A stretch of DNA of 64,000 nt from Halobacteriales archaeon QS_4_69_225 (GTDB lineage Archaea > Halobacteriota > Halobacteria > Halobacteriales > Haloarculaceae). The notes beneath the pieces were generated by a model. That model had not been told where the DNA came from. It saw nothing but the letters and a program-made list of their open reading frames with translations, and searched no databases. Below are positions 1-64,000 of this stretch, piece after piece. The first letter of the stretch is position 1; each line of letters starts with the position of its first letter. The stretch is taken from NCBI GenBank assembly GCA_003020965.1, contig PXRL01000008.1:232760-296759 (forward strand), given 5' to 3'. The translations under genes and the position numbers were made by a program.

Positions 1-138
1 TCGGCGGAGCTCTCCGAGGAACACCGCGACATGCAGTGGCGCGACTACGAACAGGCGGTCAACACCATCACCCAGGACGGCCCCCGCGACATACTCGAGG
101 AGGCCGACGAGTTCATCGACGAGAACTACGGGAAGTGA
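1..138 (+). CDS. C-terminal end of an unidentified protein (5' truncated by window edge)
   Basis: An open frame enters from the left edge and ends at the TGA at 136-138. The last 45 residues are acidic and helical, ending in DEFIDENYGK, with no recognisable motif. Codon use matches the GC-rich host. It ends one base before the convergent kinase gene. I do not recognise the family from this fragment. Confidence 0.6.
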   Translation, partial: SAELSEEHRDMQWRDYEQAVNTITQDGPRDILEEADEFIDENYGK

Positions 139-139
139 G

Positions 140-979
140 CTACGCCGCCCGTTCGATCGCCTCGCGGACGGCCGCCGCCTCGAAGTCGTGGTCCGGCCGG
201 AGGTTGACGAAGTCGAGGAACTCCGCCGCCGCCCCCAGCGCCGTCGTCGGGTACCGTTCGAGGGCGGCGTCGACGGCCGCGTCGGCGCCGACGTGCGGCG
301 ACAGCGACGCCAGCGCACACGCCAGATCGTAGGCCCGCGCGTCCTCGATGGCCTGCACGCGGGCGGCGTCGATGAAGTACAGCGTCTCCTCGTCGGGGTC
401 GCCGGGGTCGCCGGCCTCGCCGACCTCGCCGTCCCGGTCAGGCGCGACGAGGACGTTCTCCGCCCGGAGGTCCCCGTGGGCGAGGTCGGCGCCGTGCATC
501 CGCGAGAGGTGGCCGAACAGCGTCGGCGCCAGCGCCGATATTTCCTCGGCCGACAGCTCGTCCAGCGTCCGGAACGACGGCAGGTACTCCAGGACGACCA
601 CCCCGAGGTCGTCGTGGTCGAACGCCGCCAGCGGCTCGGGGGCGTCGACGCCGAGCTCCCGCATCGCCCGGGTCGCCTCCAGTTCGTGGTCGGCCATCTC
701 CACCGGCGTCGAGAAGTGCTCGAAGAACCCCTCCCGGCCGGACGAGCGGGCGCCGAGGTTCCGGCCGGCCGTCAACACCCCGTGCAGCAGCGTGTGCTGG
801 TCGGCGATCACCTTCACGAACCACCGGTCGTCGACCACCAGCGGCACCGACAGCCAGTTGTCGGCCTCCAGCTTCTCGAACGTCGCCGACGACCCCCCGT
901 AGCGGTGGACGACCTCCTCGGCGACCGCCTCGAGCCGGGCCGTCGGAACGCTCGCCCTGAGGAGCCGTCTGAGTGGCAC
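140..979 (-). CDS. RIO1-like protein kinase family protein
   Basis: A roughly 279-residue protein with a kinase-like fold. It shows the VAIK-equivalent lysine in WFVKVI near the N-terminus, the catalytic-loop motif HGDLRAENVL and a metal-binding IDAARV where kinases have DFG. This compact arrangement is typical of the haloarchaeal RIO1-like kinase/ATPase family; its substrate is unknown. I chose the GTG at 979: a TATA-like element (TTAAC on the minus strand, about 1003-1008) lies 25-30 bases upstream, giving a leaderless start, and the protein then begins MPLRRLLRAS as relatives do. An ATG at 1039 would add 20 residues that overlap that promoter. Convergent with the partial gene on its left. 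Confidence 0.75.
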   Translation of the reverse strand: MPLRRLLRASVPTARLEAVAEEVVHRYGGSSATFEKLEADNWLSVPLVVDDRWFVKVIADQHTLLHGVLTAGRNLGARSSGREGFFEHFSTPVEMADHELEATRAMRELGVDAPEPLAAFDHDDLGVVVLEYLPSFRTLDELSAEEISALAPTLFGHLSRMHGADLAHGDLRAENVLVAPDRDGEVGEAGDPGDPDEETLYFIDAARVQAIEDARAYDLACALASLSPHVGADAAVDAALERYPTTALGAAAEFLDFVNLRPDHDFEAAAVREAIERAA

Positions 980-1100
980 GCCCCGTCGTAGCGGACGCTC
1001 GGGGTTAAGTTGTGTCCCGCTGCCGGCGCCGGCGGACACCCGTCGGCGACGTCACCGCACGTCCCGGCACGTTTATTTCCGCGTGCCTACACGGGTGGAT

Positions 1101-2142
1101 ATGGACTTCACGCTCCCGGACAAACACGAGATGATCCAGGACGTGGTTCGAGACTTCGCGGAGACGGAGATCGGACCCATCGCCCAGGAGATCGAGGAGG
1201 ACCACCGGTTCCCCGAGGAGGTGTTCGAGGAGCTCGGCGAGTTGGACCTGATGGGCGTTCCGGCGCCGAAGGAGAACGGCGGCGCCGGCGGCGACTACCT
1301 GATGTACGCGGTCGTCGCCGAGGAGCTGGGGCGGGTCTCCGGGGCCGTCGGACTCTCCTACGTCGCCCACACATCGCTGGGGCTGATGCCGATCATCAAC
1401 TTCGGTTCCGACGAGCAGATCGAGGAGTGGGCCCGGCCGCTGGCGGAGGGCGACGAAATCGGCGCGTGGGCGCTGACGGAGCCCTCCTCGGGGTCGGACG
1501 CCTCCGACATGAACACCGTCGCCGAGCGAGATGGCGACGAGTACGTCATCGACGGCACGAAGCAGTTCATCACCAACGCCAACGTCGCCAACAGCGTGCT
1601 GGTGAAGGCGGTGACGGAGCCGGGCGCCGGCTACGACGGCATCTCGACGTTCATCGTCGACCCCGACCAGGACGGCTTCGAGGTGACGACCGTCTGGGAC
1701 AAGATGGGGCTGAACGCCTCCCCGACCTGCGAGATCCAGCTCGACGGCGTCCGGGTCCACGAGAATCGCCTGCTCGGCGAGGAGGGCGACGGCTGGACAC
1801 AGACGAAGAAGACGCTCGACGGCGGCCGCATCTCCATCGCCGCGCTGTCGACGGGGCTGGCGCAGGGCGCCTTCGAGGCCGCCCGCGACTACGCCACCGA
1901 GCGGGAGCAGTTCGACCGCCCGGTGTCGAAGTTCGACGCCGTCCGGGACATGATCGTCTCGATGGACCGCAAGATCGAGCGGGCGCGGCTGCTCACCCAC
2001 AAGGCCGCCGGTCCACGGCGGCTACGGCTACACCACCGACTTCCCGCCCCAGCGGTTCTACCGCGACGCCAAGCTGATGGAAATCGGCGAGGGGACCAGC
2101 GAGATTCAGCACCTCGTCTTGGGCCGCGAACTCGGGCTGTGA
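1101..2142 (+). pseudogene. Acyl-CoA dehydrogenase with an internal deletion and frameshift
   Basis: FAD-dependent acyl-CoA dehydrogenase of fatty-acid or branched-chain acid oxidation. The N-terminal, middle and start of the C-terminal domains are intact, with the substrate/FAD-loop signatures WALTEPSSGSD and the acyl-CoA dehydrogenase helix ending LLTHKAA. At about 2009-2013 the frame changes and resumes at once in another frame with [11 protein letters not shown] and [16 protein letters not shown], the normal C-terminus. About 34 residues that normally separate HKAA from VHGGYGY, including the helix before the catalytic glutamate region, are missing, so this is a roughly 100-base deletion rather than a one-base slip. 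Start at ATG 1101: a TATA-like GTTTATTT at 1069-1076 makes it leaderless. The stop TGA is also the first three bases of the structured element that follows. Confidence 0.85.
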
Positions 2143-2220
2143 CATCCTCCCCGCGGTGAACGGAGAGGGAGCGAAGCTCCCTCAAGCAGCCGGGCGTCGC
2201 CCGGCGACGGCGGGATTTCC
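2140..2220 (+). mobile_element. Structured element A, IS200/IS605-derived (omega-RNA or end-like)
   Basis: Starts TGACATCCTCC, whose TGA is the stop codon of the acyl-CoA dehydrogenase. It folds as a three-way junction: outer stem CCCGC (2150-2154) with GCGGG (2210-2214); stem-loop 1 GAGGGAGC/GCTCCCTC (2165-2172 with 2176-2183); stem-loop 2 GCCGGGC/GCCCGGC (2189-2195 with 2199-2205). The same architecture recurs at 4990-5068 with compensatory changes in all three stems. The motif CATCCTCC plus hairpins resembles sequence that follows haloarchaeal IS1341/TnpB genes, where sense-overlapping RNAs are known. No tnpB accompanies this copy. Confidence 0.55.
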
Positions 2221-3020
2221 CACCGCCCCGCACCGCAGGCGGCTGGTTTGGGACCCTCGGGTCTGCACACCGACGGGTGCTGGGAGTGCCACGCTCCCGT
2301 TACTCCTATCCTACAGGGGATTCGGAGGTACCTGGTTATTTTGTGTCGGTATTCGCCGACCGCCGACAGCAGGGGAATACCTGCCTCGGTCCAGTGACGG
2401 ACTCCCGAGATTGTCCGATTGTCCCGGCATGGAGGCGGTCGTGCCGTGGTTCGAGAGACGAAGTCTCTCGTCATCACGAAAATCGGAGATTTTCGAACGA
2501 CCTCGGGTGAATATGCAGATATGGTGGCCGAGTAAAAAAAAGTGCTGACGCTGACGCGATTCACGCCCGGCTCGGAGGCCGGGATTTTCTCGCTGTTTGA
2601 AGATAGGTGTCCGAGTTCCTGCGGACTCGTCGGAAATCTTCGATTTCCGAGACACCAGAACCTTCGATTCTGGGGGCGTCGACGAGACGCGGTGTTCCTG
2701 ATGGACTGGACGAGAGGTTCGCTCTCGTGAACGCTGTATTCCCCCCCCCCCTGCTCGCGCCTCCCGTTCGGTCGGCGCCCGCTGAGGAAGGAATTTTAGC
2801 GCCTCAATTTAGCTAAATACCATCGGTGGACGCCGAGACCGAGAGGCCGACTTTCTCCGGGAACGGAAGGAACGCGACGAGCGGCGAAAGGCGGTCGACC
2901 GGAGCCGAAACGGCGGGACCCGTCGAGGGTACACGCTCCGATTGCCCGAACGTCACCTCTCTCAGGACGAGAAATCGCGGCGGGGACGGCCGAGACACGC
3001 CTACCGGTGGTTCGGGCCGC
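2221..3020. other. Gene-free region with an array of perfect short palindromes
   Basis: About 800 bases without a credible gene. It contains perfect palindromes with 3-base loops: CGAGAGAC-GAA-GTCTCTCG at 2452-2470, CGAAAATC-GGA-GATTTTCG at 2477-2495 and CGGAAATC-TTC-GATTTCCG at 2631-2649, plus CGAGAG/CTCTCG at 2711-2727, a run of 11 C at 2741-2751 and the 12-base palindrome ATTTAGCTAAAT at 2807-2818. Reading frames through it are not protein-like. It looks like accumulated insertion debris next to element A. Confidence 0.5.
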
Positions 3021-3780
3021 TCAGGGCCCTGGGTCGCGAACGGGAATGAGCCCCTTGGCCATGAGGCGGCGGGCGATCACGACGAGTCCGTTCCCGAACC
3101 CCTCGCCGAAGATCGCCTGTTCGGATTTCGACTCGGGCATGATCGAACTCACCAGGATCGACCCGCGGTCGACCAGCAGAAGCCGGCCGATCGCCGTGTC
3201 GTAACGTCGTGGCGGCCGGGACAGCCGCCTGTACGTCCTCCTGTAGCGACGGCGTCAACGTGCCGACGATTACTTCGATGTCGTCCTCGACTCCGTTGAG
3301 CGTCTCGACGAAGCCCGCCGTCAACAGCGACTCGTCGCCGAGGACGAGCACGATCTCGTCCGTCGCCTTCTCGATGAGCTTCTCCGTCCGGTTTTCTATC
3401 GCGTCCCGACCGTTCATCGACCACACCTCCTGAACCGAGGACTCGTAGTCTTCGTCCGCGATCGGGACCGATTCGAGGGCCTTCTGAAAGCGATCGACGC
3501 GGTTCTCGTACTGGTCGCGGAGCGTCTCGGTCGCTTCCTCCAGCGAGACCGCACGAAACTGCTGGGGGCTCGAGTGTTGAACCTCGACCAGCCCCTGGGC
3601 CTCGAGAACCCGTATCGCATCGTAAATCCGGGTCCGGGGGACCTCCGTCAGGTCGCTGAGTTTCTTGGCAGTACCCATGTTGACGCGTGTCAACCCGACG
3701 AAACACCGGGCTTCGTACTCCTTCAGCCCGAGCTGTTGGAGTACTTCGACTGCCTCGTCCACGTTTGCCTCTGTGTCCAT
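3021..3780 (-). pseudogene. TrmB-family transcriptional regulator, frameshifted by a short deletion
   Basis: An N-terminal winged helix of the TrmB type (residues about 10-80, VNMGTAKKLSDLTEVPRTR), a short coiled linker, then the phospholipase-D-like ligand domain. After PAATT (about 3200) the frame breaks and resumes as DTAIGRLLLVD, then SKSEQAIFGEGFGNGLVV, ending at the TGA at 3021-3023. Its paralogue at 4195-4992 has eight more residues at this point, so roughly 20 bases were lost. The DNA-binding half is intact and might still be made. It is divergent from the paralogue, and the shared intergenic region carries promoter elements and a 20-base tandem repeat. The regulated genes are unknown. 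Confidence 0.75.
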
Positions 3781-3784
3781 ATTG

Positions 3785-3824
3785 TGTTCTGATCTTCCGA
3801 GTTATGTTCTGACTTTTCGGAGTG
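3785..3824 (-). promoter_or_regulatory. Two 20-base imperfect direct repeats upstream of the TrmB pseudogene
   Basis: TGTTCTGATCTTCCGAGTTA (3785-3804) is followed at once by TGTTCTGACTTTTCGGAGTG (3805-3824). The exact 20-base period, two helical turns, suits an operator bound by a dimer on one DNA face. A TATA-like CTTTAATA on the minus strand (about 3850-3857) lies just upstream, so the repeat sits at the expected transcription start of the minus-strand regulator. Autoregulation by one of the two TrmB proteins is an inference. Confidence 0.4.
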
Positions 3825-4194
3825 TCGTATGACTGTATTTACAGCTAAAGATATTAAAGATACATAGGTACTGTCATCCTCAGTATAACTGACCGGAGGC
3901 TTAAACTTACCGGTCGCCGGTCAAAGGAGTGCGAACGGGTGATCTCCCCGCGTTCGCTGCTACCAGTGTAACGATTTCAGTTACAGTATGGGTTTCGGCG
4001 GCCTCGTATCGTACATGCCGTCTGAGGGCCGAGAAAGCTCTGTAACTCGTTTAATCACGAAAGATATATCCGGAGAAACATCCGATATTCGAACCGACGC
4101 GTGGTCCAGTTCAGCATGCCGAATACTGCACCGCCGCACACCGGCCCGGCCGGACGATCCGGCCGGGTCGTTCGACCGGAGGTGGCCCGGTGCG

Positions 4195-4992
4195 ATGAGT
4201 GACGACCCGTTCGAGGACGCACGTTCCGTCGCGGTCGAACAGCTCGAACGGTTCGGGTTGAGTGCCTACGCCGCGCGGACGTTCGTCGCACTTGCAGCTC
4301 ACGGATCGGGAACGGCACGGAAGGTGAGCCAGGTGTCGGAGGTCCCACGGACCCAGGTGTACAATGCGGTCGAGGAACTGCACGAGCACGGGCTCGTCCA
4401 TATCCAGCACGCCTCGCCCAAACGATTCTGGGCGATCTCTTCCGAGACGGCGAGCCGAACGTTCCAACACGAACTCCGGCGCCGCACGGAGATACTGCGG
4501 ACCGCGCTGGAGGAGATCGAACCGCCCAAACCGCAGGCGGAACAGCGCGGCGTCTGGACGGTCGACGGACAGGCGGCCATCACGAACCGTGTGCTGGAGT
4601 TCTTCGCCGACGCGGGCGACGAAATCGTCTACATGACCGTCGGTGACCTCCTGACCGACGAGATCATCGAGGCACTGGGGGAGGCAGCGGAGCGGGGTGT
4701 CTCGGTCCGACTCGGCGGCGTCTCACAGGACGTCCAGGACCGCATACAGGACGAGATTCCCGGCGCGACGATGTTCGAGTCGCTGTGGATGTGGTCGGAT
4801 ACGGCGGCCGGCCGGCTCATGATGGTGGACGGTCAGAAGACGCTCGTGAGCGCGCTCGTCAACGGGGCGGAGGCGAGCCCGTCCGACCCGCGGTCGGAGA
4901 CCGCAATCTGGGGCCAGGGCAACACGAACAGTCTGGTCGTGATCCTGAGGGCGATCTTCACCTGGCGGCTCGATACCGCCGAGTCGGAATGA
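4195..4992 (+). CDS. TrmB-family transcriptional regulator
   Basis: A 265-residue regulator with an N-terminal winged helix (about residues 12-80, with SQVSEVPRTQVYNAVEEL as recognition region), a helical linker, and a C-terminal PLD-like TrmB sensing domain (about 110-255). TrmB proteins sense sugars or other small ligands, and nothing here identifies the ligand. ATG 4195 is preferred over farther upstream starts because GGAGGT lies at 4178-4183. It is the intact paralogue of the divergent pseudogene 415 bases away; the two share the PRTxxY recognition helix and the (I/A)WGQG or FGEG motif near the C-terminus. Its TGA is the first codon of structured element B. Confidence 0.8.
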   Translation: MSDDPFEDARSVAVEQLERFGLSAYAARTFVALAAHGSGTARKVSQVSEVPRTQVYNAVEELHEHGLVHIQHASPKRFWAISSETASRTFQHELRRRTEILRTALEEIEPPKPQAEQRGVWTVDGQAAITNRVLEFFADAGDEIVYMTVGDLLTDEIIEALGEAAERGVSVRLGGVSQDVQDRIQDEIPGATMFESLWMWSDTAAGRLMMVDGQKTLVSALVNGAEASPSDPRSETAIWGQGNTNSLVVILRAIFTWRLDTAESE

Positions 4993-5068
4993 CATCCTCC
5001 GCGCCGTGAACGGAGAGGGACGATGTCCCTCAAGCAGCCGGCCTACGGCCGGCGACGGCGCGGTTTCC
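4990..5068 (+). mobile_element. Structured element B, second copy of element A
   Basis: Begins TGACATCCTCC exactly at the stop codon of the TrmB gene. Stems: outer GCGCCGT/ACGGCGC (5001-5007 with 5055-5061); stem-loop 1 GAGGGAC/GTCCCTC (5015-5021 with 5025-5031); stem-loop 2 GCCGGCC/GGCCGGC (5037-5043 with 5047-5053). The single-stranded parts are almost identical to element A while the stems differ with pairing kept, which is the signature of selection on structure. Likely derived from an IS200/IS605 tnpB-type element. Confidence 0.55.
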
Positions 5069-5502
5069 TCCGTGGGGGCCTCGGCCAGTCTACGACTCCC
5101 CGGAGATAACATTCCCGCCACGGTGGACGGTACTCGGGTCTGTACGCTGTTCTTTGGGACTTTCATAAGGGTGTGGTCTCCCCGACCATTCGCGGTCGTC
5201 CCACTCGAACCGCACGGGCCGTGCCATCGGCCTGACTGCCTGCTCTGTGTGCCGCTTCAGGAACGTCTCCGAGAACCGAAGAACGTACCTCACGCCCGGC
5301 CGGAGCCCGCAAAGACGGCGGCCGGAGGGACCATCGGACGGCGGTATACTTCCGCTACACCGGTGCGAAGCGTCTTCGAAGCCGCCGGCGATCGCCGTCC
5401 GGAGTCACAGCGGCTTCGATTGCGCCGCCGGCGTTCCGCCGCGACGACTCTGCCGCAGTGACGGCACGGAGCGGAGATTCCACCGGGTCCGGTCCGGTCG
5501 GG
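5069..5502. other. Gene-free region downstream of element B
   Basis: About 430 bases. It shares CTCGGGTCTG with the region after element A (about 2253 and 5134), suggesting the mobile element is longer than its folded head. A minus-strand frame of 67 codons at 5090-5293 exists but has no recognisable motif and I do not call it a gene. The right part only leads into the 3' end of the next gene. Confidence 0.4.
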
Positions 5503-6718
5503 TCAGACGACCCGGAACGTGTAGATACCGGTCACCATGTCGCTGACGACGACGAGTCCGCTCGGGGCGTGGTACTCGGCGGTCCAGGCCATCGGCGGCT
5601 CGCCGATCGGGAACAGCGGCTGGCCGGCGTTGGGGTAGCCGTCGTCGGTGCGGTACTGGTCGATCGGGACCGGGTTCCGCGGGTCGGTGACGTCGTACAG
5701 CACCGCCCCGTCGCGGTAGTCGCCGCCGACGAGGAACGTCCCGTCGTCGCGGCTCACCACCGAGTGGTTGTGGGTGGTCCAGTCGAACAGCTCGTCGGGT
5801 TCCTCCTGGAGCTCGACGTTCGGCGTGTTCATGAAGCCGATCGGTACCGGATTCTCCAGGGAGCCGACGTCGTAACCGATGTCGAAGACGTGCTTGCCGC
5901 CGGGGACCTGCAGGCCCTTCTCGTCGCCGACGTACGCGAGCCCGCGGTCGGGATCGGCGGTGGCGTAGTGGCAGTTCTCGAACCCCTCGTCGATCTGGAA
6001 GCTCCCCTGGTTGACGTCGTCGTAGTCCTTGGCGCCGTCGTAATCGAAGGTGCCGATCGTCGGCAGCGTCTCGGGCTCGGAGGCGTCGAGAATGGCGTAG
6101 CCGACGAAACGCCCGCTGATGTAGGCGACGTGCAGCAGATCCCGCTCGGCGTCGTAGTCGACGTCGTGGACGTCGCCACGGGGGCCGACCGCGGTGATGG
6201 CCCGCGGGTTCGCCGGGTCTGTCACGTCGACGACGTCGAGGCCTGCACCCTCCTCGTTGGCCGCATAGAGGTACACGGTTCCGGGGTCGGCATCCCTCGG
6301 AGAACCCGAAGTCGATCACCTCGACGCCGGCGGGGCCGCCCTCCTGTGTCCGGTAGTAGACGCCGCCGTCGGCGGTCGTCCGGGGGTCGAACTTCACGTC
6401 CGCGTTGAGCTCGTCCTCGTTGGTCCCCGGTACCCGGTGGAGTTCGAGGGGGTCGGCGGGCTGTGAGAGGTCGACGAGGAAGCTCCCGCCGGTCCCCTGG
6501 TAGCCGCCGACGACGGCGAACTCCCCGCTGGGATCGATGTCGGAGTCCGCGAACGAACCGACGGGGTCCGACAGCAGCGAGTGCCCTACCGGTTCGAGCC
6601 CCTGGTCGTAGGCCGGGCCGTCGCCGCCGGCGACGCCGGCACCGACACCGCCGACCGTGCCGACGACGCCCGCGATTCCAAGCCGCTTCAGCATCGAACG
6701 TCTCGTCTGTTCGAACAT
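5503..6718 (-). pseudogene. Tat-exported LVIVD beta-propeller-like protein, frameshifted
   Basis: The N-terminus carries a Tat signal (TRRSMLKRLG followed by a Gly/Ala/Val hydrophobic stretch). The body has repeated LDVVDVTDPANP and VLYDVTDPRNPVP-like units, the LVIVD repeat that builds beta-propeller surface proteins; function unknown. The frame is lost at about 6290: IDFGFSEG reads into nonsense while DADPGTVYLYAANEEG opens in another frame and continues to the TGA at 5503. The lesion may include loss of some residues as well as a base. A TATA-like stretch about 40 bases upstream of 6718 is consistent with a promoter. Whether the break is biological or a sequence error cannot be decided here. 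Confidence 0.75.
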
Positions 6719-6883
6719 CGTGCCGCAGAACGGGCCGCTTGTACTAATACTATCGGTGGATAAAATTATCGTCAGAAAGCCGGCTATACGGGGCGATCGG
6801 CACGTCGACCGGCGGTCAAAACCACGTCATCGGCCGGCTCCGGCACTCCCTTCGTGGTCGGGCTGTGCGTCGCCGCCGCTGGA

Positions 6884-7945
6884 TCAAACTACCTTCAGCA
6901 GCCGGCGCTCGAACTTGCCGACGCGGACGCGCTGCCAGCCGCGCAGCCGCTCGTCGAGGTCGGGGTCGCCGGTGTCGACCCGCAGGACACCGATGTCGTC
7001 GAGTTTCTGCTTGGAGGCGACGACCTCGACGTCCGAGCGGCGGACGACCGGCGGCGAGATCTGGTCGTTGCCGCGGCCGAAGACGAACCCCTGGCCGCCG
7101 ATGGGCGAGACGACGATCCGGCTGTCGTCGCCGAGGGCGTCGAGGATCTCGTCGGCGGTGGCGTCGGCGATGACCACCTCGCCGCCCCGCCAGACGTCGA
7201 CCCCCAGCGGCGAGCCGTCGAAGCCGAGCTCCGTCTTTACCGCGTCGATCGTCGAGCCGGGGCCGAGGACGTAGGTGGCGTCGGCGGCGCGGGCGTCGGC
7301 GGCGACGGCCGCCGCCAGCGCCTCGACGGTGCCGCCGCCGATCTGCTTCGACGACTGCACCTCCTCGCCGACCGGCACCTCCACGACCGCCTTCAGTTCC
7401 GTGGTGACGTCGCCACCCCGGTAGGCGTCCTCGTCGATGTCGTTGACCTCGCGGCGCTCGGTCCGGTCGAAGCCGGCGGCGATGCGGCCGGCGGCCCGCG
7501 GCGTGACCGCGAACACCGACGAGTAGACCTTCACGCCGCCGGGAACGCCGAGGACGGGGACGTCGGCGTCGGCCGACTCCAGCGCCTCGGCGACGTCGAC
7601 GGCGGTGCCGTCGCCGCCGACGAACAGCAGGAGGTCGACGCCGGCGAGCCGGCGGACCGCCTCGCGGGTGTCGGCGGCCGTCGTCTCCTCGCCGTCGGGG
7701 CGGCCGACGACGGTCGGCGAGAAGCCGGCGGCGACGGCTGCCTCCTCGCCCATCGCGCCGCCGTAGGTGTGGATCTCGACCGTCCCCTGCTCGTGGAGGT
7801 GCTCCAGCGCCTCCCGGGCCCGGACTGGCGACCGCGGCTCGGCGCCGCGGCGGCGGGCCTCCTCGACCTTGTTGTCGGTGCCCTTCAGCCCGACGCGGCC
7901 GCCCATGCCGGCGATGGGGTTGACCACCAGCCCGATGCGTCGCAT
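6884..7945 (-). CDS. ATP-NAD kinase family protein
   Basis: A 353-residue protein with the NAD-kinase/diacylglycerol-kinase-like signature: an N-terminal GLVVNPIAGMGGRVG loop and the catalytic GGDGT motif (LLLFVGGDGTAVDVAEAL, about residues 105-125). A second conserved block, LGPGSTIDAVKTELG, and the SPIGGQGFVFGRGN loop are typical of the archaeal ATP-NAD kinase family that is longer than NadK. It would phosphorylate NAD or a related ligand in the cytoplasm; the exact substrate is not proven. It stands alone, with a repeat-rich spacer on its upstream side. Confidence 0.8.
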   Translation of the reverse strand: MRRIGLVVNPIAGMGGRVGLKGTDNKVEEARRRGAEPRSPVRAREALEHLHEQGTVEIHTYGGAMGEEAAVAAGFSPTVVGRPDGEETTAADTREAVRRLAGVDLLLFVGGDGTAVDVAEALESADADVPVLGVPGGVKVYSSVFAVTPRAAGRIAAGFDRTERREVNDIDEDAYRGGDVTTELKAVVEVPVGEEVQSSKQIGGGTVEALAAAVAADARAADATYVLGPGSTIDAVKTELGFDGSPLGVDVWRGGEVVIADATADEILDALGDDSRIVVSPIGGQGFVFGRGNDQISPPVVRRSDVEVVASKQKLDDIGVLRVDTGDPDLDERLRGWQRVRVGKFERRLLKVV

Positions 7946-7984
7946 GTCGGGTCACGGACCGCCGCCGGCAAAAGCGGCGCGGTC

Positions 7985-8130
7985 CGGGCGGTGCCCGAGC
8001 GGAGCGAGGGCACCGCCGAACGAGCGAACGGCGTCCTCGCGAGCGAAGCGAGCGAGGGTTCGGCAGAGCGTCGCTCTGCCGGTGGGCGTAGCGAACCGCG
8101 AGCCGGACCGCGTCGGGCGCCGGGCGGAGC
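7985..8130 (-). repeat. GC-rich palindromic repeat, inverted relative of the 24.9-25.3 kb element
   Basis: On the minus strand it reads CACCGGCAGAGCGACGCTCT, then GCCGAACCCTCGCTCG and CGAGGACGCCGTTCGC, matching about 25006-25072 with few differences. GAGCGAAGCGAGCGAG-type palindromes dominate. No protein-like frame crosses it. It appears to be a core-only copy of the R1 element family. Confidence 0.5.
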
Positions 8131-8171
8131 CGAACGGAACCGACTAAGAGTCGGCCGGCACAATCGCCGGT

Positions 8172-8285
8172 ATGGTTCCGCTACAGGAGGGCGTCCAGAG
8201 GGGCATCATCGACGCCTCCGGGTGGGTCGTGCTGCTCTCGGGGCTGGCCATCGTCGTCGGCTGGGTGTGGTACCTGTACCGATAG
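8172..8285 (+). CDS. 37-residue single-pass membrane protein
   Basis: ATG at 8172, TAG at 8283-8285. A short amphipathic N-terminus (MVPLQEGVQRGIIDASG) is followed by one hydrophobic helix, WVVLLSGLAIVVGWVWYLY, ending in Arg. It abuts the convergent CinA-like gene with no gap. Codon use is host-like and the frame is fully open, but a protein this short is weak evidence; tiny one-helix proteins of this kind recur in haloarchaea. Function unknown. Confidence 0.5.
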   Translation: MVPLQEGVQRGIIDASGWVVLLSGLAIVVGWVWYLYR

Positions 8286-8969
8286 CTACGCCTCCTCGAC
8301 GTTGTCCCGTAGCCACGACAGAGCCGCCTCCAGTTCGGCCTCGTCGGGCGTCTGTACCTTCACCCGCACCGCGTCGCCGGGATAGCAGCCGACGGTGACG
8401 TCGAAGCGCTCCCGCAGCGTCGCCAGCCGGTCCAACAGCGCGCTTTCGGGCTCGTCGACGGCGACGACGCCGGCGTGGCTGCGCTGGCCCTCGAACTCGT
8501 CGGCGACCGTCTCGAACATCGCCTCCATCTCCTCGGGGACGCCCGGCAGGACGTAGACGTTCTCGACGACACAGCCCGGCGCGACGCCCTCGACGTTGTG
8601 CAGCGGGCGGGCGCCGTCGGGAATCTCGGCGGTGCCGGCCGCGAGGTCCGACCGGGCGTAGCCGTCCTCGGCGAGCCGCTCACGGACCGCCTCGTCGGGC
8701 TCCAGCGACCGGTCGACCGCTGCCGCGACGCCGGCCATCGTCACGTCGTCGTGGGTTGGCCCGAGCCCGCCCGTCACGACGACGGCGTCGTGGTCGGCGC
8801 GGTGCTCGTTGACTGTGCCGGCGATGTCGGCGACCCGGTCGGGGACGACGGTGGCCCGCTCGACGTCGACGCCGCGGTCGGTCAGCCGTCGCCCGAGCCA
8901 CGCCGCGTTCGTGTTGACGGTGTCGCCGGCGAGCAGTTCGTCGCCGACGCACACCACGGCAGCGTCCAT
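8286..8969 (-). CDS. CinA-like molybdopterin-binding domain protein
   Basis: A 227-residue MoaB/Mog-type domain as in the N-terminal half of CinA. Visible signatures are GDELLAGDTVNTN, the loop VVTGGLGPTHDDVT and LPGVPEEMEAMFE. Bacterial CinA adds a nicotinamide-nucleotide amidase domain that is absent here, so the likely activity is nucleotide or pterin binding, possibly ADP-ribose pyrophosphatase-like hydrolysis as reported for CinA-type domains. Start at ATG 8969. It is convergent with the 37-residue gene and heads away from the trm56 operon. Confidence 0.8.
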   Translation of the reverse strand: MDAAVVCVGDELLAGDTVNTNAAWLGRRLTDRGVDVERATVVPDRVADIAGTVNEHRADHDAVVVTGGLGPTHDDVTMAGVAAAVDRSLEPDEAVRERLAEDGYARSDLAAGTAEIPDGARPLHNVEGVAPGCVVENVYVLPGVPEEMEAMFETVADEFEGQRSHAGVVAVDEPESALLDRLATLRERFDVTVGCYPGDAVRVKVQTPDEAELEAALSWLRDNVEEA

Positions 8970-9029
8970 GTGACGACCTGGGGCTCTCGGGGCCTAAAGC
9001 GCACGGCTCGTGGACGCGGCCGGCGGGCG

Positions 9030-9875
9030 CTACCCCATTCCGGGCGGCGGGTCCCGGCCGTCGTCGTCGACCTCGACGTCCAGCCCCTCGGCCTCGCGGC
9101 GCCGTCTGGCCCGCCGGAGCTGGAGGTAGTAGTAGCCGGCGCCGGCGAGCCCGACGGCGACGCCGACGGCCGCGAGCCCGCCGAACAGCAGCAGGTCGCG
9201 GTTCAGGTACCACCGGACGACCAGCACCGAGGTGTCGACCTCTTCCCAGAGGAGGTGGACGCGGCCGTCGACGGTCCGGCGGTCGTCGTTGGACGGCCGG
9301 GTCTGTGACAGCAGCGGTAGCGCGGCGTCGGTCTCCGGCGGCAGCGTCAGCTCGAAGCTGCCGTTGACCGGCGGCCGGACCGCCAGCTCCTTGCCGTCCT
9401 TCGGGGCGGTGAACGCGAGCGTCCCCGCCGCCTCCGGCAGCCCGACGACCGTCCGGTCGCCGGTCGTCTCGACGGTCAGCGCGTCGGTCGGCTCGGTCGT
9501 CCCGTTGGGGTACACCCGGGCCGCGCCGTCGTCGGCGTCGTCGGCGTCCGTGTACCGGACGACGGTCCCGTTCGGGTAGCGCGACGCGTTTGCGTACCGG
9601 AACTGGAGTCCGCGCACCGCGAGTGGCTGCTCGACGGTCAGCGAGTCCGTGGTGTACAGCTCGACCGTCTCGCGGTCGGGATCGGAGATCGCGTAGACCG
9701 CGGTGTAGTTGTCCTCGTTGACGGTGATGGAGGCGTCGCGGTCGGTGTCGAAGTCGTAGTCGGCGTCGGCCGAGAGGGCCTCGGGGCTGGCGGCGTCGTC
9801 GCCGAACGGCGTCGAACAGCCGGACAGCCCCAGCAGGACGGCGACGGCGACGGCGGCAAGGAGACGGCGGTCCAT
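9030..9875 (-). CDS. Membrane-anchored lipoprotein, DUF5803-like
   Basis: A 281-residue exported protein. It has an N-terminal signal with lipobox LSGCS (Cys about residue 20), an extracellular beta-rich domain of about 200 residues with several N-glycosylation sequons, and a C-terminal transmembrane helix (about 230-255) followed by RRARRRR and an acidic cytoplasmic tail. ATG 9875 follows the stop of the DUF2110 gene by one base, so it is translationally linked. This gene order after trm56-tfe-DUF2110 is common in haloarchaea, where the protein is annotated DUF5803. Function unknown. Confidence 0.7.
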   Translation of the reverse strand: MDRRLLAAVAVAVLLGLSGCSTPFGDDAASPEALSADADYDFDTDRDASITVNEDNYTAVYAISDPDRETVELYTTDSLTVEQPLAVRGLQFRYANASRYPNGTVVRYTDADDADDGAARVYPNGTTEPTDALTVETTGDRTVVGLPEAAGTLAFTAPKDGKELAVRPPVNGSFELTLPPETDAALPLLSQTRPSNDDRRTVDGRVHLLWEEVDTSVLVVRWYLNRDLLLFGGLAAVGVAVGLAGAGYYYLQLRRARRRREAEGLDVEVDDDGRDPPPGMG

Positions 9876-9876
9876 C

Positions 9877-10548
9877 TCAGGGGACGACCGCCAGCAGTTC
9901 CGACCGGAGGTGCGGGCCGATGTCGGCCAGCAGCCCCGGCGCGTCCGTGCCCTCCCGGCAGACGATGCTCTGTTCGAGAAGACCAAGCCGCTCGACGGTG
10001 ACGATGTCGTCCGCGTGGCCGGCTCGATTGACCGTCGCCCGGACCTCCGCCCGGGTGGCGCTGTTGACGTTCACGCGGTCGGCTCCCCGGGTCCAGTCGT
10101 AGAGGCGGTCCCGCTCGGCGTCGGCGAGCCGCGGCGGGCCGTCCTCGGGCTCGCGGAACCGCAGCGGCACGTGCTGGACGAGCCCGAACCGCGTCCGGAC
10201 CTGTGCGGGCGTCCCCTGTCCCAGCCCGAGTTCGTCGGCCGGCACCTGCACCGACTCGCCGGCGTCGAGGGTGATGCCGTCGTCGTCCCACGACTCGAGG
10301 GTACCGACGTGGGTCTCGCCGGCCTCGCGGTGGGGCGTGACCGCCCCCCACTCCTCGGCGAGCAGGTTGCGCGCGACGGGTGCGTCCGTCCCCGTGACGG
10401 TGACCGAGGGGAAGCCGTCGTCGCGGAGCCCGAGGGTGAACTCGGCGTCCAGCTCCGCGAGGTCGTTGGCGACGAGCGACTCGAGGGAGTCCAGCGCCCG
10501 GTCGCGGGCCTCGCCGTCGACGTACGCCTTCGTTGCCAGGACGACCAT
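9877..10548 (-). CDS. DUF2110 family protein
   Basis: A 223-residue cytoplasmic protein ending LRSELLAVVP. It matches the archaeal DUF2110 family by length, by the VNVNSATRAEVRATVNRAGH segment and by its conserved place directly after transcription factor E. Its ATG at 10548 overlaps the tfe stop (TGATG), showing tight translational coupling. The context suggests a role linked to transcription or RNA handling, but no activity is known. Confidence 0.75.
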   Translation of the reverse strand: MVVLATKAYVDGEARDRALDSLESLVANDLAELDAEFTLGLRDDGFPSVTVTGTDAPVARNLLAEEWGAVTPHREAGETHVGTLESWDDDGITLDAGESVQVPADELGLGQGTPAQVRTRFGLVQHVPLRFREPEDGPPRLADAERDRLYDWTRGADRVNVNSATRAEVRATVNRAGHADDIVTVERLGLLEQSIVCREGTDAPGLLADIGPHLRSELLAVVP

Positions 10549-11081
10549 CAGGCCTCCACGGGCTCGGCGTCGACGTACAGTTCCTCCCGCAGCTCCGCGA
10601 TGCGGTCGTCCATCGCGTCGACGAGCCGCTGGTTGTCCATCGTCTCCAGCTGGGCGCCGCACTGGGGGCACTCGAAGCCGAACTCCATGGCCTCGCCGAA
10701 CTCGAAGCGGAGCTGACAGCTCCCGCAGAGGTAGAACTCGTTGTCCCGCTCGTAGGCGCGGCGCTCCTCCAGCGCCTCCAGCAGCCGGTGCATCTCCCCT
10801 TCCAGCTGCTCGGGGATGTTCCCGTACTGGAAGGTCCACAGGTAGGTGAGCCAGCCCGAGTCCTCGTCCCGCAGCCGGCGATAGGAGGCGAGGTCGTTCT
10901 CGTAGAGGATGAACAGCGCCCGGCGGACGTCGTTGAGCTCGAGCCCGAGCTCCTCGGCGAGTTCCTCGTCGGTCACCTCGCCGTCCGGCGGCGCCGCCGC
11001 GACCGGCATCCCCGTCGGCCCGACCAGCTCGTGGAGGTACTTCTGGATCACGGGGTCGTTCAGCAGGTCCTCAAAAGCCAT
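10548..11081 (-). CDS. tfe: Transcription factor E (TFE alpha)
   Basis: A 177-residue archaeal homologue of TFIIE-alpha. It stimulates promoter opening by RNA polymerase together with TBP and TFB. The N-terminal winged helix spans about residues 1-95 (ELGLELNDVRRALFIL), followed by a helical linker and a zinc ribbon with CGSC and CPQC (about 118-140). Length is normal for the family. It is the first gene of the coupled tfe - DUF2110 - lipoprotein run, with trm56 about 110 bases upstream on the same strand. Confidence 0.95.
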   Translation of the reverse strand: MAFEDLLNDPVIQKYLHELVGPTGMPVAAAPPDGEVTDEELAEELGLELNDVRRALFILYENDLASYRRLRDEDSGWLTYLWTFQYGNIPEQLEGEMHRLLEALEERRAYERDNEFYLCGSCQLRFEFGEAMEFGFECPQCGAQLETMDNQRLVDAMDDRIAELREELYVDAEPVEA

Positions 11082-11189
11082 TACCCGACTATCCGCCGCC
11101 CAATCCCTTTAACTCTCCGCTCGCAACTCTCGGCTCGCGGCTCTCCACTCGCCGCTCGCCGCCGGCCGCGGCCGCTCGCGGCCGCCCGG

Positions 11190-11729
11190 TCACTCGTCGA
11201 CCGGCTCGACGAGCTTGCCGGTCTCCTTCGGGACGACCCGGTGGGCGGCGTCGGCCCACTCCCGGTCCAGTTCCCGGCCCTCGAAGAGCCGGTCGAGGAA
11301 CACCGCCAGCCCGGCCACCTCCGAGTGCGGCTGGTTCGTCACGCCGACGTTGAAGTCGGCCCGCTCGTAGACGTCGAATGGGACCTTCTCGGAGCCGACG
11401 ACGACCGCGAGCGGCCCGGCGGCGTGGGCCTCCCGAATCTCGGCTTCGACCTCCTGGATCGGCAGCCCGTACATCGTCAGGTGGACGACGGCCCCGTCCC
11501 ACTCTCGCAGGAACGCGCGGTGGCCGTCGGCGGTCTCGACGGCGAAGGGACCGCCGAAGCGGTCGACCACCTCCTCGACGGTCGCCTGCGGCTCGGAGGC
11601 GGCGCCCGCGACGACGACCCGGTCGGCGCCGAGCGCCCGCGCCGTCAGCCCGACGTGGGTGGTCATCCGCTCGTCGCGGCCCGGCCGGTGGCCGAGCCGG
11701 AGGACGACCACCTCGTTGGTGTCCTGCAT
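11190..11729 (-). CDS. trm56: tRNA (cytidine(56)-2'-O)-methyltransferase
   Basis: A 179-residue SPOUT-class enzyme that 2'-O-methylates C56 in the T-loop of archaeal tRNAs. Family marks are the N-terminal VLRLGHRPGRDERMTTHVGL, the SAM-binding knot region AVVVGSEKVPFDVYERADFN and VGVTNQPHSEVAGLAVFLDR. Full length. It precedes tfe on the same strand, a common archaeal arrangement. Confidence 0.95.
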   Translation of the reverse strand: MQDTNEVVVLRLGHRPGRDERMTTHVGLTARALGADRVVVAGAASEPQATVEEVVDRFGGPFAVETADGHRAFLREWDGAVVHLTMYGLPIQEVEAEIREAHAAGPLAVVVGSEKVPFDVYERADFNVGVTNQPHSEVAGLAVFLDRLFEGRELDREWADAAHRVVPKETGKLVEPVDE

Positions 11730-11819
11730 GCACGCTCGTTCCCGCGGCGCGCGTTAGGGGTTTCGGTGCCAGACAGGGCAGTGTTCGAATGAGAACTCGT
11801 AGCGGGCCTGAAGACGCAG

Positions 11820-11856
11820 AAAGCCCTCGGCGCTCTCGCCCTTTCAGTCCGCCAGG
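11820..11856 (+). repeat. Mini copy of the R2 repeat
   Basis: AAAGCCCTCGGCGCTCTCGC followed by CCTTTCAGTCCGCCAGG. Both conserved ends of the 56.2 kb R2 arms are present (AAAGCCCTCG and CGCCCTTTCAGTCC) but the variable core is gone. It sits in the 230-base spacer between trm56 and the epimerase gene. Confidence 0.55.
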
Positions 11857-11963
11857 AGTCAGCTGACCGGCCGGCAGAAACTGGCTCGCTGGATGGTACT
11901 TGTCTGAACATCCCTCCGAGTAGACCCGTAACGACCAAGCACGGGCCGCCCGCAGAGCGGGTG

Positions 11964-12899
11964 ATGGAACTGTCCGAGAAGCGCGTCTGCATCACGGGCG
12001 GCGGCGGCTTCGTCGGCTCGCACCTGGCCGACGAACTGGTTGCCGACAACGAGGTCGTCGTTGCCGACCGGTTCGGCAACGGCCGCCGGGCGTGGGTGCC
12101 CGACGGCGCCGAGGTCGTCGCCGGCGACCTGCAGGACCCCGCGGTCGTCGCCGAGGCCGTCGACGAGCGGACGGACGTCGTTTTCCACCTCGCGGCCGAC
12201 AAGGCCGTCGACGCCGACGACCCCGACGAGCAGTTCCGGCTGAACACCGCGATGACGGCCAACGTCGTCGAGCGGATGGCCGCGGTCGGCTGTCGTAACG
12301 TCGCCTTCACCTCCTCGTCGACCGTCTACGGCGAGGCGCCGCGGCCCACGCCGGAGGACTACGCCCCGCTGGAGCCGATCAGCGCCTACGGCGCCGCCAA
12401 GCTCGCCGAGGAGTCGCTGCTGTCGGTGTACGCCCACAGCCGCGACTTCTCCGTCTGGGCGTTCCGCTTCGCCAACATCGTCGGGCCGCGGCTCCAGCGC
12501 GGCGCCGTCGTCCCCGACTTCATCCACAAGCTCCGCGAGAACCCCTCCGAGCTGGAGATTCTCGGCGACGGCCGCCAGGAGAAGTCCTACATGCACGTCT
12601 CCGAGTGCGTCGAGGCGATGTGCCACGTCGTCGAGCACGCCGACGCGCCGGTCAACACGTACAACCTCGGGACCCGGACGACGACGTCCGTCCGGACCAT
12701 CGCCGACATCGTCTCCGAGGAGATGGGCGTCGACCCCGACTACACGTTCACCGGCGGCGACCGCGGCTGGACCGGCGACGTCCCGCGGATGCGGCTCTCC
12801 GTCGAGAAGCTGGCCGGACTCGGGTTCGACCCCGAAGACTCCTCCGACGAGGCGGTCCGGCGGGCGACCCGCGAGCTGCTCGGGGCTGACCTCGGGTAG
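11964..12899 (+). CDS. NAD-dependent epimerase/dehydratase (UDP-glucose 4-epimerase-like)
   Basis: A 311-residue extended SDR enzyme. The N-terminal Rossmann motif GGGGFVGSHL, the catalytic TSSSTVYG serine/threonine segment and the YGAAK motif (YxxxK, about residue 145) are all present. It likely epimerises or dehydrates a nucleotide sugar for surface glycans. A GTG three bases earlier is possible, but ATG 11964 is the simpler choice. It has its own upstream spacer containing an R2 mini repeat. Confidence 0.85.
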   Translation: MELSEKRVCITGGGGFVGSHLADELVADNEVVVADRFGNGRRAWVPDGAEVVAGDLQDPAVVAEAVDERTDVVFHLAADKAVDADDPDEQFRLNTAMTANVVERMAAVGCRNVAFTSSSTVYGEAPRPTPEDYAPLEPISAYGAAKLAEESLLSVYAHSRDFSVWAFRFANIVGPRLQRGAVVPDFIHKLRENPSELEILGDGRQEKSYMHVSECVEAMCHVVEHADAPVNTYNLGTRTTTSVRTIADIVSEEMGVDPDYTFTGGDRGWTGDVPRMRLSVEKLAGLGFDPEDSSDEAVRRATRELLGADLG

Positions 12900-12971
12900 C
12901 GGGCGGCGGCGCCCCGTCGGCGGTCCGAGAGCGTCGCGACCCCCGTCGGCGGGGGCGCGTACGCCTCCGAT

Positions 12972-13298
12972 TCAGACCGAGAACGGCGTCCGGACGGAGA
13001 GGTCGTGGTCGACGACGCGCAGCGTCGCCTCGGCGGTGTAGTCGCCCGGCGCGGGGTCGGGCCAGACCTCCTCGAAGGCCGCCGACTCGCCGGGCTGTAG
13101 CTCTGCCTCCGTGAGCACCTGGGCGAACGCCCGGCCGTCGCTGTACCGCCAGACCTCCGCGTCGCCGTCGTAGACGGCGAAGTCGGCCCGGCAGGCGTTC
13201 CGGAAGGTGAGTTCGACCGGCGTGTCGCCGCCGTTGACGACCGTGAAGCTGAAGCCGACACCGTCTCCGACCGTCACCTCCAGCGACGTATCGAGCAT
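12972..13298 (-). CDS. BsuPI-related proteinase-inhibitor domain protein
   Basis: A 108-residue single beta-sandwich domain resembling the BsuPI-type intracellular proteinase inhibitor (SFTVVNGGDTPVELTF at the start, VWRYSDGRAFAQVLTEAEL and LQPGESAAFEEVW in the middle). It lies 22 bases downstream of a subtilase gene on the same strand. A protease-inhibitor pairing in one operon is therefore plausible, though inhibition is inferred only from context and fold. No signal peptide. Confidence 0.75.
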   Translation of the reverse strand: MLDTSLEVTVGDGVGFSFTVVNGGDTPVELTFRNACRADFAVYDGDAEVWRYSDGRAFAQVLTEAELQPGESAAFEEVWPDPAPGDYTAEATLRVVDHDLSVRTPFSV

Positions 13299-13320
13299 GC
13301 TACTCTTTGGCGCCCCCCTC

Positions 13321-14469
13321 TCAAGAATCTGTCTTGAGCGGCCCCAGCGCCGCGGCGACGTCGAGCCGGCCCGCGCCGCTTTCGTCGTCCTCGAGCCCGA
13401 TGTCGGCGGCGGTTTCCGTCAGCCGCGACCGCGCCTCGCCGGGCGCGTAGCCGTCGGCGACCAACTGGGCCGCGCCGCCGGCGACGTGCGGCGCCGCCAT
13501 CGACGTCCCCGACAGCGTGGCGTAGCTCTGCAGGTAGTACGTCGAGTAGACGTCGTCGCCCGGCGCCGCGATCTCGACCTCCGGGCCGGTCGAGGAGAAC
13601 GACGCGAGGTCGTCGTTCTCGTCGGTCGCGGAGACGGCCATGCACTCGGGGTAGCGGGCGGGCGCCGTGACGCAGCCCGAACACGGCCCGTCGTTGCCCG
13701 CGGCGGCCACGAGCAGCGTGCCCTTCTCCTGTGCGTACCGGCAGGCCTCCCGGAGCGTGCTCGTGCTGCCGCCGCCCAGCGAGAGGTTCCCGACCTCGTA
13801 CCCCCGATCGGCCGTCCACTCGATCGCCGCGGCGATATCGGACACGAGGCCGGCGCCGCTGGCGTTCAGCGCCTTCACGGCGTGCAGCGTCACGTCCGGG
13901 CCGACGCCGATGACGCCCTCGTCGTCGTCGATGGCGCCGACCGTGCCGGCGACGTGGGTGCCGTGGCCGTTGGCGTCGTCCCAGGCCGGGGTGCCGACGC
14001 CGGCGGTGAACGCCCGTCCCTCGCCGAGGTTGCCCGCCAGATCCGGGTGGCGGCTGTCGATGCCCGTATCGATGACGGCGACGTCGGCGCCCGCGGCGGT
14101 ATCCCCGTCGGCGTGGGCCTCCGTCGCGTCGACCTTTCGAATCCCGTACGGCGTGGTCTGATCGATGGCCTCCATCTCGACGTCGCGCTCGACGAAGCGG
14201 ACGTCGGGCCGGGAGCGGAGCCGCCGGACGGCGGCGCGGCTCATCCGCGCCGTCAGGATGTCGGTCGGGTGGTCGTAGAAGACGACCGCTGCGCGGTCGT
14301 CGATCGCCCGCCGCCCGGCCTCGGAGCGGTAGCCGGCGTTGACCCGGATGCGCTCGGAATCGTCGCCCTCCTCGGCCCCGACGACGGTCCCCACGAGGCC
14401 GCCGCCCGCGAGACCGCTGCCGACCAGTCCGAGCGCGGTTCGACGTGAGATATCGGTGTCGTCCCTCAT
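13321..14469 (-). CDS. Tat-exported S8 subtilisin-like protease
   Basis: A 382-residue halolysin-type serine protease. The Tat signal is SRRTALGLVGSGLAGG; a propeptide (I9-like, about 35-105) is followed by the catalytic domain with Asp in VIDTGIDSRHPDL, His in GHGTHVAGT and Ser in GTSMAAPHVAGG. The oxyanion region LLVAAAGNDGP is intact. Two cysteine pairs (CRYAQ and CSGC) may stabilise the fold. Start at ATG 14469 places the twin arginines at residues 9-10, better than the upstream start. Followed by the BsuPI-type gene, possibly one transcript. Confidence 0.92.
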   Translation of the reverse strand: MRDDTDISRRTALGLVGSGLAGGGLVGTVVGAEEGDDSERIRVNAGYRSEAGRRAIDDRAAVVFYDHPTDILTARMSRAAVRRLRSRPDVRFVERDVEMEAIDQTTPYGIRKVDATEAHADGDTAAGADVAVIDTGIDSRHPDLAGNLGEGRAFTAGVGTPAWDDANGHGTHVAGTVGAIDDDEGVIGVGPDVTLHAVKALNASGAGLVSDIAAAIEWTADRGYEVGNLSLGGGSTSTLREACRYAQEKGTLLVAAAGNDGPCSGCVTAPARYPECMAVSATDENDDLASFSSTGPEVEIAAPGDDVYSTYYLQSYATLSGTSMAAPHVAGGAAQLVADGYAPGEARSRLTETAADIGLEDDESGAGRLDVAAALGPLKTDS

Positions 14470-14578
14470 GTCCGTCTGTTTTCCCTCGAAGCGTAGTTTC
14501 CGACTTTGTTTCCCTGCACATATCCGGCTATTTAAACCGAGAGCAACGCATAAACCCGCCACCGGCCTACGGGATCGC

Positions 14579-15346
14579 GTGCAGGTGGTCGGCTACGACA
14601 CGGGCGAGGGCGGCGACCGCGAGCCGGCGCTGTACGTCGCCCGGGACGGCGCCGTCGAGCCGGAGTCGCTGCCGCCGGGGCAGGAGCTGGCGTACACGCT
14701 CGGCGAGCGGCGCTGTGCTGGCGCCGTCGACGGCACGGACCACGTCGCCTGCGAGAACCCGACGGCGCCGTACTGCGACCGCCACCGGTCGACGTGGGTC
14801 TGTGCGAAATGCACCGGAACGTGTCTGAAGGCCGAGATGGACTGTCACACCGAGCACGCGGTGTACCTGGCGGCGTTCGCGCCGGCGACGTTCAAGGTGG
14901 GCGTCACGAAGCTGGCCCGGCTCCGGACGCGACTCCGCGAGCAGGGCGCCGACCGCGGGGCGCGAATCCGGACCGTCGCCAACGGCCGGGTCGCCCGGGA
15001 GATGGAAGCCGAGTTGGCCGCCGAGACGCCGCTGCCCGACGCGGTCCGGGTGGCGAGAAAGGTCGAGGGGATGGGCCACGCCGTCGACGAGACCGCCTGG
15101 GAGCGGCTGCTCGCCGGCTTCGACGTCGCCGAGCGGTTCGACCTCGAGTACGGCCTCGACCTCGAGCGGGCGCCGGTCGCCGAGACGCTCGCGTCCGGGG
15201 CCGTCCGCGACACCAAGGGACGGGTGCTGGTCCTCGAGCGAGAGGGCGGCACGTACGCCGTGGACATGCGCCGGCTGGTCGGCTACGAACTGCGGGAGGG
15301 CTCCTCCTCGCGGGAGTTGCAGTCCAGCCTCGGCGCGTTCGGCTGA
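14579..15346 (+). CDS. DUF2797 zinc-binding protein
   Basis: A 255-residue protein of the DUF2797 family. The N-terminal third carries closely spaced Cys/His (RRCAG, ENP...YCDRH, VCAKCTGTC, DCHTEH) that would bind zinc. The middle resembles a GIY-YIG-like core (VYLAAFAPATFKVGVTK). GTG 14579 is chosen: TATTTAAACC at 14529-14538 is a good TATA box and MQVVGYD matches the usual N-terminus, while upstream in-frame starts run through the protease promoter. Function unknown; nucleic-acid association is a guess. Confidence 0.8.
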   Translation: MQVVGYDTGEGGDREPALYVARDGAVEPESLPPGQELAYTLGERRCAGAVDGTDHVACENPTAPYCDRHRSTWVCAKCTGTCLKAEMDCHTEHAVYLAAFAPATFKVGVTKLARLRTRLREQGADRGARIRTVANGRVAREMEAELAAETPLPDAVRVARKVEGMGHAVDETAWERLLAGFDVAERFDLEYGLDLERAPVAETLASGAVRDTKGRVLVLEREGGTYAVDMRRLVGYELREGSSSRELQSSLGAFG

Positions 15347-15499
15347 TACCGTCGGTCGCGGGCCGCCGACGCGACGGGTCGCGATTCGTCCGGAGCAGGC
15401 CACACGGAGCCCTCCCATGTGACCGTCGGGTCACCGACCCGTGACCGACAGTGTGGGGAGAGGAGAAAACACTTACCGGGAGCCGTGCCAGTCGGTATC

Positions 15500-16507
15500 A
15501 TGCGTCCCGAAGCCCTCCTCGGGGCCGCGGCCGCGGCAGCCATCGTGGCGGTCGTGGCGCTCGCGGCGCTCGTCCCGGGGTTCGTCAGCGCCCCGCCACC
15601 CGAACCGGATGAACCGCCCGCCCGGTTGGACCTCGCGGAGATGACCCTCCAGGCCGGCGACGTGACAATGGGGACGGCGACCCTGGAGACGACGGTCTAC
15701 CTCCGTCACGGCGGCGGTCCAGCCGACAACGTGACGATCGTCGCCCGGGCGACCGACCGCGAGAGCGGCCTCGTCGTCGACACTACGACCCGCGAGGTCG
15801 GTCGCGTCAAAGGCGAGAGGGAGCGACAGGTCCCCGTCTCGGTGACCGTCCCCCGCGAGGGCGGTTACGAGATATCGACCCTGCTGTACGTCGACGGCCG
15901 GCGGGTCGACGCCGCGACCGCGACCGTCAGCGGTGTCGACGCGTTGACGCCGCCGGCCGCCGACTCCTCGGTGCGGTTCCGTGGGTTCGCCCGCCGGCCC
16001 GCCGTCGAGTACACCATCGAGTCCGTCGAGGACGGCCGTGCGACGCTGAACGTCTCGACGTACCTCACCAACGGCGGCGACGACCCCGAGCCGGGTCTGC
16101 GGCTGATCGTCACCGCTCGTCAGGCCGATTCCAACGTCGTCGCCGACCGCAGCGAGCGCGAGGTCGGTCGCATCAGAGGCGGCCGGACGGCGACGCCGAA
16201 CGTCCGGGTGACCGTCCCCGACGACTACGGCTACTACCTCGATGTGGCCCTGTGGCGCGACGGGGTCCTGCTGGAATCGACCCGGGCGCCTGCCGACCTC
16301 GATCCCGACGAGACGGTGTCGGTCAACGAGACCCGACGGGAGGTCGCCTTCGAGGCCGGCGACTTCGAGACGGGCGGGGGCGGCGCCGGCGAGCGACAAG
16401 AGCCGGCCGCGGCCGAATCCACCGGTGACGGGCCCGGATTCGGTCCCGCCGTCGCGGCCGTCGCGCTCGTGGCCGCGCTGCTTGCGACCCGGAGGTGGTC
16501 GGCGTGA
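15500..16507 (+). CDS. Secreted two-domain protein with PGF-CTERM sorting signal
   Basis: A 335-residue surface protein. An N-terminal hydrophobic signal (about 7-30) is followed by two homologous beta-rich domains (about 45-150 and 170-280), each with an EVGR(V/I) segment then a VTVP motif. The C-terminus is GPGFGPAVAAVALVAALLAT-RRWSA, a PGF-CTERM tripartite signal for archaeosortase processing and lipid attachment. A Gly/Glu-rich linker precedes it. Its stop overlaps the next start (GTGA), so the two genes are coupled. Confidence 0.75.
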   Translation: MRPEALLGAAAAAAIVAVVALAALVPGFVSAPPPEPDEPPARLDLAEMTLQAGDVTMGTATLETTVYLRHGGGPADNVTIVARATDRESGLVVDTTTREVGRVKGERERQVPVSVTVPREGGYEISTLLYVDGRRVDAATATVSGVDALTPPAADSSVRFRGFARRPAVEYTIESVEDGRATLNVSTYLTNGGDDPEPGLRLIVTARQADSNVVADRSEREVGRIRGGRTATPNVRVTVPDDYGYYLDVALWRDGVLLESTRAPADLDPDETVSVNETRREVAFEAGDFETGGGGAGERQEPAAAESTGDGPGFGPAVAAVALVAALLATRRWSA

Positions 16508-16776
16508 GCGAACCGACCGGCGAGGAGTCCGGCGAGCCGGCCGATGAGCGGGCGCCGAACGTCGGCGCCGAGGGAGTCCGGCAGTACCTCCGGTGGGGTG
16601 CGCTCGTCGGGTTCGCACTGCTCGCCGTGGTCGCCAGCGTCGGCCTCTACACCAGTATCGGCGCCGTCATCGACGTCTGGATCGGCGACCGATTCCAGCC
16701 GATAGCCCGCGCGGTATTCAATTTTGCCGTTCTGTGTGTCGCCGCCATCGGCGTGGCCGCTCTGCTCCGCCGCTGA
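16504..16776 (+). CDS. Small two-helix membrane protein coupled to the PGF-CTERM gene
   Basis: 90 residues, GTG start overlapping the previous stop by four bases. An acidic N-terminus of about 30 residues is followed by two predicted helices, GALVGFALLAVVASVGLYTS and RAVFNFAVLCVAAIGVAALL, and a short RR tail. No known motif. The coupling suggests a membrane partner of the secreted protein, which is an inference from gene order only. Confidence 0.65.
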   Translation: MSEPTGEESGEPADERAPNVGAEGVRQYLRWGALVGFALLAVVASVGLYTSIGAVIDVWIGDRFQPIARAVFNFAVLCVAAIGVAALLRR

Positions 16777-16826
16777 CCGTTCGCGAGACCTGCAGGTTTT
16801 TCCGACGGGAGCCGAAAAGAGAGGGT

Positions 16827-17231
16827 ATGACAGACGATGAGGATGCGTCCGAGGAAAGCGCAGAGACCACCGACGGCGAGGAGGACGGCGAGGAGAAGTC
16901 CTTCCGCGAGCGCGTCGAGGAGATCCGCCAGCAGCGCTCCGAGGAGGGCGAAGAGGGCGAGGGGCTGAGCCGCGAGGAGAAGATGGAAGAGATGATGGGC
17001 GGTGGCGGCCCCGGCGGCGGTCCGGGCGGCATGGGCGGCGGCGGCAGCCCGTTCGCACAGATGATGGGTGGCATGATGGGCGGCGGGCCGGGCGGCGCCA
17101 TGGGCGGCGGTCCCGGCGGCCGCGGCGAGGAGGACAACGAGGAACTCGTCCGGGAGGTCCGGAAGGTCCGCGACGAACTCCACGACATCCGTCGCGAGAT
17201 CGAGCGGGTCGCCGACGCGCTCGAGGATTAA
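16827..17231 (+). CDS. Acidic protein with Gly/Met-rich middle and C-terminal coiled coil
   Basis: 134 residues in three parts: a highly acidic helix (1-58, with KSFRERVEEIRQQRSEE), a low-complexity stretch built of GG(M/P)GG and MMGG units (about 58-100), and a C-terminal heptad-like helix LVREVRKVRDELHDIRREI. The Met/Gly-rich part recalls chaperone tails but this is too short to be one. ATG 16827. No family assigned. Confidence 0.65.
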   Translation: MTDDEDASEESAETTDGEEDGEEKSFRERVEEIRQQRSEEGEEGEGLSREEKMEEMMGGGGPGGGPGGMGGGGSPFAQMMGGMMGGGPGGAMGGGPGGRGEEDNEELVREVRKVRDELHDIRREIERVADALED

Positions 17232-17437
17232 TACTGACCGCCGGACGGACTCCGGTGTCGACCGTACGACGGCGTTCGATGCGGTCGCACCGGTGGACGG
17301 TCGCGGCGACCGCTATCGGCCCGCCGGGACCAGGCCGGTCGGCCAGCGGAATCAGACCCGCGATGACCCGTACTCGAGCTTACCTCCGGTAGGGACCGCT
17401 TTTTCCCCGGCGACGGCGGCGGGAGTCGCGCCGTGAT

Positions 17438-18531
17438 TTATAGGTAGCCGGTGTCGGCGAGCCGTTCGACGCCCTCCCGCAGTCGTTTCTCGCTGGCCGC
17501 GTACGACAGCCGTGCGTAGCCGGGGGTTCCGAAGGCGCTGCCCGGCACCGTCGCGACGTGGGCCTCCTCGATTGCGCCCTCGCACCACGCCTGGTCGTCG
17601 GAGTCGACGGGCAGCATCATGTAGAAGGCGCCGTCGGGGACGGGTACCTCGGTGCCGTGGTCTGCGAACAGGTCCACGAGCATGTCGCGGCGCTGGCGGA
17701 ACGCCTCCCGCATCTCGGCGACGGCGTCGTCGGTGTTCCGCAGGGCCTCGACGCCGGCGTGCTGGACGAAGTTGGCCGCACACGACACCGAGTGGGAGTG
17801 GAGCTTGTCATCGAGTAGGCCTTCGAGAAGCCGTTGATAGTGACGGTCCGGTCGCCCATGCCCTCCAGCGAACCCAGCGAGGTCTGCTCGACGCCGTAGG
17901 TGACGGCGTCGTATATCTCGTCGGAGATGACCGTGACGTCGTGCTCGACCGCGAGGTCGCGGACCCGCTCCAGGGCCGCGTCGGTGAAGACGGCGCCGGA
18001 AGGGTTCGACGGCGAGTTGACCACCAGCAGTTCGGTGTCGTCGGAGACGGTCTCGGCGAGTTCCTCCAGGACGGGCTCCAGCTGGAACCCGTGCGACGAG
18101 AGGTCGACCCGGGAGATGTCGCCGCCGGCCATCTTCGCCATGGCCTCGTAGCTCACCCACGCGGGGTCGAGCAGGACCACCTCGTCGCCGTCCCCGACGA
18201 GCGCCTGGAACGTCTCGTAGAGGGCCTGCTTGCCGCCCGGCGTGACGATTATCTCGTCGGTCGAGTGATCGAGACCGTCGCCGTCGAGTTTGTCCACGAT
18301 GGCCTCCTTCAGTTGCGGAATCCCGTTCGACGGCGTGTAGGTGGTGTGGCCGGCGTCGAGGGCGTCCTTGCCCGCTTCCACGACGTTCTCGGGGGTCGGG
18401 AAGTCCGGTTCGCCAACCGAGAGGTCGACGACGTCGACGCCGTCGGCCTCCAGTTCGGCCGCGAGGTTGCTGATCGCGAGCGTCGCGCTCGGCTCTACGC
18501 GTTCGACGCGGTCGGCGAATTGCGTTGTCAT
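17438..18531 (-). pseudogene. Class I PLP-dependent aminotransferase with deletion at the active-site lysine loop
   Basis: Aspartate aminotransferase-family enzyme, fold type I. The large domain is intact, with SVGEPDFPTPENV, the NSPSNPSGAVF motif and the PLP lysine in INGFSKAYSMT. Immediately after, the usual GWRLGY segment is missing and the sequence continues in another frame as DKLHSHSVSCAANFVQHAGV through to TGYL and the TAA at 17438-17440. About 17 residues (roughly 50 bases) were lost at a junction reading TCGATGACAAGC, which contains GAC microhomology. The lost loop holds the phosphate-binding Arg, so a frame-restored product would also be inactive. ATG overlaps the ribH stop (ATGA). 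Confidence 0.85.
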
Positions 18532-18938
18532 TGTAGTTCCTCGGCGAGTGAGATAGCGCTCTCGACGGCGGTCGCGCCGTACTCGACCCGCTCGTCGGCC
18601 TCGGCGACGCTCATCCCCGGCCCCGTGACGCCGAAGGCGACGGGCGTGTCCCGCTCCAGCGACACGTCGGTCAGCCCCTGTGCGGCCGCGTCGGCGATGA
18701 CGCGGTCGTGGTCGGTGTCGCCGGTGACGATGGCGCCGATGACCGCCACGGCGTCGACGTCGTCGCGCCGCGCCAGCCGGTCGGCCGCAAGCGGCGTGTC
18801 GTAGGCGCCGGGCACCTCGGTGGTCTCGACGATCTCGGCGCCGGCGTCGGCGGCCGCCTCCCGCCCCCGCTCGGCCATCTCGTGGGTCACCGGCCGCTCC
18901 TTGTTGAACTGCGCGACCACCAGCCCGAGCGCTACCAT
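18528..18938 (-). CDS. ribH: 6,7-dimethyl-8-ribityllumazine synthase
   Basis: A 136-residue archaeal-type lumazine synthase, penultimate step of riboflavin synthesis. It joins the pyrimidinedione to dihydroxybutanone phosphate. Recognisable are VAQFNKERPVTHEM at the N-terminus, VPGAYDTPLAADRL, and the catalytic loop AVIGAIVTGDTDHDRVIAD with its His. Full length for the archaeal form. The stop overlaps the start of the downstream aminotransferase by four bases. Confidence 0.93.
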   Translation of the reverse strand: MVALGLVVAQFNKERPVTHEMAERGREAAADAGAEIVETTEVPGAYDTPLAADRLARRDDVDAVAVIGAIVTGDTDHDRVIADAAAQGLTDVSLERDTPVAFGVTGPGMSVAEADERVEYGATAVESAISLAEELQ

Positions 18939-19210
18939 GGCTGTCGGTGCGCGTCGGGCGGTAAAAGACCTGCCGACTCCGACCGCCTGGCGGCGTCGGC
19001 GGCCGTCCAGAACTCGCCGTCGACCTCCGTCGGCAGCCCGTCGCGCTTCGTCACCGCCACCGGCCGCCGGTACCGATCGGGACCGGTCGGCGGATCCGCC
19101 GCGAGCGGTTCTTCATGGGTCCCCCCGTCCCGGGAATCGACGAATTCGTACGGTTGCTCGCGGTCCTGCGTCTCGAAGATCGGCCGTGGGTCGGACGTGG
19201 GTCCCGGCAG
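18932..19210 (-). pseudogene. Protein-like open frame upstream of ribH without a clear start
   Basis: A minus-strand frame open from at least 19240 to a TAG at 18932-18934, overlapping the ribH start by seven bases. Its translation looks real for a haloarchaeon: segments RPIFETQDREQPYEFVDSR, YRRPVAVTKRDGLPTEVDGE and FWTAADAARRSES. There is no ATG; an in-frame CTG (19210) or GTG (about 19060) are the only candidates. It could be a small gene starting at the GTG or the 3' end of a gene whose beginning was lost where the Agl23 gene now starts. Not recognised. Confidence 0.3.
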
Positions 19211-19305
19211 TTCGCGCCGCCGGCTCGAACTGTGTCGTCCGATGTCACACCACGCCCGGCGCCGAACCGGAAGGCTTCTTTCCCCGACGGCGGCAGTGAC
19301 GGCCG

Positions 19306-21039
19306 ATGAGGGTTCGTCGTGACCGGACGGCGCTCGCCGTCGCCGGACTCGCCGTCGTCGCGCTGGCCGTCCGGCTGGCCGCTCTCGGGCGCCGCGTCGC
19401 GCACTTCGACGAGGCCCGGGTGGCCTACTGGACGCTCGAGTACGCCGAGACGGGCGTGCTGTTCTACCGGCCCATCATCCACGGACCGCTGCTGCAGCAC
19501 CTCAACGCCGGGCTGTTCGGGCTGTTCGGCGCCGGCGACCTCGTGATGCGGCTGGTGCCGGCGCTGGTCGGCGGGCTGCTGCCGCTGTCGGCGCTGCTGT
19601 TCCGCGGCCGGCTCCGCCGGGAGGCGGTCGTCTCGCTGGCCTTCCTGCTGGCGCTGAATCCCGTACTCGTCTACTACTCCCGGTTCATGCGCGGGGACAT
19701 CCTCGCCGGCGCCGCCTCGTTCGTCGCCTTCGGCTGCCTTCTCCGGGCCGTCGACCTCGACGACGGCCGCTATCTCTACCCCGCGACGGTCGCGCTGGCG
19801 GTCGGGTTCGGCGCCAAGGAAAACGTCCTCGCGTACCTGCTGGCGTTCGCCGGCGCGGCGGGGCTGCTGCTGCACCGCCGGCTGCTGTTCGCGCGGTTCG
19901 AGGGGACGACGCCGCTGGCCGTCTGTCGGGACTACCTGTGGCGGGCGGGCCGCGGCGTCCGCCGCCACGCCGCCGCCGTCGCCGGCAGCGCCGCCGCGTT
20001 TCTCGCGACCGTCGTCCTGATCTACGCCCCGCGGGGGAGTCTCCCCTCGAAGCGGCTCTACTACGCCTCCTGCGGCGCCGGCCACGAGGGGTACTTCGAC
20101 GTGGCGGCGGCGCCGACGCTGGGCGACGCCCTCGCGAACCCGCTGCGGCTGCCGGAGCTGGTCTGGTTCACCGTCGGGTCGACCGCCGAACTGTACGCCT
20201 GCCAGTGGATCACGCCGCGAGCGGAGGACCCCAACCCGTACCTCGAGTTCCTCGGCGGGCTCTCGGCGACCACCCTCGAGGCGTCGACGGCGGTGGTCGT
20301 CCTCGCGGTCGCCGGCTTCCTCGGGACGCTGTACGCCGGCGACCGGCCGGACGACCTCGTCTCCTTCGCCTTCTACTGGGGGGCGGCCTCGATCGTCGGC
20401 TACCCGTTCATCACCGACATCGGCGGCGCCGGCTGGCTGGTCGTCCACGTCGTGCTGCCACTGTCGATTCCGGCCGCCGTCGCCCTCGGCGTCGTCCTCC
20501 GGTGGGGTCGGGAGGCGCGGACCGACGGCGACGCCGTCGGCCTCGCCGCGGCCGTCCTCGTCGTCGCGCTGGTCGTGTCGTCGACGGGTGCCACCGCCTA
20601 CGCGACCAGCTTCGCCGCCCCGCAGGCCGACGACAACCCGCTGGTGCAGTACGCACAGCCGGCCGGCAACCTCGGGCCGACGCTGGCCGACACCCGCCGA
20701 CTCGCCGCCGACGACGAGGGGACCGACGTCGTCCTCTACGGGAGCCACCTGTACAACCCGGTCGACGACGAACTGGAACGGCGGCCGACCTGTTCGAACT
20801 GGTTCGACGCCCTGCCGCTGCCGTGGTACTTCGAGGCCGACGACGTGACTGCCGACTGCGCGCCGAACGAGACCGCCCTGGAGACGGCGCTGGCCGACGA
20901 CCCGCCGGTGATCGTCGCCCACAAGGACGACCGGGCGGCCGTCGACGAGCGGGTCGGTGACGACTACGACGTCCGGGTCCACCGGATGCGGAGCCGGGAC
21001 ACCCCGTTCGTGTTCTACGTCGACGAGTCGCGACGGTAA
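19306..21039 (+). CDS. Agl23-type flippase activity-associated membrane protein (glycosyltransferase 39 superfamily)
   Basis: A 577-residue polytopic protein with about ten hydrophobic segments in its first 430 residues and an extracytoplasmic C-terminal domain. The first loop has HFDEARVAYW, the DE-type catalytic loop of GT-C/PMT enzymes, then HGPLLQHLNAGLFGLFG and RFMRGDIL. This is the pattern of the TIGR03663/Agl23 family linked to lipid-linked oligosaccharide flipping or mannosyl transfer in haloarchaeal N-glycosylation. Start ATG 19306 lies in a divergent region with the ribH operon. Confidence 0.8.
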   Translation: MRVRRDRTALAVAGLAVVALAVRLAALGRRVAHFDEARVAYWTLEYAETGVLFYRPIIHGPLLQHLNAGLFGLFGAGDLVMRLVPALVGGLLPLSALLFRGRLRREAVVSLAFLLALNPVLVYYSRFMRGDILAGAASFVAFGCLLRAVDLDDGRYLYPATVALAVGFGAKENVLAYLLAFAGAAGLLLHRRLLFARFEGTTPLAVCRDYLWRAGRGVRRHAAAVAGSAAAFLATVVLIYAPRGSLPSKRLYYASCGAGHEGYFDVAAAPTLGDALANPLRLPELVWFTVGSTAELYACQWITPRAEDPNPYLEFLGGLSATTLEASTAVVVLAVAGFLGTLYAGDRPDDLVSFAFYWGAASIVGYPFITDIGGAGWLVVHVVLPLSIPAAVALGVVLRWGREARTDGDAVGLAAAVLVVALVVSSTGATAYATSFAAPQADDNPLVQYAQPAGNLGPTLADTRRLAADDEGTDVVLYGSHLYNPVDDELERRPTCSNWFDALPLPWYFEADDVTADCAPNETALETALADDPPVIVAHKDDRAAVDERVGDDYDVRVHRMRSRDTPFVFYVDESRR

Positions 21040-21125
21040 CTATCCATCCGCCGGTCTACTCGTCTGTCCGTCTACCCGCTTACCCGTCCATCCGTTCACC
21101 CATCTGTCCGTCTGCCCGTCTATCC
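21040..21125. repeat. Low-complexity YCCGTCYR tandem tract
   Basis: About 85 bases of degenerate CCGTCYA and CCATCYG units between the Agl23 stop and the hpt stop, for example CTGTCCGTCTACCCG repeated with drift. It touches the last codons of hpt on the other strand. Probably slippage-generated; no function evident. Confidence 0.5.
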
Positions 21126-21689
21126 GTCGCCTTCGGGGTCGGTCACGACCACCTCGCCGTCGACGACGTCGACGTTGATGAGCGTCTTCGCCGAGTACGG
21201 CGACTCCGCCAGCCGGTTCTCGCCGCCGACCTTCTTGATGACGGCGACGACGTCGACGAGGTCGGCGCCGATCTCTTCGAGGGCGCCGCAGACCGCGGTG
21301 AGCGTCCCGCCCGTCGAGACCACGTCGTCCAGCACCAGCACGCCGTCGCCGGCCTCGACGTCGTTGATGTACATCTGGTTCTCCGAGTAACCTGTCTGCT
21401 GGAACAGCGGCGTCTCCCCTTCCAGGCCGTACTCCCGCTTGCGGATGACCACCAGCGGGATGTCGGTCATCAGCGAGACGCCCGTCGAGATGTGGATGCC
21501 CATCGCCGCCGGCGTGACGATCTTGTCGACGTCCTCCAGTTGGGCCTTCCGGATGATCTCGACGACGATCTCCCGCAGCAGCCCCGGTTCGAGCATCGGG
21601 ACGCCGTCGCTGATCGGGTGAACGAAGTAGTGGTAGCCGTCCTTCTCGATTATCGGCGCCTCCAGCAGCGACTGCCGAAGCTGATCCAT
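21120..21689 (-). CDS. hpt: Hypoxanthine/guanine phosphoribosyltransferase (archaeal type)
   Basis: A 189-residue purine-salvage enzyme of the archaeal HGPRT-like family. The PRPP-binding motif is [14 protein letters not shown] (about residues 120-133). Also visible are [18 protein letters not shown] and [18 protein letters not shown]. Length is normal. Convergent with the Agl23 gene, separated by a low-complexity tract. Confidence 0.9.
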
Positions 21690-21874
21690 GCAATCGGTTG
21701 TCGAAGGCGGGGATAAAAGGTGGCGGTCCCGGCCGGCGCGTCGCTCGGCCGACGGCAGGTCGATTCGTAGTGATTATTGCGAGTCGTTACCGCCGAGTGC
21801 CGAACGAATCGGAGTTCGAACGTCGAGGCAGCCTCGCTTTCGCTACCGTGCCGAGAATTATCGCAGTAATACTA

Positions 21875-22276
21875 TCACTCCGGCGGGCCGACCCAGACGT
21901 CCAGAACCGCCCGGTCGGTGCCGTCGTCGTGCCAGACGACGCGGACCGGCCGGTCGTCGGTGACGCCGACCAGCCGGCAGGTGTCGTCGGCCGTCACCCG
22001 ACCCTGCCCCCACGGCCCGGCGTCGCAGGCCGCGTCGGTGCCGACGACCCGGACGGCGTCGGCCGGCAGCGGGTCGCCGCCGGCGTGGGTGATCGACAGC
22101 GTCGCCGTCTCCGCGTCGTAGCCGTAGTCGAACTCGACGTCCGGGACCGTCGCGAACAGCTCCCCGGAGACGCCGTGAATGCCCGCGCCGACCACGGCCG
22201 ACAGCACCGTCAGCGCCGCGATCATGCGGAAGACATCGGCGGCCAGCGACGTGACGGTGGTCCTGATGTTCGACAT
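21875..22276 (-). CDS. Pilin-like small secreted protein
   Basis: A 133-residue protein with one N-terminal helix (FRMIAALTVLSAVVGAGIHG) and a globular beta-rich C-terminal domain containing CDAGPWGQG and CRLVG, likely one disulfide. Size and layout fit haloarchaeal type IV pilin-like proteins, but the class III signal is degenerate: no clear RG or KG cleavage before the hydrophobic helix. Alternatives are a small membrane-anchored protein of another type. Confidence 0.5.
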   Translation of the reverse strand: MSNIRTTVTSLAADVFRMIAALTVLSAVVGAGIHGVSGELFATVPDVEFDYGYDAETATLSITHAGGDPLPADAVRVVGTDAACDAGPWGQGRVTADDTCRLVGVTDDRPVRVVWHDDGTDRAVLDVWVGPPE

Positions 22277-22512
22277 GGCGGAGACGACGGCGATCGTCGT
22301 GTCCCCACGTACGATGGTATGGGATATAATCTCCCTCTCGGTTTCGAGCGTCGAAATCCCGTCAGCAGTTTCGAGGCGGAGCCTCCGGCCTTAAGCAGTG
22401 AGCGACGCGAACGAGTAGGCCGGAGAGGAAGCCGACAATCACGCCACGTTCCACGGACTATTGCTGTCCATTCTCCCCGACGTTGATAAACCTTCAAGCA
22501 TACGTCTGACGC

Positions 22513-23577
22513 ATGGAGGTGCGGCGAACTGTCCCGGTCAAACTCGACGTGGACAGCGACGACGCCGCACTTCTACACGAAACAATAGACGAGTTTTTGT
22601 GGGCTGCCAACCACGTCGTAGACCACGCTTGGCAGGGCGAGTACAAGACGACCAGCAAGGCACAGTTGCAGGAGGAAACCTACGACGAGGTGCGCGAACG
22701 GACACGGTTGCACGCGAATCTCGTCCAGAACGCCCGCAACAAGGCCGCCGACGCCGTGCAGAGCGTTGTTGCCCGCTGGAAACAGGGCGAGTACGCTGGC
22801 AAACCGCGCTTCTCGAATCCGACCGCCGTGTACGATAAGCGGTGTGCGACCTTCTACGACGAGTACGTATCGCTGGCAACCGTCGACGGACGCATCGAAG
22901 TCGAGTACGTCCTCCCCGACCCCGCCCGCGACACACCCCACAGTCGGTACCTCGTCCGCACAAAGGCGGAGGTGGAGTCTGACACGCCGGAACAGGCGAC
23001 GACCGGGCACAGCACAGTCCTCGGCGTTGACCTCGGTGTGAACCAACTCGCGGTCACGTCGACGGGTGTATTCTGGAGCGGTCACGAGTTCGACCACTGG
23101 CGACGGGAGTACGAGAAACGGCGTGGCTCGCTCCAGCAGTGCGGGAGCCGCTACGCCCACGAGAACATACAGGCAGTCGGGCGTAAAGAGGCGGGCCGGT
23201 TCACGATGATGCTCCACCGGATTGCGAACGGTATCATCACAGAAGCCGTTGAGAATGGGTGTACGGTTATCGCCTTCGAGGAGTTGACCGGCATCCGCGA
23301 CCGGCTCTCTGGTGCATCGTGGGGCCACGAGTGGGCCTTCGAGCGGTTGTACGAATACGTCGAATACAAAGCCGAGATGTACGGCATCACCGTCGAGCAG
23401 GTAGACCCGGAGGCAGCAAAGTCGCGTAGCGACTTTGCGACGGCGAAGAACATCGGATTGCGGTATCTCCGTCGTAACCAAACCGGGGACGGCGGAGGCG
23501 CACCCGTAGGCGTGCGCTTGAATAGCGAGGGACCGGAGGTCCCTCGGACCACGCGAACGGGCGCGGTGCACCCGTGA
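22513..23577 (+). CDS. tnpB: TnpB (IS1341/IS605 OrfB) lacking the zinc ribbon
   Basis: A 354-residue RNA-guided nuclease-type transposon protein. RuvC residues are visible: Asp in [13 protein letters not shown] (about 173), Glu in VIAFEELTG (about 256) and Asp in [15 protein letters not shown] (about 307). The zinc ribbon with four Cys that normally sits before the last Asp is absent; its place holds a perfect palindrome, GCAAAGTCGC-GTA-GCGACTTTGC (23416-23438). Two more palindromes occur near the 3' end (GCGCAC/GTGCGC; GAGGGACC-GGA-GGTCCCTC). The tail is [18 protein letters not shown] as in haloarchaeal TnpB. The frame stays open throughout. No tnpA is nearby, so it cannot move alone. Confidence 0.85.
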
Positions 23578-23702
23578 GCAGATCGCGGGACGTTGAACGC
23601 GAACGGAGAATTTGACCCTCCTGCCGGAGATTCCGGCCAGAGCAGGAGTCCACGCGAAAGCCCCACCCTCAGCGAAGCCGTGAGCGAGTAGGGTGGGGTA
23701 GT
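23578..23702 (+). mobile_element. Right-end/omega-RNA-like region of the tnpB element
   Basis: Directly after tnpB. It contains CTCCTG-CCGGAGATTCCGG-type stems and a strong terminal hairpin CCCCACCCT (23661-23669) with AGGGTGGGG (23690-23698), with a CAGCGAAGCCGTGAGCGAG loop. The hairpin ends five bases before the coaBC stop codon, so the element was inserted at the 3' edge of coaBC or its end serves as the terminator. Confidence 0.5.
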
Positions 23703-24860
23703 TTACTCGCCGAGTGTCGCCGCGAGTTCGGCGGCGACGCGGTCGCCGACGACCCGTTTCGACCCCGCGTGTTCCGTCACGTCGTCGGCGCGGACGACGA
23801 GCACCCGCGTCGACTCGGCGCCCATGACGCTGGCGTCGTTAGCGACGACGAACGACAGGTCGGCGCGTTCGAGAATCGCGCGGGCGGCCTCGACCATCGC
23901 GGCGTCGTCGCCGGCCGTCTCGAGCTTGAACCCGACGACGGGGAGGTCGGGGTGTCGCTCCCGCACGGCGTCGATGAGCTTCGGCGTCGGCTCCAGTTCG
24001 AGCGCGAGCTCCCGGCCGGAGCGGATCTTCTCGTCGGCGGCCTCGACGGTGTAGTCGCCGACGGCGGCCGCCGACACCACGGCGTCGGCGTCGTCGGCGA
24101 CCGACAGGACCGCCTCGCGCATCTCCGTTGCCGTCTCGACGGCCCGGACGTCGGCGTATGGCACCTCGGGGCCGTCGTGGACCAGCGTCACCGCGGCGCC
24201 ACGGACGTAGCAGGCCTTCGCGACCGCCCGGCCCGTCCGGCCGGAGGCACGGTTGGTGATGACGCGGACGGGGTCGACCGGCTCGCTGGTCGGACCGCTG
24301 GTGACGACGACGTGCTCGCCGGCCATCGGTCGGTCGCCGGCCGCGCGGGCAGTCGCGAGGACGATGGCTTCCTCGTCGGCGATCTTGGCTTTCTCCTCCT
24401 CGATCCGCGGGGCGACGAACGCGACGCCCCACGACTCCAGGGTCTCGATGGCCTCGAGAACGCCGGGGTGGTCGTACATCGGCTCGTGCATCGCCGGCGC
24501 GACGACGACCGGCACGTCGGCGCCGAGGGCGGTCGTCGCACACGTCGTGACGGGCGTGTCGTCGACGGCGGCAGCCATCTTGCCGACGGTGTTGGCCGTC
24601 GACGGCGCCACCACCAGCACGTCCGCCCAGCCGTCGCGGTTGCACAGCTCGACGTGTTCGACCGAGCCGGTGATCTCCGTGACGACGGGGTTGTCGGTGG
24701 CGAACTCCAGCGCCCACGGGTGGACGATGCCGCGTGCGCCGTCGGTCATCACCGCCCGCACCTCGGCGCCGCGCCGCCGGAGTTCGTGGGCCAGCTCCAC
24801 GGTCTTTACCGCCGCGATGGAGCCGCAGACCCCCAGCGCGACGTTGACGCCCTCGAGCAT
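23703..24860 (-). CDS. coaBC: Bifunctional phosphopantothenoylcysteine decarboxylase/phosphopantothenate-cysteine ligase
   Basis: A 385-residue coenzyme A biosynthesis enzyme. The N-terminal flavoprotein CoaC domain (about 1-180) has GVCGSIAAVK, the active-site His in SVEHVELC, APAMHEPM and a conserved Cys region. The CoaB ligase domain (about 185-385) has VTSGPTSEPVDPVRVITNRASG and the AAAVGDYTVE and KLIDAVR motifs. Complete for the family. Start ATG 24860; the upstream spacer holds an R1 repeat. Confidence 0.95.
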   Translation of the reverse strand: MLEGVNVALGVCGSIAAVKTVELAHELRRRGAEVRAVMTDGARGIVHPWALEFATDNPVVTEITGSVEHVELCNRDGWADVLVVAPSTANTVGKMAAAVDDTPVTTCATTALGADVPVVVAPAMHEPMYDHPGVLEAIETLESWGVAFVAPRIEEEKAKIADEEAIVLATARAAGDRPMAGEHVVVTSGPTSEPVDPVRVITNRASGRTGRAVAKACYVRGAAVTLVHDGPEVPYADVRAVETATEMREAVLSVADDADAVVSAAAVGDYTVEAADEKIRSGRELALELEPTPKLIDAVRERHPDLPVVGFKLETAGDDAAMVEAARAILERADLSFVVANDASVMGAESTRVLVVRADDVTEHAGSKRVVGDRVAAELAATLGE

Positions 24861-24922
24861 TACCGGTGATTCGTGCCGCCGAAATAAAAACCACCATGCC
24901 GTCGCCCGGGGTAGTGTTCAGT

Positions 24923-25268
24923 GAGGAGGAAGTGACGTGTTTCGACGGTGACGACGGCGTGTCCGAACGCCCCCTCCCGCTGGCGGGCTGCGGCTCACGG
25001 CTCGCTTCGCTCACCGGCAGAGCGACGCTCTGCCGAGCCCTCGCTCGTTTCACTCACGAGGACGCCGTTCGCAACTTCGAGATACCGAGCGGTAGCGAGG
25101 TATCTCGCGACGCCTCGCTGCGCGCGGCCTCCGGCCGTGCTTGCGTCGGCTCGCTCCGCTCCGCGGCTCCATGCAGTCGCCGCTCCGCCTCGAGGCCTCC
25201 CTCGCTGCGCTCGCTCGGCCTCGCTCCGCGAGCGGTCGGCCCCGTTCGAGTTCCCGCCCGACGCACGT
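24923..25268 (+). repeat. R1 MITE-like element, longest copy
   Basis: Head GAGGAAGTGACGTGTTTCGA, then GACGGCGTGTCCGAACG; a palindrome-rich core including CCGGCAGAGCGACGCTCTG and many TCGCT-type inverted units; tail GCGAGCGGTCGGCCCCGTT with GAGTTCCCGCCCGACGCAC. Related copies are at 34368-34480, 38344-38452 (core deleted) and 61290-61550 (inverted). No gene inside. The remainder of the 570-base spacer leads to the carboxypeptidase promoter. Confidence 0.55.
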
Positions 25269-25366
25269 ACGGCCGCCGACCGGCGCACCGGTGCGTCCGC
25301 GTCGCATGGACCCCCTTTCCGGGTATAGCCGGGAGTTCTTTTCAGCCGCCGCATCGGCGGTGGGAA

Positions 25367-25400
25367 CGTTTGGACGGGTTTGTCAGAAGCTTTTCCCGGG
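25367..25400 (+). promoter_or_regulatory. Conserved upstream box of the first M14 gene
   Basis: CGTTTGGACGGGTTTGTCAG followed by AAGCTTTTCCCGGG, 66 bases before the start. The same box occurs 67 bases before the start of the second M14 gene (29192-29226), while the sequence between differs. It may be promoter/operator sequence co-duplicated with the gene. Confidence 0.4.
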
Positions 25401-25432
25401 TACTGTCAGCAACTACCACGTGGCAGATTCAC

Positions 25433-28400
25433 ATGAGTGACAAGGACAGATTCGCCGACTCGCCCGTCTCCCGCCGGCAGTTCTTCAGGCTGTCGGCGGC
25501 GACCGGCGCGGCGCTCGCGATGCCGGGCAACGCGACCGCCAGTGCCGACGACGAGGCGTTCACGACGGAGTATCGGTACGTACTGAACCACACCCCGGCC
25601 GACCACGCCGTTCCGACGCTCGTCGAGTTCTCCGAGGAGTCCGGACTCGACGCCTTCGAGTCGCTGTCGGTCGGCCAGGAACTCCACACGACGATGACGC
25701 CGACGACGGCGGCGTACGCCCAGTTGACGACCGCCGAGGCCCAGCAGGTCGCGGACCTGCCGGAGGCCAGCACCTTCCAGTTCTCGCCGGGGTCGAACCC
25801 GTTCTGGCGCATCGGCTACTACCCGCTCGGTATCTTCCCCGAGCCGCGGCGGTCGGTCGACTACATCGGCTTCGAACAGCTGAAGGACGGCCTCGGGGTG
25901 CTCGAACAGCGGTACCCCGACCGCATCCGCGTCAAGAACGTCGGGAAGTCGCCCGGCCACTTCAACGACGCCACCGCTCGCCCCGACCCCAAGGGAATGT
26001 ACGTCGTCGAGCTGACGAACTTCGACTCCGAGACCGACTTCGAGGACAAGGAGAAGGTGTTCTTCTCCTGTTCGTTGCACGGCCTGGAGATGGCCAGCCG
26101 GGAGACCGGTGCCCGGGTGCTGGAAAACGTCGCCCGCTCCTCGGAGAAGGACGTTCTCGAGGGCGAGGAGAAAGTCGAGCCGTACCTCGACGACGTCGTC
26201 GTCATCATGGGGTTCACCAACCCCGACGGCTGGGTGGCGCGCAACCCGCAGTACGAGTCCGGCTGGCAGCTGTTTGGCCCGGGCGGCGTCCCGGGGGCGC
26301 CGCTGTACGAGCGGGGCAACGCCGAGGTGTACGACACCAACCGCCAGTACCCCATCGAGGGGTACCTCACCCCGAGCCACTTCCCGGCCCAGCCGAACGA
26401 CCCCAAGAGCAACGAGGAGGAGACGCCGTCGTTCGTCACCGAGAAGGTGCCGGACGCGAAGGCGCTCGTTGACTACTTCTCGACCTACGAGAACCTCAAC
26501 TACGGGGCGGACCTCCACGGCGGGCCGTCGTTCAACAACTTCGTACTGGGGCTGGTCAGTCAGAACCAGTTCGACACCCGCCAGCTCCACGAGGTGTACG
26601 AGATGTGTCTCAACATCGACGCGGTGCTGGAGGAGGCCCTGGAGATCTGGACGACCGCCGGCGACCTCAACAAGGAGCTGCTGGGCGGGTTCACGCCCGG
26701 TCCCGGTAACATCGGCTTCGTGCCGACCGAGGGGTTCGACTACGCGACCATCTACGACACCATCGACTACACGGTGTCGGGGGCGTTTCTCGACTGGATG
26801 GCCCACCCCGAACCGGTCGGGCTGGGGCTGACGACGCTGGACTTCGAGATGTCGTACAACCACATCACCGGCGGGAACGTCTACAACCCCGAGCTGTTCC
26901 GCATCGAGACGGACGGCTACCGCGTCGTCATCCGGACCATCACCGCCTTCGCGGTCAACAATACCGATACGCCGAACACCGACGACGAGTTCGCGACCGA
27001 GACGCAGACCGACGGCGAGTCCGTCGCCTACGTCACGACGGGCGCGGTCGGCAGCGACGAGGACGCCCTCCGCGTCTCCAGCGACGACCTCGTCTTCGAC
27101 GCCGAGGGCAACACCGAAATCGTCTTCAACGAGGTCCAAGGCGAGAGTTACACCGGCGTCCTCGGGCCGGGGACACCGGCGACGCGGACCCGGCAGGAAC
27201 ACTCCTTCACCACGGTCGCCGAGGCCGACCGGGTCGAGGCGACGGCCTCCTGGAACGCCAACAGCACCCAGGACAACGAGCTGTACCTGCTGGACTCCGA
27301 GGGCAACCAGGTCGCCGCGTCGACGAACTTCAACCCGGCCGCCGGCGGCGAGTCCGTCCAGGCGCCCGCGGAACCGGACGCCGAGTACACCGTCGTCATC
27401 GAGACGTACGCGAACGCGGCGGCTGCCTACGAGATCGACGTGAGCGTCCAGTCCGCGGAGGTCAAACAGGTGAGCAGCGACAGCGACTCCGGCGGCGGGG
27501 TGACGACGGAGCTGTCGCGGACGACCGAGGAGGTCACCGTCGCCGACGCGGCCGAGACGACCGTCGAGGTCGAGGAGGGGCTCCACAGCATGGGCGTCGA
27601 CGTGCAGATCGACAGCATCGCGGCCGACGCCGAGCTAGTGAATCCCGACGGCGAGGTCGTCGCGTCGTACGACGGCGTCCACGCCGAAGAGGACCGCCTC
27701 GGCGGCAAGGAGGGCGGCGTCCCGCCGTTCACCGTCTCCGAGCCGGCGGCCGGCAGCTGGACGTTCCGGCTGACCAACCGCCTCGAGGGGGCCAAGCGGG
27801 GGGAGATCGTCGTCTGGACGCTGTCGTCGCCGTCGCCGAACCCCGACCCCCGGGACGTGTTCGGCTACGAGCAGCGCGACTACGAGGTGACGCCCTTCCG
27901 GTTCTTCGAGGACTACGAGGGGTTCATCGAGGACGGCGGCACCGTCGAGCCGGTCACCGTCGAGGAGGTGGCGAACGGCGCGCTGTCGGGGTACGACCAC
28001 GCCGTCGTCATCCACGACTACGGCGCCAACGGCGACGGCCAGCCGGGCAACGGCGAGTACGGCTACCGCGGCGAGGACCACCCCGCCGAGGGGTTCACGA
28101 CGGACGGCTACACCGACGCTCTCGACGCGTTCGTCGACGCGGGCGGCAACCTTGTGTTGACCGACGCCGGCCTGAACCTGGTGCCGGAGCTGGAGAACGG
28201 CCTCGTTGACGGGTCGCGGATCGACGGGAGCGCCGTCGGCTCCGCCTCCAGCTACGAGGTGGCGCGGTTCACCTCGAAGAACCTCGACCACCCGCTGCTG
28301 ACGGACGGTCGGCCGATCCAGAACCAGCTGTGGAAGACGGCGCCGCTCGGCTACCAGGCATTCAACGGCGCCGCCGGCCAGGCGCCGATGTTCTCGGTCG

Positions 28401-29137
28401 ACGAGACGAGCCTAGCGGAGGCCGCCGGCGACAGCGTCGCCACGGTCGCCGGCTCCAATCGCGAGGGTGTCGTCGCCGCCTCCGTCACCGACGGCAGCGG
28501 CACCGGGCGGGGCGTCCACCTGGTCGGCTCGCTGCTGCCGCGGCCGACCCAGAGCAACGTCCACGCCTTCGGCCTGCAGGACTACACGGTGACGTTCTTC
28601 GGGAACCTCATCATGACGTCGGCGCTGGGCTTCCAGCAGGTTCGCGACACCGGCGACGAGGTCCGGACGTTCGCCCGCGGCGACGAGTGGAACCTCGAGG
28701 GCGTCGAGCCGGTCGACCCGCCGGCACCCGAATTCTCGGTCGACGGCTCCCGGGACGACGACGCCTCGGTGTTCACCGGCGGTCAGACCAACCGCGTCGA
28801 GATCACCGTCGATTCCATCGAGGGCGACGTCTCCGCCGGAACCGAGGTGACCGTCACCGACGAGATTCCGGACGGCTGGTCCGTCGACGAGCGGTACGGC
28901 GACGTCGAGAGCGTTGACGGCACCACGGTCACCCTCAGTTCCGTCACGCCGAGCGAGGTCTCGGACGACTCGGTCACCCGGCAGTACTTCGCCGAGGCCC
29001 CCGAGGGCGTCGGTGAGTCCGGCAGCTACACCTTCGGGCCCGCCGTCGCCGAGGCGACGGTCGAAGGCGAGACGCTCACCGACCAGATAGCCGGCACCGA
29101 GACGGTCTACGTCGCCGGCGCGTCGACGGAGACGTGA
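25433..29137 (+). CDS. Giant Tat-exported M14 zinc carboxypeptidase, copy 1
   Basis: 1234 residues. The Tat signal is SRRQFFRLSAATGAALAMPG. M14 metallocarboxypeptidase core (about 130-510): zinc ligands in SLHGLEMASRE (His216, Glu219) and DLHGG (His362), catalytic Glu in TLDFEMSYNHITGGN (about 472). Then a pre-peptidase C-terminal-like beta domain (about 565-680), a proprotein-convertase-P-like domain (LHSMGVDVQIDSI), a ThuA/DUF4350-like Rossmann segment (ALDAFVDAGGNLVLTDAG), and a C-terminal domain with DEIPDGWSVDERYGDVESV. ATG 25433 places the twin Arg at 14-15. It would trim peptides outside the cell. Paralogue follows 121 bases downstream. Confidence 0.9.
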   Translation: MSDKDRFADSPVSRRQFFRLSAATGAALAMPGNATASADDEAFTTEYRYVLNHTPADHAVPTLVEFSEESGLDAFESLSVGQELHTTMTPTTAAYAQLTTAEAQQVADLPEASTFQFSPGSNPFWRIGYYPLGIFPEPRRSVDYIGFEQLKDGLGVLEQRYPDRIRVKNVGKSPGHFNDATARPDPKGMYVVELTNFDSETDFEDKEKVFFSCSLHGLEMASRETGARVLENVARSSEKDVLEGEEKVEPYLDDVVVIMGFTNPDGWVARNPQYESGWQLFGPGGVPGAPLYERGNAEVYDTNRQYPIEGYLTPSHFPAQPNDPKSNEEETPSFVTEKVPDAKALVDYFSTYENLNYGADLHGGPSFNNFVLGLVSQNQFDTRQLHEVYEMCLNIDAVLEEALEIWTTAGDLNKELLGGFTPGPGNIGFVPTEGFDYATIYDTIDYTVSGAFLDWMAHPEPVGLGLTTLDFEMSYNHITGGNVYNPELFRIETDGYRVVIRTITAFAVNNTDTPNTDDEFATETQTDGESVAYVTTGAVGSDEDALRVSSDDLVFDAEGNTEIVFNEVQGESYTGVLGPGTPATRTRQEHSFTTVAEADRVEATASWNANSTQDNELYLLDSEGNQVAASTNFNPAAGGESVQAPAEPDAEYTVVIETYANAAAAYEIDVSVQSAEVKQVSSDSDSGGGVTTELSRTTEEVTVADAAETTVEVEEGLHSMGVDVQIDSIAADAELVNPDGEVVASYDGVHAEEDRLGGKEGGVPPFTVSEPAAGSWTFRLTNRLEGAKRGEIVVWTLSSPSPNPDPRDVFGYEQRDYEVTPFRFFEDYEGFIEDGGTVEPVTVEEVANGALSGYDHAVVIHDYGANGDGQPGNGEYGYRGEDHPAEGFTTDGYTDALDAFVDAGGNLVLTDAGLNLVPELENGLVDGSRIDGSAVGSASSYEVARFTSKNLDHPLLTDGRPIQNQLWKTAPLGYQAFNGAAGQAPMFSVDETSLAEAAGDSVATVAGSNREGVVAASVTDGSGTGRGVHLVGSLLPRPTQSNVHAFGLQDYTVTFFGNLIMTSALGFQQVRDTGDEVRTFARGDEWNLEGVEPVDPPAPEFSVDGSRDDDASVFTGGQTNRVEITVDSIEGDVSAGTEVTVTDEIPDGWSVDERYGDVESVDGTTVTLSSVTPSEVSDDSVTRQYFAEAPEGVGESGSYTFGPAVAEATVEGETLTDQIAGTETVYVAGASTET

Positions 29138-29191
29138 CGGCGACGGGGGCCGTTTAAAAACAGCGAGGAGTTCCCGGAAAATTCTCCCCAT

Positions 29192-29226
29192 CGTTTGGAC
29201 GCATTTGTCAGAACCTTTTGTAACCC
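29192..29226 (+). promoter_or_regulatory. Conserved upstream box of the second M14 gene
   Basis: CGTTTGGACGCATTTGTCAG followed by AACCTTTTGTAACCC, matching the box before copy 1 at nearly the same distance from the ATG. Divergence in the flanks suggests the box is selected, or simply the surviving part of a duplicated upstream region. Confidence 0.4.
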
Positions 29227-29258
29227 ACCCGGGGGACCCGGAAGTGTGAGCCACACCT

Positions 29259-32200
29259 ATGAGCGACGATGACAGGTTCGACGACGCTTCGATCTCGCGA
29301 CGACGGTTCTTCCAGCTGTCGGCCGCAGCCGGCGCGGCACTGTCGATGCCGGGCAACGCGACAGCCAGTGCCGACGACGAGGCGTTCGCGGCCGAGTACC
29401 AGTACGTACTGAACCACACTCCCGAGGACTACGCCGTCCCGACGCTCGTCGAGTTCTCCGGCGAGACCGGCCTGCAAGCGTTCGAGGCGCTGGACGTCGG
29501 CGAGTCGATTCACACAACGACGACACCGACGACGGCGGCCTACGCCCAGTTGACGACGGCGGAGGCCCAGCAGGTCGCCGATCTGCCGGAGGCGAGTACC
29601 TTCCAGTTCTCGCCGGGCTCGAATCCGTTCTGGCGCATCGGCTACTACCCGCTGGGGGTCTTCCCCGAGCCGCGGCGGTCGGTCGATTACATCGGCTTCG
29701 AGCAGCTAAAAGACGGCCTCGCCGAACTCGAGGACCGCTACCCGAGCCGCATCAAGGTCAAGAACGTTGGCAAGTCGCCGGGCCACTACAACAACGCGAC
29801 GGCCCGACCCGACCCCAAAGGGATGTACGTCGTCGAGCTGACGAACTTCGATTCCGAGACCGACTTCGAGGACAAGGAGAAGGTGTTTTTCTCCTGTTCG
29901 CTGCACGGCCTGGAGATGGCCAGCCGGGAGACCGGTGCCCGGGTGCTGGAGAACACCGCCCGCTCCTCGGAGCCGGACGTCGCCGGCAGCGACACGAAGC
30001 TCGAGCCCCTGCTGGACGACGTGGTGGTCGTCATCGGCTTCACCAACCCCGACGGCTGGGCGGTCCGGAACCCGCAGTACGACTCCGGCTGGCAGACCGG
30101 CGGTCCGGGCGGCTTCGGTCCCCGGGTGCCCGCGGCGACACTGTACGAGCGGGGCAACGCGGAGGTGTACGACACCAACCGCCAGTATCCGGCGGTCGGC
30201 TACATCACGCCGACGCACTACCCAGCGGCACCGGCCAACTACGACGGCGATGAGCCGTCGTTCGTCAACGAGAAGGTACCGGACGCGAAGGCGCTCGTCG
30301 ATTACTTCTCGACGTACGAGAACCTCAACTACGGCGCCGACCTCCACGGTGGCCCCGTGTTCAACAACTTCGTGCTGGGGCTGATCAGCCAGGACCAGTT
30401 CAACACCCGCGAGCTCCACGAGGTGTACGAGATGTGTCTCAACATCGACGAGACCCTCGCGGAGGCGCTGGACACCTGGGAGACGGTCGGCCAGGCCCGC
30501 ACGGAGCTGGTCGGCGACCAGCAGTTCGACCCGCTGCTGTTCGGCGTCGTCCCCGAGAGCGCCTTCGACTACGCGACCATCTACGACACCATCGGTTACA
30601 CCGTCTCCGGCGCGTTTCTCGACTGGATGGCCCACCCCGAGCCGGTCGGGTTGGACATGACGACGCTGGACTTCGAGATGTCGTTCAACCACATCACCGG
30701 TGGGAACGTCTACAACCCCGAGCTGTTCGAGCGGGAGGTGACGGGCTACCGGGCGACCATCCGGACCATCGTCGACTTCGCGGTCAACAACACCGACACG
30801 CCGAACACCTCGGAGAACTTCTTTACCCGCACCGAGACCGGCGGCGACGCCGTCGCCTACGTCACGACGGGCGCGGTCGGCAGCGGCGACGACGCCCTGC
30901 GGCGGACCGACGACCAGCTCGACATCGACGACGGGACCGAGTTCTACGAGACCGAGGAGTCGACGGAATTGACTGCCGAGGAGACGGCGTACAGCTTCGA
31001 CGTCGAGCGGACCGACCTCCACAGCATGGGCGTCCACCTCCACGGCCAGGCGGTCCTCGCCGACCTCGAACTCGTCTCGCCGGACGGCGAGGTCGTCCGC
31101 TCCTTCGAGGGCGTCACCGAGGAGCGCGTCGGTGGCAAGTGCTGCGGGCTGCCGGAGTTCACCGTCTCCGAGCCCCAGCCCGGCACCTGGACGCTCCGGG
31201 CGGACAGCTACGACGACGCGAGCCAGGTCGTCGAGATGCAGCGGTGGACACTGGCCGCCCAGGGTAGCCCCGATCCGGCGCAGGCCTGGGACGGCGAGGG
31301 CTACGAGCAGGCCGGCTACGACGTGACGCCGTTCGAGTTCTTCCGGGACTACGAGAGCGCCGAGAAGCGCGGCAACCTGCGGAACTTCATCGAGAACGGC
31401 AGCGTCGACGCCGTCACCGTCGACGACGTGAAGGCCGGCGCTCTCTCCAACTACGACCACGCCGTCCTCGTCCACGACTACGTCTCGCCGACCGAGCGCA
31501 TCTCGGAGGGCGTCACCGACAACCAGAAGGCCGGCGTCACCGGCGGCGCCACCGACGCCGGGTACGTCGGCGCGCTCGACGACTTCGTCGACGCGGGCGG
31601 CAACCTCGTCGTCACCGACACGGGAACGTACGTCCTCTCGGAGATGGACAACGAGCTGGTCGACGGGTCGGCCATCAGCCGCGAGGACAACATCGAGCGG
31701 CAGACCCTCGACGTGGCGCGGTTCACGTCGAAGAACCTCGATCACCCGCTGTTCGACGACAGCGTCCGAGAGATCCAAAACCAGCTGTGGAAGGTCCAGC
31801 CGCTCGGCTACCAGGTCGACGGCTCGGCGCCGATGGACCTCCTCGACGAGAGCGCCCTCGCGGCGGCGTCCGGCGACAGCGCCGCCTCCGTCGCCGCCCG
31901 GACGAACGGTCGGGTGGCGGCCGCGTCGGTCACGCCCGACGGGACGACCGACACCGGAATCCACTACATCTCCTCGCTGCTGCCGCCGGCGACGCAGGCG
32001 AACCTCCACCCGTTCGGCCTGCAGAACTACACCGTCACGTTCCTGGGCAACATCATGCTCACGTCGGCGCTGGGGTTCACGCAGGTCCGCGACACCGGCG
32101 AGACGACCCGCGAGTACGGCCGGACGCGCGACTGGGACGTCGACGACATCGGCTCCGGCCCCGGCGCGACCCTCACCGCCGACGGGTCGCGGGACGACGA

Positions 32201-32579
32201 CGCCACGGTGTTCACCGGCGGCCAGACCAACCGCGTCGAGATCACCGTCTCGGAACTCGGCGGCGACGTCGAGTCCGACGACGAGGTCGCCATCACCGAC
32301 GAGATTCCGGACGGCTGGACCGTCGACACCGACTTCGGCGACGCCGAAAGCGTCGACGACGGCGTCGTCGGTCTCGGTTCCGTCACGCCGAGCGAGGTTT
32401 CGGGTGACAGCACCGTCACCCGGAAGTACTTCGCCGAGGCCCCCGAGGGCGTCGGTGAGTCCGGCGATTACACCTTCGGGCCGGCGGAGGCGACCGTCAC
32501 CATCGACGGCGAGGCGCTCACCGCCGAGGTCGCCGGCACCGCGACGGTCTACGTCGTCGGCGCCAGCACCGAGCTGTAA
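29259..32579 (+). CDS. Giant Tat-exported M14 zinc carboxypeptidase, copy 2
   Basis: 1106 residues, tandem paralogue of copy 1 with near-identical catalytic core. Tat signal SRRRFFQLSAAAGAALSMPG; zinc ligands in CSLHGLEMASRE and DLHGG; catalytic Glu in TLDFEMSFNHITGGN. It lacks the PPC-like domain of copy 1, which explains the length difference, but has the P-like domain (LHSMGVHLHGQAVLADLELV), the Rossmann-like segment and the same C-terminal domain. It carries an extra CC pair (GGKCCGLPEF) absent from copy 1. Start ATG 29259. A T-run 18 bases after the stop may end transcription. Confidence 0.9.
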   Translation: MSDDDRFDDASISRRRFFQLSAAAGAALSMPGNATASADDEAFAAEYQYVLNHTPEDYAVPTLVEFSGETGLQAFEALDVGESIHTTTTPTTAAYAQLTTAEAQQVADLPEASTFQFSPGSNPFWRIGYYPLGVFPEPRRSVDYIGFEQLKDGLAELEDRYPSRIKVKNVGKSPGHYNNATARPDPKGMYVVELTNFDSETDFEDKEKVFFSCSLHGLEMASRETGARVLENTARSSEPDVAGSDTKLEPLLDDVVVVIGFTNPDGWAVRNPQYDSGWQTGGPGGFGPRVPAATLYERGNAEVYDTNRQYPAVGYITPTHYPAAPANYDGDEPSFVNEKVPDAKALVDYFSTYENLNYGADLHGGPVFNNFVLGLISQDQFNTRELHEVYEMCLNIDETLAEALDTWETVGQARTELVGDQQFDPLLFGVVPESAFDYATIYDTIGYTVSGAFLDWMAHPEPVGLDMTTLDFEMSFNHITGGNVYNPELFEREVTGYRATIRTIVDFAVNNTDTPNTSENFFTRTETGGDAVAYVTTGAVGSGDDALRRTDDQLDIDDGTEFYETEESTELTAEETAYSFDVERTDLHSMGVHLHGQAVLADLELVSPDGEVVRSFEGVTEERVGGKCCGLPEFTVSEPQPGTWTLRADSYDDASQVVEMQRWTLAAQGSPDPAQAWDGEGYEQAGYDVTPFEFFRDYESAEKRGNLRNFIENGSVDAVTVDDVKAGALSNYDHAVLVHDYVSPTERISEGVTDNQKAGVTGGATDAGYVGALDDFVDAGGNLVVTDTGTYVLSEMDNELVDGSAISREDNIERQTLDVARFTSKNLDHPLFDDSVREIQNQLWKVQPLGYQVDGSAPMDLLDESALAAASGDSAASVAARTNGRVAAASVTPDGTTDTGIHYISSLLPPATQANLHPFGLQNYTVTFLGNIMLTSALGFTQVRDTGETTREYGRTRDWDVDDIGSGPGATLTADGSRDDDATVFTGGQTNRVEITVSELGGDVESDDEVAITDEIPDGWTVDTDFGDAESVDDGVVGLGSVTPSEVSGDSTVTRKYFAEAPEGVGESGDYTFGPAEATVTIDGEALTAEVAGTATVYVVGASTEL

Positions 32580-32597
32580 ACGGCCGCGGTCCACACC

Positions 32598-32603
32598 TTT
32601 TTT
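32598..32603 (+). terminator. T6 tract after the M14 pair
   Basis: CCTTTTTTCG lies 18 bases after the stop of the second M14 gene, in otherwise GC-rich sequence. Archaeal termination often uses such T-runs. It is also about 25 bases before the next ATG, so it may belong to that gene's promoter instead. Confidence 0.35.
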
Positions 32604-32627
32604 CGCCGCACCGTTCCACCGACGGGT

Positions 32628-33623
32628 ATGTCCGACCACGCCTTCGTCGTCGGCGGCACGCGGTTCATCGGCCGCCACACGGTCGCGGAGTTCCGCGAGG
32701 CCGGCTACGACGTGACGATATTCAACCGCGGCAGCCACGACGACCCCTTCGCCGACGACGACGGCGTCGACCACCGCGAGGGCGACCGGACCGTCGAGGC
32801 GGACCTCCGGCGGGCGGCGCTGGCGGTCGACCCCGACGTCGTCGTCGACTGCGTCGCCTACGAGCCACGGGACGTCCACACCGCGACGGACGTCTTCGCC
32901 GACGTCGACGCCTACGTGTACGTCTCTTCGGGGGCGGCCTACGGCGTCGAGCGGATTCCCAAGCGGGAGGACGGGACGCCGCTGTGTGACTGCTCGGCCG
33001 AGCAGGCCGTCGACGACTCCCCGGAGACGTACGGCCCGCGGAAGGCCGAGGGCGACCGGGCGGTGTTCGCCGCCGCCGACCGCGGCGTGAACGCGATGTC
33101 GATTCGGCCGCCGGTCGTCTACGGGCCGCACGACTACACCGAGCGGTTCGACTACTGGATCGACCGCGTCGAGAGCCACGACCGCGTCGTCGTCCCGGGC
33201 GACGGGACGAACCTCTGGCACCTCGTCTACGTCGAAGACGTCGCCGCCGCCATCCGGACGGTCGCCGAGGCGGGCCGACCGGGCGAGGCGTACAACGTCG
33301 GCGACGGCCACGCGCCGACGCTCGGCGAGTGGGTCGAACTGCTGGCCGACGCCTGCGAGACGACCGTCGAGCCGGTGTTCGCCAGCGAGCGGGAGCTGGG
33401 CGCCGTCGGCTGCTCCGCCGAGGAGTTCCCGCTGTACCGGGACCCGCCGCACCTGCTGTCGACGGCGAAGCTGCGGGCGCTGGGGTGGGAGCCGAGGGCC
33501 CACGAGACGGCACTGTCGGCGACGGTCGCCGACCACCGCCGCTCCGACCGGACCGGCCGCGAGAACGGCCCCGACCGCGAGACCGAGCGGCGGCTGCTCG
33601 AGGTCCTCGATACCGTCGAGTGA
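32628..33623 (+). CDS. Extended SDR family NAD-dependent epimerase/dehydratase
   Basis: A 331-residue Rossmann protein. The nucleotide-binding motif is VVGGTRFIGRHTV, with VYVSSGAAYG and ETYGPRKAEGDRAV giving the SxxxYxxxK active site (Tyr in YGPRK). The C-terminal part has the substrate segment LWHLVYVEDVAAAI. Similar haloarchaeal proteins are annotated as NAD-dependent epimerases and resemble plant RNA-binding CSP41-like SDRs, so the substrate is open. ATG 32628. Confidence 0.85.
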   Translation: MSDHAFVVGGTRFIGRHTVAEFREAGYDVTIFNRGSHDDPFADDDGVDHREGDRTVEADLRRAALAVDPDVVVDCVAYEPRDVHTATDVFADVDAYVYVSSGAAYGVERIPKREDGTPLCDCSAEQAVDDSPETYGPRKAEGDRAVFAAADRGVNAMSIRPPVVYGPHDYTERFDYWIDRVESHDRVVVPGDGTNLWHLVYVEDVAAAIRTVAEAGRPGEAYNVGDGHAPTLGEWVELLADACETTVEPVFASERELGAVGCSAEEFPLYRDPPHLLSTAKLRALGWEPRAHETALSATVADHRRSDRTGRENGPDRETERRLLEVLDTVE

Positions 33624-33696
33624 CGTCGGTCGAGGGACGTGCCGAACTGAAAAACCCCGTTCGACGCCCGTCGGCGGCCGACGGCTCGTATCTCGG

Positions 33697-34212
33697 TCAG
33701 ATCTCCTGGCCGGGGGTGTTCTGCCCGTAGACCCGCTCGGCGAACAGCAGCGCGACCAGCCCGAAGATGATCATCGCGTAGGAGACGGCCGCGTAGAGGG
33801 CATCGAGTTCGGTCGAGTACTCGCTGGTCCGGAAGATGATGGCCTTCCGGACCATCGCGATGACGCCGGTGTAGATGATGAGCCGGACGATGCGGCGGGT
33901 CTCGCTTTCCCTGACGTACGCCAGCACGGTCTGATAGACCTCGATGATGATGAGCAACAGGAGCCCGGTGTCGATGAACCCGACGACGGTGTTCGGGTCC
34001 GTTATCGCCCCGCTTCGGATCGCGAGGACGATCTGGAGCGACAGGTCGACGACGCCGATGGCGAACAGCAGCGCGAACACCGAGGCCGCGGCCAGTTCGA
34101 CGCCGTGGACGAACCGGTCGGCGAGTCTGGAGTAACGCTCGACGAGCGTCGGCGACGAGTCGTTCTCGGTCGTGGGGGACGCCGGTGGAGTTGTCGAACG
34201 GTCCTCGCTCAT
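33697..34212 (-). CDS. PsiE-family membrane protein
   Basis: About 171 residues. An acidic, Ser/Thr/Pro-rich N-terminus (about 30) is followed by four hydrophobic helices with the PsiE-type motif EVYQTVLAYVRES between helices 2 and 3 and YTGVIAMVRKAIIF after. PsiE is phosphate-starvation-inducible in bacteria, function unknown. ATG 34212 preferred over a TTG at 34269, which would only add a polar tail. Single gene, minus strand. Confidence 0.75.
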   Translation of the reverse strand: MSEDRSTTPPASPTTENDSSPTLVERYSRLADRFVHGVELAAASVFALLFAIGVVDLSLQIVLAIRSGAITDPNTVVGFIDTGLLLLIIIEVYQTVLAYVRESETRRIVRLIIYTGVIAMVRKAIIFRTSEYSTELDALYAAVSYAMIIFGLVALLFAERVYGQNTPGQEI

Positions 34213-34929
34213 CGGTTCGACGGAGTCCGGCCGAGGTCCGTGTGCCTGACCGTCGCTGGTCGGGGACAAGCGTGATGTCGTGGCATTACTTTACGACGAG
34301 TTACATATCCGGATAGTATAAACCTCAGGATACGGGCATTCCCGCGACCGCCGTGCGGCCCGGTTACGAGGAAGTAGCGTGCCTCGACGGCGATGACGAC
34401 CCGTCCGAACGCCCCCTCCCGCTCGCGGGCCGTGGCTCACGGGTCGCTTCGCTCGCGGCTCCCCCGCGGTCGCCTCCGAGTAGCGGACGAACTCCACGAG
34501 AATGGATAGCGAACTGGCGAGGAACTGCACCGTCCTGAGCGCCGCGGCGTCGAACCGTTTCGACAGCGCCGCGAATGTCCCGCGCGTCTAGCTCACGACC
34601 GCCCCGCCTCCGCCCGTCGCGTGTCTATTATCTTTCCCCTACGACGGTAGCCCGCTCAACTTTCCGCCGGCCATCGCGGCCGCGTTCAAGTCGCCCGCGG
34701 CTCCCCGGTACAGTCCGGGGTTTCAGCTACAAGATGATACGTCGCGCCTACACCGGATATACGGCCCATTAGAGGGGTCATAATGTCTGCCGCGCGTCTT
34801 GCGGGCGTTCAATGCCGTTTTGAGCACTATCAGCAGCTCTAAGGCGATCATCCTGATATTAGCGGTCTGGTAACACCTCTTAAATCTTAGGATAATTTTA
34901 ATTACCGTGCCCACCTGTGTCAGGTTGTC
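34213..34929. other. Gene-free region with a degenerate R1 copy and an AT-rich promoter
   Basis: About 700 bases. 34368-34480 is an R1 copy (GAGGAAGTAGCGTGCCTCGA, then CCGTCCGAACGCCCCCTCC), its tail eroded. The middle (34500-34780) is featureless. The right end is AT-rich and has GATAATTTTAATTACC about 30 bases before the small gene at 34930, a likely promoter. Confidence 0.45.
34368..34480 (+). repeat. R1 element, partial copy
   Basis: The head and the CTCGCGGGCCGTGGCTCACG segment match the 24.9 kb copy; the long palindromic core and the conserved tail are missing. Confidence 0.5.
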
Positions 34930-35061
34930 ATGTCCGACGACAACAAAGCTGTTGCGTGGTTGGCAGAGCACCCCAAGATGACCGGCGTCATGTTCACGAT
35001 GCTGCTGTTGCTGTCGCAGGCTGGAAGTGCGGTGGCGGGTCGTGGCGCGGCGGGTCCGTAA
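34930..35061 (+). CDS. 43-residue hydrophobic peptide, DUF7503-like
   Basis: ATG 34930 to TAA 35059-35061. A charged start (MSDDNKAVAWLAEHPKMTGV) is followed by one hydrophobic helix (MFTMLLLLSQAGSAVAG) and a short RGAAGP tail. It matches my memory of small haloarchaeal DUF7503 proteins (WLAEHP...LSQAG pattern). It has its own AT-rich TATA-like promoter at about 34893-34903, and is convergent with the CHAT protease gene 57 bases away. Function unknown; the pairing suggests a link with the protease. Confidence 0.6.
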   Translation: MSDDNKAVAWLAEHPKMTGVMFTMLLLLSQAGSAVAGRGAAGP

Positions 35062-35118
35062 CACTACGAAATATTTAGACGTACCGCTGAGCGCACGACG
35101 CTCAGCCAGGGTATGAAC

Positions 35119-37246
35119 TCAGTTCTGGAGAGCTTCGCAGATTTCGGCTACCGAAACATCTCTGGGCCAATAGAACTCTCCTGCTGCAATTATCGGCATC
35201 TGCTTGTAATCGATATAGTTTGAAAGAACTGTTTCGTCACTAATCCATGGACCGAACTTGCCAGGAACAATAAACCGGCGATTGACGCCGTCGAGATACG
35301 GCGTAAGCATCGATCCCGCGCCGTAGTTCCAGCTGGCAAACGTCTCGACGGTGAGTTCGAGTTTCTCATCATCATGTCCTCTGACTTTCAAAACCTCGGG
35401 TGTCCCGCCCGTGGTCTGCGCTACTGCCGCGTTCGAGTCCCCGACGACCGCGTAGTGTTCGCCCGAGAACATCGTGTCCTGGATGAGATTCGTCGCAGCT
35501 CCGACCGGGAACCCGTAGTTGAGTAGCCGGGCGATGGTCCGACCGATCTTCGTCGCCATCGAACTGATAACGTCCTTCAGGGTGACGACCCCTGCAATGG
35601 CACCGTTACTGACTAGCCGCTGGCCCTGTTCGTACGAGGAGCAGGCGTTGAGGACGAACGCGTCCGCGCCGACATCGCCGATTTGACCCGCATCGAGGTG
35701 GCCGTCCGCACAGTCGAACCCCTCCGGGTCGACGTGGCCGATGTAGTGGACGAAGTCGGTGTCGCGCTCGAACACCTCGGCGAGTTCGGCGGTGGTAAGT
35801 TTTCGCTGGAGGCTGATGTCGAAATCCAGGTGGTCCCGCGTGCCGTAGATATCCGACACGTCGGCCTCCTCGGCCATCTCTGCGTCATTGACGACGACGT
35901 CGATGCTGATGCGGGAGTCGCCCTCGGCGCGTTTTTCGAGCCGCTGGAGGTAGGAGTTCGTGGTCGCCTTCGCGGCACCGACCGCGAAGCCGTCGCCGAC
36001 CCACGCCTGAGACATGCTCTCGGCCTCCGGTAGGTCGAGAACGCGCTCGCGACTCACATCATCCGTAACTGGTTCCGAGGACGACGAAGACCGCGTGAGC
36101 GCGCTGTCAGCCGCCCCTGCCTCCGATATCGAGTCTCCTGCCGATTTCGACCGAGTGAAGACGTTTTGCTTCGTCGCTTCCCGTGTCGCATTTGCGATGA
36201 CTGATTCCGATGGGCACCGAACGACGGCGAGGTCGCGGGCGAGGAACGGCGTCGTCGTCGCTCGTCGCGGCTCCGCTTCCACATCGGCGGTGAGCCGCCA
36301 GTCCGGTCGGCCGATTTTCTCCTCGAGACTCTCGAACGATTCGTCCAACTCGAGGTAGGCCCGCGTTCTGTCGGCCAGCGACGCCTCGGCCAGGCGGTCG
36401 AGGTCCAGCGAGAGCCCGGCATCCTCGATGCGCCGCTCGATGTCCAGTTCGACGTCGTAGAACTGCCGAACCGCACAGTCGAACTGGAACGTGAACTGCA
36501 GGACGTCCCGGCAGCGCCGGCTCGCCGGGCTCGACGGTCGCGCCGAGCCAGTACGCGAGCGGGACGGCCGGATAGAGCCACTCGTGGGCCGCCGGCACCG
36601 TGAGCCGAATCCCGTTGTCCGGCGGTGTGGCGCCGCCCGGCAGGGCGGGTTCGTCGGTCAGCTCGAGTAACGGGGGATGGCCTCGAAGCGTCGGGAACGT
36701 CCGTTCGGCCGACCACGTCTTTATCGCGTTCCCGAACAACGAGACGGCATCCATCAGGTCGCGCGGGTCGCTCGTGGTCATCAGCGTCCGGCCGGGCTGG
36801 GAGTGAAACGACCGCGCGCCGACGCGGATTTTGGTGTCGGGGCCGAAGAGCAGGTCGACCGACTCCTCGCCCGGGATAACGTGAAAGCCGCCGTCAACCC
36901 GAGCGTACAGTTTCATCGGGAGGCTGTTAAACTCCAGCGTGTAGCTCCCCGCTGGAATCTCCGTTCTCCCCTCCTTCGGGTCACACTCCGCGACGACGTT
37001 CCCATCGAGGTCCCGGACCCAGATGTTCAGCAGAAACGGCGTCCGGAGCCGCGTCGCCGTCACCTCGACGGCGCTGTCGACGGGGTAGACGAAGCCCCCT
37101 GTCGAGGCGGGCGTCGGGTCGACCGGACCGTCGGTGAACAGCTGCGTCCGGACGTCCTCGATGGGGTCTCGGACGTGGAGCCCCGCACGTCCGAACGCCG
37201 AGTCGAAGCGCGGGACGATGCTGTCGGCGCCCGAACCGTCACTCAT
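35119..37246 (-). pseudogene. CHAT-domain caspase-like protease with novel N-terminal domain, frameshifted
   Basis: About 700 residues over two frames. The N-terminal half (beta-rich, about 1-240, e.g. GGFVYPVDSAVEVTATRLR and GSYTLEFNSLPMKLYARVDG) is in one frame; near 36510 it shifts at VEPGEPA and continues as RDVLQFTFQFDCAVRQFYDV. The C-terminal half is a CHAT peptidase: catalytic His in FVHYIGHVDPEGFDC and Cys in AFVLNACSSYEQGQRLV. A one-base indel explains the break; no residues seem lost. ATG 37246 has a strong Shine-Dalgarno (GGAGG on the minus strand, about 37255). CHAT proteases act in regulated proteolysis and defence. The neighbour is a 43-residue hydrophobic peptide. Confidence 0.75.
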
Positions 37247-37513
37247 GATATCCCTCCATCGAAAGCGCCGGGCGTGGCGACCGTTCATGCTCCGGTTCGC
37301 GGTCGCTCGGCCGGGATACGGACGTTTCCCAATGACCGACCGACTGTCTCATGCTTGCCTGTAGAGTGTTAGCCACCACGTAAAAAAATCTGGGGCCGAT
37401 TGCGGAACCTGAGGCGTCCCGCTTCGGAGCCTTGTAGTGACCACCTAACCGCTCGCCGAGACGCCTGCTCGCGGTCGGGCGGTCATCCTGGTGCTGACTC
37501 GCGGCAGTCGGTA

Positions 37514-38281
37514 TCAGTAGACGGCCACATCATCGAAGGTGCCGTCGTAGGCGATGTGGGTGGGGTGGGTCGGCTCGGTGCCCGAGAGGAACAGGCGGTC
37601 GACCTTCCCCCAGGTGTTCTCGTAGAAGAGGTGGCCGAACTCCGCGGCACACCGCAGCTGGTGGTCGGCGCCGTCTCGGCGGCAGACACGCCGGGGAGCG
37701 TCAGACCGCAGCGCCGCCGCCAGCTCCGAGGCCGTCTCCAGCGGCTCCTCGAAGGCCGTCCAGACCTCCCCGATGGTCCCGGGCAGGTGGGCGTACGAGG
37801 AGCCGAACGCCGGCAGGTCGAACTCGCGGGCCAGCTCGCGGGCCCGGTCGTTGTGACCGTCGAAGTGCTTGGGGTTATACACCTCGAGGCCGTGTATCCG
37901 GTCCCGATGAGCCCGCAGGTCGTGGGCCGCGAGACTCACCGTCGCGAACTCGGGGTGCGGCGCGAGGACGGCCGCATTCTGGCGGTCGAACTCCGCCATC
38001 GCGGCCTCCAGCGTGATGAAGTCCGGCACGGGGTCGGTGAGCCCGACGGCGAGGACGTGCTTGCGGTGCCGCCAGTCGCCGGTGAACACCTCCCGTGCGG
38101 GCACGACGAGCAACTCGTCGTCGGAGAACCGCTCGGCACGGGCCCGGACGTCCGGTAACCGGGTGAAGTGCGGCGCATATACGACGGCGTCGAGGCCGCG
38201 GGCCTTGGCCCGCTCGACGACCGTCTCGTCGAGCACTTTCATGTGGGTGTCGACGCGGAACTCGCCGTCTGCCTCGTCCAT
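37514..38281 (-). CDS. PHP-domain metal-dependent phosphoesterase-like protein
   Basis: 255 residues with PHP-type metal-binding segments: RVDTHMKVLDE (Asp-Thr-His in place of the usual HxH), DAVVYAPHFTRL, AAVLAPHPEFATVS and AFGSSYAHLPGTIGEVW. PHP proteins hydrolyse phosphoesters, commonly in nucleotide or sugar phosphate metabolism. The first metal site is altered, so activity may differ. A T7 run on the minus strand at about 37381-37387 could terminate it before the CHAT promoter. Confidence 0.75.
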   Translation of the reverse strand: MDEADGEFRVDTHMKVLDETVVERAKARGLDAVVYAPHFTRLPDVRARAERFSDDELLVVPAREVFTGDWRHRKHVLAVGLTDPVPDFITLEAAMAEFDRQNAAVLAPHPEFATVSLAAHDLRAHRDRIHGLEVYNPKHFDGHNDRARELAREFDLPAFGSSYAHLPGTIGEVWTAFEEPLETASELAAALRSDAPRRVCRRDGADHQLRCAAEFGHLFYENTWGKVDRLFLSGTEPTHPTHIAYDGTFDDVAVY

Positions 38282-38343
38282 GGGGCCCGGCTGCCGACCG
38301 TACCAGTTAGCCGTTCCGGTTCCGAGCCCGGTAGCATCTAATC

Positions 38344-38452
38344 AGGAGGAAATAGCGTATTTCGGCGATGGCGGCAGCGATTCCGAACGCTTCCTCCCGC
38401 TCGCTCGGTCTTGCTGCGCGAGCGGTCGGCCCCGTCCCCCACCCGACGCCGA
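38344..38452 (+). repeat. R1 element, short copy with core deleted
   Basis: Head (AGGAGGAAATAGCGTATTTC, then GATTCCGAACGCTTCCTCC) joined directly to the tail GCGAGCGGTCGGCCCCGTC and ACCCGACGCC. This copy defines the two conserved ends of the family. Confidence 0.55.
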
Positions 38453-38535
38453 CTGACCGGCCGGCTCTCTCGTGAGTAAACACGGCCCCGAGTCGCAGCG
38501 GCAGAGCTAAGCCGCCGCCCGCACACGCTTTCGGC

Positions 38536-38850
38536 ATGTGGGCCTGCGCGATCGAGGGGTGTGATTACGGCGCCGGGGGCGCCGAGAAGCTGCTGGCACA
38601 CCAGGCCGACGAGCACGAACACCGGTGTGCGGTCTGCGAGACGGTACTCCCGGACGGCTACTTCGCCATCCGGCACGCCTTCGAGGAACACTCTCGGGTC
38701 GAGTACATGCGCGCCTACGACGCGGACGCCGACGACGTCCGCGAGCGGGAGTCGGTCGTCGAGGCCGTCGAGGCAGCCGTCGACGTCGAGGCGGTCGCCG
38801 AGCGACTGGACGACGTCGACCCGGCGTCGTTCGACGGGTCAGGTGGGTAG
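38536..38850 (+). CDS. Small zinc-finger protein, DUF7565-like
   Basis: 104 residues. The N-terminal half has two CxxC/H-type clusters: CAIEGCDYGAGG...HQADEHEH and CAVCETVLPDGYFAIRHAFEEH, consistent with two linked C2H2-like fingers. The C-terminal half is an acidic helix. Haloarchaeal homologues are annotated DUF7565. Possibly a DNA- or RNA-binding adaptor; no experimental role known to me. Confidence 0.7.
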   Translation: MWACAIEGCDYGAGGAEKLLAHQADEHEHRCAVCETVLPDGYFAIRHAFEEHSRVEYMRAYDADADDVRERESVVEAVEAAVDVEAVAERLDDVDPASFDGSGG

Positions 38851-38854
38851 CACG

Positions 38855-39128
38855 GAGCGCTCTTCGGAGTATTCTCGCGGGCCTGCGGCCCGCTCGAACT
38901 GCCCGAGGAGCGCTTTCAGCGCTCCTCACTGTCTCGCGGGTCGCTACCGCTCCCCGCTCGACTACTCAGAGGAACGGTTCGCTTCGCTCACCGCTCCTCA
39001 CTGGTCTCGTGAGTGAGCGAAGCGAACGAACGAGACGCCGAAGAGCGTTTAGCGCTCTTCGGAATATTCTCGCGGGCCTGCGGCCCGCTCGAACTGCCTG
39101 AGGAGCGCTTTCAGCGCTCCTCACTGTC
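38855..39128. repeat. Pair of about 79-base direct repeats ending in spt5
   Basis: 38855-38933 and 39051-39128 are almost identical (GCGCTCTTCGGA...CTCGCGGGCCTGCGGCCCGC...GAGGAGCGCTTTCAGCGCTC...CTCACTGTC). The unit contains hairpins GCGGGCCTGCGGCCCGC and GAGGAGCGCT-TTC-AGCGCTCCTC. The second copy supplies the last five codons and stop of spt5. The DNA between them also has a GTGAGTGAGCGAAGCGAAC palindrome-like stretch. No gene. Confidence 0.6.
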
Positions 39129-39548
39129 CAGCACCCGAATCTGGTCGCCGCGGACCGTCACGGGGATGGGGACGGTCGCCTCGTACAGCTCGACGGTGAC
39201 CTGGTCCTTGCCCTCGTCGATGCGCTGGACCTGGGCCTTCTCGCCTTTGAACGGCCCGGCGATGAGCTCGACGATGTCGCCTTCGGCGATGCCCTCGACG
39301 TCCGGCTTGGGGCTGAGGAAGTGCTCGACCTCGGCGAGAGAGGACTCGCCGGGGACGAGGCTGCGGGCGTGGGGGATGTCCTCCAGCGCCCGCTCGATGG
39401 CGGCGGTCCCGTCGGCCTCGACCATCACGTAGCTGGTCAGCGAGTCCGGCGCCAGTGCCGCGTGGATGTCATCTTCCTCGCGGGTGATGATCATGTCCGC
39501 GACGGTCTGTTCCTGGCTCGCCGTCGTCTTGACCGCGAAGACCGACAT
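39111..39548 (-). CDS. spt5: Transcription elongation factor Spt5
   Basis: 145 residues. The NGN domain (about 1-85) opens [20 protein letters not shown], and the KOW domain has [21 protein letters not shown] (about 93-113). It binds the RNA polymerase clamp with Spt4 and raises processivity. It is three bases downstream of secE, the classic secE-spt5 pair. The last five codons lie in a dispersed direct repeat, so the C-terminus DSEER was probably shaped by the repeat. Confidence 0.95.
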
Positions 39549-39551
39549 CCG

Positions 39552-39725
39552 CTACGGCCCCCCCGGCACGAATGACATCACGGCGAAGATGCTGAACCCG
39601 AGAAGACCGACCAGCAGGATGCCGAGCCCCGCGATGGTCGAAACCTTCGAGAACTCGTCCCACGAGGGCGTGCTCGCCAGCTTCAGCACGCGGACGTAGG
39701 ACGTCAGGTCTTTCGGCGTGTTCAT
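39552..39725 (-). CDS. secE: Protein translocase subunit SecE (Sec61 gamma)
   Basis: 57 residues, ATG 39725 to TAG 39552-39554. A cytoplasmic amphipathic helix (TSYVRVLKLASTPSWDEFSK) is followed by one transmembrane helix (IAGLGILLVGLLGFSIFAVM) and a short tail FVPGGP. This is the exact architecture of archaeal SecE, the clamp subunit of the SecYEG channel. It sits between ftsZ1 and spt5 as in many euryarchaea. It has its own promoter at 39744-39760. Confidence 0.93.
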   Translation of the reverse strand: MNTPKDLTSYVRVLKLASTPSWDEFSKVSTIAGLGILLVGLLGFSIFAVMSFVPGGP

Positions 39726-39743
39726 GTGCTCGAATTCCCGCCC

Positions 39744-39760
39744 GGGGGTTTTTTACCTGT
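39744..39760 (-). promoter_or_regulatory. Promoter of secE-spt5
   Basis: On the minus strand ACAGGTAAAAAACCCCC; the AT tract TAAAAAA is centred about 28 bases upstream of the secE ATG, the expected TATA spacing for a leaderless haloarchaeal transcript. Confidence 0.5.
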
Positions 39761-39877
39761 TGGTTGGCTCCCGGCGGTGAGTCGCCCGGACTCGTAGAGG
39801 ACGAGAAAACGGCGGGTTCCGATCGGCCGGCCGGAACGCCCCGGCGGGAGGAGTGAGATGGAGCCGAAATGGCCGCG

Positions 39878-41029
39878 TTACTCGACGTAGTCGATGTCGC
39901 CGCCGTCGGCCGCGGCGGCCCGCTCGCGTTCGGCCTCGCTCTTGCCGTAGATCTGGGGGCTGTCGACGCCGGTGACGACGATCATCGTTTCCATCTTGCC
40001 GTCGAACTCCTTGTCGACGGAGGCGCCCCAGATGATGCGGGCGTCGGGGTCGATGCGGTCGTAGATCTCCTCGACGACGCCTTCGGCCTCGTCGATGGAC
40101 ATGTCCGGGCCGCCGACGACGTTGACCAGGGCGCTGGAGGCGCCGTCGAACTCGACGTCGAGCAACGGCGACCGCAGCGCCGACCGGATGGAGTCTTGGG
40201 CTTTGTTCTCCGAATCGGACTCCCCGAGGCCGATCATGGCGACGCCGCCGTTTTCCATGATGGTCTTCACGTCGGCGAAGTCGACGTTGACCAGCCCGGG
40301 TTTGGTGATGAGTTCGGTCATGCCCTTGACGGATCGCATCAGGACGCGGTCGCAGATCTTGAAGGCGTCCTGTAGCGGCATGTTGGGCGCGTAGTCCAGC
40401 AGCCGGTCGTTCGGGATGACGATGACGGTGTCGGCGACCGCACGCAGCCGCTCGAGGCCGGCGTCGGCGTTGGCCCGGCGCCGCTCGCCCTCCGCGGTGA
40501 ACGGGATGGTGACGATGGCGATGGTCAGCGCGCCGGCGTCCTGAGCGGCCTGTGCGACGACCGGCGCCGAGCCGGTGCCGGTGCCGCCGCCGAGGCCGGC
40601 GGTGATGAACACCATGTCGGAGTCGTCGATCTCCCCGGAGATGTCGTCGAGGTTCTCCTGGGCGGCCTCCTCGCCGATCTTCGGGACGGAGCCGGCGCCG
40701 CGGCCGCCGGTCCGCTGGCGGCCGATGAGGATCTTCGTGTCGGCCTCGACCTCGTTGGCGAGGTGCTGGGCGTCGGTGTTGGCGGCGACCAGCTTCGCTC
40801 CGTGGATGCCGGCCTCGGACATCCGGGTGATGGTGTTGCCGCCGGCGCCGCCGCAGCCGACCACCGAGATGTTCGTCTGTAGGTCCTTCACGACGCCCGC
40901 CAGCTCCTCGTCGGTCATCGTGCCCGACCCCTTCACGTCCGCACTGGCGTCGCTCGGTGCCGACTCCCCGGTCGGCGCCTCCCCGTCTTCGTCCGTCTCG
41001 CCGATGGCATCCTCGATTATCGAGTCCAT
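39878..41029 (-). CDS. ftsZ1: Cell division GTPase FtsZ1
   Basis: A 383-residue tubulin-superfamily GTPase that scaffolds the archaeal division ring. The GTP-binding loop is [15 protein letters not shown], the tubulin signature [16 protein letters not shown], and the T7 loop [16 protein letters not shown] with the catalytic Asp. The tail ends GGDIDYVE. Linkage to secE-spt5 marks it as FtsZ1 rather than FtsZ2. ATG 41029; a TATA-like TACTTTACT lies about 32 bases upstream, with an 18-base operator-like palindrome just beyond. Confidence 0.95.
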
Positions 41030-41075
41030 TATAAGTGCCGCTGTAGCGCACACGAGTAAAGTATCTTTCCCAGAT

Positions 41076-41093
41076 GTCTGACGCCCGTCAGAC
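41076..41093 (-). promoter_or_regulatory. 18-base perfect inverted repeat upstream of ftsZ1
   Basis: GTCTGACG-CC-CGTCAGAC, arms of eight, placed directly upstream of the BRE/TATA region of ftsZ1 (TATA-like 41053-41068 on the minus strand). Position and symmetry fit a dimeric regulator. Ribbon-helix-helix CdrS-type regulators control division genes in haloarchaea, but I cannot show that this is their site. Confidence 0.5.
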
Positions 41094-41168
41094 GATTTCG
41101 CGCCGGTTCCGGGCTGCGGTTCGTCTCGAGGAATAAACCAAAGACGACGATATAAAAAGCCGGGCGGC

Positions 41169-42494
41169 TCAGCGCGGGAAGCGACGCTCGCGCGCGCTCC
41201 GGACGTCGCCGGGAGCGATCGTCTCGCCGTCGACCTCGACGGGGTGGCCGTCGGCGAGCCGGCCGAACGCCGGGCCCTCCTCGACGCCGGCCGCCCGCGC
41301 CAGGTCGGGGTCGAACGCCTCTCGGACGGCGACGACCTCGTCGTCGCGGACCTCGACCGTGTCGAACTTCGACTCCAGCACCGCCGCCAGTGCCGCGACG
41401 ACGTCGCGGCGGTCGTCGGCGTCGGCCAGTGCGACCGGGCCAGCGACGACCGTTCCGCCCTCCTCGGTGTCGTAGGCCAGCGCCCGCCCGTCGACCGCCT
41501 TCCGGGTCGCCTCGCGGTCAACGCCGACCGCCGCCGACAGCAGCTCCTCGGGTAGCTCGGCGACGGCGAACTCGCCGTCGTAGCCCGCCGCTGGCGCGCC
41601 GAAACGGAGCCCCGCCTCGACGGCCGCGAGCGCGGACTCGACGTCCCCGACCAGCTCCAGCGGCACGCCGGTCGTCTCCCGGAGCCACGTCTCGGAGACG
41701 GTCTCGAAGCCCAACTCGTCGATCACCTCGACGAGGTCGGGCCGGTCGCCGTCGACGAGGGCGAACTCGGTGCCGCTCATCGCGAAGGCCTTGCCGACCA
41801 CCGCCTTCGACTCGCGGGGGTCGCCCATCGCCTCCAACCCCCAGTCGGCGGCGACGTGGCCGACCCGCCAGTCGGTCTCGACGAGCACGCGATCGAACCG
41901 GGGTGCGTAGTGGCCGCCGCCGAACCCGACGACCGTCCGGTAGTGCGTCGGCGCCGTCTCCCGCAACGCGAGAATCGAGCGGGCGACCGCTTCGGCGCCC
42001 GCCGGGTCGGTCCACTCGTCCTCGCCGCTGCCCAGCTCGACGAACAGCGACGGGCAGCCGACGGTGCTCGGGCCGTGGTGGGTGCACTCGATGCCGACGT
42101 CGTAGCCGTCCGGGGCGTGGTCGGCGAAGGCCCGCCGGACGGCCCGCAGCGCGTTCGGGGCGGCACGGGCGAGGGACCTATCGCCGCCGCCGTACTCCGC
42201 CGGCCCGACGTTGCCCGTCGCGTGGGCCGTCAGCAGCGGCCCCGTCTCCCCCGAGTGCCGGGAGGCGAAGACGAGCAGGTCGGGGTCGTCGAAGGCCGCC
42301 GCGGCGCCGTCGAGGCGGAGATGCAGGTCGTCGAACGTCCGCAGTTCGGCGCCGTCGGTCCGGTAGTACGTGCCGCCGCCCGCCGCGTCGCTGCGGCGTC
42401 CGTCCTCGTGTTCGGTCCAGTCGGCCAGTTCCAGCAGGCGGTCGCCGATGCGTTCGGAGGCGACGTCGGCACGGGAAACGACGACGGCGAGCAT
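41169..42494 (-). CDS. dtdA: D-aminoacyl-tRNA deacylase (DTD2 type)
   Basis: A 441-residue enzyme that hydrolyses D-amino acids from mischarged tRNA. The archaeal DtdA core (about 1-270) shows [43 protein letters not shown] and [17 protein letters not shown]-terminal extension of about 160 residues is usual in haloarchaea. ATG 42494. It is 51 bases downstream of the dabA stop on the same strand but probably functionally separate. Confidence 0.93.
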
Positions 42495-42545
42495 ACCGCC
42501 GCTCGGACCCGCCGGCGTAAAGCCGCGACGGTCGGCGCCGCTACA

Positions 42546-44951
42546 TCAGTCGTCGTCGGCCGTCGGCGGGGTCGCCCGCTCGGTCGCCGGGTCCGACGGG
42601 CTCGACCACGCCGACCACTCGAGGTCGCCCTCGTAGTCGAACGCGCGGCCGTCCCGCTCGGGGTCGACGACCGTCAGCGAGAGCCAGCCACCGTCCAGCA
42701 GGCCGGTCACGGCCGCCTCGGCCAGTACCTCGGTCACGCGCTCGACGGGCGCGTAGATGACGACCGACAGTCGGAGCGGCTGGTGGTACGGCTCGCCGTC
42801 GGCGCCGACGAGTGACTGCGCCGGCAGCCCGGTTTGCAGGTCGCCGCCGTTGCCCTGGTAGACGCCGACGTTGCCGACGGGGTTCTGCGTCACCTTCGAG
42901 CCGCTGCCGTAGGCCGCGTTGTCGACCGTCGCGAAGTAGTACTGGGCGTTGATCCACTGGGTGACGACCATCGGGCCGGCGACGATGGCCGCGAGGGCGT
43001 CGCCGTCGGGGTCCGTCGCCGGGTCGTAGGAGTGGAGAAACGCCCGGCCGTCCAGGTCGAGGTCGTCGGTGAGCGCCCGCGGGCCGATCACGAAGCCCGC
43101 GTTGCCGGCCAGCCCCCACTCCGGGCGCGTCTCCGCCCAGTCGGCCGCCCGGCGCTCGGTTTCGCGAACACCCGCGCCCTCGGCACCCATGTCGCCGGCC
43201 CGCTCGGCGGCGGCGCCGGCGCGGGCGGTCTCGAGGTCGTCCCGGAGCCGTTCGACGTCGGCCGCGTGGCTCTCCGGGACGTCGCCGTCGTACAGCGTCA
43301 CCTCGTCGGTGGTGGTGTCGTGCTCGCCCGCCAGGAAGACGGTGTCCTCGGGGACGTCGATGCCCCGCTCCCGGAGCGCCGCCCGCACGGCCTCGTCGTT
43401 GCAGATAGCCGCCAGCACGCGGGCGTTCGGGCCGCCGGGGTTGCCGGCGCAGGCGCCGCAGTCGAGACTCGCGTCGAAGGGGTTGTTCGTCGTCCGGCTG
43501 GCGTGGCCGACGAAGACGACCACGCGGGCGAACGCCTCCCACCCCATGAGCTCGAACGCCGAGGCGGCGTAGTCGATTTTCTCCTCGAGGGTGAGCCCCT
43601 CGGGGAGCCCGTGGACCGCGTCGGGGTCGTAATCGACGCTCGGCTCGCAGAACTCGTGGACGTCGGGGCGCCGCTCGTCGGCGGCCTCGAGGAGGTCGTG
43701 GACGCGGCCGGGCAGCAGCGTCCGGGCGGCGAGGGCGGCCCCGTAGCCGGCGCCGGCGCTCTCGACGAAGCTGAACGCCGTCGCGGCGTTGGACTTCAGC
43801 CGCTTCACCGCCGCCCGCCCGGCCTCGAGGACGCTCGTCCGACGGTCGTAGGCCGTCCGCGCGTCGTCGGACCCGTCGGCCGGCCGGTCGGCGATGCGGT
43901 GCCGTGCGTCGACGATCGGCGGGCAGGCGTCGACGGTCACGTCCGAGTCGTAGCCGGCGTGCCGCATCGGGATCCCGAAGAAGCCGGCGTAGCCGTGGGT
44001 CTCGTAGTCGCCGGCGGCCTCGAGGTGCCGGCGGACGATCTCCGAGCGGGTGTCGATGCAGAACACCAGCTGGGCGTCCGGGCGCCCGTCGTTTCGGGTC
44101 GGCTCGTCGGTCTCCAGCGCGTCGACGAGCCGCGAACGGTACGACGCCTCCCAGGCGTCCAGCCACACCTCCGCGGGCGGGACGCCGTCCGTCTCCGTCT
44201 CCGTGTCGGCGCCTTCCGGAATGAGGGGCGCGTCGAACGCGTCGACGAGCGCCAGCCGGGCCGCGAGGTAGCCGGCCATCGTGATGGGGTACGCCGACTG
44301 CCAGGCGCCGCCGTCGTCGGCCCGGCGTCTGACGAGCCCGGTCCAGCCGGGCAGCGCCGCCAGTTGGCGTTCGAGAACCTCGGGCCACTCGCCGACGGGG
44401 CGGTCGGCGAGTTGCCCGCGGATCGCCTCCAGCGGGTCGTCCGGCAGTTCGGCGACGGCGTCGGCGTCGGGAATCTCGCCGTCGTGGCGGGCGACGGCCC
44501 GGAAGGCGTCGTAGAACCCCCGCTCGCGGCCCGGCATCGGCCATTCGGCCCGTCCCTGGTCGAGGAAGGCCGACAGCCACTTCGACAGGACGGCGTCGAC
44601 CCGGTCGGTCGCCGTCGCCGCCGCCGTCGTCCCGTCGTCCGTTGCCTCCTCTCCGGCCGCCAGCCGCTCCAGCGACGCCTCGGGGTCGGCCTCGTAGCCG
44701 TGGGCCGCCAGCTCGGTCCGGAGCCGCTCGGGGTCGATGCGGCCGCGCTCCCAGGCGCGGCGGAACACGTCGGCGGTCGGATAGCCCCGCCCGCCGAGGA
44801 CATCTTCGGCGTCCGCGACGGCCTCGTGGAACGGCCGGTCCTCGAAGCCCGACAGCGGGTTGACCGTCACGAACGAGTGCAGCGGCCAGGCCGGCGCGAC
44901 GGTCTCGGCCGCGTCGTCGATACACTCCTGCAGCGCGGCGTCAGTACTCAT
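42546..44951 (-). CDS. dabA: DabA, catalytic subunit of an inorganic-carbon accumulation complex (DUF2309)
   Basis: 801 residues. A beta-carbonic-anhydrase-like zinc site is complete: FCIDTRSE gives Cys298 and Asp300; FVGHASRTTNN gives His483 and DCGACAGNPGG gives Cys498. The spacings (2 and 15) equal those of the characterised bacterial DabA. The N-terminal motif is PLHSFVTVNPLSGF. DabA hydrates CO2 to bicarbonate when coupled to the proton channel DabB. It follows dabB with an 11-base overlap, so the two are co-translated. It could also act in anaplerosis or pH control, since this window shows no carbon-fixation genes. Confidence 0.88.
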   Translation of the reverse strand: MSTDAALQECIDDAAETVAPAWPLHSFVTVNPLSGFEDRPFHEAVADAEDVLGGRGYPTADVFRRAWERGRIDPERLRTELAAHGYEADPEASLERLAAGEEATDDGTTAAATATDRVDAVLSKWLSAFLDQGRAEWPMPGRERGFYDAFRAVARHDGEIPDADAVAELPDDPLEAIRGQLADRPVGEWPEVLERQLAALPGWTGLVRRRADDGGAWQSAYPITMAGYLAARLALVDAFDAPLIPEGADTETETDGVPPAEVWLDAWEASYRSRLVDALETDEPTRNDGRPDAQLVFCIDTRSEIVRRHLEAAGDYETHGYAGFFGIPMRHAGYDSDVTVDACPPIVDARHRIADRPADGSDDARTAYDRRTSVLEAGRAAVKRLKSNAATAFSFVESAGAGYGAALAARTLLPGRVHDLLEAADERRPDVHEFCEPSVDYDPDAVHGLPEGLTLEEKIDYAASAFELMGWEAFARVVVFVGHASRTTNNPFDASLDCGACAGNPGGPNARVLAAICNDEAVRAALRERGIDVPEDTVFLAGEHDTTTDEVTLYDGDVPESHAADVERLRDDLETARAGAAAERAGDMGAEGAGVRETERRAADWAETRPEWGLAGNAGFVIGPRALTDDLDLDGRAFLHSYDPATDPDGDALAAIVAGPMVVTQWINAQYYFATVDNAAYGSGSKVTQNPVGNVGVYQGNGGDLQTGLPAQSLVGADGEPYHQPLRLSVVIYAPVERVTEVLAEAAVTGLLDGGWLSLTVVDPERDGRAFDYEGDLEWSAWSSPSDPATERATPPTADDD

Positions 44952-46419
44952 CGTACTCCTCCGTGGAGGTCAGCGTGGTCCAGGACGGCGGCCGGCCCGC
45001 GTTCAGCAGCGTCACGTACAGCCGGCGGCTCCGCCGGTGGACGCCGATCTCGACGACGAGGTACGCCGCGAGGAAGGCGACGGCGACGAGAACGTGGACG
45101 GCCGTCGGTTCCGTCGCCGTCGTCCCGACTGCCGGCAGGCCGACGAGCAGCCCCTCGACGGCCCGGTAGACGCCGCCGTAGACGGCGACCGCCGGCAGCG
45201 CCACCAGCGGGACGGCGCCGTAACGGACCGTTCCGGGCAGCGAGGGCCGCGCCGTCACGTCGCGAGCGGCGTGCAGCACGGTCAGCCCGACGAGTCCCGC
45301 CAGCAGGAGGCCGTTGCCCGACCCTTTCCCGGTGAGGACGACGAACAGGCCGGCCCCTGCGACTGCGGTGGCGACGCCGACCGCGGCGCCGGCGACGCCC
45401 GTCGACCCGGGGTCGGACTTCGCGGGGTGTTCGTGGGCGACCCGGCTGCCCGAGGCGAGGAACTGGTAGGCCTTGTAAAAGCCGTGCAGCAGGAAGTGGG
45501 TGACGGCCGCCGCGAAGAACCCCAGTCCGGCCTGCATGATCATGAAGCCCATCTGCCCGACCGTCGAGCAGCCGAGTGCGCCCTTGACGTCGGTCCGGAC
45601 GCTCTTCAGCAGCTTCCCGGTCAGCGCGCCGGCGGCGCCGACGATCACGATCGCGAGCATGACGCGGGTGTCGACCGTCACGACCGGCGCGAAGCGGACC
45701 AGCAGTATCCCGCCGGCGTTGACGAAGCCGGCGTGCATCAGCGCCGAGGCCGGCGTCGGGGCCGTCATCGACGACAGCAGCCACCCGTGGAACGGGACGA
45801 GCGCCGACTGCGTCATCGCCGCCAACAGCAGTGTCCCGGCGGCCGCGAGCACGACCGTCGACGGGTCGGAGCCGACGGCACCGCCGACCCCCGAGACCGT
45901 CGTCGCCCCGGTGTGTCGCCACAGGGCGACGAGGCCGGCCGCCAGCAGCGCGCCGCTGGCGAGGAAGTACCGCCGGGCGAGTGCGCCCGCCGCCTGCGCC
46001 TGCGGCCAGTCGCCGTGGCCGATCAGGCCGGCCATCACGAGCCCCATCGCGAGCCACGCGGCCCAAAACAGGAGGAAGGCGTCGGCCGCAACGAGCACCA
46101 TCACGATCAGCGTGAAGGCGAACACGCGCCCGAAGAAGCCGTTCGCGTCCCGTTCGCCGGCCATGTACCGCCGCGAGTAGCTGTGGACGATGCCGCCGAA
46201 GAAGGCGACGACCGTCCACATCAGGACCGTCAGCCCGTCGACGGCGACCGGCCCGGCCGACACCTGCGGGCCGCCGCGCCGGAGCCAGACGGCCGACACG
46301 CCGAGGCTGACGACCCACAGCAGCCACACCGCCCGCGTCAGCGCCGCCGGCAGCCGCGACCCGCCGTCGCCCGGCGTCGGAAGCCCTCCGACCGTCCTCG
46401 TCTCGTGGTCTCCTGTCAT
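44941..46419 (-). CDS. dabB: DabB, proton-conducting membrane subunit (NuoL/MrpA-like)
   Basis: 492 residues, about 12-14 hydrophobic segments. The antiporter-like PF00361 core has the conserved Lys/His of the proton path, in TQSALVPFHGWLLSSMTAPTP... and HAGFVNAGGILLVRF (about 220-255), and KGALGCSTVGQMGFM. It would use the proton motive force to drive DabA. The extra NuoL piston helix is absent, as in DabB. First gene of the dabBA operon; its stop overlaps the dabA start. AT-rich sequence around 46500 may hold the promoter. Confidence 0.85.
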   Translation of the reverse strand: MTGDHETRTVGGLPTPGDGGSRLPAALTRAVWLLWVVSLGVSAVWLRRGGPQVSAGPVAVDGLTVLMWTVVAFFGGIVHSYSRRYMAGERDANGFFGRVFAFTLIVMVLVAADAFLLFWAAWLAMGLVMAGLIGHGDWPQAQAAGALARRYFLASGALLAAGLVALWRHTGATTVSGVGGAVGSDPSTVVLAAAGTLLLAAMTQSALVPFHGWLLSSMTAPTPASALMHAGFVNAGGILLVRFAPVVTVDTRVMLAIVIVGAAGALTGKLLKSVRTDVKGALGCSTVGQMGFMIMQAGLGFFAAAVTHFLLHGFYKAYQFLASGSRVAHEHPAKSDPGSTGVAGAAVGVATAVAGAGLFVVLTGKGSGNGLLLAGLVGLTVLHAARDVTARPSLPGTVRYGAVPLVALPAVAVYGGVYRAVEGLLVGLPAVGTTATEPTAVHVLVAVAFLAAYLVVEIGVHRRSRRLYVTLLNAGRPPSWTTLTSTEEYDEY

Positions 46420-46752
46420 CGTTCGCTCCAGTTGCGGCCGGTCGCGGCGACACGACGCTCCGCCCGCGACGACCGGCCGTCTCTATCATCGGTACGAACG
46501 GAACGATTATTGAAACTATCCAAATTACCGTTTCGTTCAGAGACGTGGATCGGGAGAACGTTATGGTTTCACACACCGTGCGGATGTCCCGTCGGCCTGC
46601 GAGCCGGGCGGACCGGCTGACCGCCCCCGGATTCCGGTCGGCTGCCGTTCCGTCTCCGGGTCCGGTCCGACTGATCGGCTCGGCCGGGGGCACCCGTGCC
46701 GGGTCGTTCGTTTTATGTCTCCGAGGAAATCAGTTCCTCACGACGCGTTGCT
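46420..46752. other. Divergent intergenic region between dabB and the amidohydrolase gene
   Basis: 333 bases. The stretch CGATTATTGAAACTATCCAA (about 46502-46521) is AT-rich in a GC-rich setting and is the best candidate for the dabBA promoter. CGTTTTATGTC at about 46710-46720 precedes the amidohydrolase. No gene or repeat recognised. Confidence 0.4.
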
Positions 46753-47769
46753 ATGGAAGAACTGACCGGGACCATCCTCGCCGGAGAGACGTTCGAGCCG
46801 GTCCGCGGCCGCGTCGTCGTCGCCGACGGCCGTGTACGGGCCGTCGAGGAGGCGGCGACGGACTCGACGGACATCGTCCTGCCGGCGTTCGTCAACGCCC
46901 ACACGCACCTCGGGGACTCCGTCGCCAAGGAGGCTGCCGCTGGACTCGGCCTGGAGGAGGCGGTGGCGCCGCCGGACAGCCTGAAGCACCGCCGGCTCGC
47001 GGCCGCCGACCGCTCGACGCTCGTGACGGCGATGCGCCGGACGCTCCGGTTCGTGCGCCGCACGGGGACGGTCTCCTGTCTGGACTTCCGCGAGAACGGC
47101 GTCGCAGGCGCCCGCGCGCTCCGGGAGGCCGCCGGGCCGACCGGCGTCGACCCGTTCATCTTCGGCAGCGGCGACGCCGCCGTTCTCGGGGTCGCCGACG
47201 GCTACGGTGCCAGCGGCGCCAACGACGACGACTTCGCCGACGAGCGGGCCGCCGCCCGCGAGGCCGGCGTACCGTTCGCCATCCACGCCGGCGAGCCGGA
47301 CGCCTCGGACATCGACCCCGCTCTCGGGCTGGAGCCGGACCTGCTCGTCCACATGGTCCACGCCGGCCCCGACCACCTCCGGCGGCTCGCCGACCGGTCG
47401 GTCCCCGTGGCGGTCTGTCCCCGGGCCAACGCCACCCTCGGGGTGGGGACGCCGCCGATCCGGGAGCTACTCGACCACACGACCGTCGCCCTCGGGACCG
47501 ACAACGTGATGTTGAACCCGCCGTCGATGTTCCGGGAGATGGCCGACACCGCCCGCCGGTTCGACGTGACCGACCGGGAGGTCCTGCGGATGGCGACGAC
47601 GGCTGGCGCCGAGATAGCCGGCCTCGACTGCGGCGTCGTCGCCTCCGGCCGGCGGGCGGCGCTGGTCGTCCTCGACGGCGACTCGGACAACCTGGCCGGC
47701 TCGGTCGACCCGGTCCGGGCGGTCGTCCGGCGGGCGACCGCCGCCGACGTCGACCGCGTCCTGTTCTAA
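46753..47769 (+). CDS. Amidohydrolase superfamily protein (chlorohydrolase/deaminase-like)
   Basis: 338 residues. The metal-binding HxH is in PAFVNAHTHLGDS (about 50-60), with His in FAIHAGE and HMVHAGPDHL and Asp in VALGTDNVMLN, the four positions of the ATZ/TRZ subgroup. It probably deaminates or hydrolyses a cyclic nitrogen compound; substrate unknown. ATG 46753 gives MEELTGTILAGETF, the normal beta-sandwich start. Its stop overlaps that of the convergent Lrp regulator. Confidence 0.85.
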   Translation: MEELTGTILAGETFEPVRGRVVVADGRVRAVEEAATDSTDIVLPAFVNAHTHLGDSVAKEAAAGLGLEEAVAPPDSLKHRRLAAADRSTLVTAMRRTLRFVRRTGTVSCLDFRENGVAGARALREAAGPTGVDPFIFGSGDAAVLGVADGYGASGANDDDFADERAAAREAGVPFAIHAGEPDASDIDPALGLEPDLLVHMVHAGPDHLRRLADRSVPVAVCPRANATLGVGTPPIRELLDHTTVALGTDNVMLNPPSMFREMADTARRFDVTDREVLRMATTAGAEIAGLDCGVVASGRRAALVVLDGDSDNLAGSVDPVRAVVRRATAADVDRVLF

Positions 47770-48227
47770 GGGTCGAAGCCGCCGAACGGCGTCGTCTCGT
47801 GGCTCCGGACGAGCACCTCGTCGGCGACGGTCAGCCCCATCTCCAGCAGCTCCCGTGCGACGGGGGTGATGTCCTCGTCGGACTCTCCGACGGCCGTCAC
47901 CAGCAGGTTCCGGTCGCCGGTGACGAGCTCCTGGACCGACACCACCCCGTCGATGTCGAGGATCTCCTCGACGCGGTCGCCCCGCTCCGGAATCGAGGCG
48001 GTGCAGAACAGGAGCATCCGTAGCGGATGCCCCGACTTCTGGTAGTCGACTCGGGCGCCGTATCCCTTGATGATGCCGTCGTCCTCGAGCCCCCGGATGC
48101 GCTTGCGGACGGTGCTGTCGGAGGTGCCGGTTCGCTCGGCGATGTCCCCCGACGACGCGTTCCGTGCGTCGTCCTGCAGGGCGTGCAGGATGGCCCTGTC
48201 GACGTCGTCGATGGCCCGGTCGGACAT
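47766..48227 (-). CDS. Lrp/AsnC family transcriptional regulator
   Basis: 153 residues. The N-terminal HTH ([20 protein letters not shown], then [20 protein letters not shown]) is followed by the RAM ligand-binding domain ([27 protein letters not shown]). Such regulators respond to amino acids in haloarchaea. ATG 48227 is preferred to an upstream in-frame start that would add a disordered Arg-rich tail. It is divergent from aroE, so it may control aromatic amino-acid synthesis or itself. Confidence 0.85.
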
Positions 48228-48369
48228 GCCGGTAGGTCGGCGCCGGGGGACCTGTAGCTTCCGACGCCGGCCGACTTCCGGTCGACGCCGCTGGCCGTCG
48301 GCACCCGCCGCGCCGGCCGACACCCCCGCCGGTCGGGAACGTTATGTCCGCGGCCGGACCACACCCGGT

Positions 48370-49164
48370 ATGGACGTCTTCGGTCTCATCGGTAGCCCCG
48401 TCGAGCACTCCGTGTCGCCGCAGATGCACGAGGCAGCCTACGAGACGCTGGAGATGGACGCCCGCTACGTAACGCTGGAGCCCGCGGAGGACGCCCTCGG
48501 GCCGGCCGTCGACGGCGCGAGCGCGCTCGGCGTCGACGGACTGAACGTCACCATCCCGTTCAAGGAGTCGGTGCTGCCGCTCGTGGAGCCGGACCCGCTG
48601 GCCGAGCGCATCGGCGCGGTCAACACTGTCGACCTGTCGGGCGAGCCGACGGGCCACAACACCGACGCCGCGGGCGTCACGCGCGCGTTCGAACACCACG
48701 ACGTCTCGCCGTCGGGGACGGCGGTGGTCGTCGGCGCCGGCGGGGCGGGCCGGGCGGCGGCGTTCGCACTGGCCGACGCCGGCGCCGATGTCCGGATCGC
48801 CAACCGGACCGTCCCGCGGGCCGAGGCGCTGGCCGAGGCGGTATCGGGCGCCGATGCTCACGGGCTCGACGCCCTCGAGGAGCTGCTTGCGGACGCCGAC
48901 CTGCTGGTCAACGCCACCAGCGTCGGCATGGAGTCCGACGAGACGCCCGTCCCCGCGGCGGCGCTCCACGGCGACCTCGCGGTGCTGGATGCGGTGTACA
49001 CGCCGCTGGAGACGCGACTACTCCGGGAGGCGGCGGCGGCCGGTGCCACGACCATCGACGGGGCGTGGATGCTGCTGTTCCAGGGGGTCGAGGCGTTCGA
49101 GCTGTGGACCGGCCGGTCGGCGCCCGTCGAGGCGATGAATCGGGCGCTACGGGCGGCGCTGTAG
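48370..49164 (+). CDS. aroE: Shikimate dehydrogenase
   Basis: 264 residues. NADP-dependent reduction of 3-dehydroshikimate in aromatic amino-acid synthesis. Substrate site [12 protein letters not shown] and [12 protein letters not shown] (catalytic Lys), NTDAAG, nucleotide loop [16 protein letters not shown] and NRT after it, and the C-terminal [18 protein letters not shown]. Complete. It heads a run with the HhH gene and the p-aminobenzoate locus, a branch of the same pathway. Confidence 0.93.
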
Positions 49165-49211
49165 CCGCGACAGCCACCGGCGTTAAGTACGACCCGCCGC
49201 TGACTCCGCGT

Positions 49212-49631
49212 ATGGTGTTCGAACTGCTCCGAACGGTCCTGGGGCTGGGGAGTTCCGACTCGACCGGCGAGACCGACGTGACGGTCGAGCGGAAGCCGAA
49301 CGAGGGCGCCGCGGGCACCGACGGCGACGCCCACGAGGAGGCCGCCGCCGCGGACACCGACGCCGCCGCCTCGACCGGCTCGATGACCGAGGAGCCGCCG
49401 AGGACCGGCGCCGCCGAGCCGGCCGAGGCCGCCGGGCCGACCGGCGGCGACGAGGTCGTCCCCGTCGAGGAGGTCAGCGGCATCGGCCCTGCATACGCCG
49501 AGCGGCTGTCGACGGCGGGCATCGACACCGTCGGTGACCTGCTGGCGGCCGACCCCGAGGAGGTCGCCGACAGCACGGACATCTCCACCAAGCGAATCGG
49601 TCGCTGGCAGGACCGCGCGGAGGGGTCCTGA
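49212..49631 (+). CDS. Helix-hairpin-helix domain protein
   Basis: 139 residues. A short N-terminal helix and a long disordered acidic/Ala-rich linker (about 20-85) lead to a C-terminal HhH domain, VEEVSGIGPAYAERLSTAGI and TVGDLLAADPEEVADSTDIS, of the kind that binds DNA non-specifically. No catalytic domain. ATG 49212. Confidence 0.75.
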   Translation: MVFELLRTVLGLGSSDSTGETDVTVERKPNEGAAGTDGDAHEEAAAADTDAAASTGSMTEEPPRTGAAEPAEAAGPTGGDEVVPVEEVSGIGPAYAERLSTAGIDTVGDLLAADPEEVADSTDISTKRIGRWQDRAEGS

Positions 49632-49670
49632 ACCGCAAGACCGTTACCGGTCGGCCGCCACGTCGTAGTG

Positions 49671-50063
49671 ATGCGTGTGGTCACCGACAGGACCGCCTTC
49701 CGCGAGGCGGCCGCCGCGGCCCTGTCCGGCGCGCGGGTGCCGGTCGAACTCCGCGTCGACGTCGCCGACCCGTTCGAGGCCTACCGCCGGGCCCGCATCG
49801 GCGACGGCGACGACGTGTTCCTCGAGACGACCGGCAGCCAGTCCGGCTGGGGCTACTTCGCGACCGACGCCGTCTCCCGCGGTGACGGCTCGCCGTCGCT
49901 GGACGCGCTGGCGGGGGTCCTCGACGACGAGCGGGATGTCCTCATGGGCGTCTGGCACCGTCGGACGCCGCACGTCGGCGTCCAGTTCCGCCCCGAAAGT
50001 ATCCTCACCGGCGTCGGTGAGCGCATAATCGAGCGCTTCTGTCAGCGATGCAGTACCACCTGA
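49671..50063 (+). pseudogene. pabB-pabA collapse remnant (aminodeoxychorismate synthase)
   Basis: 130 residues in one frame. The first 85 resemble the N-terminus of PabB/TrpE (ARVPVELRVDVADPFEAYRR, LETTGSQSGWGYFATDAVSR), breaking off at LAGVLDDE. The last 40 match the C-terminus of PabA/TrpG: HVGVQFRPESILTGVGERII. Between them the catalytic PabB domain and the PabA cysteine domain, roughly 1.8 kb, are missing. The PabA catalytic His of the HPE motif reads Arg. It overlaps the pabC start by 16 bases, the normal operon join. The result cannot make aminodeoxychorismate. Confidence 0.65.
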
Positions 50064-50917
50064 ACGGCGAGCTGGTGCCCCGCGAGGAGGCGACCGTCAG
50101 CGTCGACGACCGAGGGTTCCGCTACGGCGACGCGGTCTTCGAGACGTGTCGAGCCTACGGCGGCGAGGTGTACGCCTGGGACCGCCACGTCGACCGGCTC
50201 CGGGAGGGTTGCGAGACGCTCGGCATGGCCGAGGCGGCCCCCGACGACCTCGCCGTCCGGGTCGCCGAGACGCTCGACGCCAACGACCTCGCGGATGCCT
50301 ACGTCCGGATCTCCGTCAGCCGCGGCGTTCAGCCGGGCAAGCTGACGCCACAGCCGGACGTCGACCCGACGGTCGTCGTCTACGTCAAGCCGCTACCGCG
50401 GGGCGGCGTCGACGGCGAGCCCGTCTGGGACGGTCCCGCGGTCGTCCAGTCGGTGAAGACCCGCCGGGTACCCGGGGCCGCGCTGCCGGCCGACGCGAAG
50501 ACCCACAACTACCTCAACGCCATCCTCGCGCGGCTGGAACTCCGACGGGCCGCCAACGACTCCTACCGGTCGGACGAGGCCCTGATGCGGGACGTCGACG
50601 GAAACGTCGCCGAGGGCGCCTCGAGCAACCTCTTCTTCGTCGACGACGGCGTGTTGAAGACGCCGGCTGCGAGGTCGCTCCTGCCGGGCATCACCCGGGA
50701 GCTGGTCGTCGAGCTCGCGGAGGCCGAGGGGTTCCCCGTCGAGACCGGCCGGTACTCACTCGACGACGTCCGAGAGGCAGGCGAGGCGTTCCTGACGAAC
50801 TCGACGTGGGAGCTTCGGCCCGTCGAGCGGGTCGACGGCATCGCTGTCGGCGACGGCCCGATGACGTCGCTGCTCCGTCGGCTCTACGACGAACGCGTCG
50901 AGGAGCGCTGCTACTGA
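50048..50917 (+). CDS. pabC: Aminodeoxychorismate lyase / class IV aminotransferase
   Basis: 289 residues, PLP fold type IV. Visible are SVDDRGFRYGDAVFETCRAY, the PLP Lys in PADAKTHNYLNAILARLE, and VAEGASSNLFFVDDG. Either branched-chain/D-amino-acid aminotransferase or PabC; the overlap with the pabA remnant supports PabC, which forms p-aminobenzoate. ATG 50048. With pabBA lost its substrate must come from elsewhere or it has become idle. Confidence 0.8.
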   Translation: MQYHLNGELVPREEATVSVDDRGFRYGDAVFETCRAYGGEVYAWDRHVDRLREGCETLGMAEAAPDDLAVRVAETLDANDLADAYVRISVSRGVQPGKLTPQPDVDPTVVVYVKPLPRGGVDGEPVWDGPAVVQSVKTRRVPGAALPADAKTHNYLNAILARLELRRAANDSYRSDEALMRDVDGNVAEGASSNLFFVDDGVLKTPAARSLLPGITRELVVELAEAEGFPVETGRYSLDDVREAGEAFLTNSTWELRPVERVDGIAVGDGPMTSLLRRLYDERVEERCY

Positions 50918-50948
50918 GGAGACGCGGACGGCGTGCGACGACCGCCGC

Positions 50949-51656
50949 CTACGGCCGGAGTACCGTCTCGGGGTCGACATCGCCGTCGGGACCGACGACG
51001 ACGTCGCTACGAGCCGCCGACCCGACGGCGACAGTGCCGCCGGCGACGATCGGTGCGACCAGTCCCGCGACGACGACGCCCGGGTCGGCGAACGGCGCGC
51101 CGGCGGCGACGCCAACTTCGTCGCCGACATCGATCTCCGCCCGCTCGACGACCGCCTCGGCCGCCTCGAGCACTTCGCCGTGACTGTACGTTACCCCGTC
51201 GCTCCGGAGCAGCGGGTCCCCCGGAGCGACGATGTCCGGCGGCATCGATGGGTTCTCGCTCCAGACGTCCCGCTCGAAGTACGCCACCGACGGGTCCGGA
51301 TGCTGGTCGCCGTACACGACCGGCTTCGTGCCGGCGTCGAGGTCGTGGTCGTCGAGCGTCGGTTCGGGGACGACGACTGCCCGGACGCCGTCGTCCGGAG
51401 CCGTCGGCGGGTCGAAGCGGACGACACCGCCCAGCAGCGCGGCGCCGTACAGCGTCAACACGGGCTCCGGCAGCGGGTCGTCCGCAACTGCGACGCCGTC
51501 GCCGCCTCGGACGCCGAGGTGTCGGAGGAAGTTCCCAATCTTCCAGGCGCTCGTGCAGAACCGCCGGTAGTCGTACTCCCGGTCGACGGCCGACGCCCGG
51601 AGCGCCGCCGCCTCCGAGCGCCGATCCCGTCCGATCAGGTCCCCGAGGACGTCCAT
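50949..51656 (-). CDS. Short acyl-CoA synthetase-like protein (AMP-binding superfamily, N-terminal part only)
   Basis: 235 residues. The start, YDYRRFCTSAWKIGNFLRHLGVRGGDGVAV, resembles the N-terminal subdomain of AMP-forming acyl-CoA synthetases. The P-loop-like TSGTTGxPK motif is absent and the C-terminal domain is missing, so ligase activity is unlikely. Stand-alone forms of this length occur in haloarchaea. Convergent with pabC. Function unknown. Confidence 0.6.
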   Translation of the reverse strand: MDVLGDLIGRDRRSEAAALRASAVDREYDYRRFCTSAWKIGNFLRHLGVRGGDGVAVADDPLPEPVLTLYGAALLGGVVRFDPPTAPDDGVRAVVVPEPTLDDHDLDAGTKPVVYGDQHPDPSVAYFERDVWSENPSMPPDIVAPGDPLLRSDGVTYSHGEVLEAAEAVVERAEIDVGDEVGVAAGAPFADPGVVVAGLVAPIVAGGTVAVGSAARSDVVVGPDGDVDPETVLRP

Positions 51657-51708
51657 ATCCGTCGTCGGGCCGCCGGACGTTTATACCCGAGCGACCCGGC
51701 TCACGGAT

Positions 51709-52014
51709 ATGGACGCACAGTCGCAGGTCGCGGCCTTCGTCGCGGAACACGACCTCGACGCGCCGGCGGCGTATCGACTGCTCGACACCGTCTCGGAACT
51801 CGGCGCGGTCGCCAAGGCGGTCTATACCTCGACGGACTACGGCGCCGACCCGGAGTCGGTCGACGTCCCGGAGGACGAACTCGGCGATGCGCTGTTCGCG
51901 CTGCTGGCGCTCTGTGCGGAAATCGACGTCGACGCCGAGGCCGCCCTCGAGACGTCGCTGTCGAAGTACGAAGACCGCCTCGCCGAGTCCGGGCGGGCGG
52001 GAAGCGGCGAGTAG
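51709..52014 (+). CDS. MazG-like nucleotide pyrophosphohydrolase family protein
   Basis: 101 residues, all-alpha. The pattern LLDTVSELGAVAKAVYTSTD ... ELGDALFALLALCAEIDVD ... ETSLSKYEDRL is that of the MazG helix pair, with ELGDALF matching the second metal-binding motif. The first EExxE site is reduced, so activity is uncertain. A TATA-like TTTATACC at 51680-51687 makes ATG 51709 leaderless. Divergent from the synthetase-like gene. Confidence 0.7.
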   Translation: MDAQSQVAAFVAEHDLDAPAAYRLLDTVSELGAVAKAVYTSTDYGADPESVDVPEDELGDALFALLALCAEIDVDAEAALETSLSKYEDRLAESGRAGSGE

Positions 52015-52236
52015 CGAGCAGGCGGAACGTTCTCTGGCCGGACGGGAGTCGACGGCCCGCGTTCCGCACACCTGGCCCCGGCGGGCCGCCGGCGACGTTC
52101 AGGTCACGGGCCGCCTGATCCCGTCCCCGTTGATAAATCTCCGGACGTTCGCTCGACGGGTCGGCCGGAGTGTCGCCCGCGGAACGGTCGGCGGCCCGCA
52201 TCCGCCGTGGCGGTTGAACCGCCTCGGGACCGCGGT

Positions 52237-53049
52237 TCAGTAGAACTCCCGAACCAGGTCCATCGCGTCGTCGGGAGCGCCGTCGGGGATGTCGGTCATC
52301 GGCTCGGTGACACCCTCGCGAGTCTCGAAGCCGATCGAGTTCTCGTCCTGGTAGATGACGCCCTGGTACTCCTTGTCGCGGTCCATGATGAGGTCCTTGG
52401 CGGCGTCGTAGTCGGTGCGGTCGTGGTCGAACTCCTCGTCGCCGACGGGCGAATACACGTTGACGAAGCCGAAGCCGTCGTGTTCGATGGCCTCCTGGAC
52501 GATTTCGGTGTGGCGCTGGGAGTCCGACGAGAAGGACTGAGCGATGAACGTGCCGCCGGCGGCCAGCGCCAGCGCCAGCGGGTTGACCGGCTGTTGGTTG
52601 GTGCCGTCCGGGCTCGTGGAGGTCTCGAAGTCCTCCCGCGAGGTGGGAGAAAACTGGCCCTTCGTCAGCCCGTAGATGCGGTTGTCCATGACGACGTACG
52701 TCATGTCGACGTTGCGGCGGACGGCGTGGACGAAGTGGCCGGCTCCGATGGAGTAGCCGTCACCGTCGCCGCCGGCGACCATCACCTCGAGTTCTGGATT
52801 GGCGATCTTGACGCCGGTGCCGACCGGCAGCGCCCGGCCGTGGACGCCGTGCAGCGCGTAGCTGTGCATGTACGTTCCGATCTTCCCGGAACAGCCGATG
52901 CCGGCGACCACGAACGTGTCGTCGGGATCGTTGCCCGTCTGGGCCAGCGCCTTCATCATGCCGTTCATCGTGCCGAAGTCGCCGCACCCGGGACACCAGG
53001 TGGGCTGTTCGTCCGATTTGAAGTCGGTGAATCTAATATCGGAGCTCAT
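52237..53049 (-). CDS. korB: 2-oxoacid:ferredoxin oxidoreductase, beta subunit
   Basis: 270 residues. TPP-binding subunit: the ligand motifs TWCPGCGDFG, AGIGCSGKIGTYMHSY and VMVAGGDGDGYSIGAGHF then NRIYGLTKGQFSPTS are complete. Oxidatively decarboxylates 2-oxoglutarate or pyruvate to the acyl-CoA with ferredoxin, replacing NAD-linked dehydrogenases in haloarchaea. The ATG overlaps the korA stop (ATGA). Confidence 0.92.
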   Translation of the reverse strand: MSSDIRFTDFKSDEQPTWCPGCGDFGTMNGMMKALAQTGNDPDDTFVVAGIGCSGKIGTYMHSYALHGVHGRALPVGTGVKIANPELEVMVAGGDGDGYSIGAGHFVHAVRRNVDMTYVVMDNRIYGLTKGQFSPTSREDFETSTSPDGTNQQPVNPLALALAAGGTFIAQSFSSDSQRHTEIVQEAIEHDGFGFVNVYSPVGDEEFDHDRTDYDAAKDLIMDRDKEYQGVIYQDENSIGFETREGVTEPMTDIPDGAPDDAMDLVREFY

Positions 53050-54818
53050 CGTGCCTCCACCTCCGCGTCGGCCGGCTCGCCGAGGACGGCCTTGACCTCC
53101 TCGGCGAGTTCGTCGGCTTTGAAGCGGACGCCATTGTACTTGTTGATGCGTTCGACCCGCGTCAGCGCGTCGTGTTCGACGAGGTCGGCGAACTGCCCGG
53201 TCGCGTTGCACTCGACGACGATGACGTCCTCGGCGGCCTCGACCTCGTCGGTCATGTCCGGCCGGGGGAAGACGTACGGGACCGACAGAAAGCGGACGTC
53301 GATGCCGCCGGCCGCCAGCAGCTCGATGGCGTCCCGCATGGCGCCCTCGTTGGAGCCCCACGAGACGACGAGCGTGTCGGCGTCGGGGTCGCCGAACTCC
53401 CGGCAGCTCCAGTCTTCGCGCTCGACGGCCGTCTCGACCTTCCGGTCGCGCTTGTCGACCTGCTGGACGCGCATCTCCTGTTCTTCGGTCCGTCGGCCGA
53501 GCTCGTCGTGCTCGAGGCCGGTCGACATGTGGGCGCCGTCGGTCGTCCCGGGGAGGGCACGCGGGCTGATGCCGTCGTCGGTGACCGCGTGCGGCCGGAA
53601 CTGGCCCTTCTCGTCGGTCCACTCCTCGATCGACTCCTCGTCGACGACCTTCCCGCGGTCGATCTCGACGTCGTCCATGTCGAACTCCTCGGGCTCGAAG
53701 GTCTGTTCGGTGACCGCAAGCGCCAGGTCGGCCGTCAGGTAGACCGGTAGCTGGTACTTCTCGGCGAGGTTGAACGCCTCGACGGTCTTGTGGAAGCACT
53801 CGGAGATGGTCGTCGGCGCCAGGACGAACCGCGGTACCTCGCCGTGGCCGCCGTACAGCATCGCCTCGAGGTCACCCTGTTCCTGTTTGGTCGGCATCCC
53901 GGTCGACGGTCCCGACCGCATCACGTTGCAGATGACCAGCGGCGTCTCCGAGGTGGCGACGAGCCCGAACGTCTCGGTCATCAGGTCGATGCCGGGTCCG
54001 GAGGTGGCGGTCATCGAACGGGCGCCGGCCCGGGCGGCCCCCAGTGCCATGTTGACGGCCGACAGCTCGTCTTCGGCCTGGACGACGATGCCGCCGTAGT
54101 CCTCGATGCGGCCCTTCAGGTACTCCATCACGTCCGTCGCGGGCGTGATGGGGTAGCCCGCGTAGAACCGACAGCCGGCGGCGAGGGCGCCCATCCCGAT
54201 GGCCTCGTCGCCGTTCAACAGGACGAGGTCGTTGTCGGTGGTGTCGACGTCGTAGTCGGTCTCGACGACCATCTCCTCGCGGACGTACTCGGCGCCGAGC
54301 CGGGCGGCCTCCTTGTTGTTGTCGACGATGGCCTGGCCCTTGCCGCCGAACCGCTTTTCGAGGGATTCGTCGAGGAACGCGATGTCGAAGCCGGTGACCT
54401 CGCAGGCGGCGCCCAGCGCGACGATGTTGCGCATGATGGCGCCGCCGGCCTCCTCGGCGAGCCGCTTCAACGGCACGTCCAGCCCGGTCATCTCGCCGGG
54501 CGCCTCGAAGTCGCTCATCATCGTCCGCTCGCCGTCGTAGATGATGACCGACCCGTCGTGGAGCTCGTCGAGGTTCTCGTCGACGGTCCGCTGGGTCAGC
54601 GCGATGAGGATGTCCAGCCGGTCGACGACGCTCTCGACGGCGTCGACCGAGGATCGCACCTTGTAGGCGGTGTAGCCGCCGCGGATGCGGGAGGCGAAGT
54701 CCTTCGAGGTAAAGACGTGCCTGCCCGCTCGCGAGAGCGCCTGGGCGAATATCTTGCCGGTGGAGTTGATCCCATCGCCGGCTTCCCCGCCGATGGCCCA
54801 GTTGAGGTCGTCTGGCAT
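53046..54818 (-). CDS. korA: 2-oxoacid:ferredoxin oxidoreductase, alpha subunit
   Basis: 590 residues, a fusion of gamma and alpha domains as in haloarchaeal KorA. The gamma part opens LNWAIGGEAGDGINSTGKIF; the alpha part starts about residue 205 with NGDEAIGMGALAAGCRFYAG-YPITP and contains AEDELSAVNMALGAARAG and TSGPGIDLMTETFGL. Start at ATG 54818. Pyruvate versus 2-oxoglutarate cannot be told from sequence reading alone; the next genes concern propionyl/succinyl-CoA. Confidence 0.92.
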   Translation of the reverse strand: MPDDLNWAIGGEAGDGINSTGKIFAQALSRAGRHVFTSKDFASRIRGGYTAYKVRSSVDAVESVVDRLDILIALTQRTVDENLDELHDGSVIIYDGERTMMSDFEAPGEMTGLDVPLKRLAEEAGGAIMRNIVALGAACEVTGFDIAFLDESLEKRFGGKGQAIVDNNKEAARLGAEYVREEMVVETDYDVDTTDNDLVLLNGDEAIGMGALAAGCRFYAGYPITPATDVMEYLKGRIEDYGGIVVQAEDELSAVNMALGAARAGARSMTATSGPGIDLMTETFGLVATSETPLVICNVMRSGPSTGMPTKQEQGDLEAMLYGGHGEVPRFVLAPTTISECFHKTVEAFNLAEKYQLPVYLTADLALAVTEQTFEPEEFDMDDVEIDRGKVVDEESIEEWTDEKGQFRPHAVTDDGISPRALPGTTDGAHMSTGLEHDELGRRTEEQEMRVQQVDKRDRKVETAVEREDWSCREFGDPDADTLVVSWGSNEGAMRDAIELLAAGGIDVRFLSVPYVFPRPDMTDEVEAAEDVIVVECNATGQFADLVEHDALTRVERINKYNGVRFKADELAEEVKAVLGEPADAEVEAR

Positions 54819-54974
54819 GCTACATCGGGCTTCTTCTCGGCGAACGTTAAGCCTTCTGAATGGTGTGCCGTTCGGGACTCTCGCCGGCCGCGAGCCGTCG
54901 GATTTCCCGTAGAGAACCGCGACACGACCGACCGGCTTCGAAAGCGCCTTGCCGCCGAGCGCCGAGTATCGCAC

Positions 54975-55622
54975 ATGGACGCCACCGAGACGACGGTCGC
55001 CGCGGTCCGCGAGGCCGGCGAGAACGCCCTCGCGATCGATCTCGAGACACCTGGGGGGTTCGAGGCCGAACCGGGGCAGTTCGTCAGGCTCACCGCCCCC
55101 GTCGGCGAGACGACCGAGAGCCGCTTCTACACGGTCTCCTCGCCGAACACCGTCGGCACGTTCGAGTTCACCGTCGGCTTCGACCCCGAGGAGGCCGGCC
55201 CGTTCAGCGACTACCTCCGCGGCATCGAGGCCGGCGACGCCGTCACCGTCGCCGGCCCCTTCGGCAGCCACCACTACGAGGCCGAACCCCGGGTGGTCGT
55301 GGTGGCCGGCGGGCCGGGCGTCGGCCCCGCCGTCGCCATCGCCGAGCGCGCCCTCGCCGACGACGGTCGGGCGGCCGTCGTCTACCGCGACGACGCCGTC
55401 GTCCACGAGGACCGGCTGTCGGCCGTCGCCGCCGCCGGCGCCGACGTCTTCCTGCTCGACGAGAACGAGCCGCTGACCGACGCCGTCGCCGCCGCACACA
55501 CCGGCGCCGACGACGAGCAGACGTTCGTCTACGGCTTCGAGGACTTCGTCGCCGACGCCGAGGCCGCCATCGAGGCCGCCGGCGGCGACCCCGACGCCGC
55601 GAAGATCGAGAGCTTCGGCTGA
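54975..55622 (+). CDS. Ferredoxin-NADP reductase-like FAD oxidoreductase
   Basis: 215 residues. The FAD-binding beta-barrel has SRFYTVSSPN (RxYS-type motif) and the nucleotide domain begins VVVVAGGPGVGPAVAIAERA, then ends FVYGFEDFVADAEAAIEAAG. It could pass electrons between ferredoxin reduced by KorAB and NAD(P). Divergent from korA with a 156-base spacer. ATG 54975. Confidence 0.8.
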   Translation: MDATETTVAAVREAGENALAIDLETPGGFEAEPGQFVRLTAPVGETTESRFYTVSSPNTVGTFEFTVGFDPEEAGPFSDYLRGIEAGDAVTVAGPFGSHHYEAEPRVVVVAGGPGVGPAVAIAERALADDGRAAVVYRDDAVVHEDRLSAVAAAGADVFLLDENEPLTDAVAAAHTGADDEQTFVYGFEDFVADAEAAIEAAGGDPDAAKIESFG

Positions 55623-55676
55623 CGGGGCGGTATCCAGCGAAGAGACCGCCGGCGACCTGCGCCTGCCGCGTCGCCG

Positions 55677-56060
55677 TCAGTGCTCGACGAACTCCACGAG
55701 GACGCCGCCCGTCGATTCCGGGTGGAGGAAGGCGACTTCGTGGCCCCAGGCGCCCGGCCGGGGCTCCTCGTCCACCAGGTCGACGCCGGCGTCGACGGCG
55801 TCGTCGAGTGCGGCCGCGATGTCGTCGGTCGCCAGCGCGACGTGGTGCAGACCGGGGCCGTGGTTCTCGAGGTATTCGGCGATGGTCCCCTCCTCGCGGG
55901 GCTCCAGCAGCTCGAAATAGCCGTTCTCCAGCCCGAGGAAGATGACCTTCAGGTCGCCGAACCGTTCCTCGTGGGCGATCTCGCAGCCGAAGATGTCCTC
56001 GTAACGGAAGGCGAGACTCTCGGCGTTTTCAGTTGCGACGCCGGCGTGGTCGAAGCGCAT
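55677..56060 (-). CDS. mce: Methylmalonyl-CoA epimerase
   Basis: 127 residues, vicinal-oxygen-chelate fold. Metal ligands are His in FDHAGVATEN and PGLHHVALATDDI and Glu in GGVLVEFVEH. Converts S- to R-methylmalonyl-CoA for the mutase encoded next on the same strand. Full length. An R2 inverted-repeat element separates the two genes. Confidence 0.92.
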   Translation of the reverse strand: MRFDHAGVATENAESLAFRYEDIFGCEIAHEERFGDLKVIFLGLENGYFELLEPREEGTIAEYLENHGPGLHHVALATDDIAAALDDAVDAGVDLVDEEPRPGAWGHEVAFLHPESTGGVLVEFVEH

Positions 56061-56196
56061 GTCCGGCCGTCGACGCGAACAGACTAAAACGCGCGGGAAG
56101 GACTCGCTATCTTGAAGTATACTCTTGTAGCGTTGAAATGGGCCTGCTCGTTACGCGGGTGGTTTGCCTGTTTTCTCGTGGAACGAATCCTCCAGC

Positions 56197-56457
56197 ACCT
56201 CGAAAGCCCTCGGCCGGCTTCGGTCCCGGGACTCGCTGCGCGCGCTCGCTTCGCTCGCGTGCTTACGTCGTCCGGGTTCCCGAAGCCGGCCTCGCCCTTT
56301 CAGTCCACCAGGAAATCGGCTTCCCAGCAGGCTGTCCCTGGCGGACTGAAAGGGCGAGCGGCGCTCGGCGGTGCCCCGACGACGCAAGCACCGCAGGCCG
56401 AAGGCCGAGGAGCGCAGCGAGTCGCGGCTCCCCGAGCGCCGCGAGGGCTTTCGAGGT
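56197..56457. repeat. R2 inverted-repeat element between mce and the mutase gene
   Basis: Left arm 56197-56312 and right arm 56337-56457 are inverted copies: both read ACCTCGAAAGCCCTCG ... GACTCGCTGCGC ... TACGTCGTC or TGCGTCGTC ... CTCGCCCTTTCAGTCC(A/G)CCAGG outward to inward. Inside each arm the intervening blocks are themselves palindromic and differ in sequence while keeping complementarity (CCGGCTTCGG/CCGAAGCCGG versus CGGCGCTCGG/CCGAGCGCCG). A mini copy is at 11820. The rest of the 530-base spacer (56061-56196, 56458-56593) shows no gene. Confidence 0.65.
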
Positions 56458-56593
56458 GTCAACGTCTGGTCAACAATAGCACTACAAACCGTTCCATCCA
56501 GACCCTCCGTAGCAACTGACCCCCATACCGGGTGCGGGCGAACGACGAGACCCGTGTCGCACTCGCACCCCGGCGTAGTACCCCGTGTCGCGT

Positions 56594-58270
<1,677 letters not shown>

Positions 58271-58435
58271 TATCGGACGAGAGGGCGGAGGCGGCTTAAG
58301 CGTTGGCTGGTTCGCCGTGGTGGGAACGATGAAGAAGCGGGCGACGCCGCCGACCGGACGGGCGGGGCGACGGTGCCGACGGCTCGACGAACGACGGGGC
58401 GGCGGACGGCCACGACGGCTGACCGGCGGTTCCGG

Positions 58436-59017
58436 TCAGTCCCCGGTGTCGTACTTGTAGGTGGCGTCGTCGGGGTCGATGCCGAAGTCCTCGGGGGACT
58501 CCTCGGGTTCGGTCTCGGGGTCGGCCTCGGCGGCGGTCTTGAACCGCTCGCGGAGGCGGTCGGGCATCCGAAAGCGGTCCGACTCGACGTACATCGGGAC
58601 GGCTTCAGGGTCGATCGACGCCCGCTTTTCCTCCAGGCGGTCCTGCAGCCGCTCGGGGAGGTCGCCGGCCGACAGCCCCTCGAAGCCGAACTGCGAGAGG
58701 TAGTCGTGGCTGCTCGTCAGGGCGTAGACGACGTCGAGGCCGTCGGTTCCGGCGTCGTCGACCAGCCGCTCGACGACGTGGGCGCCGACCCCCTGGCGGC
58801 GCCAGCCGTCGAGGACGCCGATACTCGTCAGCTCACAGACCTCGCCGTCGTCGGTCGCGTGCCGTCGGGTCCGGCCGAAGCCGGCCCGGGCGTTGGACTC
58901 CTCGTCGACCGCGATGACGTAGTCCCGCGACCGGAACGACGTCTCGTCCAGGCCCATCGCCTCGATGTGGTCCAGTAGCCAGGCCTCATCGCGGTTGCGT
59001 GCGTCCCGGACGTACAT
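58436..59017 (-). CDS. GNAT family N-acetyltransferase
   Basis: 193 residues. The acetyl-CoA loop is CELTSIGVLDGWRRQGVGAHVVERLV (R/Q-x-x-G-x-G/A), preceded by the beta-bulge strand; the HDYLSQFGFEGL segment follows. The C-terminal 70 residues are charged and extended. ATG 59017 gives the normal MYVRDARNRDEAWLL start. Substrate unknown; divergent from the CoA-synthetase gene. Confidence 0.8.
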   Translation of the reverse strand: MYVRDARNRDEAWLLDHIEAMGLDETSFRSRDYVIAVDEESNARAGFGRTRRHATDDGEVCELTSIGVLDGWRRQGVGAHVVERLVDDAGTDGLDVVYALTSSHDYLSQFGFEGLSAGDLPERLQDRLEEKRASIDPEAVPMYVESDRFRMPDRLRERFKTAAEADPETEPEESPEDFGIDPDDATYKYDTGD

Positions 59018-59121
59018 GCCACCACGTACGGGAAGGCGACGCAAAACCGTTCCCCCTCGGCCGCACCCCCCGACCCCCGGCCGTGAGAAAACTACTTGCC
59101 GACGGCTCCGAACACCCGGGC

Positions 59122-61098
59122 ATGGAATCCCTCGAGGAGTTCGACGAGGTGGTGTACGAACCCGACGAGGCGTTCGTCGAGTCCACCAACGTCCACGCCT
59201 TCATGCGGGAGCACGACATCGACGACCACGAGGAGCTGATCGAACGGTCGACGACGGAGGTGGAGTGGTTCTGGGACGAACTGCCGGAGTACCTCGGCAT
59301 CGAGTGGTACGACGACTACGACGCGGTACGTGATGACACCGACGGCCCGCAGTTCGCGGACTGGTACCCCGGCGGCGAGCTGAACGTCGCCCACAACACC
59401 GTCGACCGCCACGCCGCCCGCGGTTCCGAGCGCCGCAACGCGGCCGCCTGCATCTGGGAGGGCGAGGGCGGCGAGGTCCGGAACGTCACGTACCACGAAC
59501 TCGCCCGGACGTCGAATCAGGTGGCCGACTATCTCGACTCCGTCGGCGTCGAACCGGGCGACACCGTCGCGCTGTACATGCCGATGGTGCCGGAGGTCAT
59601 CTCCATCCTCTACGGCTGTTTCAAGATTGGCGCGGTCGCCGTGCCCATCTTCTCCGGCTTCGGCGTCGAGGCGACGGCCACCCGGATCGAGGACCCCGAG
59701 GCGGACGTTCTCTTCACCGCCGACGGCTTCTACCGTCGCGGCGACCGGGTGACGCTGAAGGACGCCGCCGACGAGGCCATCGCCGAGGCCGACCACGACG
59801 TGACCGACGTGGTCGTCTACCGCCGGTTCGCGGAGTCGGACCCGCCGATGACCGACGGCCGGGACGGCTTCTGGTCGGAGACGGTCGGGGCGGCCGACGA
59901 CGACTTCGACACGCGGGCGATGGACGCCGCCGACGAGTCGATGCTGCTGTACTCCTCGGGGACGACCGGCCGGCCGAAGGGCATCGTCCACACCCACGCC
60001 GGCGCCCAGGTGCAGGCCGCAAAGGAGGTGTACTTCGGGTTCGACCTACAGCCCTCCGACCGGTTCTTCTGGGTGTCGGACATCGGCTGGATGATGGGGC
60101 CGTGGACGCTGATCGGCGTCCACACCTTCGGCGGGACGATGGTGATGTACGAGGGCGCGCCGGACCACCCCGAGCCCGACCGTTTCTGGAAGCTCATCGA
60201 CCGCCACGACGTCACCCAGTTCGGCATCTCGCCGACCGCCATCCGCGCGCTCCGCAAACAGGGCGACGAGTGGGTCGAGGGCCACGACCTCTCCTCGCTG
60301 CGCCTCCTGGGATCGACCGGCGAGCCCTGGGACCCCGAGTCGTGGATGTGGTTCTACGAGGAGGTCGGCGGCGGCGAGACGCCGGTCATCAACATCTCCG
60401 GCGGCACCGAGATCTTCGGCTGTTTCCTGATGCCGCTGCCCGGCCAGCCGCTGAAGCCGTGTACGCTCGGCGGCCCCGGCCTCGGGATGGACATCGACGT
60501 CGTCGACGAGACGGGCGTCTCGGTGCGGGAGGACAACGAGCGGGGCTACCTCGTGGCGCGCGACTCCTGTCCGTCGATGACGAAGTCGCTGTGGAGCGGC
60601 GACGACCGCTATCTCCACGAGTACTGGTCGTCGTTCGAGACGCCGCCGATGTGGGACCACGGCGACTGGGCCCAGAAGGACGACGACGGCTTCTGGTACC
60701 TCCACGGCCGGGCCGACGACGCGCTGAACGTCGCCGGCCGCAAGGTCGGTCCGGCCGAGATCGAGGGCGCACTCATCGAACACGAGGCGGTCAACCAGGC
60801 CGCCGCCGTCGGCGTCCCCGACGACACCACCGGCACGGCTGCGGTCACTTACGTCGTTCTCGAGCCGGACGCCGAGGAGACCGACGACCTGCGCGAGGAA
60901 CTCCGGGGGAAGGTCGGCGAGGAGCACGGCAAGCCGTTCCGGCCCCGGGAGGTGCTGTTCGTCGACGAGTTCCCGAAGACGCAGTCTGGCAAGATCATCC
61001 GGCGGGCCATCGCGACGACGTACACGGGCGAGGAGCTGGGCGACATGTCGTCGATAGAGAATCCGGGCGCGCTCGAGGAGGTCGCGAACGCGCGCTGA
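59122..61098 (+). CDS. Acetyl-/propionyl-CoA synthetase (AMP-forming)
   Basis: 658 residues of the ACS family. The P-loop-like YSSGTTGRPKGIVHTHAG, the WVSDIGWMMGPW acyl pocket, STGEPWDPESWMWF, the hinge GRADDALNVAGRKVGPAEIE and the catalytic Lys in PKTQSGKIIRRAI are all present. The pocket Trp and the neighbouring methylmalonyl-CoA genes make acetate or propionate the likely substrate. ATG 59122. Complete. Confidence 0.9.
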   Translation: MESLEEFDEVVYEPDEAFVESTNVHAFMREHDIDDHEELIERSTTEVEWFWDELPEYLGIEWYDDYDAVRDDTDGPQFADWYPGGELNVAHNTVDRHAARGSERRNAAACIWEGEGGEVRNVTYHELARTSNQVADYLDSVGVEPGDTVALYMPMVPEVISILYGCFKIGAVAVPIFSGFGVEATATRIEDPEADVLFTADGFYRRGDRVTLKDAADEAIAEADHDVTDVVVYRRFAESDPPMTDGRDGFWSETVGAADDDFDTRAMDAADESMLLYSSGTTGRPKGIVHTHAGAQVQAAKEVYFGFDLQPSDRFFWVSDIGWMMGPWTLIGVHTFGGTMVMYEGAPDHPEPDRFWKLIDRHDVTQFGISPTAIRALRKQGDEWVEGHDLSSLRLLGSTGEPWDPESWMWFYEEVGGGETPVINISGGTEIFGCFLMPLPGQPLKPCTLGGPGLGMDIDVVDETGVSVREDNERGYLVARDSCPSMTKSLWSGDDRYLHEYWSSFETPPMWDHGDWAQKDDDGFWYLHGRADDALNVAGRKVGPAEIEGALIEHEAVNQAAAVGVPDDTTGTAAVTYVVLEPDAEETDDLREELRGKVGEEHGKPFRPREVLFVDEFPKTQSGKIIRRAIATTYTGEELGDMSSIENPGALEEVANAR

Positions 61099-61289
61099 AA
61101 ACGGAGCCAACCCGGGGCAGCGGGTCGGCCGAACGTGACGCAGGGGATGGGGGTGCTACAGTGACTGACGATACGACTCGGGCGCTTGGGTGCTCAGTGC
61201 CGTCGGTCACCACCTCCGACGTACCGTGATATGTTGTGGCATGGAAAGAATCTTATGGCCACGGAGGACGCGTTCAGGTAACCGAGAGC

Positions 61290-61550
61290 CGGCCGATGGG
61301 CCGGGAGCTCGAACGAAGCCGACCGCTCGCGGGCTGCGTCTCGCCGTCTCCGGCAATCAGCGATTACCGAGATGACGAACGACGGTTCGCGTATCGTCGT
61401 TCCTCCCGCTCGCTGTTTCACGAGGCCGCTCTCGCTGCGCTCGCCCGGCCTCGCTACGCGCGGCCTGCGTGCGTGTGTCGACCCGCTTTAGCAGCAGGAG
61501 AAAAAAGGAGACGTTCGGACACGCCGTCATCACAGCCGAGACACGCTACC
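61290..61550 (-). repeat. R1 element, inverted copy
   Basis: On the minus strand the head reads GTAGCGTGTCTCGGCTGTGA, then GACGGCGTGTCCGAACGTC, and the tail GCGAGCGGTCGGCTTCGTT with GAGCTCCCGGCCCATCGGCC. The core keeps palindromic GAGCGCAGCGAGAG-type units. The remaining parts of 61099-61289 show no gene. Confidence 0.55.
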
Positions 61551-61574
61551 CCTTGTATTTGGAACACCACCAAC

Positions 61575-61697
61575 TCAGGCGCCCGAGCCGACGTGTTCGT
61601 CGAGGAACTCGACGATCTCGCGGTAGGCCTCGATCCGGTTGTCGAGTTTCGAGATGCCGTGGCCTTCGTCGTCGAAGATTCGCTTCCGGATGGGAGC
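61575..61697 (-). pseudogene. Displaced 3' end of the S9 peptidase gene
   Basis: 40 codons reading APIRKRIFDDEGHGISKLDN-RIEAYREIVEFLDEHVGSGA and a TGA. It matches the end of the peptidase at 63105-64000 (VPVRKLIFDDEGHGISKLDN). Bases 61609-61679 and 63133-63203 differ at one position of 71, wobble bases included, while the flanks diverge. Either the left boundary of an integrated island or the last piece of a second peptidase gene. Confidence 0.75.
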
Positions 61698-61898
61698 ATC
61701 CTATTCGGTGGCCCGCTCAGTGATTTATCCGGCCTTGCCGGCAGAAGCTGGAAATCATAGCAATGTTTAAATAATAAAAAGCACCGATCCAGCTAATATC
61801 AGTCACCGACAAAGGAGTTCATTAACTGGTGAATAGTCGGGAAATCAATTTTAGAAAGTAGCAGAATGTTTATTAATTGCTCCCCTAACATAATCCGT

Positions 61899-62366
61899 AT
61901 GAATGGCTCAAAGCCAGTAAAAGTAGCCGTAGGAGTTAGCCTGCTTGGTGTCTTTGGTTCCCTAGTATTTAGTTCATTACTCGTATTACTACCTCGTTTT
62001 ATGAATTTAACATCTTCGTATATGTATGCGGACATGATCGGACGTCTTGTAGTATTTGCTGATGGAGCTTGGATCGTTATTGTTATTCCAAGTGTAAGTT
62101 CGGTACTGTCTTACATTTACATCTTAAAAGGTTTCAATAAGTTGAGTGTTGTTACTGGATTTACCTTGTGCGGGCTCATTCTTTCGATCGGTAACTTCTT
62201 AGTCGGGATTTCAATCAGATATATCACGTCACCAACTATGCCGGAGAATTATAACCTGTATTCGATGATTTTTATAGGAATAATCGTTGTTTGTGGAAGC
62301 ATAGCCGGAATTCTTTTAGGAATGCTCACCGACGAATCCCCCAAGAGACACTCCACAGCGAATTAA
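61899..62366 (+). CDS. Four-helix membrane protein of the AT-rich island
   Basis: 155 residues from ATG 61899, codon use strikingly AT-rich compared with the rest of the window. Four predicted helices at about 9-33 (VAVGVSLLGVFGSLVFSSLL), 48-71, 80-103 and 119-142 (MIFIGIIVVCGSIAGILLG), with short loops and a charged cytoplasmic-looking tail ESPKRHSTAN. A TATA-like TTTAAATA lies at 61766-61773. It is 55 bases upstream of the Cys-rich precursor on the same strand, suggesting an export or immunity partner. No family recognised; acquired by transfer. Confidence 0.6.
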   Translation: MNGSKPVKVAVGVSLLGVFGSLVFSSLLVLLPRFMNLTSSYMYADMIGRLVVFADGAWIVIVIPSVSSVLSYIYILKGFNKLSVVTGFTLCGLILSIGNFLVGISIRYITSPTMPENYNLYSMIFIGIIVVCGSIAGILLGMLTDESPKRHSTAN

Positions 62367-62421
62367 ATTTGGTGATTTCGACCAAAAGTTTAATACATAG
62401 TGTACTAAGGAAGCCAGTATA

Positions 62422-63079
62422 ATGAAGCGTCTTGATAGAAGAGATATACTAAAGTCGGTCGGTGCCACATCAACTTTGGCAACTGCGATTGGAAGTGCTG
62501 CCGCCCAGGAAAGTAGTGAATTAAACGACCTTCATTTCAACTTAGATGAAGCGAGGAGAAAGGCAACGGTCGAAAATGCTAAACATGTCTTCACAACGGT
62601 AGGACAGGGCTTACTAAATACGCTCCGAGATTCTGGATTTATTGAGGCTGCGACCTTTGAGGCCCTTAATATAGAATCAGTAAAAATCCATAAGGGGAAT
62701 TTATCGAATAATTTTATCGTCGTTCACTCCGGAGTATATGATGATAATCATGAAATAGTTTATAAGACTCATAACGAATGCCCGATTCGATAGTCCGATA
62801 CTTGTAACCGTTAGAGAATTTACGGAGAAAGCTGGAGCCACTGCGAACCTGAATGGAGAATCCTACGCACTCACAGAAGAGTACGGAGAATTTATTCATG
62901 TTTCGAATAGGCCCCGTACAGTTGGTTGTGGGTGTACGAACGCGCCCGAGTGTTGCAATGAATGTAAATGTCCAGAATATACATACGAGGCAAAAGAATA
63001 CTGTAGTGATGGTACAGAATACCATTGTGGAACCTGCCGGTTAGAGTGTTCTCCTTGTGAAACGTACTGGCCTTGTTAA
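62422..63079 (+). pseudogene. Tat-exported precursor with 12-cysteine C-terminal domain (halocin-like?), read across a +1 frameshift
   Basis: The first frame (62422-62793) gives a Tat signal, RRDILKSVGATSTLATAIGS ending AAAQ, then an acidic spacer. Its TAG falls at 62791. A second frame, open from 62759 to the TAA at 63077, continues NARFDSPILVTVREFTEKAG and ends in a domain with 12 Cys in about 52 residues: GCGCTNAPECCNECKCPEY, YCSDGTEYHCGTCRLECSPC and YWPC. Joining them needs one extra base, for example at CGA-TAG (62788-62793). TATA-like TTTAATAC at about 62389 gives a leaderless start. Layout (Tat signal, long pro-region, compact Cys-rich end) resembles halocin C8-type precursors, but no sequence match is claimed. 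Codon use is AT-rich, so foreign. Confidence 0.55.
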
Positions 63080-63104
63080 CGACAGCTGAGAACGAAACAC
63101 GACC

Positions 63105-64000
63105 CTACTCTTTCAGGTATTCATCCAGAAAGTCGACGATCTCGCGGTAGGCCTCGATGCGGTTGTCGAGTTTCGAGATGCCGTGGCCTTCGTCGTCGAA
63201 GATCAGTTTTCGGACGGGGACGCCCTGTTCGGCCGCCGCCGCGGCGACCTGTTCGGCCTCGTCGACCGGCACCCGCGGGTCATTGGCGCCGTGCAGGACG
63301 AACAGCGGCGCCTCGATGCTGTCGATGTTGTTGACCGGCGAGACCGACTCGAGGAACTCCCGATCGTCCTCGAGGGAGCCGTACTCGGCCTCTCGGAGCT
63401 CCCGGCGCCAGGAGCCGGTGTTTTCGAGGAACGTCACGAAGTTGGCGATGCCGACGACGTCGACGCCGGCGGCCCACAGCTCGGGGTACTCGGTGAGCGC
63501 CGCCAGCACCATGAACCCGCCGTAGGAGCCGCCCTTGGCGACGATCCGGTCGGAATCGACCTCCGGGCGGTCGGTCAGCCACCCGACGGCGGCCTCCAGG
63601 TCGGCCACCGAGTCCATCCGCCGCTCGACGTCGTCCAGGTGGGTGTAGGCTCGGCCGTAGCCGGTCGATCCCCGGACGTTCGGCTCGAAGACCGCGTAAC
63701 CGTGCGCCAGGAGGTACTGCTTGACCGGCGAGAAGGAGGGCCGCCGCTGGCTCTCGGGGCCGCCGTGGATGTCGACGACGACCGGCGTCTCGCCGTCGGG
63801 CGCCTCCGGCGGCGTCGCGTAGTAGCCCGGTATCTCGCGGCCGTCGAACGTCTCGTAGGCCACGGACTCCGAGGCGACGAACGTCTCCAGCGGGATGCCG
63901 GCCGTCGAGGCGCAGGTCCACCGCTCGGCGGCGCCGGTCTCGACGTCGACGACGTAGACGTCGGTGTTTTCGGTGTCGGCGGTGACCGTCAGGGCGAACC
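63105..64000 (-). CDS. S9 family peptidase (prolyl oligopeptidase-like), C-terminal part; 5' end beyond the window
   Basis: At least 298 residues. The visible alpha/beta-hydrolase domain has the HGGPESQRRPSF oxyanion region, nucleophile Ser in KGGSYGGFMVLAAL, Asp in GANDPRVPVDEAE and His in DDEGHGISKL. Upstream there is beta-propeller-like sequence (TDVYVVDVETGAAERW). Cleaves peptides after Pro or blocked N-termini. The stop at 63105-63107 lies at the edge of the AT-rich island, and a diverged copy of the last 40 codons is at 61575. Confidence 0.88.
   Translation of the reverse strand, partial: FALTVTADTENTDVYVVDVETGAAERWTCASTAGIPLETFVASESVAYETFDGREIPGYYATPPEAPDGETPVVVDIHGGPESQRRPSFSPVKQYLLAHGYAVFEPNVRGSTGYGRAYTHLDDVERRMDSVADLEAAVGWLTDRPEVDSDRIVAKGGSYGGFMVLAALTEYPELWAAGVDVVGIANFVTFLENTGSWRRELREAEYGSLEDDREFLESVSPVNNIDSIEAPLFVLHGANDPRVPVDEAEQVAAAAAEQGVPVRKLIFDDEGHGISKLDNRIEAYREIVDFLDEYLKE

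Follow-up and report, generated by a model that had tools for sequence, protein, structure and literature searches.

A haloarchaeal family of Tat-type precursors with hypervariable cysteine-rich ends, a putatively tryptophan-prenylated subset, and a probably decaying copy on an insertion element

Introduction

Close to the end of the window, the whole 64,000-nucleotide stretch of haloarchaeal DNA that was analysed, an AT-rich tract carries a gene for a small membrane protein followed on the same strand by a gene, split over two frames, whose product would be a Tat-exported protein ending in a dense cluster of cysteines. What kind of peptide does this gene encode, does the membrane protein belong with it, and how did the two come to lie together here? 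An earlier note on this DNA had proposed an unassigned microhalocin-like or signalling-peptide system in which the membrane protein provides immunity or export. Little is known of the peptides that archaea secrete and, of the cysteine-rich types, only halocin C8 was found modelled in the family libraries.

Results

The island is inserted at the 3′ end of a peptidase gene

As the earlier note had described, the sequence turns abruptly AT-rich: the GC content falls from 0.69 to 0.38–0.42 across the tract and then returns to 0.70. What that note had missed is a direct repeat of 148 bp, with copies that are 80% identical, which flanks the island and corresponds to the 3′ end of an S9 peptidase gene (Table 1). 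In two genomes, G392 and G396, the second of which is the nearest same-genus genome searched and is 96% identical over the peptidase DNA stretch, an acyl-CoA synthetase gene lies directly after the end of the peptidase gene and the island is absent. The flanks of the island in the window, 61502–61713 on the left and 63117–63300 on the right, map to overlapping stretches of this empty site. In the alignment the outer part of the left repeat matches the empty-site genome and runs on into the original flank, the inner part being diverged, and the changed end of the gene is found in the right copy. Such an arrangement, with the original flank at the left copy and a changed end in the right one, is commonly left by elements that recombine with the 3′ end of a gene and restore the gene with a copy of their own. 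The island is a small inserted element that sits at the 3′ end of the peptidase gene and contains no integrase.

Table 1. Features of the insertion locus, in window coordinates.
Feature	Position	Strand	Remarks
Left direct repeat: displaced, diverged copy of the S9 peptidase gene 3′ end	61593–61740	−	
AT-rich inserted island, GC 0.38–0.42	61745–63100 (approximate)	.	Empty site in G396 and G392
Four-helix membrane protein, 155 aa	61899–62366	+	Four strongly hydrophobic segments
Precursor, first frame: 123 aa with Tat-type signal and pro-domain, stop TAG	62422–62793	+	
Zone of the shift from frame 1 to frame 2	62760–62795	+	Relatives in G321 and G208 read straight through
Precursor, second frame: remaining pro-domain and 12-Cys C-terminal domain ending CETYWPC	~62760/62780–63079	+	
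Right direct repeat: 3′ end of the present S9 peptidase gene	63117–63264	−	

The peptidase 3′ end looks like an insertion hotspot in the window's genus. In G389 and G397 the four-helix gene, 58–62% identical, is found at the same site without the precursor; approximately 22 nucleotides resembling the last codons of the precursor may remain there, a stretch not long enough to tell loss of the precursor from gain. At L077:4980–5784 and L210, in two genomes other than that of the window, the same peptidase end holds a membrane gene and a second peptidase remnant. Elsewhere in the window milder dips in GC content, to 0.52–0.55, are seen at 3501–4250 and 34751–35500.

A viral or plasmid origin was considered and rejected. 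Neither the four-helix protein nor the enzyme described below has relatives among the viral contigs, nor do the enzyme and the precursor of G321 have any among the plasmids; the precursor profile itself is too divergent for a scan of viral contigs, and comparison with PHROG gave nothing useful.

The window precursor is broken by a single frameshift

The first frame of the precursor begins at 62422 with the Tat-type start MKRLDRRDILKSVGATSTLATAIGSAAAQ, by eye some 30 nt downstream of a TATA-like TTTAATA, and contains, also by eye, an RRDIL motif, a hydrophobic stretch and A-A-A, although against the Pfam TAT_signal model it scores 11.3 bits for a curated cut-off of 22.7. The second frame, of 106 residues, ends in GCGCTNAPECCNECKCPEYTYEAKEYCSDGTEYHCGTCRLECSPCETYWPC, with 12 cysteines within 51 residues; elsewhere in the 64 kb of the window, with all six frames considered, open stretches reach at most nine cysteines per 52 residues. 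Across 100 residues the second frame matches intact proteins from two haloarchaea, G321 and G208, at 36–38% (E values of 1e-4 and 5e-4 per genome). These proteins, of 236 and 235 amino acids, are each encoded in a single frame, have Tat-type signals and 12 cysteines, and are alike along their length; signals of the RRSILRSIG type are found in the relatives of the window precursor. The N-terminal part of the window precursor was also recovered, with an E value of 1.2e-9 among all the window ORFs, by a profile from which the window sequence had been left out. Since intact, full-length, single-frame homologues carry the cysteine-rich end, the second frame is real. The Tat-type precursor with a 12-cysteine end in a second frame, which the earlier note had described, is confirmed. 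Neither of the two findings that the note had named as refuting its proposal was made: the second frame is conserved, and no homologue was found to be an ordinary zinc protein without a signal peptide.

A programmed frameshift was rejected, as the frameshift zone contains no homopolymer or slippery run and the homologues need none, and the shift is either a mutation or an assembly error. On the tree the window precursor groups with those of G321 and G208 (support 0.97), where it has the longest terminal branch (2.0). Structure prediction for the precursor read through the frameshift was uninformative (pLDDT 38).

The precursors form a large family with variable cysteine-rich ends

Profile searches found relatives of the precursor in 53 of 391 genomes of the class, spread over 25 genera, and approximately 80 precursors were read. 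Their common plan is a Tat-type signal, then a conserved pro-domain with some 110–130 residues and last a short, hypervariable, cysteine-rich C-terminal peptide: while the pro-domain is conserved, the last 30–70 residues vary in the number of cysteines (mostly 8–16, with up to 22), in their spacing and in the loops between them. The window protein matches this family over both the pro-domain and the cysteine-rich end, and its placement on the tree agrees. No Pfam or NCBIfam family covers the 21 members tested, the precursor profile has no relatives in the PDB, and no description of the family was found in the literature searched, in which few subscription papers were within reach. The precursors are a large, apparently undescribed haloarchaeal family.

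Halocin C8 would be the obvious relative, and membership of that family was tried and rejected. Neither TIGR04449, the halocin C8 domain, nor PF22862, the Hac8-like N-terminal domain, matches the window proteins or the 21 members, and TIGR04449 has no match anywhere in the genome from which the window comes. As controls, HalC8-like proteins retrieved by the same procedure did match TIGR04449, and L038 and L039 match PF22862 at 1e-27 and 1e-24. Comparison of the profile of the precursor family with that of HalC8-type precursors gave a probability of 8% over 26 columns. Of the microhalocin-like precursor suggested earlier, the Tat-type prepro-protein with its compact cysteine-rich C-terminal peptide stands, and the relationship to halocin C8 falls.

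The neighbours of 74 precursor loci were compared. A receptor or immunity gene shared by the whole set was not seen. An ABC ATPase lies near 12 and an ABC-2 permease near nine, genes that are common in bacteriocin loci, the pair being present at only about ten of the 74. Other neighbours are confined to small groups. A family of 384–428 residues with one hydrophobic N-terminal segment directly adjoins the precursor at L149, L153, L169 and L191, at a distance of 0–8 bp in three of the four, and is possibly the dedicated partner of another subset. Proteins of 256–410 residues with two to three hydrophobic segments, which give only a sub-threshold match in Pfam, are found beside six precursors (L051, L159, L163, L164, L167 and L180). 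At L049:5706–7999 three tandem precursors with differing cysteine-rich ends stand beside one gene for the enzyme described next.

A prenyl-synthase-like enzyme lies beside precursors that end in tryptophan

Six of the first precursor loci have in common a neighbour of about 290 residues, this enzyme, and a profile search of the class added a seventh locus (G141). The enzyme is present in 12 of the 391 genomes, counting one marginal partial match (G021, E 1e-7); a scan of the whole collection counted three enzyme loci, two of which had already been seen. No copy was found by profile search in the window genome, the assembly of which is 89% complete. The relatives of the enzyme in the PDB are prenyl diphosphate synthases (E 1.7e-8), and an AlphaFold model of the protein from Haloarchaeobius iranensis (pLDDT 85) has prenyl-synthase folds as its best matches, with Ord1, a tryptophan prenyltransferase, at rank 46. 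By sequence and predicted structure, then, the enzyme has the isoprenoid synthase (trans-prenyl diphosphate synthase) fold. The first Asp-rich motif, DDxxD, is invariant and the second is degenerate and LDxxQ-like. Gln 223, just upstream of the second motif, is also invariant, but it does not discriminate, because a glutamine is common here in ordinary prenyl synthases too.

All nine enzyme-linked precursors, from seven loci, have a tryptophan within their last two residues, compared with four of 71 others (p = 3e-9 by a Fisher test that treats related sequences as independent, in a set collected with profiles that had been started from linked members). Their ends read CSNW, CGW, PGW, GGGGW, NDGW (twice), CGWL, CGWW and VGW. 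On the pro-domain tree the linked precursors are scattered over at least four positions, and close relatives without the enzyme end otherwise; the third precursor of G161, for instance, ends in CGWL, whereas L135 and L136, with which it groups, end in GECV and FECP. Even among unlinked precursors such a tryptophan occurs in three of seven from enzyme-bearing genomes as against one of 64 from elsewhere (p = 0.002, with the same assumption of independence).

From the side of the enzyme, an adjacent peptide with tryptophan at or near its C-terminus was seen at ten of the 13 loci examined. Three further enzyme loci (L098, L099 and L100) have no cysteine-rich precursor, and have other small ORFs that end near a tryptophan. 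At L098:3048–3746 (minus strand, G192) a Tat protein of 232 residues ends in NNSWI; it has few cysteines and a hydrophobic Gly/Ala-rich C-terminal stretch, and is a candidate for another type of exported peptide. The remaining two are ORFs of 34 residues next to the enzyme in Halorhabdus-type genomes, one ending in YAKLAPW (G145; L218:6892–6996, minus strand, which is also L099:3716–3820, plus strand) and the other in YARLGVW (G050; L100:4992–5096, minus strand). These two are homologous to each other and are ComX-like in size and end. At the enzyme loci of G345, L220 and G309 no ORF ending in tryptophan was found; the first two, L220 being a locus from a Haloarcula MAG, make up one clade, and the enzyme of G309 is cut by the end of a contig.

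The precursors of G321 and G208, to which the window protein is most closely related, belong to the enzyme-linked subset. In the window peptide itself the tryptophan is third from the end (YWPC) and the genome lacks the enzyme, so that the peptide in its present form falls outside the prenylation proposal. Given the frameshift, the missing enzyme and the long branch, the window gene is probably an orphan copy that was brought by the island and is now decaying.

The four-helix protein is found without the precursor

Homologues of the four-helix protein were found, without any precursor, in seven genomes: the two same-genus genomes with the gene at the same site, and five others in which the proteins have 148–153 residues and the neighbours are unrelated. 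Conversely, the 74 precursor loci contain no four-helix homologue. In the window a TATA-like TTTATTAA lies, by eye, about 27 nt upstream of the ATG of the four-helix gene. The pairing of the two genes put forward in the earlier note does not hold up in these comparisons and, with it, a role of the membrane protein in immunity or export loses its support. The two are best seen as separate passengers of one island.

Discussion

On balance we favour the view that the family comprises Tat-exported, disulfide-rich, halocin-like peptides, with a subset that is prenylated on tryptophan, of which the window holds a probably decaying orphan copy on an insertion element. The pro-protein would be exported by the Tat pathway, the C-terminal peptide would fold through disulfide bonds and be released by a protease, and outside the cell it would act on related archaea in the manner of a halocin. 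In the subset, the cytoplasmic enzyme of prenyl-synthase fold may prenylate the C-terminal tryptophan ahead of export. We regard as evenly balanced the more specific proposal that PalQ/ComQ-like tryptophan prenylation operates in archaea on both Tat-exported disulfide-rich peptides and 34-residue peptides, yielding lipidated antagonists or pheromones, with the window gene as a relic of this lineage.

Antagonism is preferred to signalling with moderate confidence, because the peptides are hypervariable and rich in cysteine and because about ten of the precursors have an ABC ATPase and an ABC-2 permease nearby. The pairing of enzyme and tryptophan does resemble ComQ/ComX and PalQ/PalX, each of which is encoded with a histidine kinase, and the family could accordingly consist of pheromones, prenylated or plain cysteine-rich, that are sensed by a receptor kinase. 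This seems rather unlikely: no kinase, receptor or response-regulator family recurs in the precursor neighbourhoods when these are clustered, annotation covering part of the neighbours, and the variable cysteine-rich ends and ABC-2 transporters suit antagonism at least equally well. Still less probable is a secreted or surface domain that binds metal, as metallothioneins do, or has a structural role, and does not act on other cells. Spacings such as CxC, CC and CxxC, and the 22 cysteines reached in some members, would fit such a domain, but no metal domain of Pfam or NCBIfam was matched, and cysteine spacing and loop length vary across the family, whereas the pro-domain is conserved; a fixed metal site would not behave in this way.

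As regards the window gene, it may be intact and active, with the frameshift an error of sequencing or assembly; we hold this to be a real but lesser possibility. In its favour are the single indel, with similarity to the relatives on both sides, and the draft state of the assembly, with 28 contigs and 89% completeness; against it, there is no homopolymer at the site, the branch is long and the enzyme is missing from the genome. Very improbable is the original suggestion that the four-helix protein serves the peptide as immunity or export factor. The two genes are adjacent on the same strand with 55 bp between them, but each appears by eye to have its own TATA-like box, and the four-helix gene occurs in seven genomes without the precursor and is absent from the surroundings of the 74 other precursor loci. 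Decay of an orphan copy, carried beside an unrelated passenger, is the simplest reading of the window locus.

In at least 25 haloarchaeal genera an export and pro part is conserved ahead of a fast-changing cysteine-rich end, which is the pattern expected under arms-race or signal-diversity selection. If the association with the enzyme is functional, archaea would prenylate peptides on tryptophan, a modification that in the literature searched, where few subscription papers were within reach, is described for bacteria only, and they would do so in cells with membranes built of isoprenoids. The association also yields a testable rule for the substrate: a terminal tryptophan, mostly in GW.

Among known systems, halocin C8 precursors (TIGR04449, PF22862) are likewise Tat-type haloarchaeal prepro-proteins with a pro-domain and a cysteine-rich C-terminal peptide, but the peptides of the present family are shorter, more polar, more cysteine-dense and hypervariable; by sequence, the likeness is one of architecture and not of membership. 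HFX_0892 (HapP) of Haloferax mediterranei, compared here by its description, is also a secreted precursor that is cleaved outside the cell to give an antagonistic peptide, although its active part is an N-terminal helix and the text of the paper does not mention cysteine (PMC12893001).

For the enzyme the comparison is with bacteria. As in ComQ/ComX of Bacillus (PMC4008528), the first Asp-rich motif is intact, the second is degenerate (in ComQ it is lacking; PMC10853753) and the adjacent peptide has a tryptophan near its C-terminus; this is internal in ComX and last or next to last in the archaeal precursors, beside the enzyme of which no ComP/ComA-like neighbours were noticed. The text of the 2014 census does not mention archaea (PMC4008528). 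PalQ/PalX of Paenibacillus alvei (PMC10853753) differs in having a histidine kinase as neighbour, where none was seen beside the archaeal enzyme, and in its leader peptides of the nitrile hydratase type, in place of which the archaeal substrates would be Tat-exported cysteine-rich proteins or 34-mers. PalQ, which belongs to the same superfamily, needs a tryptophan at the C-terminus, loses activity once the peptide extends past it and works better with a glycine before it (PMC13290415). In both PalQ/PalX and the archaeal loci an enzyme of trans-prenyl-synthase fold lies beside a precursor with a C-terminal tryptophan, and in both GW is a common end.
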